From an uncultured archaeon (GTDB lineage: Archaea > Altiarchaeota > Altiarchaeia > IMC4 > SCGC-AAA252-I15), in assembly GCA_902384455.1 (NCBI GenBank), contig CABMCB010000014.1, positions 1 to 39,694 on the forward strand: DNA of 39,694 bases, read 5' to 3'. The notes under the pieces were generated by a model. That model did not search any database. It was given only the letters and a program-made list of their open reading frames with translations, and was not told where the DNA came from. The position numbers were made by a program, and so were the translations under genes. The number at the start of each line of letters is the position of its first letter. Position 1 is the stretch's first letter. This document shows positions 1 through 39,694 of the stretch, piece by piece.

Positions 1-199
1 ATAAGTGGCCGATTAATGTGTATAGTGGGTATCCGGTTGGGTGGGGTACGCCCCAGTAGTATGCGGCGCAGACTAGGTCGCCGCTGTCGCCCGTATAAAC
101 GCTTGGGGCAAGAGTGCGGACATAAACAAGGAGCGCGGCAATGAATACGAAAAAGCACCATGCTGCGGTAGTTGTCTGTTTTTCTGTTTTTTTCGGCAT
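1..199 (-). CDS. DUF2723-family multi-pass membrane protein (N-terminal fragment)
   Basis: The gene runs off the left edge, so only the first 66 residues are present. They read as a short charged N-terminus, one hydrophobic helix (about residues 14-30), then TLAPSVYTGDSGDL and a PHPTGYPLY motif. That acidic GDSG(D/E)L plus HPxGYPLY signature is typical of DUF2723 / TMEM260-like proteins, large polytopic membrane proteins related to GT-C glycosyltransferases such as protein O-mannosyltransferases. The ATG at 197-199 lies 10 bases after the stop of the upstream gene, so the two are probably co-transcribed. No clear ribosome site is seen before the ATG. The family call is fairly sure; the donor and acceptor substrates are unknown. 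The gene was too short inside the window to stand out as a long open frame. Confidence 0.75.
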   Translation of the reverse strand, partial: MPKKTEKQTTTAAWCFFVFIAALLVYVRTLAPSVYTGDSGDLVCAAYYWGVPHPTGYPLYTLIGHL

Positions 200-209
200 T
201 TCAAGGGGG

Positions 210-812
210 TCAATTGCGCAACGTCTTGTGCTTAGTTATTGCGCTGCGTTCCGCTTCAATTAGCTTCCGTCGAAGGGTTCTATCCACTCCCTCCTCAATG
301 TCCGCGTCGTATACAACCGCAAACTTCAACTTATTTATCCGGTAAATGGACATCGCATGCTTCAACCGTTTTTCAACGTTCTTGTCCCCCTCCCTCCAGT
401 ACTCCACGTAAACGTTCTTCTGCGGCAGATAGAAAGTGGGCCGAAACATCTTCCACAAGCCGTCTTCGTCCGGCAGTCGCAGCCCTTTTTTTTCGTACGT
501 CCACACGATTCCGTTTTCTTCGAACCATCGTGCAATCTCGCGCTCGTATTCCGACTTGAAGACGCACTCCCAAGTTCTATCTCCCCCTCCCGCAGATTCA
601 GCTTTGCCAGACTTGACGTTTGTTCTCGAAGGCGTCGCATGTTCTGTTTTACTCGCTGAAAGTTGTTCTTCTGCAGCATCCTCTATCCGCGAGTACAGAA
701 ACGTCTCAACCGCAAAATAAATCAAAACCAAAAGTATGAGGCCCAAAGCTCCTATGACGCAGCCTGCGGCAAAAATGGCGATGGCGGCCGGAGTATCAAT
801 TGGAAACGCCAT
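210..812 (-). CDS. membrane-anchored nuclease-fold (PD-(D/E)XK-like) protein, possibly inactive
   Basis: 200 residues. Residues about 8-38 form one long hydrophobic helix, followed by a polar linker (about 45-78) and a soluble domain. The soluble part has the layout of the small restriction-endonuclease-like domains found beside helicases: SEYEREIARWFEENGI helix, a FRPTFYLP strand, then VYVEYW. In active relatives the strand normally reads PDFYLP, with the Asp binding metal; here that position is Thr (PTF). The catalytic site may therefore be degenerate. A membrane anchor on such a domain is also unusual. A TATA-like element lies just upstream (835-844), and the DUF2723 gene follows in the same direction. 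Fold assignment is by motif memory only; an unrelated small domain is possible. Confidence 0.5.
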   Translation of the reverse strand: MAFPIDTPAAIAIFAAGCVIGALGLILLVLIYFAVETFLYSRIEDAAEEQLSASKTEHATPSRTNVKSGKAESAGGGDRTWECVFKSEYEREIARWFEENGIVWTYEKKGLRLPDEDGLWKMFRPTFYLPQKNVYVEYWREGDKNVEKRLKHAMSIYRINKLKFAVVYDADIEEGVDRTLRRKLIEAERSAITKHKTLRN

Positions 813-834
813 TGTGTCTTAGAAAATAGCGAAC

Positions 835-844
835 AAAGTTAAAT
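835..844 (-). promoter_or_regulatory. TATA-like box for the 812 gene
   Basis: On the minus strand the sequence reads ATTTAACTTT, centred about 27 bases before the ATG at 812. That spacing predicts a start of transcription at or next to the ATG, i.e. a leaderless mRNA. Weak match, so low confidence. Confidence 0.3.
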
Positions 845-855
845 GAGCGCTATAG

Positions 856-930
856 TGGGCCCGGCGGGATTTGAACCCGCGACAACCGGATTAGAAGTCC
901 GGTGCCCTATCCAGACTAGGCTACGAGCCC
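856..930 (-). tRNA. tRNA-Arg (anticodon TCT)
   Basis: The minus strand folds as a full cloverleaf. The acceptor GGGCTCG pairs with CGGGCCC (one G-U), the D-arm GCCT pairs with GGGC, the anticodon stem CCGGA/TCCGG closes the loop CTTCTAA, and the T-arm GCGGG/CCCGC closes TTCAAAT. Anticodon TCT reads AGA. The discriminator base is A and no CCA is encoded. No intron is seen. Confidence 0.95.
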
Positions 931-990
931 ATATTTTGGGTTTAGTGTTTGGTTAATCTAAACCTAAATACGCCGTATTCTTTTACGTGA

Positions 991-1000
991 GAAATATATA
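991..1000 (+). promoter_or_regulatory. TATA box of the glyA operon
   Basis: AAATATATA lies about 40 bases before the glyA ATG (1036), giving an expected start near 1022 and a leader of roughly 14 bases. A 7-base inverted repeat GGTTTAG/CTAAACC (939-945 and 958-964) lies between this box and the tRNA-Arg gene; the same stretch must also hold the tRNA promoter on the other strand. Confidence 0.55.
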
Positions 1001-1035
1001 GGTTACGTTGTCTTATAGGTTGTGGTTGATTTACC

Positions 1036-2292
1036 ATGAAACACGGCCCATACGTTGATACCCTCTCACAGGTCGACCCTGAAGTTTACGAAGCCATACG
1101 CAAGGAAACAATCCGGCAGAACACGACGCTGCAGTTGATTGCAAGCGAAAGCCCCTCGTCGCTTGCCGTGCTTGCCGCGTCAGGGTCAGTGATGACCAAC
1201 AAATACGCCGAAGGATACCCCCACAAAAGGTACTACGGCGGCTGCGAATACATGGACACAGTCGAAGACTTGGCCATAGAGCGCGCCAAAAAAATCTTCG
1301 GCTGCGAACACGTAAACGTCCAACCTCACTCCGGAAGCCAAGCAAACGCCGCAGCATACATGGCAGTCATGAAACCCGGCGACACGTTGCTTGGAATGGA
1401 CTTAAGCCACGGCGGGCACCTTACGCACGGCCACCCGCTGAGCTTCAGCGGCATACTCTACAAAGCCACCCACTACACGGTTTCACCTAAGACCGAAACA
1501 TTGGATATGGCGGAAGTGGCGGCCAAAGCGCGTGAAGTCAAACCTAAAGTCATTGTCACCGGATACAGCGCCTACCCGCGCACAATAGATTTCAAGGCCT
1601 TCAGGGAAGTCGCAGACGAAGTCGGCGCATACCTAGTCGCAGACATAGCCCACATAGCAGGCCTTGTCGCCGCTGGCGCACATCCGTCTCCTGTGCCTTA
1701 CGCTGACTTCGTGACGACTACCACTCATAAGACTCTTCGCGGTCCTCGAGGTGCAATAGTGATGTGCAAGGAGGCGCACGCTAAGGCGTTGGATAAGGCG
1801 GTGTTTCCCGGATTGCAGGGTGGTCCTTTCATGCACCTTATTGCCGCCAAGGCGGTCGCATTCAACGAGGCGTTGCAACCTGAGTGGAAGAAGACTCAGA
1901 ATCAGGTTGTAGTCAACGCCAAGAAACTGTGCGGCACACTTTCTAGCCGAGGGTTCAGAATGGTATCAGGAGGTACAGATAATCATCTGATGCTTGTTGA
2001 CGTGACTGGAAAGAAGCTGACAGGCAAGGAAGCGGAAGCCGCTCTTGGGGCTGCAGGAATAACAGTCAACAAGAACACCATCCCCTTCGACAAGAATCCG
2101 CCTTTCGTCGCAAGCGGAGTCCGCATAGGAACTCCGTCAGTATCGTACCGCGGCATGAAGGAAGCAGAGATGGACTTAATCGGCGGATTCATCGCGGACG
2201 TGCTGGAGCAGCCGGCAAACGCTGAAGTAGCAGGCCACGTTAAGAAGGATGTGCTTGATTTGTGCGGGCGCTTCCCTTTGTATCCTCTATGA
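1036..2292 (+). CDS. glyA: serine hydroxymethyltransferase
   Basis: This PLP enzyme interconverts serine plus tetrahydrofolate with glycine plus 5,10-methylene-tetrahydrofolate. At 418 residues it has the usual length. Visible family features are LIASES near residue 35, [15 protein letters not shown] (55-69), the HSGSQAN stretch (98-104), DIAHIAGL (203-210) and the PLP-binding [13 protein letters not shown], with the Schiff-base lysine at K232. It heads a plus-strand run of folate and purine genes and its stop overlaps the ATG of folD (ATGA), so the two are translationally coupled. Codon use changes inside the gene: A/C-rich to about 1680, more G/T-rich to about 1960, then A/C-rich again. Function is secure; whether it uses folate or a modified pterin is inferred from the neighbours, which are folate genes. 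Confidence 0.95.
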
Positions 2293-3137
2293 CTGCAGTG
2301 GTGATAAACGGCACGGCGGTTGCTTTGAGGATACGGGAGGAAGTGCGCCGTGAAGTGGAAAAGTTTAAGGCAAAACATGGGTTTCCGCCGGGTCTTGCGA
2401 CTGTTCTTGTCGGGGATGATTCGGCAAGCCGCATGTATGTTGGGATGAAGCATAAGGCGTGCGGTGAGGCTGGATTTTATTCTGAAAATCATGCTCTGCC
2501 GTCGTCTGCGTCTCAGAAAGATGTCGAGGCGCTTGTGAAGACGTTGAATGAAAGCAAGAAGATACATGGGATACTCGTTCAAGTCCCTCTGCCTAAGCAT
2601 CTGGATGAAAGCCGCATACTTGATTTGGTTTCCCCCTCAAAGGACGTAGATGGGTTCAGCAGCGTAAATCAGGGGCTTCTAATGAAAGGTGAGCCGCCTC
2701 TTGTTGCGGCAACCCCGAAAGGTGTAATCCGCTTAATTGAAGAGGTCACTTCGATTGCGGGGAAAAACGTCGTCGTAATCAACAGGAGCACCATCGTAGG
2801 CAAGCCGCTAATATTCCTGCTTCTAAACCGCGACGCAACAGTAACCGTCTGCCACAGCAAAACAAAGAATCTGGCGTCCCACACGCGGCAGGCAGACATA
2901 CTCATTACCGCAGTGGGGAAGGCAGGAATAATAAAAGCGGGCATGATTAAGCCCGGCGCAACAGTCATCGACGCAGGAACCGCCGTAGTCGACGGAAAGG
3001 CTCGCGGGGACGTGGCGTTCGACGAAGCAAAAGAGGTCGCAGGCCACATAACTCCCGTGCCTGGAGGAGTCGGGCCTATGACTATCGCGATGCTTCTTGA
3101 GAATACTCTCGTAGCCGCTAAAAACGCTCATTTATAA
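2289..3137 (+). CDS. folD: bifunctional methylene-THF dehydrogenase / methenyl-THF cyclohydrolase
   Basis: FolD oxidises 5,10-methylene-THF with NAD(P) and hydrolyses the product to 10-formyl-THF. The protein has 282 residues. It shows the YVGMKHKA segment carrying the catalytic Tyr and Lys, [18 protein letters not shown], the nucleotide-binding [15 protein letters not shown] and the C-terminal GGVGPMT. I start it at the ATG at 2289, which overlaps the glyA stop; an in-frame GTG at 2262 would only add residues encoded within glyA. One common position differs: the usual PCTP is ATP here. The first half is G/T-rich in the sense strand and the second half A/C-rich, with a border near 2760. Together with glyA it feeds one-carbon units to purN and purH downstream. 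Confidence 0.95.
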
Positions 3138-3139
3138 TT
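3131..3139 (+). promoter_or_regulatory. TATA box of purH, overlapping the folD stop
   Basis: TTTATAATT spans the folD stop codon (3135-3137) and lies about 37 bases before the purH ATG at 3172. The predicted transcript starts near 3161, leaving a leader of about 10 bases. This suggests purH can be transcribed separately from glyA-folD. Confidence 0.45.
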
Positions 3140-3171
3140 CCTTCCGTCAAAGTCCTCTACCGGTGGCTTCC

Positions 3172-4720
3172 ATGGGAACACGCAGGGCGCTCATTTCAGT
3201 CTCGGATAAAACCGGTATAATCGACTTTTCTAAGAAGCTCAGTCACTTAGGGTTCGAAATCATAAGCACAGGCGGAACCGCGAAAACGCTGCGCGAAAAC
3301 AAAATACCAGTTATAGACGTGGCGTCAGTCACTGAGTTCCCTGAAATACTTGAAGGCCGCCTTAAGACGCTTCATCCTAAGGTTTTTGGGGGTATTTCTT
3401 GCGCGCAGGAGTAAGCCGTTGCATGTTAAGCAGATGACTGAGGCTGGCATTTCTCCTATTGTTTTGGTTGTCGTCAATCTGTATCCTTTTGAGGAGGTGG
3501 CTTCTAAGGGTGCTGGCGTTGAGGAGGCGATAGAGAACATTGATATCGGTGGTCCGTCTCTTATTCGCGCTGCGGCGAAGAATCATGAGTCGGTTGCTGT
3601 CGTAACTTCTCCGGCGCAATACGATGCGGTAATCACGGAGCTTGAGGAAAACAAGGGGGAGTTATCTGTAAAAACCCGCGCAAACCTGGCCATATCCGCA
3701 TTCCAATACACGAGTTCTTACGACGCAATAATCTACGACTACTTAAGCCGGCTTTTGGGCGCCGGAGAGAAATTCCCCGCAGTCCTCCCTTTCACTTACA
3801 GGAAAGTGCGCGACTTAAGGTACGGGGAAAACCCGCACCAGCAGGCTGCTTTTTACCGCAAGCCGCTGCTTACTGAGCCGAGCGTCACAAGCGCAGTTCA
3901 GCGTCACGGCGTAAAACAACTCTCTTTCAACAACATACTCGACCTAAACGATGCGCTGGAGCTCGTGAGGGAGTTCTCGCAGCCGGCTGCCGCAGTAATC
4001 AAGCACACTAACCCGTGTGGAGTGGCCATCGCAGATTCAATTAATAACGCCTACAAGAGGGCGCTGGGCACAGACCCCACGAGTGCTTACGGGGGCGTAG
4101 TAGGCCTCAACCGTGTGTGTGACGCGTTTACTGCGGAGCAGATTACTGCGACGTTCATTGAAGCGGTCATAGCTCCAGGGTACACTGACGACGCGATTGA
4201 AGTGCTTAAGAAGAAGCCTAATCTTAGGGTCATGGATTCCGGCCCATTGTCTGAAGTGCGCGGAGGATTCGACATAAAGAAGGTTGTCGGGGGACTGTTG
4301 GTTCAGGATAGGGACGTAAAGCAGGTTGAGGAAGACAAGCTTGTCGTGAAGTCTAAGCGCGCCCCCACCAAGCAGGAGCTTGTAGACATGATTTTCGCAT
4401 GGAAAGTCAACCGCCACGTGAAATCTAACGCTATTGTGCTCGCTAAAGACGGCCGCACCACCGGCATAGGCGCGGGCCAGATGAGCCGCGTGGACGCGGT
4501 TAAGATTGCTGTGGAAAAAAGCCACGGCGAAAGCAAAGGCAGCGCGTTGGCGTCTGACGCGTTTTTCCCTTTCCGCGACGGCGTGGACGAAGCCGCTAAA
4601 GGCGGTGTGACCGCGGTTATTCACCCGGGCGGGAGCATACGTGACGGTGAAGTTATTGCGTCCGCTGACGAGCATAACATTGCGATGGTGTTCACTGGAA
4701 TACGGTGTTTTAAGCACTGA
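3172..4720 (+). pseudogene. purH: bifunctional AICAR transformylase / IMP cyclohydrolase, one-base frameshift
   Basis: PurH performs the last two steps of IMP synthesis. The start [15 protein letters not shown] and [21 protein letters not shown] are read in one frame, which stops at 3412-3414. The rest ([58 protein letters not shown] and the C-terminal transformylase domain) continues in another frame to 4720. Removing one base near 3381-3399, for instance one T of ATTTC after the GGGGG run, restores a continuous 515-residue protein, the normal length. Both domains are otherwise intact, so this is either a recent lesion, an error in a homopolymer-rich spot (TTTTTGGGGG), or a programmed slip. 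A GTG at 3163 is a possible earlier start. Complete bacterial-type PurH is uncommon in archaea. Confidence 0.9.
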
Positions 4721-4758
4721 TTTTTCTCTTAATCTTTGGCGCAGATTGTAAAACACGT

Positions 4759-6060
4759 ATGGATTATGAAGAGTCGCGCAGGTACTTGGAGCGCTTAAGG
4801 TATAGGGGCGGGATTAAGCTGCGACTTGACGTCCCGCGCAGGCTGCTTAATGAACTCGGTAATCCCCAGAAGGAATACGATTGCGTCCATGTGGCGGGCA
4901 CAAACGGCAAAGGAAGCGTGTGCAACTACCTCTACCACATACTTCATACGGCAGGATACCGCGCAGGACTCTACTCAAAGCCCTACCTCATAGATTTCAC
5001 GGAAGAAATCCAAACAGACGGTCACCCCGTACCCCCAAAATTCGTATCCTCATTCATAACCACGCAGCAGCATAATGTCCGCGCGCTCTCGTCTCAAATC
5101 CGGCCGCCAACTGCATTCGAAATAGAGACCGCCCTCGCATTAACGTACTTCCGCGAAAAAGGAGTTCAGGCAGCCGTGCTTGAAACAGGACTGGGCGGCC
5201 GGCTTGACGCCACAAACGTAGTCTCGCCAGTTGTGTCGGCAATTACTCCAATAGACTTCGACCACATGGAATACTTAGGCAAAACTCTTCCCGCAATCGC
5301 CAAAGAAAAAGCGGCTATAATAAAATCCCGAACTCCTGCGGTGTCGGCAAAGCAAAGGCCCGAGGCGTTAAAGGTCCTTAAGGCGCGGGCAAAGAAGATT
5401 AACGCTCCCCTTACTATCGTGGGGGAAGACGTATTTTTCAAGCTGAAATCAAGCACAATCAAAGGAGTGCGCTTCAGTTACGACGGGAGAATCATGTCCT
5501 TCAAGAACGTGCGGCTGGGCAATCTAGGTTTCCATCAAGCGCACAACGCATCAATAGCATTGGCCACTACGGAATGCCTGATAGATAGAGGATACGAGCT
5601 TCCGAAAGCCAAAATACTAAACAGCCTTTATGACGCGAAGTGGTCTGGTCGGCTTGATGTCGTCCAGAAGAGTCCCACTGTCATAGTAGACGGAAGCCAC
5701 AATCCGCAGGGGTTGACGAATCTTATGGAGAACGTCAGGCACATTTTCCCTCGACGCCGCATAATCCTCGTTGTAGGCCTCACTGCGTCTAAGCCACTGG
5801 AGGCTTGCATAAAGACTCTTGCGCCTTACGTTGACGTGGTTTTTGCAACCGTGACAAAAAGAGTGGCCGCACATTCTCCTGCGGAAATATCAAATGAATT
5901 CAGAAAGCACGGTATCCAAACCTATCTCGCAAATGATGTAGCGGCGGCCGTTTCTAATGCGCTTAAGGCGGCAGGGAAAAATGATGTGGTCCTGATTACA
6001 GGCAGCCTTTACATGGCCGGCGACGCATTAAAAAGGTGGAGAAAAAAGATTATCGTATAA
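4759..6060 (+). CDS. folC: folylpolyglutamate synthase / dihydrofolate synthase
   Basis: This Mur-ligase-family enzyme adds glutamate to dihydropteroate or to tetrahydrofolate using ATP. It has 433 residues. The P-loop is HVAGTNGKGSV with GTNGKGS at residues 47-53; also seen are LETGLGGRLDATN, a TPIDFDHMEYLG segment, and VDGSHNP in the C-terminal domain. It lies one base before the folP ATG, giving a folC-folP pair that makes sense as consecutive folate steps. No strong TATA is seen between purH and folC, so it may be read from the upstream promoter. Function is secure; whether both activities are present cannot be told from sequence reading. Confidence 0.93.
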   Translation: MDYEESRRYLERLRYRGGIKLRLDVPRRLLNELGNPQKEYDCVHVAGTNGKGSVCNYLYHILHTAGYRAGLYSKPYLIDFTEEIQTDGHPVPPKFVSSFITTQQHNVRALSSQIRPPTAFEIETALALTYFREKGVQAAVLETGLGGRLDATNVVSPVVSAITPIDFDHMEYLGKTLPAIAKEKAAIIKSRTPAVSAKQRPEALKVLKARAKKINAPLTIVGEDVFFKLKSSTIKGVRFSYDGRIMSFKNVRLGNLGFHQAHNASIALATTECLIDRGYELPKAKILNSLYDAKWSGRLDVVQKSPTVIVDGSHNPQGLTNLMENVRHIFPRRRIILVVGLTASKPLEACIKTLAPYVDVVFATVTKRVAAHSPAEISNEFRKHGIQTYLANDVAAAVSNALKAAGKNDVVLITGSLYMAGDALKRWRKKIIV

Positions 6061-6061
6061 A

Positions 6062-6889
6062 ATGCCACCTCAGAAACATACGCTCACTTTTGGCAAGCGC
6101 ACTCTCGTGATGGGAATACTCAACGTCACACCCGACTCATTCAGCGACGGCGGAAAATACTTCTCTCAAAAAGAAGCGGCCGTCCACGCAAAAAAAATGG
6201 TTGCTGACGGCGCAGACATAATAGACGTCGGAGGTGAAAGCACCCGCCCGGGAAGCGCAGTCGTATCCGCAGAAGAAGAATTAAAACGAGTCATACCCGC
6301 AATAAAATCGGCGGCCGACCTCGGCGTTCCAATATCAATCGATACAAGCAAGCCGCAGGTGGCGAAGGCCGCGCTTGAGGCGGGCGCAACAATAGTAAAC
6401 GACGTTTATGGGCTGCGGCAGGATGGGATGGTTGATGTTGCGGCTGGTTTTGGTTGCCGTGTGGTGATAATGCACATGCAGGGTACGCCTAAGACTATGC
6501 AGGTTAATCCCACATACAGGGACGTCGTTGGGGACATAAAGGATTTCTTTAACGAGAGGATTGTTGCGTGTGAAAAAGCGGGAGTCAAAAAGAAGAACAT
6601 AATAATCGACCCCGGAGTCGGGTTCGGTAAAACCCTTCAGCATAACATTGAAATTATCCGGCGTCTTCAGGAATTCAAAAGTTTAGGGTGTCCGGTGCTT
6701 GTTGGTGTAAGCAGAAAAAGGTTCATAGGAGACCTGACGGGGTTGCCGACTGAGGAGCGCCTTGAGGGAACAATCGCAGCGGTCACTGCGTGCGTCCTAA
6801 ACGGCGCGGACGTTGTGCGCGTTCACGACGTTAAGGAATGTGTTCACGCAGTCAAAATCGCGGACTCAATCGCGCGTATAAAGGTTTAA
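6062..6889 (+). CDS. folP: dihydropteroate synthase
   Basis: The enzyme joins p-aminobenzoate to 6-hydroxymethyl-dihydropterin diphosphate. At 275 residues it is a normal single-domain DHPS. It shows NVTPDSFSDGG (residues 21-31), DVGGESTRPGS, SIDTSKPQV, the IVNDVYGL stretch, MHMQGTPKTMQ, IIDPGVGFGKT, the pABA/phosphate-binding GVSRKRFIG and RVHDV near the end. All expected elements are present. The ATG is one base after the folC stop. Sense-strand composition swings strongly inside the gene: G+T is 22 of 60 bases in 6241-6300, 44 of 60 in 6421-6480, and 26 of 60 in 6601-6660. A complete DHPS-FolC pair argues that this archaeon makes classical folate. Confidence 0.95.
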   Translation: MPPQKHTLTFGKRTLVMGILNVTPDSFSDGGKYFSQKEAAVHAKKMVADGADIIDVGGESTRPGSAVVSAEEELKRVIPAIKSAADLGVPISIDTSKPQVAKAALEAGATIVNDVYGLRQDGMVDVAAGFGCRVVIMHMQGTPKTMQVNPTYRDVVGDIKDFFNERIVACEKAGVKKKNIIIDPGVGFGKTLQHNIEIIRRLQEFKSLGCPVLVGVSRKRFIGDLTGLPTEERLEGTIAAVTACVLNGADVVRVHDVKECVHAVKIADSIARIKV

Positions 6890-6919
6890 GCTGAAAAACG
6901 CAATCACTAATCAAGACAA

Positions 6920-7588
6920 ATGAAAAGGAAAGGCGGGCAAAAAGAGAAACTCAAAGTCGGCGTTCTCGTATCGGGAAACGGAAGCAACCTGCAGGCGATA
7001 ATAGACGCGATAGAGCGCGGCGAAATATCAAACGCAGAAATCGCCATAGTGCTCTCCGACAACCCTGAAGCATTCGCTCTTGAACGCGCCAAAAAACACG
7101 GCATCCCGGCAGAAGTAATAAAACGCGAAGACTACCCTGACAAAGCAGCACACAACCTAGCGCTCGCGGCCAGCCTCAAAAAACACGGCGTGAAACTAGT
7201 CTGCCTTGCAGGATACATGCGCATAGTATCGGCGGAACTGCTGAACCAATTCCCAAACAGCGTAATGAACATACACCCCGCACTGCTGCCAAGCTTCCCA
7301 GGATTGCACGCTCAAAAACAGGCATTCGAGCACGGAGTGAAAATAAGCGGCTGCACAGTACACTTCGCAGACCCGCAAGTAGATGCCGGCCCAATCATAA
7401 TCCAGGCCGCAGTTCCAGTTCATTCAGGCGACACAGAAAAGACGCTGGCAGACCGCATACTAGTCGAAGAACACAAATGCTACCCCCTGGCAATAAAATG
7501 GTTTGCTGAAGGCAGACTCTCTGTTGTAGGCCGCAATGTCGTGCTTGAGGGCGGGGAGCCGGAGCATTTTGCCGTCAGGAATCCGTAA
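6920..7588 (+). CDS. purN: phosphoribosylglycinamide formyltransferase (10-formyl-THF dependent)
   Basis: GART transfers formyl from 10-formyl-THF to GAR, the third step of purine synthesis. It has 222 residues. SGNGSNLQAI (18-27) binds the phosphate; the catalytic triad reads N117 and H119 in MNIHPALLPSFPG, and D155 in DPQVDAGPI, with the same spacing as the E. coli enzyme. About 30 bases separate it from folP, so it is probably the last gene of the folate/purine run. A T-run follows at 7594. Codons are A/C-rich until about 7500 and G/T-rich after that. Confidence 0.95.
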   Translation: MKRKGGQKEKLKVGVLVSGNGSNLQAIIDAIERGEISNAEIAIVLSDNPEAFALERAKKHGIPAEVIKREDYPDKAAHNLALAASLKKHGVKLVCLAGYMRIVSAELLNQFPNSVMNIHPALLPSFPGLHAQKQAFEHGVKISGCTVHFADPQVDAGPIIIQAAVPVHSGDTEKTLADRILVEEHKCYPLAIKWFAEGRLSVVGRNVVLEGGEPEHFAVRNP

Positions 7589-7593
7589 TCCTC

Positions 7594-7601
7594 TTTTTTT
7601 T
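7594..7601 (+). terminator. T-run after purN
   Basis: Eight consecutive T residues begin 5 bases after the purN stop, the typical form of an intrinsic archaeal terminator. It would end the glyA-purN transcription unit. Confidence 0.5.
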
Positions 7602-7626
7602 ATCGTCATACGTTGTTTTCTTTAAC

Positions 7627-7971
7627 ATGAGAGTTCAGGTCGTACTTCTGTTTTTGGCGTTGGTCGTGTACTCTTCAGGCTGTACCGAACAGGAAGGCGC
7701 TCCAAACACCGTTGTTAATGCCATGGAATCCGGAAACCCAAACGCCTGCTCAGACCTGAAGGAAGACTCAATCCGGGACGCATGCTACTCCGCCGCGGCT
7801 ATAGGGAACCTTAGCGTAGACTATTGCATGCGGGTGAAAAGCGACCAGTCAAGAAACATATGCATAATGGGCGTCGCAATAGGCACGCTCGACGAAGGGG
7901 CATGCGGACGCATAAGCGACGCAAACCAGCAGAAAAGCTGCAGAGAATCAGTTCAGGCCGCGCACGGCTAA
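7627..7971 (+). CDS. small secreted lipoprotein with a 26-residue cysteine repeat
   Basis: 114 residues. A signal peptide (about 1-18) ends in the lipobox-like YSSGC, so C19 is the likely lipid anchor. The rest has six Cys at 41, 53, 67, 79, 93 and 105, spaced 12, 14, 12, 14, 12. That makes almost three copies of a C-x11-C-x13 unit of 26 residues, probably helical hairpins tied by disulfides. I recall related short Cys-repeat lipoproteins from DPANN genomes but know no function. The 3' end overlaps the convergent kinase-like gene by 4 bases. It starts 39 bases after purN, behind a T-run, and so likely has its own promoter. Confidence 0.7.
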   Translation: MRVQVVLLFLALVVYSSGCTEQEGAPNTVVNAMESGNPNACSDLKEDSIRDACYSAAAIGNLSVDYCMRVKSDQSRNICIMGVAIGTLDEGACGRISDANQQKSCRESVQAAHG

Positions 7972-8555
7972 ATACTGCCGAACAAAAGAATAATCGCCGT
8001 CAGAATCCAAGGTATGCTTACGTTGTCGTCGTAGAAAACGTAGAACTCAACGATCGCGCCAGCAAAAGCAAGAGCCGCCGCCTCACGCAGAGGCACGAAA
8101 AACATCGCTGTTGCGGCGGCGAAAACGATGAAAGCGAACGTTCCTTCGGCCGACTTGTTGGCTATCCTGCGTGTTCCGCATGTTTTCCCAACCAATGTGG
8201 CCATGCCGTCGCCTACGGACAACACCATCATTACCGCGCAGGCCTCGTTCACCGGGAGCAGGAGCATTGGCGCAAGGACTCCGATTCCGTACATTAGGGC
8301 TCCTTTGTAGGGAAACGTTTCCTTGTCTTTCTCCCTCTCGAAGTGCCTAAGCAGGAAATCGTGCATGGGCCTCCATGTTTCGACTCTCTTGAGCGTAAGG
8401 ATGAATAGTATCGCAGCAATCATTGGGACGGCAATCCACCGGCCCCATATAGGCTTAAGCAGGTATACGCTGAACGTTATGGCCACTCCGCCCACCAGAT
8501 GGAAGATCTTCCTCTTCACCTCAAGCCGGAGTTCTTCTGCGTTCGAAGCCTTCAT
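7968..8555 (-). CDS. CTP-dependent dolichol/phytol/diacylglycerol kinase-like membrane protein
   Basis: A 195-residue polytopic membrane protein when started at the ATG at 8553-8555, which has a GGTG ribosome site; a GTG at 8567 would add four residues. It shows RKIFHLVGG near the N-terminus, a conserved PYKGALMYG segment and the signature SVGDGMATLVGKTCG followed by NKSAEGT. These are hallmarks of the SEC59/DGK1/VTE5 family, which phosphorylate polyprenols, phytol or diacylglycerol with CTP. In an archaeon the substrate could be dolichol or an archaeal lipid alcohol. It is the last gene of the overlapping minus-strand glycosyltransferase operon, consistent with supplying or recycling a lipid carrier. 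The family is fairly sure; the substrate is not. Confidence 0.8.
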   Translation of the reverse strand: MKASNAEELRLEVKRKIFHLVGGVAITFSVYLLKPIWGRWIAVPMIAAILFILTLKRVETWRPMHDFLLRHFEREKDKETFPYKGALMYGIGVLAPMLLLPVNEACAVMMVLSVGDGMATLVGKTCGTRRIANKSAEGTFAFIVFAAATAMFFVPLREAAALAFAGAIVEFYVFYDDNVSIPWILTAIILLFGSI

Positions 8556-8567
8556 ATCAATAAACAC

Positions 8568-9851
8568 CTAATACGCCTTCTCCCATTTATTCACGCCACC
8601 CATGGACGCCCGCGAAACAACCGCCTTAAGCAGCGGCCAGATGTAGAATAGCATGACCATTACTGAGTACGGGAAGAAGAAGAAGAACGCTATGAAATGG
8701 CGGACGTCGGGTCTGCCTTCAAATTTGATCAATCCAAGCGTAGTGTATGTTATGTTTAAAGCGAATGAGATGAGCACCAGAAGGAAGAATGTCGTGAAAG
8801 CGTATACTCCAGTCAGCGTCCTATACGCGTATTCTATCATCCCGTATGCTGAAAGCCAGCCGAAGAAATACCTGAATGCGTTGTAGGAGAACTGCTGGTT
8901 GTATGTGACGAAATACATGAAATACCCCTGCATAATCTGGTACGCAGTTATGGGGATTACCACGAGGCCGTGTATGAACCAGTAAATTTGCGTTGGAATG
9001 CCGTATAACCCTATGGCGCCGTAATTGGGATTTAGGAATACGTCTTTGTGTTTGCGCAGAACCTGGAGTGTTCCCCTTCCCCACCTTATACGTTGTTTAG
9101 CTAACGAGGGGAGAGTCTGCGGCAGATTAGTGTGGATTACGGCTTTAGGCGCCATAGTAAGCAGCCAGCCTTTTTTCCTCAACCTAAGGCCGATGTCTAT
9201 GTCCTCTGATAGGGTGTCTGTGGACAGTCCTCCTACTGCTTCGAGAGCTTCTTTCTTGAATGCCACAAGGCACGGAAGTATGTATGTGCTGTTTATGTTG
9301 TTGTACACCCACCTCCATGCGGCGGACAATACGAACTCAAAATCCTGAAACCACGTGATTGGGTTGCTGTTCATGTTGCCGCGTATGACGCCTGAAACCG
9401 CGCCGATTCTTTCGTCTGCGAGCGGCGCAACCACCTCCCTAAGCGTCTGTTTTTCCATCGTGGTGTCTGCGTCAATCACCACCAAAATCCCGTAACGCGC
9501 AGACTTAGACGCAAGGTTGATGGCCATGGACTTGCCTCCGTGACTGCCCTTAAGCAGGCGTATGCGGGAGTCATTTGCAGCCATCCTCTTGATTACCTCC
9601 TCCGTCCTGTCCGTTGAGCCGTCATCCACGACTAGAACCTCAAATTCGGCCGGGTAATCGCTGTCTAATACGCTTTCTAAAGTGGCTTCTATGTACTTCT
9701 CTTCGTTGTGGGCCGGAACGACAACAGACGTCGAAGGAAAAGAACCGCTGTAGCAAACGCCGCGCTTTGCCGGCTTAAGCATAAGGAAAATCCAGCCGGA
9801 GTAAATGGTTATGAGGATTACGAATACGACGGAGAGTATCTGCTCAATCAT
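8568..9851 (-). CDS. processive family 2 glycosyltransferase (membrane)
   Basis: 427 residues. One N-terminal helix (about 5-26) precedes a GT-A domain: VVVPAHNEE (43-51), VVDDGSTD (74-81), IDADT (126-130), the catalytic SEDIDIG (215-221) and QRIRWGRG (253-260). The last is the Q-x-x-RW motif of chain-forming enzymes such as cellulose, chitin, hyaluronan and poly-N-acetylglucosamine synthases. Several C-terminal helices (about 285-410) would form the export channel. There is no PilZ domain. Its ATG overlaps the stop of the thioredoxin-fold gene by 4 bases. It likely polymerises a beta-linked sugar across the membrane; the sugar cannot be told. A second, related enzyme is encoded two genes upstream. 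Confidence 0.88.
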   Translation of the reverse strand: MIEQILSVVFVILITIYSGWIFLMLKPAKRGVCYSGSFPSTSVVVPAHNEEKYIEATLESVLDSDYPAEFEVLVVDDGSTDRTEEVIKRMAANDSRIRLLKGSHGGKSMAINLASKSARYGILVVIDADTTMEKQTLREVVAPLADERIGAVSGVIRGNMNSNPITWFQDFEFVLSAAWRWVYNNINSTYILPCLVAFKKEALEAVGGLSTDTLSEDIDIGLRLRKKGWLLTMAPKAVIHTNLPQTLPSLAKQRIRWGRGTLQVLRKHKDVFLNPNYGAIGLYGIPTQIYWFIHGLVVIPITAYQIMQGYFMYFVTYNQQFSYNAFRYFFGWLSAYGMIEYAYRTLTGVYAFTTFFLLVLISFALNITYTTLGLIKFEGRPDVRHFIAFFFFFPYSVMVMLFYIWPLLKAVVSRASMGGVNKWEKAY

Positions 9852-10567
9852 GTCTCATGCTTGGTTTCGTTTATGGGGGGCGCGCAAATAGACAGCTGCG
9901 GCGAATATTCGCATAAAAGCCGAGTCATCTCCTCGTTGTCGTGCATGCCGCAGTGCGTGTGCCCCTCTATAACAACGCAAGGGAATTCAGTCACATTATA
10001 GACCTTCATGAGCGCGTTCACTGCGCTGACGTTCCTGTCCGCGTCAAAACTGAATATCATTATCTCCTGGTCAATCTTGAGGTTGATGTACGTAAGCACA
10101 AAACCTTGGTCCTCGCACTTCTGGTTCTTCTCGCACTCACCATAGAAGTAAAGAATCACAGTCTGATTGTACCCGCACTCCTGCTTAACCTTGCCCAGCA
10201 TGGAAAGATGAATAATCTCCCTGCGATTCAAACGCTTCTTCTCCTGAATGTAAAAATCGTCGCTAGAAAAATCCTTAATCATCTTCCTATACTCCCTTAT
10301 GCGCCCATCAAGCTTCCAAAGGCGGCCTTCCATGTCGTTGAGCGAGTCTATTAGTGCTCCGCATGTTTGTGGTGTTGCGTTTATGTAGTTTATGAGGTAG
10401 TATGTGGATTCTATTTCTTCGAAGTCCTCTATGATTTCGTCCATTCTCTGCGTGACGGAGTCTTCTCTTTTCTGGCTGAGGATCAGGTTGATGGTGTAAA
10501 GGCTACTGAAGATTAATGCCGTTATAATCAGTGCCGTGGCGTACAGCCTTACATCACTTCGCGCCAT
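9848..10567 (-). CDS. membrane-anchored thioredoxin-fold protein
   Basis: 239 residues from the ATG at 10565-10567, chosen because AGGTGA stands four bases before it; a longer frame to 10708 would lie entirely inside the upstream glycosyltransferase. One N-terminal helix (about 9-31) is followed by a helical, probably coiled region (about 35-125) and a C-terminal domain resembling thioredoxin: strand TVILYFYG, cysteines C145 and C151 (C-x5-C rather than CxxC), and a cis-proline-like FPCVVI with P196. It is predicted to face outside the cell. Start overlaps the upstream gene by 19 bases and the end overlaps the next by 4, so it is translationally coupled to two glycosyltransferases. Redox role or structural role is open. 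Confidence 0.6.
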   Translation of the reverse strand: MARSDVRLYATALIITALIFSSLYTINLILSQKREDSVTQRMDEIIEDFEEIESTYYLINYINATPQTCGALIDSLNDMEGRLWKLDGRIREYRKMIKDFSSDDFYIQEKKRLNRREIIHLSMLGKVKQECGYNQTVILYFYGECEKNQKCEDQGFVLTYINLKIDQEIMIFSFDADRNVSAVNALMKVYNVTEFPCVVIEGHTHCGMHDNEEMTRLLCEYSPQLSICAPPINETKHET

Positions 10568-11811
10568 TTCACCTGTTTTTTCGCTGCTACAATGTATATG
10601 GAGATAATCCAGAATATGTGGTACGGCAGGAAGAAGAATAGGAAGCTTATGAATCCGAAGAGGTTTTTGCGGATGCTTTCGCCGAATATTTTCATGCCAA
10701 CTATGCACGCCGTCAGGTTCATGATGAACGGCGTAATCGCAAGAAGTATGAACATGTTGACTGTGGCGTAGCCGTCGAACTGGTAGTTTCTTATGAAGTT
10801 GGCGGCGAAAGGAGTGAAGTCGAATCCTACGCGGTAGTAGTTTTCAATCACCGCGGAAGTGTTTTGGATGAACATGAGTACTGTCGCTATGAACAGGGCT
10901 ATGCCGAGGAAGTTTCCGCCGTAATTTAGCGGCAAAAAGAACATCCCGAAGTTGCCAAGCGACCTGTTGAAGAAGGCGTCCTTGTGGGTTATCAGCGTCT
11001 GTATCGTGCCGGTGTACCAGCGTTTCCTCTGGAAGTACAAGTCTCTTATGTTGTCTGGGACGCGAGTGTAAGCAACGGCTCCGGGACAGCAGGCGATACG
11101 TTGGCCTGCCTTCTGCATGCGGTAAACGATTTCAGTGTCCTCAACAATGCTTCTGGGGTCGAAGCCGCCAATCTTAATCACGGCCTCTCTCTTGTACATG
11201 CTGAATTGTCCCGGCGTCAGGTATAGGCTGTCTAGGTATGAGATGATTTTTGGGTAGAATCCTAGTCCCAGGTTGTATTCTACTGCGATGATGCGTTCAA
11301 GCCAGTTTTTAGGTTCCAGTACGGCGACTCTGACTATGACGGCGCAGATGTTGTCTTCTTCGTAAAAGAACGGGAGCGTCTTTTTCAGGACGTCCGGCTC
11401 AACGACGGTGTCTGCGTCTATCGTGCCTACGAATTCGCTTGTCGCCTTCTGGAATCCCACGTTCAACGCGGCCGCTTTGCCGGCGTTCTTCTGTTCGACG
11501 TAAACTATGTCGCCGCGCTCGGCGTACGGCTTAAGTATGTCGCCGGTCCTGTCTTTGCTTCCGTCGTTGACTACGATAACATCAAGCTTGTCTTTGGGGT
11601 AATCCAGACGGAGGAGCGAATCCACAGTCTGAGCAATGCCCCGCTCCTCATTGAAAGCGGGAACAACGACGGAAATCCGCGGAAGCTCAGTTGGTCCCTT
11701 AGGAATCCTATGGAAATCCTTTCTGTTCCCAATGAAAGTTAGGGCGGTCACGATAAAGAAGAAGGTGATGATGAACCACACGACGTACACCAACGCTAAA
11801 AAATTGTCCAT
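10549..11811 (-). CDS. processive family 2 glycosyltransferase (membrane)
   Basis: 420 residues from the ATG at 11809-11811; four residues more if the ATG at 11823 is used. Layout matches its neighbour at 8568: an N-terminal helix, then VVVPAFNEE, VVNDGSKD, IDADTVV, VEDTEI and QRKRWYTG (the Q-x-x-RW motif), and three to four C-terminal helices. It is similar in plan but clearly diverged from the second copy, so the two may make different linkages or act as a pair. It is the first gene of the minus-strand operon; a TATA-like CATATTTTAG (11841-11850 on the plus strand) lies about 35 bases before the start. The acceptor and the sugar are unknown. Confidence 0.88.
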   Translation of the reverse strand: MDNFLALVYVVWFIITFFFIVTALTFIGNRKDFHRIPKGPTELPRISVVVPAFNEERGIAQTVDSLLRLDYPKDKLDVIVVNDGSKDRTGDILKPYAERGDIVYVEQKNAGKAAALNVGFQKATSEFVGTIDADTVVEPDVLKKTLPFFYEEDNICAVIVRVAVLEPKNWLERIIAVEYNLGLGFYPKIISYLDSLYLTPGQFSMYKREAVIKIGGFDPRSIVEDTEIVYRMQKAGQRIACCPGAVAYTRVPDNIRDLYFQRKRWYTGTIQTLITHKDAFFNRSLGNFGMFFLPLNYGGNFLGIALFIATVLMFIQNTSAVIENYYRVGFDFTPFAANFIRNYQFDGYATVNMFILLAITPFIMNLTACIVGMKIFGESIRKNLFGFISFLFFFLPYHIFWIISIYIVAAKKQVKWREVM

Positions 11812-11840
11812 GATACCCGCCAAAACAAGGCTACAGAGCC

Positions 11841-11850
11841 CTAAAATATG
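11841..11850 (-). promoter_or_regulatory. TATA-like box of the glycosyltransferase operon
   Basis: The minus strand reads CATATTTTAG here, which would start transcription near 11819, a few bases before the ATG at 11811. This fits a very short leader. Confidence 0.4.
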
Positions 11851-11858
11851 ATGTTTGT

Positions 11859-11888
11859 TCCATTAAATAGGGGTCGCTCCATTAAATA
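11859..11888 (+). promoter_or_regulatory. SRP54 promoter with duplicated TCCATTAAATA
   Basis: The 11-mer TCCATTAAATA occurs twice, at 11859-11869 and 11878-11888, 19 bases apart. The second copy is placed to act as the TATA box for SRP54 (ATG 11918), with a predicted start near 11911. The first copy may be an upstream factor-binding duplicate. Confidence 0.5.
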
Positions 11889-11917
11889 CTCCCCCAACAC
11901 AAGGAATTAAAACCAAA

Positions 11918-13237
11918 ATGGCGTTCGAAAAGCTTAAAGAAGGCCTTCAGGGAGCCATAAACGGCATACGCAAAGCAGTAGTATTCGACAAGAAAGCCGT
12001 CAGAGAGTATGTGAAAGAACTGCAGAAGACGCTGCTTTCCGCAGACGTCAACGTGCAATTAGTCCTAAACCTCAGCAAAAACATCGAGGAAAAAGCGCTT
12101 CTTGAGAAACCGCCAGGAAGCCTAAGCCGCACCGAAAACATAGTAAAAATCACATACGACGAACTCGTGGCGCTGCTTGGAACCGGCGAAAAACTCTCTC
12201 TTTCAGACGGCCAAAAAATAATGCTCGTGGGCGTACAAGGCTCAGGAAAAACCACCGCCGCAGCCAAACTAGCCCGTCACTACAAAAAACAAGGATTAAA
12301 CCCCAAACTAATATGCGCCGACCCATTCCGCCCGGCAGCATACGACCAGCTCAAGCAGCTGTCAGAAGAAATCAACGTACCATTCTACGGCGACCAAAAA
12401 CAGAAAGACAGCCTCAAAATCATAAACGAAGGCCTAAAACACTTCAAAAATGAAGGCCTACTCATAATCGACAGTGAAGGCCGCCATAAGTTGAATGAGG
12501 AGTTGATGGCGGATTTGAAGCGGGTTCATGACGCCGTTAAGCCGGATTTTACTCTTCTTGTGCTGGATGCAACGATAGGCCAGGCCGCTAAGGAGCAGAC
12601 GAAGGCGTTCATTGGCGCAATGCCTGTGAAGGGGGTTGTTTTGACTAAGACTGATGGGGGCGCCAAGGGCGGAGGTGCGATAAGCGCCTGCGCTGAAGCC
12701 GGAGCATCAGTATTATTCTTGGGGACTGGCGAGCACATACAGGATTTGGAGGAATTCGAGCCTAAACGTTTTGTCGGGAAGCTGCTTGGTTACGGGGATT
12801 TGGAGGGTTTGTTGGAGAAGGCTAAGGAGATTGAGTTCGACGAGGATTCGGCTAAACGCATGATTAAGGGGGATTTCACTTTGGTCGACGTCTACGAGCA
12901 GATTGAGCAGATGCAGAAGATGGGGCCTTTTAACAAGGTGTTGGAGATGCTTCCGTTTCAGGTGAATGTCCCAAAGGATATGTTACAGATGCAGGAGGAG
13001 AAAGTAAAGAAGTTCCGTTTCATCATGGACAGCATGACTCCTTGGGAGAAGGAAAACCCCATGGAAATAAAGAAGGACCGCATCGACCGCATAGCCGTCG
13101 GAAGCGGAACTTCGCCTGAAGACGTCCGCGACCTCCTGAACTACTACAAGAAAATGAAGAAGATGATGAAAGGAATGGGAGGCCGCAACATGCAGAAGAT
13201 GATGCGCAAATTCGGCGGCGCAATGCCCGGAATGTGA
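11918..13237 (+). CDS. srp54: signal recognition particle 54 kDa GTPase
   Basis: SRP54 binds signal sequences and 7S RNA and, with its receptor, targets ribosomes to the Sec translocon. It has 439 residues. The helical N domain (about 1-90) is followed by the G domain with GVQGSGKTT (105-113), DPFRPAAYDQL, the G3 region, TKTDGGAKGGGAIS, and GTGEHIQDLEEF. The Met-rich M domain ends in repeated K-M and G-G-M stretches. G3 reads DSEGR (185-189) instead of the usual DTAGR, an unusual change in a near-universal motif. Sense-strand codon use switches abruptly right after that motif, at about 12480, from A/C-rich to G/T-rich, and back by about 13050. It has its own promoter. Confidence 0.95.
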   Translation: MAFEKLKEGLQGAINGIRKAVVFDKKAVREYVKELQKTLLSADVNVQLVLNLSKNIEEKALLEKPPGSLSRTENIVKITYDELVALLGTGEKLSLSDGQKIMLVGVQGSGKTTAAAKLARHYKKQGLNPKLICADPFRPAAYDQLKQLSEEINVPFYGDQKQKDSLKIINEGLKHFKNEGLLIIDSEGRHKLNEELMADLKRVHDAVKPDFTLLVLDATIGQAAKEQTKAFIGAMPVKGVVLTKTDGGAKGGGAISACAEAGASVLFLGTGEHIQDLEEFEPKRFVGKLLGYGDLEGLLEKAKEIEFDEDSAKRMIKGDFTLVDVYEQIEQMQKMGPFNKVLEMLPFQVNVPKDMLQMQEEKVKKFRFIMDSMTPWEKENPMEIKKDRIDRIAVGSGTSPEDVRDLLNYYKKMKKMMKGMGGRNMQKMMRKFGGAMPGM

Positions 13238-13258
13238 CGTTGAGTTCAGTCTATAGAT

Positions 13259-13996
13259 ATGGCTAAACTACGGCGATACCTCTTTTATGGTATAACTGCC
13301 TCTATCCTTTTTCTTTCTACCCTCCTACTTATTGCTCAAAAACTGAAGGGCGGAGCGTTAGTCCATGACGCTGACTTTCTTTTGTATTTTGCTCCCGTAT
13401 TCATCTCGTTAATCCTCTTTTTCTCTTTTTATCTTTATCGAAATGATATATTTCGGAAGAAAAAAGTTAGTTCAATAAATGACGTAGCCCTGTCTATTCG
13501 AAGGAAATTAGGAAATCATTGGGAATTAGACGAAGACGGAATTACTGATCTAAAAGGGACTTACAAAGGTCGAGTTGTACGAATACTATTTTTACTAGAC
13601 GCTCGTCAACCCGTTACTTCAAGTATCGCCGACCTTCCAGATTACTTTGTACGTATCAACGTCTATATGCAGCATAAAAAAAACGTTGGTCATGGTGTAA
13701 CACAAATATTCTGGCAGTATCAAGTCTTTTCACTTCCTAAAATACCCCGTTCCAGTTATGTTGAAACAGATGATGTCACATTCGATAAAAAATTCTTTGT
13801 GCGAACCAACGACCGCGTTCAAGCACGTGATTTTCTTTCCCCCTCCATAATCCAATTAATAAAGCAAAATCTGCCGAAGCATCAAACGACATACCTAACC
13901 CTATCAGAAACAGAAATAGTAGCTCACACTGATGACCAGTTAGGCGAACCCGATATTTTAGATTTGCTCGATTTTCTTACAAAGCTATCTGTATAA
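13259..13996 (+). CDS. orphan protein with two N-terminal membrane helices
   Basis: 245 residues, not recognised. Two hydrophobic helices (about 7-27 and 40-60) form a hairpin near the N-terminus; the remaining ~180 residues look like a mixed alpha/beta soluble domain on the cytoplasmic side, without a motif I know. The layout resembles small membrane-tethered domains of unknown function. Codon use is AT-richer and more even than in the neighbours, and lacks the strong A/C or G/T blocks seen elsewhere, which may mean recent acquisition or fast evolution. It starts 21 bases after SRP54 and overlaps the next convergent gene by 20 bases. Confidence 0.6.
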   Translation: MAKLRRYLFYGITASILFLSTLLLIAQKLKGGALVHDADFLLYFAPVFISLILFFSFYLYRNDIFRKKKVSSINDVALSIRRKLGNHWELDEDGITDLKGTYKGRVVRILFLLDARQPVTSSIADLPDYFVRINVYMQHKKNVGHGVTQIFWQYQVFSLPKIPRSSYVETDDVTFDKKFFVRTNDRVQARDFLSPSIIQLIKQNLPKHQTTYLTLSETEIVAHTDDQLGEPDILDLLDFLTKLSV

Positions 13997-14420
13997 TCAC
14001 GGCTATTACGAGTAGGATGAAGAGTGTTATTGCGGCGATTATTGCGAGAATAAGTACCATCACCGGTATGCTTATTCCTGTGGCGTGGCTTATGAGGCTG
14101 GGCAGGCGCAATAGCAGGGAGCCCCATGTGGTGTCTTCGTCTTTCGCGAGGTCTTTTTCGGCTTCAGCAAGTTCCTTGAACTTCTTCTGAAGCTCCTCAT
14201 GCTGCTTCTTGATGTGCTCGTGCTTCGCCTCCACCTGAAGGCATTCTTCATCGCTTTCCGAAGTCTTCTTCTGCTTCTTGAATCCGGGACTGCAGACCCT
14301 AAGCTCCTCCTCTTCCTTACGGAGCTTCTCCTCAATCTTCCTCACTTCGTCGTACTTGCGGCCAAGCCGCCTGTGCGCCCTCGACTGTAGAGCATCGAAA
14401 ATTGTTTCGTCCAGCGCCAT
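13977..14420 (-). CDS. coiled-coil tail-anchored membrane protein
   Basis: 147 residues, no known family. About residues 20-95 are rich in E, K, Q and L in heptad-like order and should form a long coiled coil. A weak hydrophobic stretch (100-115) precedes a strong C-terminal membrane helix made of I, L, V and A (about 118-146). The coil would sit in the cytoplasm with the tail in the membrane. The last 20 bases overlap the convergent orphan gene. Possible roles include tethering or scaffolding; nothing in the neighbourhood decides it. Confidence 0.65.
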   Translation of the reverse strand: MALDETIFDALQSRAHRRLGRKYDEVRKIEEKLRKEEEELRVCSPGFKKQKKTSESDEECLQVEAKHEHIKKQHEELQKKFKELAEAEKDLAKDEDTTWGSLLLRLPSLISHATGISIPVMVLILAIIAAITLFILLVIAVIIQIAL

Positions 14421-14577
14421 TTTGCATATATGCGATTCGGGAAAAATAAATCGAGTGCGATACTCGTCTTACTCCGTGCTGTAGAGTCCGCCCGCCTCTT
14501 TTGTTTGCCAACGCAGAAAACAAGCACAGCAGCCGTCAACAAGTCCTATTTTTACTCTTTGATTCGCAATATCAGCT

Positions 14578-15357
14578 ATGAATACAGTGTATCGCACAGG
14601 CGTCTCCAAAACACTCGACCCTGCGCAGGACAGTGACTGCTTGATAGTGCAGAATGCTCGTCAAATATACGGTATTCTAGTTCAACCAGCAATGTTCATT
14701 GGCGGCGAAAATTTAACTCCCCAGCAACAAACATCTGATGCCTTAAAGGCGGTGGAACTAAGTCGTGTCGGCACGCCAAGAGTGAGCGGATCCTACATGG
14801 AGCCTGGTTTGACTCCGGAATTATGCGGCGCTCTAGCGAGGAGCAATCTACCAGAACAGGAGCGGTTTTTGATTGTTGCTAAGGCGCTACGTACGACGGT
14901 GGTCGCAGGTGAAGACCTTACCGCAGAGATAAGTCGGAGTAAGCTACTTGAGCAGGCGTTGTTTCTTGAGGCCGGAGCTACGGCATTAAGCCGCGGAAGC
15001 AGGAGATTAGGTGTTGTTGACGTAAAGGATACAGACGACGCTAATCGGGTCTTAATAACTTTATCCGAGGACGCCCCTGTGGTTGATGCGGCATCGCGAA
15101 TAGCAGAGTTGCTGTCCGGTTCTTCCGATTCAAAACACGAGTATGCGGTTGTCGGCGCACGTCAAAAAGGAGACGGTGGTGTTGCCGCTGACATTTCATT
15201 AAAAAGCAAGGGAATTGGTAAAGACCCTAACATTCCAGACGGTTTGTTCGTAGTCGAAGGTCCTGCAGGCGCAACTAGGACTGTAACGGTCTATCCGGGA
15301 ACCACCGAGCACCCAATCAGTGATTTGAAGAGGATTATGTCTCAACATAAAGATTAA
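14578..15357 (+). CDS. orphan soluble protein
   Basis: 259 residues without signal peptide or membrane helix, not recognised. The middle part is helical (about 60-130); the C-terminal third has strand-rich, Gly-rich text (VVGARQKGDGGVAADISLKS) that faintly recalls the DHHA1-type nucleic-acid-binding domain, but no DHH catalytic motif is present, so I do not assign it. A TATA-like TATTTTTAC at about 14547-14556 predicts a leaderless start. Codon choice is even, unlike the blocky genes around it. It lies between two minus-strand genes. Confidence 0.6.
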   Translation: MNTVYRTGVSKTLDPAQDSDCLIVQNARQIYGILVQPAMFIGGENLTPQQQTSDALKAVELSRVGTPRVSGSYMEPGLTPELCGALARSNLPEQERFLIVAKALRTTVVAGEDLTAEISRSKLLEQALFLEAGATALSRGSRRLGVVDVKDTDDANRVLITLSEDAPVVDAASRIAELLSGSSDSKHEYAVVGARQKGDGGVAADISLKSKGIGKDPNIPDGLFVVEGPAGATRTVTVYPGTTEHPISDLKRIMSQHKD

Positions 15358-15395
15358 TCAATTATGCGGACGCAGTAACCTCTCTGAAGAAATGC

Positions 15396-16307
15396 CTAAT
15401 CTGCAGGCAGCGCTCTTAACCGGTAGTGCGTCTGCAAAAGCAATTGGCTTTTGTTACTCTCTCTGGCTGAATCAAGCAATGGTGTTTCGCATTCGATTTC
15501 GGACTGTACGTCCGTTTCCTTGATTTTATCCCCCGTGATGTTAGTTATGGGTATGCCGTAGAGCGCCAGTTCAACGCAGGAGCCGGCGTCTCCCTCGTTA
15601 AGCGACAAACGTATCCTGTCCAATTCATCTCTCATGCGGGTTTTGTCTGATGCCGCGAATTCAGTCTGCATTCCCATGCTTCTCATCCAGTAGTTCATTT
15701 CCGCGGCAACGGCGACGCTTGCTCTTGTGCGAAGGTCTTCAAGTCCGCCGTACATGAATGCTTTGTCTTGTCCTGTTACTGCGAGGTTGAGTCCGAGTTG
15801 TTTCATGTAGAAAAACATGTTTGCGGTTCCGTAAGGGTAGCTGGTTCTGTATTCGTTTAGCGTGTTCGCCATAAGCTGCTCGTCTTTTTCTGTGACGTTG
15901 GTTTGTATGCCAAGTGCCTGTAGGTAGTAGTGCGTTTGCGCAATCAAGAATCCGCTTTTAGATTCGCGGGCGACATCAATTTCTTTGAGCATCAACTCCT
16001 TGTCTGCGTCGGTTATTTGAGGGACCTTAAGCGGAGTCTTAGGTTTTACTATCTCCGGTTGGACTGTGGCGTTGGGTGAGGTTTCCGCTGGAAGATGCAC
16101 TTCAGGCAAAGAAGGAACTGGCGTAGTGCCCCTATGGAGCGACCCAGCCAAAAAAAGAAGTACAGAGAAAACTACCGCTGAAATCACCATTGCGAAAACA
16201 AGCAACGCCATATTCGAGGGGTACTTCGCAGACTCTTTCCTGCGCCCCCTAACGTTAAGAGAGTACAACCGACCTTCCCCCTTTTTATCAACGGCTCTCA
16301 GCGACAT
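15396..16307 (-). CDS. membrane-anchored protein with five ~40-residue helical repeats
   Basis: 303 residues. A basic N-terminus precedes one membrane helix (about 34-56) and a Pro/Thr-rich linker (60-97). The rest is a tandem repeat: an Asp at 102, 142, 181, 221 and 260 starts each unit, an Arg follows 12 residues later in the first four, and a (L/M/Y)G pair recurs at 132, 171, 211 and 250. The period is therefore 39-40 residues. The last unit ends with ARESNKSQLLLQTHYRLRAL, nearly the same as ARESKSGFLIAQTHYYLQAL in the first. Each unit looks like a helical hairpin resembling, but not matching, TPR. It is predicted to sit outside the cell. Function unknown; protein binding is the obvious guess. 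Confidence 0.65.
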   Translation of the reverse strand: MSLRAVDKKGEGRLYSLNVRGRRKESAKYPSNMALLVFAMVISAVVFSVLLFLAGSLHRGTTPVPSLPEVHLPAETSPNATVQPEIVKPKTPLKVPQITDADKELMLKEIDVARESKSGFLIAQTHYYLQALGIQTNVTEKDEQLMANTLNEYRTSYPYGTANMFFYMKQLGLNLAVTGQDKAFMYGGLEDLRTRASVAVAAEMNYWMRSMGMQTEFAASDKTRMRDELDRIRLSLNEGDAGSCVELALYGIPITNITGDKIKETDVQSEIECETPLLDSARESNKSQLLLQTHYRLRALPAD

Positions 16308-16325
16308 CTCCTGTGGAATAGAATA

Positions 16326-16703
16326 CTAAACCGAAGAATTAAACCTTAACTTATCCCCAACCGAAACGCCATCAACCCGCGCAGACCCGCACTCAACAAC
16401 ATAAGCGGCCGGTTTAGCGGGCCTAAAAACCCTCCACTTCCAAGGCTTAAGAATCGGCGAGGGAGCGACGCCTTTTTGCACGTCCACCACAACGCCGTCT
16501 TTGTCAGCCCAGATTACATCTATCGGATAATTCATCCCAACCATATGTATCGAAGACTCTTTCACTCCCTCACGAGGGGATACGAGGACAAGGTCAGAAG
16601 GCGTTTTAGTGAACAAGAGACCCTTGGCGCGAGAGAATAAGGTATCTGCTTTTTTGGCGCCGCTCACAATCGTTTTCCCCGCAGTCTCGTTTACTACCTC
16701 CAT
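16326..16703 (-). CDS. DUF192 family protein
   Basis: 125 residues from the ATG at 16701-16703; a longer frame to 16763 would run into the divergent aroD start. Motifs of DUF192 are present: RAKGLLF, the conserved MVGMNYPIDVIWAD, and a C-terminal YVVECGSARVDGVSVGD. Family members are small beta-rich proteins, often exported, of unknown role. No signal peptide is seen here. A 36-base gap to aroD holds back-to-back TATA-like elements. Confidence 0.75.
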   Translation of the reverse strand: MEVVNETAGKTIVSGAKKADTLFSRAKGLLFTKTPSDLVLVSPREGVKESSIHMVGMNYPIDVIWADKDGVVVDVQKGVAPSPILKPWKWRVFRPAKPAAYVVECGSARVDGVSVGDKLRFNSSV

Positions 16704-16709
16704 TCTCTT

Positions 16710-16735
16710 TAATTCATAAACCCAACACTTATTTA
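16710..16735. promoter_or_regulatory. divergent promoters DUF192 / aroD
   Basis: ATTCATAAAC (16711-16720) is about 26 bases before the aroD ATG. On the opposite strand AAATAAG (about 16729-16735) is a similar distance before the DUF192 ATG. Both spacings predict leaderless transcripts. Confidence 0.35.
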
Positions 16736-16739
16736 CCTC

Positions 16740-17411
16740 ATGATTTGCGTTACTCTCACTCAAAGGACGCCGGAAGAGATGGTGAAGGCGGCAGCAGAAT
16801 CAAACGCCGACTTGGTTGAAGTCAGGCTTGACTACCTGGACGAAGCCGCAGATTTGACACCCCTAGCCCAGATAAAAAAACCGGTCATAGCCACATGCAT
16901 GGCCTCATGGGAAGGCGGACACTTCAAAGGGCACGACGACCACCGATTTCAGATTCTAACTAAGGCGCTGGAATACTCAAAATTCATCACAGTAGAGCTT
17001 CGAGGCAACCCCCGCCTGCGCGACGGACTTATTGCAGCGGCCAAAAACGCCAAAGTGAAAGTCATCATAGCGCACCACGACTTCGAAGGAACGCCCGACT
17101 TAAGGGGCGTACTGGAAATACTCAAGCACGAGCAGTCCCTGGGCGCAGACATAGCCAAAGTAGCTTTCACCCCCAAGTCTATGGAAGACGTACTCACGGT
17201 AATAGACTCCATACCAAAAAGCAGGCTGCCCATACCAGTGATAGCCATAAGCATGGGCGAATTAGGCCGCATATCCCGCATAGCCGGAGTGCTATTCGGA
17301 GGATTCCTAACTTACGCTTCGCCCGACGGCAGCGAACCCGCCGTAGTAGGCCAGATGACCGTGTCCGAAACCCGTAAAATAATGGAGGCAATAAGACCAC
17401 GCAATGCCTGA
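16740..17411 (+). CDS. aroD: 3-dehydroquinate dehydratase, type I
   Basis: It dehydrates 3-dehydroquinate to 3-dehydroshikimate through a Schiff base. At 223 residues it has normal archaeal length. EVRLDYL near residue 27, the catalytic histidine in AHHDFEGTPD (H113), the Schiff-base lysine K140 in AKVAFTP, and ISMGELGRISRI plus FGGFLTYAS close to the end are all visible. It starts an operon: the larB ATG lies inside its last codons (8-base overlap). The next shikimate enzyme, aroE, is about 2.5 kb away on the other strand. Confidence 0.95.
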   Translation: MICVTLTQRTPEEMVKAAAESNADLVEVRLDYLDEAADLTPLAQIKKPVIATCMASWEGGHFKGHDDHRFQILTKALEYSKFITVELRGNPRLRDGLIAAAKNAKVKVIIAHHDFEGTPDLRGVLEILKHEQSLGADIAKVAFTPKSMEDVLTVIDSIPKSRLPIPVIAISMGELGRISRIAGVLFGGFLTYASPDGSEPAVVGQMTVSETRKIMEAIRPRNA

Positions 17412-18060
17412 AGCTTTCAACCCAGACTTCGACCGGCAAGTAAGGACTGGCGCGCCGGAGATAATCTACTCCGAGTTCAAGACGGTTGAGAACATAGTTG
17501 AAATAGCCCGCGCTCACGTAAGCAAGGAAGGGCGCGTCATATTCACTCGGATGCAGCCTGAAAAAGCAGCTAAAGCCGTTAAAGCTCTGAAGGGATATTC
17601 GCCCAAATACGACGAAACAAGCAGAGTATTTACGGCGCAAAAAAAAGGATACAAAAATCCTAAAAAAGAAGGCACTGTCCTAATAATCGCGGCGGGAACA
17701 AGCGACGTGCCAGTCGCAGAAGAAGCGCGGATAATATCCGAATCACTCGGATTAAACGCAATAACCCACTACGACGTAGGAATAGCCGGAATACACCGCC
17801 TAAACCCCGCAATAAAAGACATGAAAAAAGCGGGAGCAATAATAGTCGCAGCCGGAATGGAAGGAGCCCTACCAAGCGTAGTATCCGGACTGACGTCGCT
17901 TCCAGTCATAGCCGTCCCAACAAGCGTAGGATACGGCGTAGCAAAAGGAGGCCGCACAGCGCTAAACGCGATGCTGACAAGCTGCACGCCTCTCGCTGTC
18001 GTAAACATAGACAACGGTTATGGAGCGGCAGTATTAGCGTACCGCATAATAAGGGTCTGA
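17404..18060 (+). CDS. larB: LarB-like pyridinium-3,5-biscarboxylate mononucleotide synthase
   Basis: LarB carboxylates and hydrolyses nicotinate adenine dinucleotide, the first step to the nickel-pincer nucleotide cofactor. The 218 residues show the N-terminal FDRQVRTGAPEIIYSEFKT (family: R.GfPEviyg..K) and a PurE-like domain: LIIAAGTSDVPVAEEA, THYDVGIAGIHR, VAAGMEGALPSVVSGL and PTSVGYG. The PurE-like part alone could be mistaken for AIR carboxylase, but the N-terminus and AGTSD motif are those of LarB. It overlaps aroD and is followed by a TPR gene and a LarC C-terminal domain. Confidence 0.88.
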   Translation: MPEAFNPDFDRQVRTGAPEIIYSEFKTVENIVEIARAHVSKEGRVIFTRMQPEKAAKAVKALKGYSPKYDETSRVFTAQKKGYKNPKKEGTVLIIAAGTSDVPVAEEARIISESLGLNAITHYDVGIAGIHRLNPAIKDMKKAGAIIVAAGMEGALPSVVSGLTSLPVIAVPTSVGYGVAKGGRTALNAMLTSCTPLAVVNIDNGYGAAVLAYRIIRV

Positions 18061-18066
18061 ACGAAG

Positions 18067-18606
18067 ATGGATCTTAAAGAGAAGACGGACAATCTCAGGG
18101 AACTCCTGAGGGAAACAGAAGTAAAAGACGCCTTAGATTTCCTGTCGGAATTCAAGACTGACGAAGAAAAAAAGGAAGCCTCCCGCGTCCTAGGAGAAGT
18201 CGGAGCCGCACTATGCTACGCCACGCCATTCAAATCATTAGCCGAAGTACTGCTTTGGAAGGCCGTAACACTGGACGACAAGAACGCAAGGCACTTCTTC
18301 AATCTGGGCGTCCTCTACACGAGCCCTGAAAAAGTAAGGGAAGACGAGAAGAACACTAAACTGTCAATACGGTGCTATAAGAAAGCCGTCAAACTAAACC
18401 CCGAATACCCCGAAGCATACTACAACCTCTCATTAGTCTACTTCTTCTGCGGCCGCCCCAAGGAGGCGTATGAAAACTTCAAGCGCGCCAAGGAGCTGGC
18501 TCCGGAAGACCCGCGCATACTTCGTTTCCAGGAATACCTTAAGGGCCCGCCAATAATCGACGTTGAAGACAATGACAAACCTCGTAATACTAGAAACAAA
18601 CGTTGA
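18067..18606 (+). CDS. TPR-repeat protein
   Basis: 179 residues, soluble. A helical N-terminal region is followed by at least two clear TPR units: KNTKLSIRCYKKAVKLNPEY with PEAYYNLSLVYFF, and RPKEAYENFKRAKELAPEDP. Some ~35 residues upstream, the stretch ARHFFNLGVLY suggests a third. TPRs bind proteins. It sits between larB and the larC-like gene and overlaps the latter by 35 bases, so it is translationally coupled to NPN cofactor genes and could assemble that pathway; this is inference. Confidence 0.8.
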   Translation: MDLKEKTDNLRELLRETEVKDALDFLSEFKTDEEKKEASRVLGEVGAALCYATPFKSLAEVLLWKAVTLDDKNARHFFNLGVLYTSPEKVREDEKNTKLSIRCYKKAVKLNPEYPEAYYNLSLVYFFCGRPKEAYENFKRAKELAPEDPRILRFQEYLKGPPIIDVEDNDKPRNTRNKR

Positions 18607-18985
18607 CGACGCAACACCCGAGGAGCTGGCGCACGCACTGGAAACGCTTCTGAAGGCGGGCGCATTAGACGCCCACATAATACCCTGCGTAATGAAAAAG
18701 GGGAGGCCCGGATTTCTTTTCAGGGTTCTGACAAAAGACCCGAAAAAGCACGTTCCACTGGTGATGGAGCACACGGGAACATTGGGCGTCAGAATAATAC
18801 CCCTGCTCGATAGGGTGGAAGCTCCCCGCTCAACCAGCAAAATACAGGTGGTCGTCGCCGGAAAAAAACACGGCGTCCGAATAAAGAAGTCGCCGGTGAA
18901 AAACAAAGCGGAATTCGACGATATAGCCCGCATAGCAGACGAACACAAAATGTCAGTCCGCAAAGTGAAAAAGAGCTTAAGATGA
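18572..18985 (+). CDS. larC: LarC C-terminal domain (DUF111), stand-alone
   Basis: LarC inserts nickel into the pincer nucleotide with CTP. The 137 residues match only its C-terminal part: LETNVDDATPEEL, LKAGALDAHIIPCVMKKGRPG and a TGTLGVRI segment. The N-terminal LarC domain (larC1) is missing here; in Lactobacillus plantarum the two halves are joined by a programmed frameshift. I start at the ATG at 18572, because a TTG at 18563 is a poor start. The 3' end overlaps the next gene by four bases (ATGA). Confidence 0.85.
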   Translation: MTNLVILETNVDDATPEELAHALETLLKAGALDAHIIPCVMKKGRPGFLFRVLTKDPKKHVPLVMEHTGTLGVRIIPLLDRVEAPRSTSKIQVVVAGKKHGVRIKKSPVKNKAEFDDIARIADEHKMSVRKVKKSLR

Positions 18986-19911
18986 GCGAACGCCAGGCCC
19001 ACGAAAGAAACCGGCGATGGGCAAACCGCTGGATGAGCCTATACTTCATGCTAGTAAGCAGCCGACCCCTAATTGCCGGGAGGCCGCGCAATACGCCGGA
19101 CGAAAAGTCTGCTCATAAGGCCCTTGCTGAAACTCACGATGAAATAAGGCGGCTTGTTGAGAGTCTGTGGCGGCTTCCGTCGTGCGGCGTCTGTAAAAAT
19201 TGTTGTTTCTTCAACAACGACTATGGCGTGCCGATAGAGACCCAGAACGTATTTCATATCGTCGAGTTCCTCAAGTTCAAAAATCTAAGTCCGGAAGACT
19301 ATTTGGCGTCCAAGAGGTTCTCCGATCTGCCGCTCGTGGAGAAAAAAAGGTTTGACGAAGAAAGAAGAAGCCATTACACGACTGAAACAGACGGCGAAAA
19401 AAGAATGGTCTACTCCCGCCTCAACGACAGATGGAAAGCGTCGGCGCAACAGCTTTCAACGCTCCCGCAAAACCTGGGCAACAAGCATATGTGGCTAAGG
19501 CAAGGAGCCAAAGCATGCGCGTTCCTGACTGAAAAAGGATGCCTCCTCTACCGCAAAGCCAACATATACCCCTACGTATGCCAGCACTACGTCTGCCAAA
19601 CAGGATACGTAAGACGATTGCTCAAAGAGCTCGGCGTACCCGAAGGGCAACCATCCGACGACATACGACTGCACAACGAAGCAGCAGAAATCGCCATCGA
19701 AAAAATATTCGGAAACGAAGAATTCACCACCACATCCGGAAACCTATACGCCGCAGTCGACGCCCTAATTGTCGCATACGTGAACGGCCATACCCTCTCA
19801 ATCCCCCTTGCTCATTACCGCACAGCATTAAGGGAGTATGATGAAGCCAAAAAAAGAATCATAAAAAACCTTGCATATGCTATGCCTTCACTTACCCAAA
19901 ACAAAATCTAA
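18982..19911 (+). CDS. YkgJ-like CxxCxxCC cysteine-cluster protein
   Basis: 309 residues, longer than most of the family. An early C68-x2-C71-x2-C74-C75 cluster (CGVCKNCC) and a second set at C179, C187, C200 and C205 (KACAF, KGCLLY, YVCQHYVC) fit the zinc- or iron-binding YkgJ/UPF0153 family, in which an N-terminal CxxCxxCC joins later Cys pairs to bind metal. No membrane helix. It is the last gene of the aroD-larB-TPR-larC operon and overlaps larC by 4 bases. A metal-binding protein beside nickel-insertion genes suggests a shared job, but this is inferred from position only. Confidence 0.75.
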   Translation: MSERQAHERNRRWANRWMSLYFMLVSSRPLIAGRPRNTPDEKSAHKALAETHDEIRRLVESLWRLPSCGVCKNCCFFNNDYGVPIETQNVFHIVEFLKFKNLSPEDYLASKRFSDLPLVEKKRFDEERRSHYTTETDGEKRMVYSRLNDRWKASAQQLSTLPQNLGNKHMWLRQGAKACAFLTEKGCLLYRKANIYPYVCQHYVCQTGYVRRLLKELGVPEGQPSDDIRLHNEAAEIAIEKIFGNEEFTTTSGNLYAAVDALIVAYVNGHTLSIPLAHYRTALREYDEAKKRIIKNLAYAMPSLTQNKI

Positions 19912-20774
19912 ACCGCAGTCTTAGACAACGCCGCCATAACCGCATCTCGCATAACGTTTACCGGCGGACTTCTGCTCAGCCAAATCTTCTGGGACGCAGC
20001 CCCCTGCATCACAAACATACCTATCCCGTCTATCGTGCTGCAGCCGGCGCTCTCAGCCTCCCTAAGAAACCTCGTCTTAAGGGGATTGTACACCACGTCC
20101 ATGACCGTAAGGCCTTTCTTGAAATATTCCGCGGGGAACGGCGTTTCACTTATTCTGGGGTGCATTCCCACAGGCGTAGTGTTGACGAGCGCATCGGCGT
20201 TTTTGATTGCGGCCTTCAGCGAGTCTGGGCGGTATTCTGTCGCTTCGACTGTTCCGGTTGCGTTGAGGCTTTTCCGTTTTTCCTCGATTTCCTCAGTGAT
20301 TGCCTGTGCTTTGTGTAGTGTGCGGTTGACTAAAACTATTTTCTCTGCGCCGGATAGGAGCAATTGGAAGAGGACTGCGCGGGCCGCACCTCCTGCGCCG
20401 ACTACGACTATCTTTTTCCCTTTAGGGTTGAATCCTGCGGCATTGAATGCTTCCACGCAGCCTATTCCGTCGGTGTTGTAACCTAAGAGTCTGCCTTTGT
20501 CCTGTTTTATGGTGTTGACTGCGCCTATGAGTCTTGCTTCGGGGCTTATTTCGTCGAGGTATTCCATTACAGAGATTTTATGCGGTATTGTGACGTTGAC
20601 TCCGCTGAATCGGCCTCCGCGTATTTGTTGGATGAATCTTTCCAGGTTTTCCGGGGCCACTTCTACTTTCTCGTATACTGCGTCTTCTTTGAGTTTCTTG
20701 AAGACTGCGTTGTGCATGGCCGGAGATAGGCTGTGTTCTACCGGGTACCCTATGACTGCGAAGTGCAATGTCAT
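19908..20774 (-). CDS. aroE: shikimate dehydrogenase
   Basis: It reduces 3-dehydroshikimate to shikimate with NADPH. The 288 residues include the substrate-binding SLSPAMHN, NVTIPHK with the catalytic lysine, GAVNTI, YNTDG, the Rossmann GAGGAARAV, NTTPVGMHP and DGIGMFVMQGA. All catalytic elements are present. The 3' end overlaps the convergent YkgJ-like gene by four bases. A TATA box at 20795-20805 predicts a leaderless message. Confidence 0.95.
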   Translation of the reverse strand: MTLHFAVIGYPVEHSLSPAMHNAVFKKLKEDAVYEKVEVAPENLERFIQQIRGGRFSGVNVTIPHKISVMEYLDEISPEARLIGAVNTIKQDKGRLLGYNTDGIGCVEAFNAAGFNPKGKKIVVVGAGGAARAVLFQLLLSGAEKIVLVNRTLHKAQAITEEIEEKRKSLNATGTVEATEYRPDSLKAAIKNADALVNTTPVGMHPRISETPFPAEYFKKGLTVMDVVYNPLKTRFLREAESAGCSTIDGIGMFVMQGAASQKIWLSRSPPVNVMRDAVMAALSKTAV

Positions 20775-20794
20775 CCCATAACCATACTATTTTG

Positions 20795-20805
20795 GATATA
20801 AATTA
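20795..20805 (-). promoter_or_regulatory. TATA box of aroE
   Basis: The minus strand reads AATTTATATCC, centred about 26 bases before the ATG at 20774, which predicts transcription starting at the initiation codon. Confidence 0.55.
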
Positions 20806-20854
20806 ACGCCTAGTTTAATCCGCAGATGCTCACTTTTGTACATAAGGGTTTTAG

Positions 20855-22033
20855 CTAAACTGCCCGAACCATGTACCACAAAGAAATGAACGTTGCTGCA
20901 GTGCTTCCTATGTTGATGAAAACTACCACGAGGAAGAGGCGTGTGACCCGGTTCTCGACGTAATCCCTGTAGCTGTTGAGTTTCATTAGTCCCGTGAAAT
21001 CCTTCACCCTCGGCTTCCTAAGTTTCATCTCGACTGCACCCGCAATCCAGCCGGAAGGCACTGCGGCAAGTCTAAGGGACGTGAACGGCGCAACCAAGAA
21101 CGCGGTCAAAATTGTCAGGGGGTGCGCTAAAGCAAGCGCTGCGCCGAGCGCCGCCAGTACCCCATGAATAATGAACCATACGCCGAAGGCATGGGCTGAT
21201 GCTTCAAACCCTCTGTTCAGAAACATCCAACCGAGGATGAAAAACACCAGGAACGGAATGCTGTATCCCACATACTTGAGCATGCTCCTTTTTGACTCCG
21301 TCTTATCCAGCGTCTTTATCAGCCTCTGCCTGTCAGCTTCGCCAAAAGACATCTCTCTAAGATTTTTCACGATGCCTTTGCTGTGGCCTGCGCCAATCAC
21401 CGTCACTATGCGCTTATACGGCGACTCCAAAAGCTTTGCGGCTATGTACTGGTCGCGTTCATCAACCAAAACCCGCTTAACCGAAGGCGCCTCCCTCGAA
21501 AGCTCGTCCATAAGCTCCGTAAGCGCGTCGCCTTCCTTCAGCTTCTCCACGAGTTCAGTATCTATTTCCTCCCCCTCAGCTACGCCCTCAATAAGCCCAA
21601 AAACAATCTTCCCCTTCTCCCACAAAGACATGGCCGAAGAAGCCCGTTTGAGAGTTACCCGCAGGTCGCGGTCGGCAAGTATAAGCGGGATTTTACATTC
21701 TTTGGCCGCCTGTATGGCTCCCAGCATTTCCGAGCCGGGTTTTACTCCGACTTGCTCTCCTATGCGCCTCTGGAAGTTGGCCATGACAATCTGCACGAGA
21801 AACAAAGCTCCTCTGCCTCCCTTGTACACGTCTATTATGTCGCGTTCCTCCCATTTTTTGCCTTCCATCAAAGCGGTGAAACGCTGGTCACAAAGCTCCA
21901 CAGCCACGGCGTCAGGGTTCACTTCCTCAATCACCTCCTTGACTGAGTCGACGCTTTTCTGGCTAACATGCGCAGTGCCCACAAGCCAAATCTCCTTCCC
22001 CCCGACAGATACGTGAACAGTGTCCTTCTGCAT
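20855..22033 (-). CDS. TraB/PrgY family membrane protein
   Basis: 392 residues. The N-terminal soluble domain has the two family histidine motifs, GTAHVS (about 19-24) and GAGHSKGIV, together with VELCDQR. These belong to the TraB/TIKI erythromycin-esterase-like fold, thought to be a metal-dependent protease or hydrolase. Four or so membrane helices follow from about residue 252. The family is common in archaea, with no firm function; bacterial TraB/PrgY limits response to pheromone peptides. It is 4 bases downstream of the Rbg GTPase gene, hence an operon. Confidence 0.85.
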   Translation of the reverse strand: MQKDTVHVSVGGKEIWLVGTAHVSQKSVDSVKEVIEEVNPDAVAVELCDQRFTALMEGKKWEERDIIDVYKGGRGALFLVQIVMANFQRRIGEQVGVKPGSEMLGAIQAAKECKIPLILADRDLRVTLKRASSAMSLWEKGKIVFGLIEGVAEGEEIDTELVEKLKEGDALTELMDELSREAPSVKRVLVDERDQYIAAKLLESPYKRIVTVIGAGHSKGIVKNLREMSFGEADRQRLIKTLDKTESKRSMLKYVGYSIPFLVFFILGWMFLNRGFEASAHAFGVWFIIHGVLAALGAALALAHPLTILTAFLVAPFTSLRLAAVPSGWIAGAVEMKLRKPRVKDFTGLMKLNSYRDYVENRVTRLFLVVVFINIGSTAATFISLWYMVRAV

Positions 22034-22037
22034 TATC

Positions 22038-23147
22038 CTAAAGCTCCTTAATTATAGTGAGAACATCGCTGTCAGCGAGCATATGCTCAAAACCCTTCCG
22101 CTGGCCGGGATGCTTCGCCGACTTACCCCAAACTTGGGCGTACTTAAACTTCTTGCGGAAGTCCTTATGAAGACGGTCACAAACATCCCCTATGGTGCTT
22201 CCCCTCCTAATAATCAACGGCTCATTATAATCCGCCTCACCGCCCTGAGGCCGCATGTAAATCCTTATGACGTCAAGGCGCTCGTAAATCATCTTCTTGA
22301 GGTAATCAAGGTTCTTCTCGGCTTCGGCCGAAACCGCCACCACCGCTCCACCTCCCAATGCCTTCGCCTTCTTCACTGCGGCCTCAGCTTCAGCGGGGCT
22401 TACGAGATCCGCTTTAGTGAGTACTGTCAAGGAAGGCATGAATGAGCGGTTGCCCATTATTCCGTCTATCAGCCTGTCGTCGGTCATGTCCTCATGGAAC
22501 ACTACGTCCGCGTTGTGCACTCCGTAGACGTTGAGTATTTCCCTCACAGTCTCGTCGTTAAGGCGGGTAAGAGGAACAGTGGAAGTCACTTCAACCCCCC
22601 CTCGCATCTTCTTGTACAAACTCATCTTAGGCGGAGAAACATCCAACCGGATTCCCGCGTTATACACCTCCTTCTTCAATGGCACAACATGCTCGGGACG
22701 GCGGACGTCCACGTTAATCAAAGCCAAATCAGCGTTACGAGCAATGGAAAGAACCTCGCGGCCCCTCCCCTTACCCCCAGACGCGCCTGAAATTATTCCC
22801 GGCAAATCAAGAAGCTGAATTTTCACTCCCTCATACTCCATCATCCCGGGAATAACGGTGACAGTCGTAAACTCATAAGCCGCCACGGCAGACTCCGCAT
22901 TGGTTAAACTGTTCAAAAGAGTGCTTTTACCCACAGAAGGATAACCAACCAAAACAACAGTCGCATCCCCCGTCTTGCGGACACCGAAACCGTAACCTTT
23001 GCCTTTGCCGCCGGCTGATTCTGCGGCCTCCCTCAGTTGGGCGATTTTGGCTTTTAGTTTCCCTATGTGGTGTTGAGTCGCTTTGTTGTAGGGGGTCTTT
23101 TGTATTTCCTCCTCTATTTCTTTTATGCGGTCGTCTCGGGAAACCAT
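22038..23147 (-). CDS. DRG/Rbg-type GTP-binding protein
   Basis: 369 residues of the Obg-HflX superfamily, the archaeal form of developmentally regulated GTP-binding protein. A helical N-terminus is followed by a Gly-rich stretch, G1 GYPSVGKST (68-76), the DLPGIISGASGGKGRG G3 region, the inserted S5D2-like domain, TKAD, and a C-terminal TGS domain (about 295-369). DRGs act at the ribosome, easing stalls. It is followed at 4 bases by TraB. Its start region faces the divergent HExxH gene with only 33 bases between the start codons. Confidence 0.92.
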   Translation of the reverse strand: MVSRDDRIKEIEEEIQKTPYNKATQHHIGKLKAKIAQLREAAESAGGKGKGYGFGVRKTGDATVVLVGYPSVGKSTLLNSLTNAESAVAAYEFTTVTVIPGMMEYEGVKIQLLDLPGIISGASGGKGRGREVLSIARNADLALINVDVRRPEHVVPLKKEVYNAGIRLDVSPPKMSLYKKMRGGVEVTSTVPLTRLNDETVREILNVYGVHNADVVFHEDMTDDRLIDGIMGNRSFMPSLTVLTKADLVSPAEAEAAVKKAKALGGGAVVAVSAEAEKNLDYLKKMIYERLDVIRIYMRPQGGEADYNEPLIIRRGSTIGDVCDRLHKDFRKKFKYAQVWGKSAKHPGQRKGFEHMLADSDVLTIIKEL

Positions 23148-23180
23148 CTTAAGGATTACCGCGAAAAAGGATTTATAGTG

Positions 23181-24266
23181 ATGCGCCAGAGCCCAGTTGA
23201 CCTAATTCCTCGCTTAAGGTGGACGACGGTGGCAGCTCTGGCTCTTTCCGGGGGCGTGCTTTACGGGGTATTGAACGGATATCGCCTCCAAGGATATGCC
23301 ACAGCGCTGCCGCTGCTTCTTGCCGTTCAAATACTCTTGAACGACTTTCTGGAACTTTACGTCCTTTCTAAGGCGGGATACAATACGCGGTGGTTCACTT
23401 TACTTATGGCCCCCGGCACGATACTCCACGAACTGTCTCACCTGCTTACCGCGCTTTTTACCGGCTGCTACGTGACCCAAGCCCGCCTGTTTCAGCCGAA
23501 CCCCAAAACCGGCGTGTTAGGGTACGTCTCATACAGCCAGCCGGAAGACAAATGGGCGGTGCTTAGAGACTTCGCAGTCGGACTGTCGCCGTTCTTCGTC
23601 TGCGGCGTGGCTTTCCTTCTTATCACATTAATCCACCAGCCGGATGCGACGCTGCGCTTCCTAAACCCTAACACAGTAGAATCCGGAAACCCAACGGCAC
23701 TAATCACAACCGCAATAACATTCTTCAACAAAATAACATCATCACTAACCGCCGCAGACATAAAAAACCCCCTTATATGGGCCGCCCTCTACCTAGAATT
23801 CTGCTTCGCACTAGGTTCCGCCCCCTCATCAGAAGACCTTAAACTATCCGCGCAATCATTCAAAGCACACATACTATCCACAATATTCCTCCTGATCCTA
23901 GCATGGGCGACAATAAGCCTAACCCAAAACCCACAAAACCTCGGGAAAATAGGGCCGCCAATAGTCTCCGGACTATTCATATTCCTCGGATACGCCCTCA
24001 TAATACTAATAGTGTCAATAGGATTCCACCTGATAGCAATAACCCTCTCCCTAATCGGAGGATGGATATTCTCAATACCCCTGCCAATGAACCTAATACC
24101 CCCACTGATTGCGGCCGCAACATACGTTCAGCTGCCTAAAATAAGCCGCGACGCCCCCCCAGCAGTAACAGCGATTACAGTGCTGTTTTTGACCGCATTC
24201 CTAATCAAAAACCCAGACTTGTTCCTCAAACCCGGCAAAAGCAAAAAGAAGAAAACGCCCAACTAA
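23181..24266 (+). CDS. polytopic membrane protein with HExxH (M50-like metalloprotease candidate)
   Basis: 361 residues from the ATG at 23181; a frame open further back to 23067 would lie inside the divergent GTPase gene. About eight hydrophobic helices. HELSH at residues 83-87 inside a hydrophobic segment (TILHELSHLLTALFTG) is the zinc-binding motif of intramembrane metalloproteases such as site-2 protease, and GLSPFF follows about 70 residues later. I cannot find the NxxPxxxxDG motif of classical M50, so a third zinc ligand is uncertain. The tail is Lys-rich. Codon use turns strongly A/C-rich from about 23620 to the end. It overlaps the convergent NFACT-R gene by 4 bases. Confidence 0.6.
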   Translation: MRQSPVDLIPRLRWTTVAALALSGGVLYGVLNGYRLQGYATALPLLLAVQILLNDFLELYVLSKAGYNTRWFTLLMAPGTILHELSHLLTALFTGCYVTQARLFQPNPKTGVLGYVSYSQPEDKWAVLRDFAVGLSPFFVCGVAFLLITLIHQPDATLRFLNPNTVESGNPTALITTAITFFNKITSSLTAADIKNPLIWAALYLEFCFALGSAPSSEDLKLSAQSFKAHILSTIFLLILAWATISLTQNPQNLGKIGPPIVSGLFIFLGYALIILIVSIGFHLIAITLSLIGGWIFSIPLPMNLIPPLIAAATYVQLPKISRDAPPAVTAITVLFLTAFLIKNPDLFLKPGKSKKKKTPN

Positions 24267-25081
24267 ATAACTCGCCCGCTTCCATGCGGAAGCACCCTCT
24301 GGATTGAATCAATCGGGCAGGCCTTAATTATCGGGCCGGCTTCGGGCCCCGCCTTCCTCAACACATTCTCCCTCACTTTCTCGGCAAGGCTCTTAGACTG
24401 CAAGTCCCCCACGCTAACGACAGCATAATACGGAGTCATCTTGGCCACTGCAGACTCAGGCCCTCCCACGACATCGCAGCCGTCCTCTCCAACAACAAAA
24501 CCGACCGCCGCCTTAAGGGCGACACTCCTGAAATAATTCTTCTGCCCGCGAATCATGAAAGAACCCTTAGTCAAATACTGGCCCGCAGGCGCCTCCTTAC
24601 TGACCTGCTCAGGATTAACCCAATAAACGTCCGTCGCGCCCAATCCGCCAGCCCAAGCGCGGCTAAACGAAGCGGCCTCTTGCGCGGCTTCATTAAGAGT
24701 CGCTTCGGGAATCTCTCCTTTTTGCTCGTTCTTGATTACCACGAATGGCGCGCCTGCGGTGTCGGCGTGGAAAACCACATCGTGCGGTTCAACGTGGCGT
24801 TTAACAAGTACTTCGTTGCTTGTTGCATCGCGTCCGCCAACAACCAGAAGTCCGTCCGAGCTTGTGAACCACCTGAAGCGGTGGTACCACTTCTTAGGCA
24901 CCTGCCTCCAGACTTGCTTGCCGCTTCTGACGACCTCCTTCTGCGCGTCCTCTAACTTGCGCTCAGTCTCCTCAATCGCCTCCTTAATACCAGGAACCTT
25001 GTCCTTGGCCTTCTTGCCCTTCTGGTAAAACGCGTCCGCGTTCTCAGGCAAACTCTTGCGCAAGTCTAATACGGCCTCCAC
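24263..25081 (-). CDS. stand-alone NFACT-R (DUF814) protein, RqcH C-terminal half
   Basis: 272 residues from a GTG; an in-frame TAA lies only three codons before it, so the frame cannot be longer. A coiled coil (about 20-60) precedes the NFACT-R domain: WYHRFRWFTSSDG, VGGRDATSNE, VFHADTAGAPFVVIKN, YWVNPEQVSK and KGSFMIRGQKNYF. In full-length RqcH/Rqc2/Tae2 this part recognises the 50S-peptidyl-tRNA complex during ribosome rescue. The N-terminal NFACT-N domain, with the nuclease-like fold, is missing. It may be a domain-loss form or act with a separate N-half. The TM2 gene is divergent, with a 34-base gap. Confidence 0.85.
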   Translation of the reverse strand: MEAVLDLRKSLPENADAFYQKGKKAKDKVPGIKEAIEETERKLEDAQKEVVRSGKQVWRQVPKKWYHRFRWFTSSDGLLVVGGRDATSNEVLVKRHVEPHDVVFHADTAGAPFVVIKNEQKGEIPEATLNEAAQEAASFSRAWAGGLGATDVYWVNPEQVSKEAPAGQYLTKGSFMIRGQKNYFRSVALKAAVGFVVGEDGCDVVGGPESAVAKMTPYYAVVSVGDLQSKSLAEKVRENVLRKAGPEAGPIIKACPIDSIQRVLPHGSGRVI

Positions 25082-25115
25082 ACACCCTTATTAGAATATC
25101 CCCCAATAAGTAAAC

Positions 25116-25400
25116 GTGGCGCGTAAAAACCCGTACATTGCCGCACTCCTGTCTTTTTTCATATCCGGCTTAGGTCAGTTCTACGTGGGCGACGTAATGA
25201 AAGGCCTGGTTTTCATTATTTTCGAGTTCATGACCGCCTTCATACTTGTGAACGTCAACTACACTGCGGGCGGAATACTAAATCTGTTCGTGGGCGTCTG
25301 GAGCATATTCGACGCGTACCGCAGCGCCCAAAGAAAGAACCTGAATGAGGCGCCTAAAACACAGGTTCATCCGACCGCGCCAAAACTAAAAGTCTACTGA
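25116..25400 (+). CDS. TM2-domain membrane protein
   Basis: 94 residues starting at a GTG. The KNPYIAALLSFFISGLGQFYVG text with a conserved GLGQFY turn, then a second helix and DAYRSA, matches the TM2 domain: two membrane helices joined by a short loop. Function in archaea is unknown. It is convergent with rpl10, with a 10-base gap, and occupies the place where rpl12 usually follows rpl10. Confidence 0.8.
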   Translation: MARKNPYIAALLSFFISGLGQFYVGDVMKGLVFIIFEFMTAFILVNVNYTAGGILNLFVGVWSIFDAYRSAQRKNLNEAPKTQVHPTAPKLKVY

Positions 25401-25410
25401 ACGCCAAGTC

Positions 25411-26277
25411 TTATTCCGCTGCCTTCTCGTCCGTCTTCTTCTCCCAGACTTCCGGAGGGAGGCTTGCAAACAATGCTTTTGCGTGGGCGTTGGCTTGCGA
25501 GATGAAGACGTCGACTGTCTGTTTGTTGACGATTTCTGCGTTGATTGCGAGGTTTCTGGCGTTCTTGGATGCTTCAGTGATGAAGTATTCGATCGTCTTG
25601 CTGTTTACGATGCCTGCGTTAACCGCAAGGTTGAATGCGTTTCTGCTTGCGTCTGCGAGTTTGGCTATAGTTGTTTCGGCATCAACATGAAGTACGTCGC
25701 TTGTGTACACGAGCTGGCCGTCGTATGCGGCGTTGAGCTTTAATGCGATTGTTACGGGTTCTATCCCGAGTCTTGCGAGCACTGTGGCAAGCTGCGGGGA
25801 AATTGGTTCGCCTTGTTTTACGACTGGAGAATCCTCTTTTACGACAATCTTTCCAGCCTCTATTTTTGCTTTAATTCCCACCGTCTGGAGTTCTCCGATT
25901 ATGGGTCCGGCGGGGAAGGGTGTGTCGCCTTTTGGTATGACGATGTCGAAGGGAGCTAGGCTTCCGGCTTTTGCCGGGGCGGCCACTTCGCATTGCTTAA
26001 GGCGTTTTTCGAGTTTGAAGGGGTCGAGGTTTGTTAGAATCAGTCCGCTTGAGCCTGATACGTGGTCTCCTAAACTGCCTACTTTGGCGTCGTGTAGTGC
26101 GCGGCTGATGATGTTTTTGCGTGCCACCCGGATTTCGACGTCTTTCCCCAGCGTGCGGCGCATAGACTGGAATTGTTTGCTTGGCACGCCCTCTATGTTG
26201 ACGACACCAACTACCTTCGCCGCCTTAATCTTGGAGACGAGGTGCTTCAGTTCCTTGGTTTTCCAGTCGGCTACCAT
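25411..26277 (-). CDS. rpl10: large-subunit ribosomal protein L10 (P0)
   Basis: L10 anchors the L12 stalk. The 288 residues have the archaeal layout: N-terminal rRNA-binding domain with RRTLGKDVEIRVARKN, the inserted domain II with KGDTPFPAGPIIGELQ, and a long C-terminal spine in which related units such as NAFNLAVNAGIVNSKTIEYF and NARNLAINAEIVNKQTVDVF repeat; these bind L12 dimers. It lies 4 bases after rpl1. The usual next gene, rpl12, is absent. Confidence 0.93.
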   Translation of the reverse strand: MVADWKTKELKHLVSKIKAAKVVGVVNIEGVPSKQFQSMRRTLGKDVEIRVARKNIISRALHDAKVGSLGDHVSGSSGLILTNLDPFKLEKRLKQCEVAAPAKAGSLAPFDIVIPKGDTPFPAGPIIGELQTVGIKAKIEAGKIVVKEDSPVVKQGEPISPQLATVLARLGIEPVTIALKLNAAYDGQLVYTSDVLHVDAETTIAKLADASRNAFNLAVNAGIVNSKTIEYFITEASKNARNLAINAEIVNKQTVDVFISQANAHAKALFASLPPEVWEKKTDEKAAE

Positions 26278-26281
26278 TTAT

Positions 26282-26914
26282 TCACCTGATTTTTACGGGC
26301 TTGCCCATCGTGGTCTTCACGAACAGGCTTCGTATGTTCTCGTCGGGAATCTGACGTTCGATGTTAGAGTATACTGCTAGAAGGTTTTCCGCCAAGTCAT
26401 CCGGCGTCATCGCGCGGGTTCCTATGGGGACGTTTATGTTGGGGGCTTTCTTCGATTTCACCCGTACGCTGTTCTTGAATCGCTCGAATACGGCGTTCAG
26501 GTCTGCGTTGGGTGGAACTGGTTGCGGCATTTTTCCGCGTGAACCGAGCACAACACCCCAGTTTTTACCTACAATCGCCATTAGTTCGGGTTGAGCGAGG
26601 AAAGTGTAGCATTCAGACGCGTATTTTCTCATTTTCCGTCTGTCGCCGGCGTAAGATTGAGTTTCGTTTTTGTCAAGCACGTGCGTGCTGAGCTTCTTCG
26701 CCTTCACGTTCATGTCGCCGTCAGCAAACACTCCTATTTCAATGCCTTTGCCTCGACCTTTAGGCAGCAGGATGTTGACGTTAAGCCGGTGTTCGCTGCT
26801 TTCCATATCAACGTCCTTGAAGTTGAAGCAGGCGTCAACGCTCTCGGTGAACTTCCTGTCAGGCGAAGCGTCGATAGCTTCCTTTATTTTGGCGGCGATT
26901 TCTTTCTTATCCAT
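26282..26914 (-). CDS. rpl1: large-subunit ribosomal protein L1
   Basis: L1 forms the mobile stalk at the ribosomal E site. The 210 residues show LLPKGRGK, GVFADGDM, the rRNA-binding GSRGKMPQPVP and TTMGKPVKI at the end. An AGGAGGG ribosome site is seven bases before the ATG. Archaeal L1 often represses its own operon by binding mRNA. Here rpl1-rpl10 form a separate minus-strand unit cut off from rpl11 by lemA-DUF3137, with its own promoter. Confidence 0.93.
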   Translation of the reverse strand: MDKKEIAAKIKEAIDASPDRKFTESVDACFNFKDVDMESSEHRLNVNILLPKGRGKGIEIGVFADGDMNVKAKKLSTHVLDKNETQSYAGDRRKMRKYASECYTFLAQPELMAIVGKNWGVVLGSRGKMPQPVPPNADLNAVFERFKNSVRVKSKKAPNINVPIGTRAMTPDDLAENLLAVYSNIERQIPDENIRSLFVKTTMGKPVKIR

Positions 26915-26926
26915 TCAATAGCCCTC

Positions 26927-26968
26927 CTACAGCGAAAGAGCTGTAGTGCAACGGGTTTTGATATATAC
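26927..26968 (-). promoter_or_regulatory. rpl1 promoter with a palindrome at the predicted start site
   Basis: On the minus strand a TATA box (TATATAT, 26961-26967) is followed by a 7-base inverted repeat CTACAGC-6-GCTGTAG (26927-26946). The transcript would start near 26938, within the loop, so the palindrome is more likely a DNA operator than an RNA hairpin, unless a second start lies upstream. AGGAGGG follows directly. Confidence 0.5.
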
Positions 26969-27035
26969 AACATCCCCCTTTAAAAAGCATTAGACCGCAT
27001 TATTTGGCCCGCTGAAAACCCCGCGCAAAGGGCGC

Positions 27036-27044
27036 TTATATTTT
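27036..27044 (+). promoter_or_regulatory. TATA box of lemA
   Basis: TTATATTTT is centred about 25 bases before the lemA ATG at 27065, which predicts a leaderless lemA mRNA. It is divergent from the rpl1 promoter. Confidence 0.55.
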
Positions 27045-27064
27045 GCCGTTGCGAATACGCAACC

Positions 27065-27655
27065 ATGATTGAAGTCATAGGATTCCTCGGAATGATTCTC
27101 GTGGGACTCGTAATAGTCGCGCTACTGGCGTCTTTGCTGCTCTATAACACGCTGGTTTCCAAGAAAAACCAGGTGGAAAGCTCATTCTCAAGCATAGACG
27201 TGCTGCTGAAGAAAAGATACGACCTCATACCAAACCTCATCGCCACCGTAAAGGCGTACATGAAACACGAAGCCGACACCCTCACAAACATAACTGAGCT
27301 TAGGGCGAAGGCGATTTCAGGGAAGCTAACCGACAACGAGAAGATTGAGGTCAACAACAAGCTTTCCGGATTCATGCGCAGCATATTCGTCGCCGTAGAA
27401 AACTACCCGAACCTCAAGGCGAATGAAAACTTCCTGCAGCTTCAGGCGTCATTCAACGAAGTCGAAGAGCAGATTTCGGCGGCAAGACGAGCATACAACG
27501 CCGCGGTCTTGGACTACAACAACGCCGTGATGATGTTCCCCACGAATGTTCTCGCATCAATCCTAAATTACCAGAAGAAACCGTTTTTCGAGGTGCCTGA
27601 GGAAGAGCGGCAACGCATCGACGCCGCCAAACTATTCGGCCAGACCGGCAAGTAA
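27065..27655 (+). CDS. lemA: LemA family protein
   Basis: 196 residues. One N-terminal membrane helix (about 5-27) is followed by YNTLVSKKNQVESSFSSIDV, the hallmark LKKRYDLIPNLIATVKAYMKHE, and a helical domain with NYPNLKANENFLQLQ and RRAYNAAVLDYNNAV, ending in PFFEVPEEERQ. All are LemA hallmarks. The extracellular or cytoplasmic helical bundle has no known activity. It forms an operon with the DUF3137 gene 5 bases on, a pairing I recall from bacteria. This pair separates rpl1-rpl10 from rpl11. Confidence 0.93.
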   Translation: MIEVIGFLGMILVGLVIVALLASLLLYNTLVSKKNQVESSFSSIDVLLKKRYDLIPNLIATVKAYMKHEADTLTNITELRAKAISGKLTDNEKIEVNNKLSGFMRSIFVAVENYPNLKANENFLQLQASFNEVEEQISAARRAYNAAVLDYNNAVMMFPTNVLASILNYQKKPFFEVPEEERQRIDAAKLFGQTGK

Positions 27656-27660
27656 AGCCG

Positions 27661-28629
27661 ATGAAAACCGAAGGGGACCTGTTCAGCTTCTACTCACAGA
27701 AGCTGTCGGCAGACTTGGCGGACCTTGAATCCCAAAGGAAAAAAATAGTAACTAAAGTCATTGTGTTGTCTGCCGCAGTTTTTTTGTTTTGGGGTGCTTC
27801 AGGGCTTCTGCTTCTGTTTATAGCGCCTCCGTTGGTTATTCTCTCCGTTTTTTTCTTCATGTCTGTTTGGGGCGTAGGCTATCATCTTCTGACGCAAGGA
27901 TACCGGCAGCAGTTTAAGGAGTCTGTGGTGCGAAAACTCATCCGTTTCATAGACGAAAACCTCGCATACTCCCCCAGCCAAGGCATAAAACAAGAAACAT
28001 TCATGCGAAGCCGCATATTCACAATTTACCCAGACCGCTACGCCTCAGACGACTATGTCTCAGGCACAGTCGGGAAAACAGCAATAGCATTCTCAGACGT
28101 CCACGCGCAACAACGGACTGAAACAAGAGACAGCCGAGGACGCCGGTACGTAACGTACACCACAATATTCAAAGGCGTATTCTTCGTCGCCGACTTCAAC
28201 AAAAACTTCAAAGGAACAACACTCGTGCTGCCCGACACCGCCCAACGGCTACTGGGCACAGTACTCGGCTCAGCACTACAATCACACAACTTCGCGCGGC
28301 CGCCTCTTGTGAAGCTTGAGGACCCCGAGTTCGAGAAAATGTTCGTTGTCTACGGCGACGACCAAATTGAAGCCCGATACATCCTCTCCACAAGCATGAT
28401 GGCGCGCATCGCGGAATTCAAGAAGAAGAGCAAGAAAGACATATACCTGTCTTTCGTAGACGACAAAGTGATGATGGCGATTCCTTATTCAAAAGACATG
28501 TTCGAACCACATATCCTTAAATCCCTCCTGGATTTTGGCACCCTAGACGAATACTTCGACAACATCCAGATAATAGTAGGCCTTGTCGAAGACCTAAACC
28601 TGAACACAAGAATCTGGGGAAAACAATAA
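27661..28629 (+). CDS. DUF3137 family membrane protein
   Basis: 322 residues. An N-terminal helical part leads into two membrane helices (about 35-80), then a large soluble domain with IYPDRYASDDYVSG, a stretch IAFSDVHAQ, GVFFVADFNKNFKGTTLVLP and a C-terminal DIYLSFVDDKVMMAIPYSKD. This agrees with DUF3137, which often sits beside lemA. Function is unknown. The middle of the gene (about 27960-28300) is strongly A/C-rich in the sense strand while the first part is G/T-rich. It is convergent with rpl11, with a perfect 9-base inverted repeat at the junction. Confidence 0.8.
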   Translation: MKTEGDLFSFYSQKLSADLADLESQRKKIVTKVIVLSAAVFLFWGASGLLLLFIAPPLVILSVFFFMSVWGVGYHLLTQGYRQQFKESVVRKLIRFIDENLAYSPSQGIKQETFMRSRIFTIYPDRYASDDYVSGTVGKTAIAFSDVHAQQRTETRDSRGRRYVTYTTIFKGVFFVADFNKNFKGTTLVLPDTAQRLLGTVLGSALQSHNFARPPLVKLEDPEFEKMFVVYGDDQIEARYILSTSMMARIAEFKKKSKKDIYLSFVDDKVMMAIPYSKDMFEPHILKSLLDFGTLDEYFDNIQIIVGLVEDLNLNTRIWGKQ

Positions 28630-28640
28630 GCGGGAAATCC

Positions 28641-28661
28641 GCAGCTTACTCCGTAAGCTGC
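28641..28661. terminator. perfect 9-base inverted repeat between convergent genes
   Basis: GCAGCTTAC-TCC-GTAAGCTGC folds into a stem of 9 pairs with a 3-base loop on either strand. It covers the last codons and the stop of rpl11 and lies 12 bases after the DUF3137 stop. A shared hairpin terminator or RNA-stability element is likely. No long T-run follows, so the termination role is not certain. Confidence 0.45.
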
Positions 28662-29128
28662 TTATCGTATTCGCCCGCGGCAACAGCCTTAATAGCGTCC
28701 TTATAATTCTTCCCTTCAACCGTAATTCCAGCGGCACCAGCAACCCCGATAACCTCCTTGACGGCGGCCTTAAGGTCCTTGGCGTTCAAACTGTCCCTCT
28801 TCATCTTCGCCACCTTAACGACCTTATCCAAAGGCAAGTTCCCAACCGGAGTCTTCTTGTCGCCAGCTCCCTTATCGGCTCCCAACTCCTTCTTAAGAAG
28901 CTCGGCCGTAGGGGGGCTTCCGACCACAATCTCATAAGACTTGTCGGACGGCTCTATGATGATTTTAACCGGCACCTTCATTCCCTTGAAGTCAGCCGTC
29001 TTCTTGTTGATGTCTGCGACCACTTTAGCGGTGTTGACGCCTGTGGGGCCTAATGCTGGGCCTAAAGGCGGTGCGGGAGTTGCGTTTCCTCCTTCGACCA
29101 TAACGTCTACTGTCTGTTTCTTAGCCAT
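28646..29128 (-). CDS. rpl11: large-subunit ribosomal protein L11
   Basis: L11 sits at the GTPase centre. The 160 residues show the MVEGGNATPAPPLGPALGP signature, GVNTAKVV, and a C-terminal rRNA-binding domain with DLKAAVKEVIGVAGAAGI. AGGAGG stands six bases before the ATG, inside the end of nusG, with which it overlaps by 8 bases. Last gene of the ftsZ-secE-nusG-rpl11 unit. Confidence 0.95.
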   Translation of the reverse strand: MAKKQTVDVMVEGGNATPAPPLGPALGPTGVNTAKVVADINKKTADFKGMKVPVKIIIEPSDKSYEIVVGSPPTAELLKKELGADKGAGDKKTPVGNLPLDKVVKVAKMKRDSLNAKDLKAAVKEVIGVAGAAGITVEGKNYKDAIKAVAAGEYDKQLTE

Positions 29129-29648
29129 TTCTTTCCTCCTCTGTTTCCTCTTTCTTAATCTTTCTGATGTCGTCTCCTCTGATTATGACCGGGATGGGAA
29201 CCGCGGCCTCTATGAGTTCGACGGTGATTTCGTTTTTGTCTTTGTCTATCTTTGCGATGCGCGCCTTCTCGCCCTTGAATGGTCCTGCGACGAGCTCTAC
29301 GAGGTCGCCGCGGTTGACTTCGGTGACGACGGGAGTCGGTATGAGCATCTCCTGCAGTTCGTCTATGCCTATGGTGCCTGCGGACTCCAAATTGCCTTTC
29401 TGAGTCAGAAGGAGGCCTCGGGTCTTGGGCACGCCTCTTGCGAGGTCTTCGACTGTGCCTGGGCCGTCGGCTTCCACGAGGACGTATCCTTTGAGGCCTG
29501 TGGTGTATAGGACGCTGTAGACTTTTCCGCCTTCTTTTTCTATTTCGGTTTTTCTGCTTTTTGCTTCCCTGTACAGTAGCTCCGCTACCACTCGCTCTTG
29601 TCCTGCGGTGGCGCGTACTACATAAATGTTAGGTTGAGTTGATTCCAT
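29121..29648 (-). CDS. spt5: transcription elongation factor Spt5/NusG
   Basis: 175 residues. NGN domain with IYVVRATAGQERVVAELL, the SVLYTTGLKGYVLVEAD stretch and IPTPVV; then a KOW domain from about 110 (GDLVELVAGPFKGEKARI). Archaeal Spt5 binds RNA polymerase with Spt4 for processive elongation. Twelve bases separate it from secE. Normal length for archaeal Spt5, with a short acidic/basic tail. Confidence 0.93.
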   Translation of the reverse strand: MESTQPNIYVVRATAGQERVVAELLYREAKSRKTEIEKEGGKVYSVLYTTGLKGYVLVEADGPGTVEDLARGVPKTRGLLLTQKGNLESAGTIGIDELQEMLIPTPVVTEVNRGDLVELVAGPFKGEKARIAKIDKDKNEITVELIEAAVPIPVIIRGDDIRKIKKEETEEERNG

Positions 29649-29660
29649 TTCAATCGTCTC

Positions 29661-29837
29661 TTATCCGCGGAGAACCTGTGCCACAAGGATTACTATGAAT
29701 CCTAATGTGCCGATGATTATCATGCCGGCTCCCGTGATTTTCGCAGTCTCCCAGAACTCGCTTTGTTTGGGTTTGCGGGTGAGGCGGATGATGCGCGACG
29801 TCTCCGATATGGCGAATGACAATGAGGGCAGTTTCAT
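29661..29837 (-). CDS. secE: protein translocase subunit SecE (Sec61 gamma)
   Basis: A 58-residue gene that is easy to miss by size. Translation gives an N-terminal amphipathic part with SRIIRLTRKPKQSEFWETAK, the SecE signature (R..R.P...EF...AK), and one membrane helix (about residues 34-55), ending VLRG. SecE clamps SecY in the translocon. It starts one base after the ftsZ stop and ends 12 bases before spt5, exactly the archaeal gene order. Confidence 0.92.
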   Translation of the reverse strand: MKLPSLSFAISETSRIIRLTRKPKQSEFWETAKITGAGMIIIGTLGFIVILVAQVLRG

Positions 29838-29838
29838 A

Positions 29839-30972
29839 TTATACGGATTTCAAGCCCATGTCGTGTCGTTCAGCGGTGTTCTGGTCTACGAATTCCTCAA
29901 GCTCCTGCTCGTAGCCAGGCACTGCGACACCGGACAGAACGATCATTACGCGGATTATGTTGCGGTCCAAGTTTTCATCCAGTTGAGCGCCCCATATGAT
30001 TTCTGCGTTGGGGCTTATGCGCTCGGACACATGGCGGACGATCTTCTCGGCTTCCTCAAGCGTCATGTCGCGGCTTCCTATGATGTTTATTAGGGCGCCT
30101 GTGGCCGAGCTTATGTCGGTGTCCAAAAGCGGTGAGTTGAGTGCGCGTTCGATGGCTTCTTGGGCGCGGGTTTCTGCGGTTGCGTCTCGGCTGCTTTCGC
30201 CCAAACCAATCATTGCCGTGCCGCCGTCGCGCATTATGGTGCGTACGTCTGCGAAATCGAGGTTGACGAGGCCTGGAATAGTCACCATCTCGGTTATGCC
30301 CTTGACTGCGTTCGCCAAAACCTGGTCTGCAACCTTGAACGCGGCGTTAATCGGCAAACTGGGTGCAATATCCAGCAGGCGGTCGTTGGGTATGACAATG
30401 ACTGTGTCGCAATGCTTCCTAAGCTTCCTTAGGCCCTTCAAAGCGTTGCCTGCGCGCACGCGGCCTTCCACCGTAAACGGTAGTGTGACTACGCCGATGG
30501 TTAGTGCCTGTACGTCTTTTCCTATTTCTGCGACTACTGGAGCGGATCCTGTTCCTGTCCCCCCTCCCATGCCGCATGTTATGAAAACGAGGTCGCTTCC
30601 CCTTAGGGCTTCCGCGACTTTCTCCACGTCGGCTTCAGCGCATTGTTCCCCGACGTCGGGGTCGTTTCCTGCGCCTACTCCGCCTGTTATTGACGCTCCA
30701 ATAAGAAGTTTCTTTCCGGCTTTGCTGTGGAGCAAATGAAGCGCATCAGTGTTAACCGCTATTACTTCCCCGCCTTCAACGCCCAGCTCAAGGAGCCTGT
30801 CTATGGTGTTGGTTCCGGCGCCGCCGCAACCGACCACTTTAATGCGGGTCTTAATTCCCTCAACAATACGCCTAAGCTCATCGTCCTGAGTCGAATCCTG
30901 ACCGTAAGACTGAGGTGTCTTCTGACCTGAAAGTGCCGTAGCATTAATTGCTTGTTGAATAATAGCGTCCAC
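29839..30972 (-). CDS. ftsZ: cell division protein FtsZ
   Basis: Tubulin-like GTPase that forms the division ring. 377 residues from a GTG with GGTGAT four bases before it. Seen: VVGCGGAGTNTIDRL near residue 46, NTDALHL, GAGNDPDVGEQ, the tubulin signature GMGGGTGTGSAPV (134-146), IPNDRLLDI, and DFADVRTIM. The N-terminal ~40 residues are a Gln/Thr-rich extension typical of archaeal FtsZ1. The tail after the GTPase fold is short. It leads the operon with secE-spt5-rpl11. Confidence 0.95.
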   Translation of the reverse strand: MDAIIQQAINATALSGQKTPQSYGQDSTQDDELRRIVEGIKTRIKVVGCGGAGTNTIDRLLELGVEGGEVIAVNTDALHLLHSKAGKKLLIGASITGGVGAGNDPDVGEQCAEADVEKVAEALRGSDLVFITCGMGGGTGTGSAPVVAEIGKDVQALTIGVVTLPFTVEGRVRAGNALKGLRKLRKHCDTVIVIPNDRLLDIAPSLPINAAFKVADQVLANAVKGITEMVTIPGLVNLDFADVRTIMRDGGTAMIGLGESSRDATAETRAQEAIERALNSPLLDTDISSATGALINIIGSRDMTLEEAEKIVRHVSERISPNAEIIWGAQLDENLDRNIIRVMIVLSGVAVPGYEQELEEFVDQNTAERHDMGLKSV

Positions 30973-30994
30973 TTACATCACCCAAATACCCCAC

Positions 30995-31035
30995 ATACTG
31001 CGGGCAGTATCTTTATGGGGCGGGAAATATAAATA
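30995..31035 (-). promoter_or_regulatory. ftsZ promoter with a palindrome at the predicted start site
   Basis: The minus strand has a TATA box TATTTATATTTC (31024-31035). About 26 bases on, where transcription should start (near 31003), stands the palindrome ATACTGC-GG-GCAGTAT (30995-31010 on the plus strand; 7-base arms). Its position across the start site suits a repressor operator. A leader of about 31 bases with GGTGAT follows. Confidence 0.5.
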
Positions 31036-31114
31036 CGCCGAACGGATATAAAAACCACTTTTCAGCCAAAACATGAGCAAGTAAGCGCAAAAAACCCCCA
31101 AAACAAAACCCGCG

Positions 31115-31126
31115 AATATTTAAAAG
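31115..31126 (+). promoter_or_regulatory. TATA box of the L35Ae gene
   Basis: AATATTTAAAAG is preceded by a BRE-like CGCG and lies about 33 bases before the ATG at 31154. Predicted leader about 7 bases. Confidence 0.5.
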
Positions 31127-31153
31127 GAATAGTGTCCATAGTATTGTCCACCC

Positions 31154-31411
31154 ATGAAGGCCAACATCATAAACTACAGGCGCGGCCGCAGAACGCAGAC
31201 TTGCAATCAGATAGTCCTCACTGTGGAGGGCGTTGACAGCAAGGAGAAGGCCGCACAGTTGGTCGGTAAGGTAGTTACGTGGAAGACTCCGGCTGGGAAT
31301 GCGATTTCCGGCAAGGTTTCGCGTGTTCACGGGAGTAAGGGTGCTATCTTGGCCAGCTTCTATAAGGGGCTTCCGGGTCAGGCGCTCGGCACTGAAGCTT
31401 CTGTGGATTGA
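31154..31411 (+). CDS. rpl35ae: large-subunit ribosomal protein L35Ae
   Basis: 85 residues. YRRGRRTQTCNQIVLTVEG, a Lys/Val strand with VGKVVTWKT, GKVSRVHGSKGAILASF and KGLPGQALG match the archaeal/eukaryotic L35Ae family across its whole length. Found only in archaea and eukaryotes, so it also supports the archaeal origin of the window. Single-gene unit followed by tRNA-Phe on the same strand. Confidence 0.9.
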   Translation: MKANIINYRRGRRTQTCNQIVLTVEGVDSKEKAAQLVGKVVTWKTPAGNAISGKVSRVHGSKGAILASFYKGLPGQALGTEASVD

Positions 31412-31441
31412 TTTTGTTCGGTGTTGTCGCGCGTGCACCCA

Positions 31442-31450
31442 TTTATACTC
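31442..31450 (+). promoter_or_regulatory. TATA box of tRNA-Phe
   Basis: TTTATACTC is centred about 29 bases before the first base of the tRNA, as expected for an archaeal tRNA promoter. Confidence 0.5.
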
Positions 31451-31474
31451 TTCCTGCGTTATTGTAATGCCTTT

Positions 31475-31551
31475 GCCGCCCTAGCTCAGCCTGGGAGAGC
31501 ACTCGGCTGAAGACCGAGGTGTCGCGAGTTCAAATCTCGCGGGCGGCACCA
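31475..31551 (+). tRNA. tRNA-Phe (anticodon GAA), CCA encoded
   Basis: Acceptor GCCGCCC pairs with GGGCGGC, the anticodon stem CTCGG/CCGAG closes the loop CTGAAGA, and the T-arm is CGCGAGTTCAAATCTCGCG. Discriminator A at 31548, followed by a genomic CCA (31549-31551), in contrast to tRNA-Arg in this window, which lacks CCA. Confidence 0.95.
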
Positions 31552-31562
31552 TTTCATTCAAC

Positions 31563-32402
31563 GTGGATCCTCAAGACCTTCCGGGCAAAGGGCAAAGGAA
31601 AGGGCCAATCGTATTCTTTCAACAGGCTGGGTCAGTTTATGGCGCGGCCGAGGTGACTCAACTTCTTCCCGGCTTAATGGAGGGCGCCGGCATAGCTCTT
31701 GAAGCCGGCCTATGGCATCAGTCGGGCCGTGACGCCGACTTAAGGGAGATGGCGAGAAAACGCGGTTTATTCCAGAGTGAATTCGATGTTCAACCAGTAT
31801 CCTTCCATGAGGCCGAGAAAAATCCGTTGGGGCTCCCAACTGCGGTAGTGCCCGTTTACGAGATACATGACTTGACAAAAAGGCCATCAATACGGTCTGC
31901 TCCAAAGCATTTTGAGGTGGATATGGTTTCTGATACGGCTCATTTTACTAGAATCGATCCTTTGTCTTCGCCGGTTTCGGCAGTATCCATGCAATTCGGG
32001 AGTGTTTTATACGGTGTAGTGCGTAGGATGGCGCCGCTTCCTATTGGTGTGGCAATCGAAGGGGATAACGTCTGGCGTATAAATGAAGCGTTTGACGACA
32101 CTCTGGAGCACGCTCTTAAAGAAATGCGAAGAAGCCGAAGAAGCACGACCAAATATGTGAAGGCCCTCTCTGATTTCCTAAATGACGTTGGCGATCCTGA
32201 AGGTTCGTGTTTAGCTAGAAACTACGTCTTAGTCGACGATAGAATAATGTTACGCTCCTCGACTTGGGTGAAGAATATACGGGATATGACGGACACAAGC
32301 TCGGCGAACGCCGTAACCCAAATACTCACCCCTAGAGAATTCGATCAATTCAAAAGATTCTGGAGTGAAGGCCGAGAAGACGGCAGGTTCCTCACAGGTT
32401 AA
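31563..32402 (+). CDS. orphan protein directly downstream of tRNA-Phe
   Basis: 279 residues from a GTG at 31563, only 11 bases after the tRNA CCA. An ATG at 31677 would give 241 residues. No signal peptide or membrane helix and no motif I recognise; a helical, Arg-rich stretch (LEHALKEMRRSRRSTTKY) lies near residue 190. Codon use is even and unlike the blocky neighbours. No separate TATA box is seen, so it may be transcribed together with the tRNA. It is followed by an unusually AT-rich gap. Function unknown. Confidence 0.55.
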   Translation: MDPQDLPGKGQRKGPIVFFQQAGSVYGAAEVTQLLPGLMEGAGIALEAGLWHQSGRDADLREMARKRGLFQSEFDVQPVSFHEAEKNPLGLPTAVVPVYEIHDLTKRPSIRSAPKHFEVDMVSDTAHFTRIDPLSSPVSAVSMQFGSVLYGVVRRMAPLPIGVAIEGDNVWRINEAFDDTLEHALKEMRRSRRSTTKYVKALSDFLNDVGDPEGSCLARNYVLVDDRIMLRSSTWVKNIRDMTDTSSANAVTQILTPREFDQFKRFWSEGREDGRFLTG

Positions 32403-32638
32403 TCTATTCTTTTAATTATTTTCTAACGTTTAGGTAGTAAATCAATTTTTTTCTGTAGAAACTTTAATGTTAAAATTATTTTTTACTAATAAAAGCAGAA
32501 TGCCGAAGCCATCATAATCAAAAACACAAAATTAAATAATTTCTTTATAATAATCATCAAAAAATCATTGTATTTTTATATAACTTCTGTACAATAAAGT
32601 ATCACAAATAATTAAAAACTTAAAAAATCGGTGAAAAA
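32403..32638. other. AT-rich intergenic region upstream of amtB
   Basis: 236 bases without a gene, very rich in A and T compared with the rest of the window. It contains several T-runs just after the orphan stop, which could end that transcript, and the amtB promoter near its end. I see no tRNA, no clear long hairpin and no GGAA-N6-TTCC type operator as used by NrpR. Confidence 0.6.
32574..32584 (+). promoter_or_regulatory. amtB promoter and ribosome site
   Basis: TTTTATATAAC predicts a start near 32606 and a leader of about 33 bases. GGTGA at 32630-32634, four bases before the ATG at 32639, is a good ribosome site. Confidence 0.5.
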
Positions 32639-33964
32639 ATGCTTAAAAGAACATCTTTTATCTTATTGGCGTTTTTGTTTGCGGTAACCCTGGCAACATC
32701 CGCCTGCGGCGAAGACGCATCAACCATAAACACCGGCGACACCGCATGGGTCCTCATATCCGCAGCCCTCGTAATGCTCATGACCCCTGCCTTAGGGTTC
32801 TTCTACGGCGGAATGGTGCGGCGGAAAAACGCCCTCTCAATAATCACGCAATGCCTCATAATACTCGCGCTCATAAGCGTCCAATGGGTCCTATTCGGAT
32901 ACTCCCTATCATTCGGACAAGACATCGGCGGAATAATCGGCGGCCTAAACTTCATCGGACTAAAGGGGGTGGGTGCTCAACCGGACGCAAACTACAGCGC
33001 AACCATACCGGCGCTTGCATTCATGATTTTCCAGGCGATGTTCGCAGTCATAACGCCTGGGCTGATTGTTGGCGCGTTCGCTGACCGCATGAAATTTTCT
33101 TCGTTCCTCGTTTTCGTGCTACTTTGGGCGACACTCATCTACGACCCCATTGCCCACTGGGTATGGGGCACTGGAGGGTGGATTAGAAACATGGGCGCAC
33201 TCGACTTCGCAGGAGGAACAGTCGTCCACATATCCGCTGGAATATCAGCAGTGGTCGCCGCAATAATCATAGGCCGACGCCTTGAGCTCACTAACGGAAG
33301 CGATTTGCGTCCCCACGACATTACGATGACTATCCTTGGGGCATCTCTTCTGTGGTTTGGGTGGTTCGGATTCAACGCGGGAAGCGCATTGGGGGCTAAC
33401 GCTCTCGCAGTGCAGGCGTTCGTCGTGACGAACACCGCGGCTGCGGCGGCTGCAATATCTTGGATGCTGGTCTCTTGGGCTCACACTAAGAAGCCGTCGA
33501 GTTTGGGGATTGCGACGGGCGCAGTGTGCGGGCTTGTCGCCATAACTCCCGCATCAGGATTCGTCTCGGTCTCCGCATCCATAATCATAGGATTGATTGC
33601 GGGCGCAGTCTGTTACACGTCAGTGTTTCTCCTAAAGAGGCACACTCACATAGACGACGCACTCGATGTGTTGGGATGCCACGGAATAGGCGGCGCCACA
33701 GGCGCAGTGCTCACGGGCGTTTTCGCGCAGAAAGCAATCAACTCATCGGGAGCAGACGGACTGCTTGCCGGAAACGCAAGTTTGGTTTTAACGCAACTTA
33801 CTGCGGTCGCCGCAACAGCGCTTTACGCCGCAATAGGAACAGCCGTAATACTGAAAATCATCGACGTGACATTGGGACTGCGAGTGCAAAAGGAGGAGGA
33901 AATACTTGGGTTGGATTTGACGCAGCACGGTGAAGAAGCATACCCCGACATGGAAATAAGCTGA
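32639..33964 (+). CDS. amtB: ammonium transporter
   Basis: 441 residues. An N-terminal signal-like helix (1-22) is followed by about 11 membrane helices of the Amt/Mep/Rh family. The pore twin histidines are H197 (GGTVVHISAG) and H348 (VLGCHGIGG); also seen are FYGGMVRRKN, the D-P-I-AHWVWG segment and WFGWFGFNAGSAL. It conducts ammonium/ammonia inward under nitrogen limitation. glnK follows at 8 bases, the common Amt-PII pairing in which GlnK blocks the channel. A third small gene completes the operon. Confidence 0.95.
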   Translation: MLKRTSFILLAFLFAVTLATSACGEDASTINTGDTAWVLISAALVMLMTPALGFFYGGMVRRKNALSIITQCLIILALISVQWVLFGYSLSFGQDIGGIIGGLNFIGLKGVGAQPDANYSATIPALAFMIFQAMFAVITPGLIVGAFADRMKFSSFLVFVLLWATLIYDPIAHWVWGTGGWIRNMGALDFAGGTVVHISAGISAVVAAIIIGRRLELTNGSDLRPHDITMTILGASLLWFGWFGFNAGSALGANALAVQAFVVTNTAAAAAAISWMLVSWAHTKKPSSLGIATGAVCGLVAITPASGFVSVSASIIIGLIAGAVCYTSVFLLKRHTHIDDALDVLGCHGIGGATGAVLTGVFAQKAINSSGADGLLAGNASLVLTQLTAVAATALYAAIGTAVILKIIDVTLGLRVQKEEEILGLDLTQHGEEAYPDMEIS

Positions 33965-33972
33965 GGCAAAAA

Positions 33973-34314
33973 ATGAAGTTGATTATCGCATACGTGAAGC
34001 CGGAACGCTTCAAGGAAGTCAAAAAAGAACTCTACAAAGCCGAAGTCTACAAAATGAGCGTAAGCAAAGTCCGAGGATGCGGAAGCCAAAAAGGATTCAT
34101 AGAAGTATTCAGGACCGCAGGCGAAGAAGTGAACTTGCTCCCTAAAATCCGCCTGGAAATAGCCGTCAACGAAGACTTCGTAGAGCCGACAATAGAAGCC
34201 ATAATGAAGGGCGCCCGCACCGGCGAAGTCGGCGACGGAAAAATATTCGTCATAGCGCTCACGGAATGCGTAAGAATCCGAACCGGAGAAAGAGGCGGAA
34301 CAGCAATAGGATAA
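33973..34314 (+). CDS. glnK: PII signal protein GlnK
   Basis: 113 residues. Trimeric PII proteins sense 2-oxoglutarate and ATP/ADP and gate AmtB. Visible: IIAYVKPERF, the start of the T-loop at GCGSQKG (35-41), LLPKIRLEIAV with K58, ARTGEVGDGKIFV and RIRTGE. The T-loop has EVFRTAGEEV where others have YRGAEYxV; the Tyr modified by uridylylation in bacteria (position 51) is Glu here, so that control is absent. Its place after amtB decides the name over glnB. Confidence 0.93.
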   Translation: MKLIIAYVKPERFKEVKKELYKAEVYKMSVSKVRGCGSQKGFIEVFRTAGEEVNLLPKIRLEIAVNEDFVEPTIEAIMKGARTGEVGDGKIFVIALTECVRIRTGERGGTAIG

Positions 34315-34327
34315 AAGGAGGAAGAAG

Positions 34328-34567
34328 ATGACGACACCCTACAAAGTGAAATTCGAAGCGGAAATCAACCCGAAAATAAAAGAAGAAATGGACTACTGGG
34401 GACTCGACCCCCAAGACGTAATCAAAGCCGCAATAGAATACAACATCATAAACGCAATCAAACGCCAAACAGACAACAGATGCCGCAAATGCAAAAAAAC
34501 GCTACAACACAGCATACCAAAAGACAAACGCAGCGAAATCAAAGGAGGATTCTGCACGTGCGGATAA
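34328..34567 (+). CDS. small ribbon-helix-helix-like protein with a Cys4 zinc motif
   Basis: 79 residues, not a family I can name. The first half (YKVKFEAEI strand, NPKIKEEMDYWG helix, DPQDVIKAAIEYNIINAI helix) has the strand-helix-helix order of ribbon-helix-helix DNA-binding proteins. The second half has C52-x2-C55 and C76-x-C78, probably one zinc site. An AAAGGAGGAAG ribosome site sits 3 bases before the ATG and the gene is 13 bases after glnK. A regulator of the ammonium operon, or a PII partner, is plausible but inferred. Confidence 0.6.
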   Translation: MTTPYKVKFEAEINPKIKEEMDYWGLDPQDVIKAAIEYNIINAIKRQTDNRCRKCKKTLQHSIPKDKRSEIKGGFCTCG

Positions 34568-34594
34568 ACTAATAGCAGAAATAGCGGGAGGAAT

Positions 34595-35533
34595 TTATTT
34601 TCCGTCAGGGTTCTTGATTTCCCTCGGTTTTCTGTATGGCATGTGGCTTATTAGTTGGCTTAGGCGTTCTTTGGTGACTACTGTTTCGTCTCCGAGTGTT
34701 AGTTCCAGTTTTTTGGTGGTCTGGCCTATTTCGACTATTGGGCAGTGGTGTGCGGCTGCTGTTTTGACTATTTTGGGTACGTCTTTTTTTGCGACGAATA
34801 TGAGGTATGTTCCCATGTATCGGCTTAGGCGGCTGTATGGTATGCTTGTTATGTTTGCTCCTTTGCGGCTTTTGACGAGCACTTCCATTAGGTTTCCGAA
34901 CCATCCGCCTCTGCTTGCGTCTTTGCTTGCGTGAACGTCGATTCCCTGAGTTAGGATGTCGAGGTATGTTTCGAATTTCTTTTTGGCGCGAAACACTCTT
35001 TCTCCTGTCGAACCTTCTACGACGTCCCCCAGCATCAGTATTCTGTCGCCTGCGCGCGCTCCTCCGTCGGGGACGGGCTTGGCGACAAGCTCTCCTACGA
35101 CAAAGAAGCTGACGCACGGAGTCAGATTATTTTCCATCTGAGTGTTCCCGCCAAGCACGGGAACTCCAAGGCCCAAAGACTGCTTCTTTATGTCCTCGGC
35201 GACCTCATTCGCTTCTTCGATGCTGCCTACTTGCATGCTGTCCAGAGCGTAAAGAGGCCGTCCTCCCATGACTACGATGTCGCTGCACGTGTGGACGAGG
35301 CCGGTCTTCCTTCCTATTTTGAGGGGGTATGGTCCTTCCATGTTTACGACTGTGTTTCCTACGATGACTGCGTCGTCTCCTTGTTGTATGCCGAATCGGA
35401 GGTTTTTGACGTGGTCGTCCATGTGCCAGAATATTTTACGGAGGCGATGTGTTTCGCCCATGTGGGCTATTCCCCTCTCCATCTCCTCCTTTATTCCTCC
35501 TGGCGCTTCGTCGTATGGTTCTTCTTCAGTCAT
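34595..35533 (-). CDS. PurM/ThiL/SelD-like ATP-binding family protein
   Basis: 312 residues from the ATG at 35531-35533. The start is uncertain: a TTG at 35563 and an ATG at 35480-35482 behind GGAGG are alternatives. GDDAVIV (about residues 52-58), CSDIVVMGGRPLYALDSM and VPVLGGNT are the signature of the AIR-synthase (PurM) superfamily, which includes ThiL, SelD, HypE and the methanogenesis-marker-2 group. It does not read as true PurM or ThiL. Such proteins phosphorylate or activate a substrate with ATP. Its sense strand is strongly A/C-rich near the 3' end. It is divergent from a glycosyltransferase gene, with a 161-base gap. Confidence 0.7.
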   Translation of the reverse strand: MTEEEPYDEAPGGIKEEMERGIAHMGETHRLRKIFWHMDDHVKNLRFGIQQGDDAVIVGNTVVNMEGPYPLKIGRKTGLVHTCSDIVVMGGRPLYALDSMQVGSIEEANEVAEDIKKQSLGLGVPVLGGNTQMENNLTPCVSFFVVGELVAKPVPDGGARAGDRILMLGDVVEGSTGERVFRAKKKFETYLDILTQGIDVHASKDASRGGWFGNLMEVLVKSRKGANITSIPYSRLSRYMGTYLIFVAKKDVPKIVKTAAAHHCPIVEIGQTTKKLELTLGDETVVTKERLSQLISHMPYRKPREIKNPDGK

Positions 35534-35694
35534 CTTTTTTGGTGGCTGCTCTTTGGGCGGCAAGAGCGTGCCGTGCTTTCAGCGGTTGTTCGCGTCATCA
35601 TATGTCAGGTCGCCCATCAATCATCATTAAGCAGTTACTATTCGCCGTCCCCCCTCTAAAAGCCTTTTTACCTGCCGCGCGCAGTAATAACGAA

Positions 35695-36411
35695 ATGCCT
35701 GCGTCGGTGCTATTGCTTCTGCCTGCTTTAAACGAGGAGAAGGCGCTTCAGGCGTTGTCTAAAGAAATCCCCAAGAAATACTCTGTTGTCGTGGTGGATT
35801 CCCAAAGCACAGACGGAACAGTCGAAGTCGCACGCTCACTCGGCTACGCCGCAATACCTGTTTCATACGGCCGCGGCAAGGGTAGTGGGGTGCGCACTGG
35901 AATGGATTATTTTCTTAAGGGGCGTTGGGATTATCTTGCGCTTATTGACTGCGATTATTCTGATGACCCTGCTGACGTGGAGGGTGCTATAAAGTTCCTT
36001 AAAGACAGCGGGCTTGATGTTGTGATGGGCATTAGGGACATGAGGAAGCAGCATCGTTTTTTGGGCGTCGCTACGGCGGTGGTTAAGTCGGTTATGCCGC
36101 CGCTGTCTCGTCTTGCCATAGGCCGGCGCATATCCGACCCGGTCACAGGATTCTATGTTTTCCGCCGTAGCGCTGTGGAGGCGGTGCTTCCTTCTTTGCG
36201 GTGCGTGGACTTCGAGTTCGATTTTGAAGTGATATACCACATGTGGCGGCTTGGAATCCGGTTCGGAGAGTACCCAGTCAACTTTAGGAGGCGGATTGGG
36301 GTGACAAAATTCACACATCTTTTGCGCCTTAAGCACTTTTATTACGCCGGAAAATACACGGCATTTTCATTGAGAGACAGGATTACCGGCACCGCAAAAA
36401 TCAAAGCGTGA
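35695..36411 (+). CDS. family 2 glycosyltransferase, dolichyl-phosphate mannose synthase-like
   Basis: 238 residues from the ATG at 35695, the first with a proper GT-A start; the frame is open further back to 35449 but those residues are antisense to the neighbour. VLLLLPALNEEKAL, VVVDSQSTDGT, GRGKGSGVRTGMDY, LIDCDYSDDP and DPVTGFYVF fit the DPM1/UDP-glucose-dolichyl transferase group. No membrane helix at the end, so it resembles the soluble, eukaryote-like DPM1. It would load a sugar onto a polyprenyl phosphate for glycan or glycoprotein assembly. A TATA-like CTAAAAGCC lies about 38 bases upstream. Confidence 0.85.
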   Translation: MPASVLLLLPALNEEKALQALSKEIPKKYSVVVVDSQSTDGTVEVARSLGYAAIPVSYGRGKGSGVRTGMDYFLKGRWDYLALIDCDYSDDPADVEGAIKFLKDSGLDVVMGIRDMRKQHRFLGVATAVVKSVMPPLSRLAIGRRISDPVTGFYVFRRSAVEAVLPSLRCVDFEFDFEVIYHMWRLGIRFGEYPVNFRRRIGVTKFTHLLRLKHFYYAGKYTAFSLRDRITGTAKIKA

Positions 36412-36466
36412 CAAGCCATTTATCCAGTATTCGCCTTTTTGTTTCTGTCTCGCATATCTTACCGCA

Positions 36467-38011
36467 ATGCATTGGGCCGACGAAGTCGCAGGCAAACTTG
36501 TTGAGCGAGGCGGAAGCCACGTTATTGAGACTGGGACGAGCATAAGCGGCATTCCTCATGTCGGGAACGCAAGCGACATTATAAGGGGTGACGCGGTGAG
36601 GAAGGCGCTTTCTGAGGAAGGCGCTGATGTTCGGCTCATCTGGGTTTCAGACGATAGCGACCCATTCAGGAAAGTTCCCGCGGGAATGGAGGCGCTCAAG
36701 GATTATCTTGGGTTTCCGGTCAAAGACATACCTGACCCGCAAGGATGCCATAAAGGATTCGTGGAGCACTTCGCCGAACCATTCATAGAGTCGCTTTCGA
36801 AATTCGGGGTAACGCCAGAAGTGTACTCCGGCACGTCGCTATACCGCGAAGGAAAGCTTCTGCCCCAAATCAAAAAAGCGTTTGAAGAGCGAGAAAAAAT
36901 ACGCGAAATACTAAACAAATTCAGGCAAGAGCCCCTCCCCCCAGACTTCGTCCCCTGGACTCCAATCTGCTCAAAATGCGGCAGAATAAGCACCACAAAA
37001 ATAAACCAAGTAGACGGCCTCAAAGTCCACTACACATGCCAAGACTCCGACGTATCCGGAGGAAGCGTAAAAGGATGCGGCCACAAGGGAATATCTCACG
37101 CAGACAAAGGGGAAGGAAAACTACCTTGGCGCGTCGAGTGGGCTGCGAGGTGGAGCCACTTTAACGTGACTTGCGAGCCGTTTGGGAAAGACCATGCTGC
37201 TCCTGGCGGAAGCTACGACACGAGCAAGTTAATCAGCAAGGAAGTGTTCGGTTGGGTTCCGCCCGAACCTGTGGTGTACGAGTTCTTCACTCTCAACGGC
37301 GCTAAAATTTCATCTAGCGCAGGAAACGTGATTACTCCGGCGGACTGGATTGAGATAGCAGAACCTGAAGTTCTCAAGTTCTTCATGTACAAGAGGCTAC
37401 TTAAGCAGCGCGACATAGACCTCACTAAAATCCCAAACATAACAGACGAATACGACAATGCGGAAGCGGCGTTTTTCGGGAAAAACTCTGTTCCGGAAGA
37501 AGAAGGTGAACTGCCCTCCAGGACGTATGCCCTCTCCCAGATAAACGAGCCAAAGCCGCTTGGCGTGCCTTACACAGTCTGCGCAGTGCTCGCCCAAATA
37601 CTGCCGGAAGGAAACAAAGACCTAGCAGTAAAGCGGGTGAAAGAAATGGGGTACAAAGAATTCGACGAAGAACTTCTCATGCGCCGAATCAAGGCCGCCT
37701 CACATTGGGTCGCGCGCTTCTGCCCCGAACACCTGAAGTTCACTTTGCTCACAGAAAAACCAGCGGTAGAGCTGACGGCGCTCCAAGTCAAAGGGCTTCA
37801 TGCGCTCGCTGAAGCGTTGAATGAAAACTGGACTCCTGAGACTCTTCACAAGAAGATTTATGAGACCGCCCGCGGTGCGGGACTTCAGCCGACGGAACTT
37901 TTCACCGCGATTTACCGCGCGCTAATCGGCAAAGACAAGGGGCCTAAGGCGGCGGCGTTCCTTCTTTCATTGGACCGCGGTTTCGTCAGGGAGCGCTTCC
38001 TTTCTTTTTAA
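36467..38011 (+). CDS. lysS: lysyl-tRNA synthetase, class I
   Basis: 514 residues. The class I HIGH-like motif reads PHVGNA (30-35) and the KMSKS-like motif KISSSAGN (280-287). Four cysteines, C168, C171, C191 and C204, form a zinc insert. The C-terminal helical part binds the anticodon. Class I LysRS is mostly archaeal. Single gene; a weak TATA-like CATTTATCC is at about 36417. Inside the gene, codons shift to A/C-rich at about 36860-37120. Confidence 0.95.
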   Translation: MHWADEVAGKLVERGGSHVIETGTSISGIPHVGNASDIIRGDAVRKALSEEGADVRLIWVSDDSDPFRKVPAGMEALKDYLGFPVKDIPDPQGCHKGFVEHFAEPFIESLSKFGVTPEVYSGTSLYREGKLLPQIKKAFEEREKIREILNKFRQEPLPPDFVPWTPICSKCGRISTTKINQVDGLKVHYTCQDSDVSGGSVKGCGHKGISHADKGEGKLPWRVEWAARWSHFNVTCEPFGKDHAAPGGSYDTSKLISKEVFGWVPPEPVVYEFFTLNGAKISSSAGNVITPADWIEIAEPEVLKFFMYKRLLKQRDIDLTKIPNITDEYDNAEAAFFGKNSVPEEEGELPSRTYALSQINEPKPLGVPYTVCAVLAQILPEGNKDLAVKRVKEMGYKEFDEELLMRRIKAASHWVARFCPEHLKFTLLTEKPAVELTALQVKGLHALAEALNENWTPETLHKKIYETARGAGLQPTELFTAIYRALIGKDKGPKAAAFLLSLDRGFVRERFLSF

Positions 38012-38059
38012 CGGACGCACCCAATATTGTATGCTCGGTTTATCCGGGGGTGAGTTGGA

Positions 38060-38788
38060 ATGTTTGAGGCAACTGTCGTTGACACTAAAAATTTCAGAAA
38101 CAGCATTGACGCAATCGCGGCCTTGATTGACGAAGGCACTCTTCAGATTACTGCGGAAGGGATCAAGTTGAGGGCCATGGACCCAAGCCAGATAGCTCTG
38201 GTGGACTTCTTCCTGCCCGCGTCCGCATTCGAAAACTACCAGCTTAAGAGTCCGACTTCAGTGGGCATAGACTTCGTGGAACTGGCCAAGCTCACCAAGA
38301 GGATGCGCCCCGAAGACAAGTTGGAGATCGCTTTGGACAAGCGGCTTAACCTCCTTTTCAAGGGGACTACCACCCGCCGTTTCAGCCTAAGCGTAATAGA
38401 CAGCACAAGCACGCCGCCGAAGGAACCTAAGATAGAGTTCGCCGCAGAAGTAAAAATCTCGCCCTCACTAATCAAAGAAGCGTTCAAAGACGCAGAACTA
38501 GTCAGCAACCACGTCGCACTCAGCATCGCAGACGGATTCCAAATAAAAAGCGACGGAGACACCGGAAGCGTAGACATATCATTCTCAGACGAAGGAATAC
38601 TGGGCATAGACAAAAAGAAAGAAGCCAGAGCAGTATTCTCACTCGAACACCTAAACAACATACTCAAAGCAGCCGAAGCACCCGCCGTAGTCAGCTTAAG
38701 CATGCGCACAGACGCACCACTACGCGTAGAATATGCCGTAGGAGACGGCCGCGTCATATACTACCTTGCCCCGCGCATAGAGACTTAG
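38060..38788 (+). CDS. pcn: DNA polymerase sliding clamp (PCNA)
   Basis: 242 residues, the normal PCNA size. Two-domain clamp fold: ATVVDTKNFRNSIDAIAALI, the DNA-facing LRAMDPSQIALVDFFLP, FVELAKLTKRM, an interdomain loop around PKEPKIEF, and a C-terminal VEYAVGDGRVIYYLAPRIE. GGTGAG precedes the ATG by 7 bases. It tethers polymerase B, FEN1 and ligase. Sense strand is A/C-rich from about 38450 to the end, unlike its first half. Confidence 0.95.
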   Translation: MFEATVVDTKNFRNSIDAIAALIDEGTLQITAEGIKLRAMDPSQIALVDFFLPASAFENYQLKSPTSVGIDFVELAKLTKRMRPEDKLEIALDKRLNLLFKGTTTRRFSLSVIDSTSTPPKEPKIEFAAEVKISPSLIKEAFKDAELVSNHVALSIADGFQIKSDGDTGSVDISFSDEGILGIDKKKEARAVFSLEHLNNILKAAEAPAVVSLSMRTDAPLRVEYAVGDGRVIYYLAPRIET

Positions 38789-38865
38789 TTAAGGCGCCTG
38801 AAGGGACGGTGCTCGGATAGGTCGCACGCGTTATTTTATTGATAACTGCCAAAGGTTGTTTGAGG

Positions 38866-39246
38866 ATGGCCAAGAAAAAAGAAGGCGGAAAGAAAATCCT
38901 TATGCTTTTGTCCCGCCAGGCGCTTCGCGCCAAAGAATTCCACCTTCTGCTTAGCAAAGCCGGATACAACGTAGTTGCCTCGCCTGATATGACGAAGTTC
39001 ACGTCAAACGACGCAATAGACCTGATAATAGTGGACTGCGACGACAGCGTGAGCCAGTCCACGTCCGACCGCTTAAGAGAAATTCGGGGGCGTTTCCCTT
39101 CAGTCTACCTTATGCTTCTTTCCAGAGCGCCCATTCCAATATCCCACCAAATATCTCTCCAATCAGACTACAACGTGAATGCTGCACTGGTGCGGCCGAT
39201 TGATCCTGACGTGTTGTTGGACCACGTTCATGCTCTGTTAGACTAA
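38866..39246 (+). CDS. stand-alone receiver-like domain protein
   Basis: 126 residues from the ATG at 38866; a TTG at 38839 is possible but poor. A Lys-rich start (about 1-11) is followed by a CheY-like alpha/beta pattern: KILMLLSR, DLIIVDCDD with the phosphate-acceptor-like Asp, VYLMLLSRA, and AALVRPIDPDVLLDHV. The conserved Lys of receivers is Arg in VRP, and no acidic pair DD is seen after the first strand, so phosphorylation is doubtful. A TATA-like TTATTTTATTG at about 38830 predicts a near-leaderless mRNA. Partner kinase not in the window. Confidence 0.65.
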   Translation: MAKKKEGGKKILMLLSRQALRAKEFHLLLSKAGYNVVASPDMTKFTSNDAIDLIIVDCDDSVSQSTSDRLREIRGRFPSVYLMLLSRAPIPISHQISLQSDYNVNAALVRPIDPDVLLDHVHALLD

Positions 39247-39253
39247 TTTTTTT
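39244..39253 (+). terminator. T-run at the end of the receiver-like gene
   Basis: AATTTTTTTA starts at the stop codon of the receiver-like gene, a typical archaeal T-rich terminator between two convergent genes. Confidence 0.45.
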
Positions 39254-39261
39254 ATAGAATT

Positions 39262-39694
39262 CTATTCGCGGGTCTGTTCGACGGGAATCGCCTGCTCCTC
39301 CTTCTTGTCTTCGGGGGACTGCAGGTTTAGGCGCGCTTCGGCCGCCTTAAGTATTGATGCTAGCATGTCGGCGTAGTCCATTCCCGCGAACTTGGACATT
39401 TTTGCTAGGTGGCCGTCCCAGCACCAGCCTGGGTTGGGGTTGACTTCCAGGAGTTTGGGGTTTCCTTCTGCGTCTAGTCTCCAGTCGAAGCGGGCGTAGT
39501 CTTTGCAGTCGAGGCGTTCGAATAGTTTGGTGCACCATTCTATGAGGGCTTTTTCTGTTTCGTCGGGGAGGTCTGCTTGGATTGAGCTTATGTTCCAGTA
39601 CGGGGAGTCTTAGCGCCATTTGGCTTCGTCGCCGCATATTTTTGGGCGGTTTTCGGGGCGGTTGGAGTAGTCTTCAACCTCCCCGAAAACCTCC
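39262..39694 (-). pseudogene. ATP-grasp (D-Ala-D-Ala ligase-like) gene, C-terminal part, with in-frame stop
   Basis: The gene enters from the right edge. Its reading frame gives EVFGEVEDYSNRPENR, DEAKWR, then a TAA at 39610-39612, then DSPYWNISSIQADLPDETEK, YARFDWRLDAEGNPKLLEVN and PNPGW, and an acidic/Lys tail. The motif E-V-N-P-N-P, with the metal-binding Glu and Asn, marks the end of the ATP-grasp fold of the D-alanine-D-alanine ligase type. The conserved KW...SPYW region continues on both sides of the TAA in the same frame, so the stop looks like a point mutation or a read error rather than a true end. After the TAA there is no early ATG to restart translation. An unrelated open frame at 39347-39637 is a shadow. 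Confidence 0.8.

Follow-up and report, generated by a model that had tools for sequence, protein, structure and literature searches.

A conserved glycosyltransferase–thioredoxin-fold gene pair in Altiarchaeota and in small archaeal genomes: a candidate two-subunit membrane glycan synthase

The poly-β-1,6-GlcNAc synthase PgaC/IcaA is a family-2 membrane synthase encoded beside a small membrane partner, PgaD/IcaD, which is a two-helix protein without a thioredoxin domain. The hyaluronan and cellulose synthases (HAS and BcsA) carry the QxxRW motif, and the archaeal mannosyltransferase of Pyrobaculum calidifontis (PcManGT, PDB 6YV7) has a minimal cellulose-synthase-like fold, for which we know of no thioredoxin partner. 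Among thioredoxin-fold proteins, the Ost3/Ost6 subunit of the oligosaccharyltransferase, which has four membrane helices and is associated with STT3, places a membrane-anchored extracytoplasmic thioredoxin fold in the service of a glycosylation enzyme. Here, we describe an archaeal gene pair that couples a family-2 membrane glycosyltransferase (GT1) to a membrane-anchored thioredoxin-fold protein (TRX). The pair is thus like PgaC/IcaA and PgaD/IcaD in that the partner is encoded beside the synthase, but TRX is unlike PgaD/IcaD in having a thioredoxin domain. In the portions of the literature accessible to our searches, we found no published description of such a pair. The TRX family might equal one of the DPANN-specific dark clusters of PMC6393860, such as those of NEQ255 and NEQ484.

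The window, a 39,694-nucleotide stretch of DNA, comes from an Altiarchaeota genome assembly of 103 contigs and 2.41 Mb, whose nearest named relatives are Candidatus Altiarchaeota records, and contains four adjoining open reading frames on the minus strand, which encode GT1, TRX, a second transferase (GT2) and a multi-helix membrane protein (KIN) (Table 1). When re-read, all four frames are open and arranged as a previous sequence-only reading had described them. The GT1 stop codon ends at 10549 and the TRX ATG is at 10567, giving an overlap of 19 bases, while the TRX stop codon (9850-9848) and the GT2 ATG (9851-9849) overlap by 4 bases (ATGA). GT2 then ends at 8568, and KIN starts either at an abutting GTG (8567) or, after a 12-base gap, at an ATG (8555). 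GT1 and an SRP54 gene are arranged head to head, and past KIN comes a group of folate and purine genes; the presence of a Mur-ligase-type protein and dihydropteroate synthase in this group (4759-6889) suggests folate synthesis in this altiarchaeote. On the plus strand, a small lipoprotein-like protein is encoded at 7627-7971, its end overlapping that of KIN by 4 bases. Farther away, another family-2 glycosyltransferase gene (35449-36411) adjoins the gene for a class I lysyl-tRNA synthetase.

Table 1. Genes and sequence features of the locus, with positions in the window.
Feature	Position	Strand	Remarks
GT1: membrane family-2 glycosyltransferase, partner of TRX	10549..11811	-	420 aa; D/DxD/ED/QRKRW motifs
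TRX: one membrane helix, three-helix stalk and thioredoxin-fold domain	9848..10567	-	239 aa
GT2: second membrane family-2 glycosyltransferase, in a clade apart from GT1	8568..9851	-	427 aa; QRIRW
KIN: multi-helix membrane protein, CTP-dependent polyprenol-kinase-like	7968..8567	-	199 aa
ATGG: TRX start codon overlapping the final GT1 Trp codon	10564..10567	-	same arrangement in 69/97 pairs
Codon of invariant stalk cysteine C69	10361..10363	-	Cys in 128/132 aligned rows, gaps in the other 4
Codon of invariant stalk cysteine C131	10175..10177	-	Cys in 129/132 aligned rows, gaps in the other 3
C145-x5-C151, at the thioredoxin active-site position	10115..10135	-	varies within the family
Codon of invariant cis-proline P196 of the thioredoxin fold	9980..9982	-	Pro in 126/132 aligned rows, gaps in the other 6

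Homologs of TRX extend well beyond this genome. A protein search with TRX (E ≤ 0.001) returned matches in 30 of 61 relatives, and a profile search returned matches in 158 of 394 archaeal genomes. By hand count, 123 of these 158 genomes have strong matches (E below 1e-12); the weak matches are mostly partial, many of them in larger genomes, and resemble ordinary thioredoxins. Outside the class, the genomes with strong matches measure 0.3 to 1.6 Mb, a size that fits DPANN archaea. The named records with the pair are assigned to Altiarchaeota, Woesearchaeota and Nanoarchaeota, with a few labelled simply as "archaeon" or Euryarchaeota, and taken with the small genomes they point to DPANN membership of the carriers outside the class. 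Stop codons inside the matches in G001 and G002 proved not to be real breaks, as intact reading frames are present. A viral source was not supported, as the viral contigs searched gave no relative, and no fusion of the transferase with TRX was found among the reading frames read.

The conserved core of the locus is the GT1–TRX pair, as seen from flanks read in 122 genomes (57 family codes, nearly all of them small genomes). L213, a duplicate of the L061 locus, and a single fragment of L195 were removed before counting. A GT1-like gene lies directly upstream on the same strand of 98 of the 128 TRX genes. Of the others, 10 are divergent from such a gene, 2 precede one and 1 converges with one. 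In all, 111 of the 128 are adjacent to a GT1-like gene in some orientation, in keeping with the earlier suggestion that the middle protein belongs with the transferases. In 8 of the 10 divergent arrangements, the GT1 profile gives the transferase no more than 165 bits, so that it may represent another subfamily. Among the 17 non-adjacent TRX genes, one of which is at a contig edge, several have a GT-C gene (Alg9/PMT-like) between or instead, and some are near the end of the fetched piece. As a control, a transferase was found directly upstream of 17 of 671 other genes of the same loci (120 aa or more; genes within 300 bases of the end of a fetched piece left out) versus 90 of 120 TRX genes, with a profile that was built from TRX-linked transferases and so favours TRX in this comparison. 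For the named records, the transferase is directly upstream at 25 of 27 loci, and the other two are contig-end cuts. We regard the GT1–TRX linkage as firm, and chance falls far short of explaining the arrangement. Variants of TRX itself were also seen: in family f23 (L061, 6389-8515; L166, 2371-4500), one copy of TRX continues into a fused C-terminal region of ~490 aa and lies near or adjoining a second copy. Another copy (L204, 3367-4781) adjoins the gene for a cis-prenyltransferase (PF01255); enzymes of this kind make polyprenol carriers.

The two genes of the pair also share a start site. The TRX start codon lies on the last Trp codon of the transferase in 69 of 97 pairs (ATG in 59), compared with a chance expectation of ~24%, which is an estimate from the base composition before TGG codons in the transferase genes in three frames. 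Of 50 families, 35 have one or more such pairs. The longer overlap in the window is this same Trp-codon start followed by four extra GT1 codons. The phylogenies of the two proteins likewise correspond. Over 95 pairs, distances in the transferase and TRX trees are correlated with a Mantel r of 0.78 (best of 2000 permutations, 0.13), a correlation that is partly species history, and 61 of the 95 have a nearest neighbour common to both trees; L036, L038 and L175, in which the transferase is partial, were omitted. Second copies show the same correspondence: the four nearest relatives of the second pair of G005, all from other families, are identical in the two trees, and the f3 genomes have second pairs that also group in the same way in each. 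The window genome has a second pair as well, on contig 18, for which the nearest neighbours in the two trees agree only in part.

Both window transferases belong to Pfam family 2 (E 1.9e-34 for GT1 and 1.1e-31 for GT2), score 106.4 and 103.8 bits, respectively, with PF13641 of the PF13641/PF00535 family (cut-off 27) and carry the full motif set, including the Q-x-x-RW motif that had been read in each. Among the partner transferases, QxxRW is found in 95/95, DxD in 94/95 and ED in 91/95. The sequence-only reading had gone on to call them processive polymerases of the BcsA/NodC type, and of this claim the family-2 synthase motifs and fold stand, while the scores fall below the NCBIfam cut-offs for both BcsA (TIGR03030; 85.8 bits for GT1 and 65.9 for GT2 versus 699.1) and NodC (TIGR04242; 88.5 and 77.5 versus 550). 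The best NCBIfam match of both is PgaC/IcaA (TIGR03937; 164.2 and 158 bits), which is also below its cut-off of 422.3. Structures of GT1 and TRX were predicted separately, as single proteins. In the GT1 model (pLDDT 91.7), the closest folds are those of the Chlorella virus hyaluronan synthase (Z 32.0, rmsd 3.1, 369 residues aligned) and PcManGT (Z 31.1, rmsd 3.2, 333 of 345 residues aligned), which are tied. GT1 may therefore be a polymerising enzyme or one that adds sugars to a lipid-linked chain, and its assignment as a polymerase is not settled. It resembles HAS and BcsA in fold, including the membrane part, but is only ~14-19% identical to them, is shorter and, by Pfam, has no PilZ domain. 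The identity with PcManGT, which is reported to be an N-glycan enzyme, is 21%.

The predicted architecture of TRX is one in which we are confident. In the model (pLDDT 88.3), a long helix (residues 6-62) is followed by two more (66-96 and 104-131) and then by the thioredoxin fold, which has the β-α-β-α-β-β-α order and the cis-proline (Pro in 126/126 rows with a letter) and aligns with solved thioredoxins (1v98: Z 13.0, rmsd 1.8, 86 residues aligned). A designed helical bundle resembles the three-helix part (Z 14.3), although between helical bundles such a match may reflect a common arrangement only. Of 95 members, 92 have a single membrane helix, and in 78 the N-side of the helix is the more positive, which places the domain outside the cell. 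The outer part of TRX has more glycosylation sequons than shuffling would lead one to expect (190 versus 135), and the catalytic part of the transferase has fewer (94 versus 119). The earlier description of an extracytoplasmic thioredoxin-like protein is thus upheld by the modelled fold, by the topology and by Pfam matches to Thioredoxin_3 in 9 of 30 homologs, although Pfam does not find the fold in the window TRX alone.

In contrast to thioredoxins, with which it shares the fold and cis-proline, TRX is anchored by a membrane helix, bears two invariant cysteines on its three-helix stalk and can dispense with the active-site pair. C69, C131 and P196 are invariant wherever an aligned row has a letter, and the secondary structure of the model puts the two cysteines at the same end of the stalk, where they probably form a disulfide on the outer side. 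The active-site position, by comparison, reads CxxC in 70 of 129 TRX reading frames, C-x5-C in 7, C-x3-C in 6 and a single cysteine in 3, with none in 43. The window TRX has C-x5-C in place of the CxxC of oxidoreductases. This spacing had been singled out as unusual, and it is indeed present, but it is confined to close relatives of the window TRX and represents a local variant of an often-missing pair; we therefore rejected it as the functional key.

The four-gene unit exists as first described, but the real unit is the GT1–TRX pair, of which the four-gene form is the Altiarchaeales version. The order GT1–TRX–GT2 is contiguous in 9 Altiarchaeales genomes, including that of the window, and is thus kept beyond one strain; the complete same-strand order of four genes occurs in the window, L036, L038 (with GT1 cut by the contig end) and L039. 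Ten GT2 sequences form a clade separate from GT1 with a support of 1.0, on which ground we rejected a recent GT1/GT2 duplication; this clade is seen in Altiarchaeales. Apart from the window, 13 Altiarchaeales loci contain KIN, which also comes immediately after TRX in both f60 genomes. GT2 and KIN are thus mainly Altiarchaeales additions, with KIN following TRX in one other family too. KIN has relatives in 84 of 121 archaea, mostly at other genomic sites, and is therefore probably a general archaeal lipid kinase that was recruited to this locus. Its proposed likeness to polyprenol kinases rests on its conserved stretches (KRxxxH, GDxxxxxxGxxxG and KSxEG), which we take to be motifs of the CTP-dependent lipid kinases of the SEC59/DGK1/VTE5 type, likewise small multi-helix membrane proteins. 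A Pfam scan of the window KIN itself gave no significant match, and PF01148 (cytidylyltransferase/polyprenol kinase clan) is matched by only 1 of 14 KIN relatives (E 0.0037).

On balance, we lean towards GT1 and TRX being a two-subunit membrane-bound glycan synthase in which TRX is extracellular and mainly non-redox. GT1 would take a nucleotide sugar on the cytoplasmic side and extend a glycan at or through the membrane, with TRX anchored beside it by its one helix in a physical complex. The three-helix stalk, closed by the putative C69–C131 disulfide, would carry the thioredoxin-fold domain outside the cell, where it may bind or guide the emerging glycan, a GT-C enzyme or an acceptor protein, rather than act mainly as a disulfide oxidoreductase. 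In Altiarchaeales, a second synthase (GT2) would have been added to the pair, and KIN may be a polyprenol kinase that supplies or recycles a lipid phosphate carrier. The topology of TRX and the neighbouring GT-C enzymes support an envelope glycan role, as the sequence-only reading had proposed in suggesting a polysaccharide or glycolipid system.

GT1 could instead add one or a few sugars, as PcManGT does, to a dolichol-linked oligosaccharide for protein N-glycosylation, with TRX as an analog of the Ost3/Ost6 thioredoxin domain that assists in presenting acceptor proteins. Such a role agrees with the standing of PcManGT as one of the two closest folds and with the neighbourhood of the pair, where Alg9/PMT-like GT-C genes are common and PMT_2-type GT-C enzymes make up 10 of the 45 downstream neighbours scanned (of 78 listed; same-strand only). 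STT3/AglB is present in 108 of 121 relatives, including the window genome, but because AglB is nearly universal and TRX is not, their co-occurrence is uninformative. A link to AglB was sought among the immediate neighbours of the pair and not found, as none of the 98 same-strand genes scanned (45 downstream and 53 upstream) matches STT3. TRX adjoins GT1 rather than AglB, with one near case noticed (G105, STT3 within ~8 kb), and its single membrane helix contrasts with the four of Ost3/Ost6, although TRX may similarly serve a glycosylation enzyme. We consider this N-glycosylation role rather unlikely.

It is less likely still that TRX is an envelope thiol-disulfide oxidoreductase, acting on the redox state of GT1, S-layer or appendage proteins or as a redox gate of GT1. 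The thioredoxin fold, the invariant cis-proline and the retention of two active-site cysteines in 83 of the 129 reading frames would all suit such an enzyme, and many members may have a redox role. However, the other 46 lack the pair or have a single cysteine, and a quick tree calls for eight changes or more, while the two cysteines outside the active site never change. Because the stalk cysteines and the cis-proline are invariant and the catalytic-type pair is not, TRX more probably plays a structural or binding part as a subunit of a membrane glycan synthase than acts as an oxidoreductase, and we infer that its fold is kept for binding rather than redox work. Finally, the genes could merely be co-transcribed envelope genes without a direct partnership. 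The pair is often found beside housekeeping genes, with PTH2 at 12 and TruD at 10 of the 53 upstream neighbours scanned (of 80 listed; same-strand only) and SRP54 beside the pair in Altiarchaeales. Yet the pair is constant across 57 family codes while its other neighbours change, and the trees of the two proteins match, those of the second copies included, making simple co-transcription very improbable.

Returning to the proposed two-subunit synthase, we suggest only tentatively that it is a hallmark of DPANN archaea, present since their common ancestor, that its redox-dispensable TRX is the extracellular receiving subunit of a cellulose-synthase-like enzyme and that its product is a surface glycan needed for the envelope or for host contact. 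Little is known of surface assembly in small symbiotic archaea, since almost none have been cultured. The retention of the pair across so many families, its invariant stalk and its matched ancestry make it a direct experimental target. If the reading is correct, TRX would give cellulose-synthase-like enzymes a new type of partner and add another example of a non-redox thioredoxin fold in glycan assembly, and the pair in the window would offer a testable lead on how these uncultured archaea build their surface.
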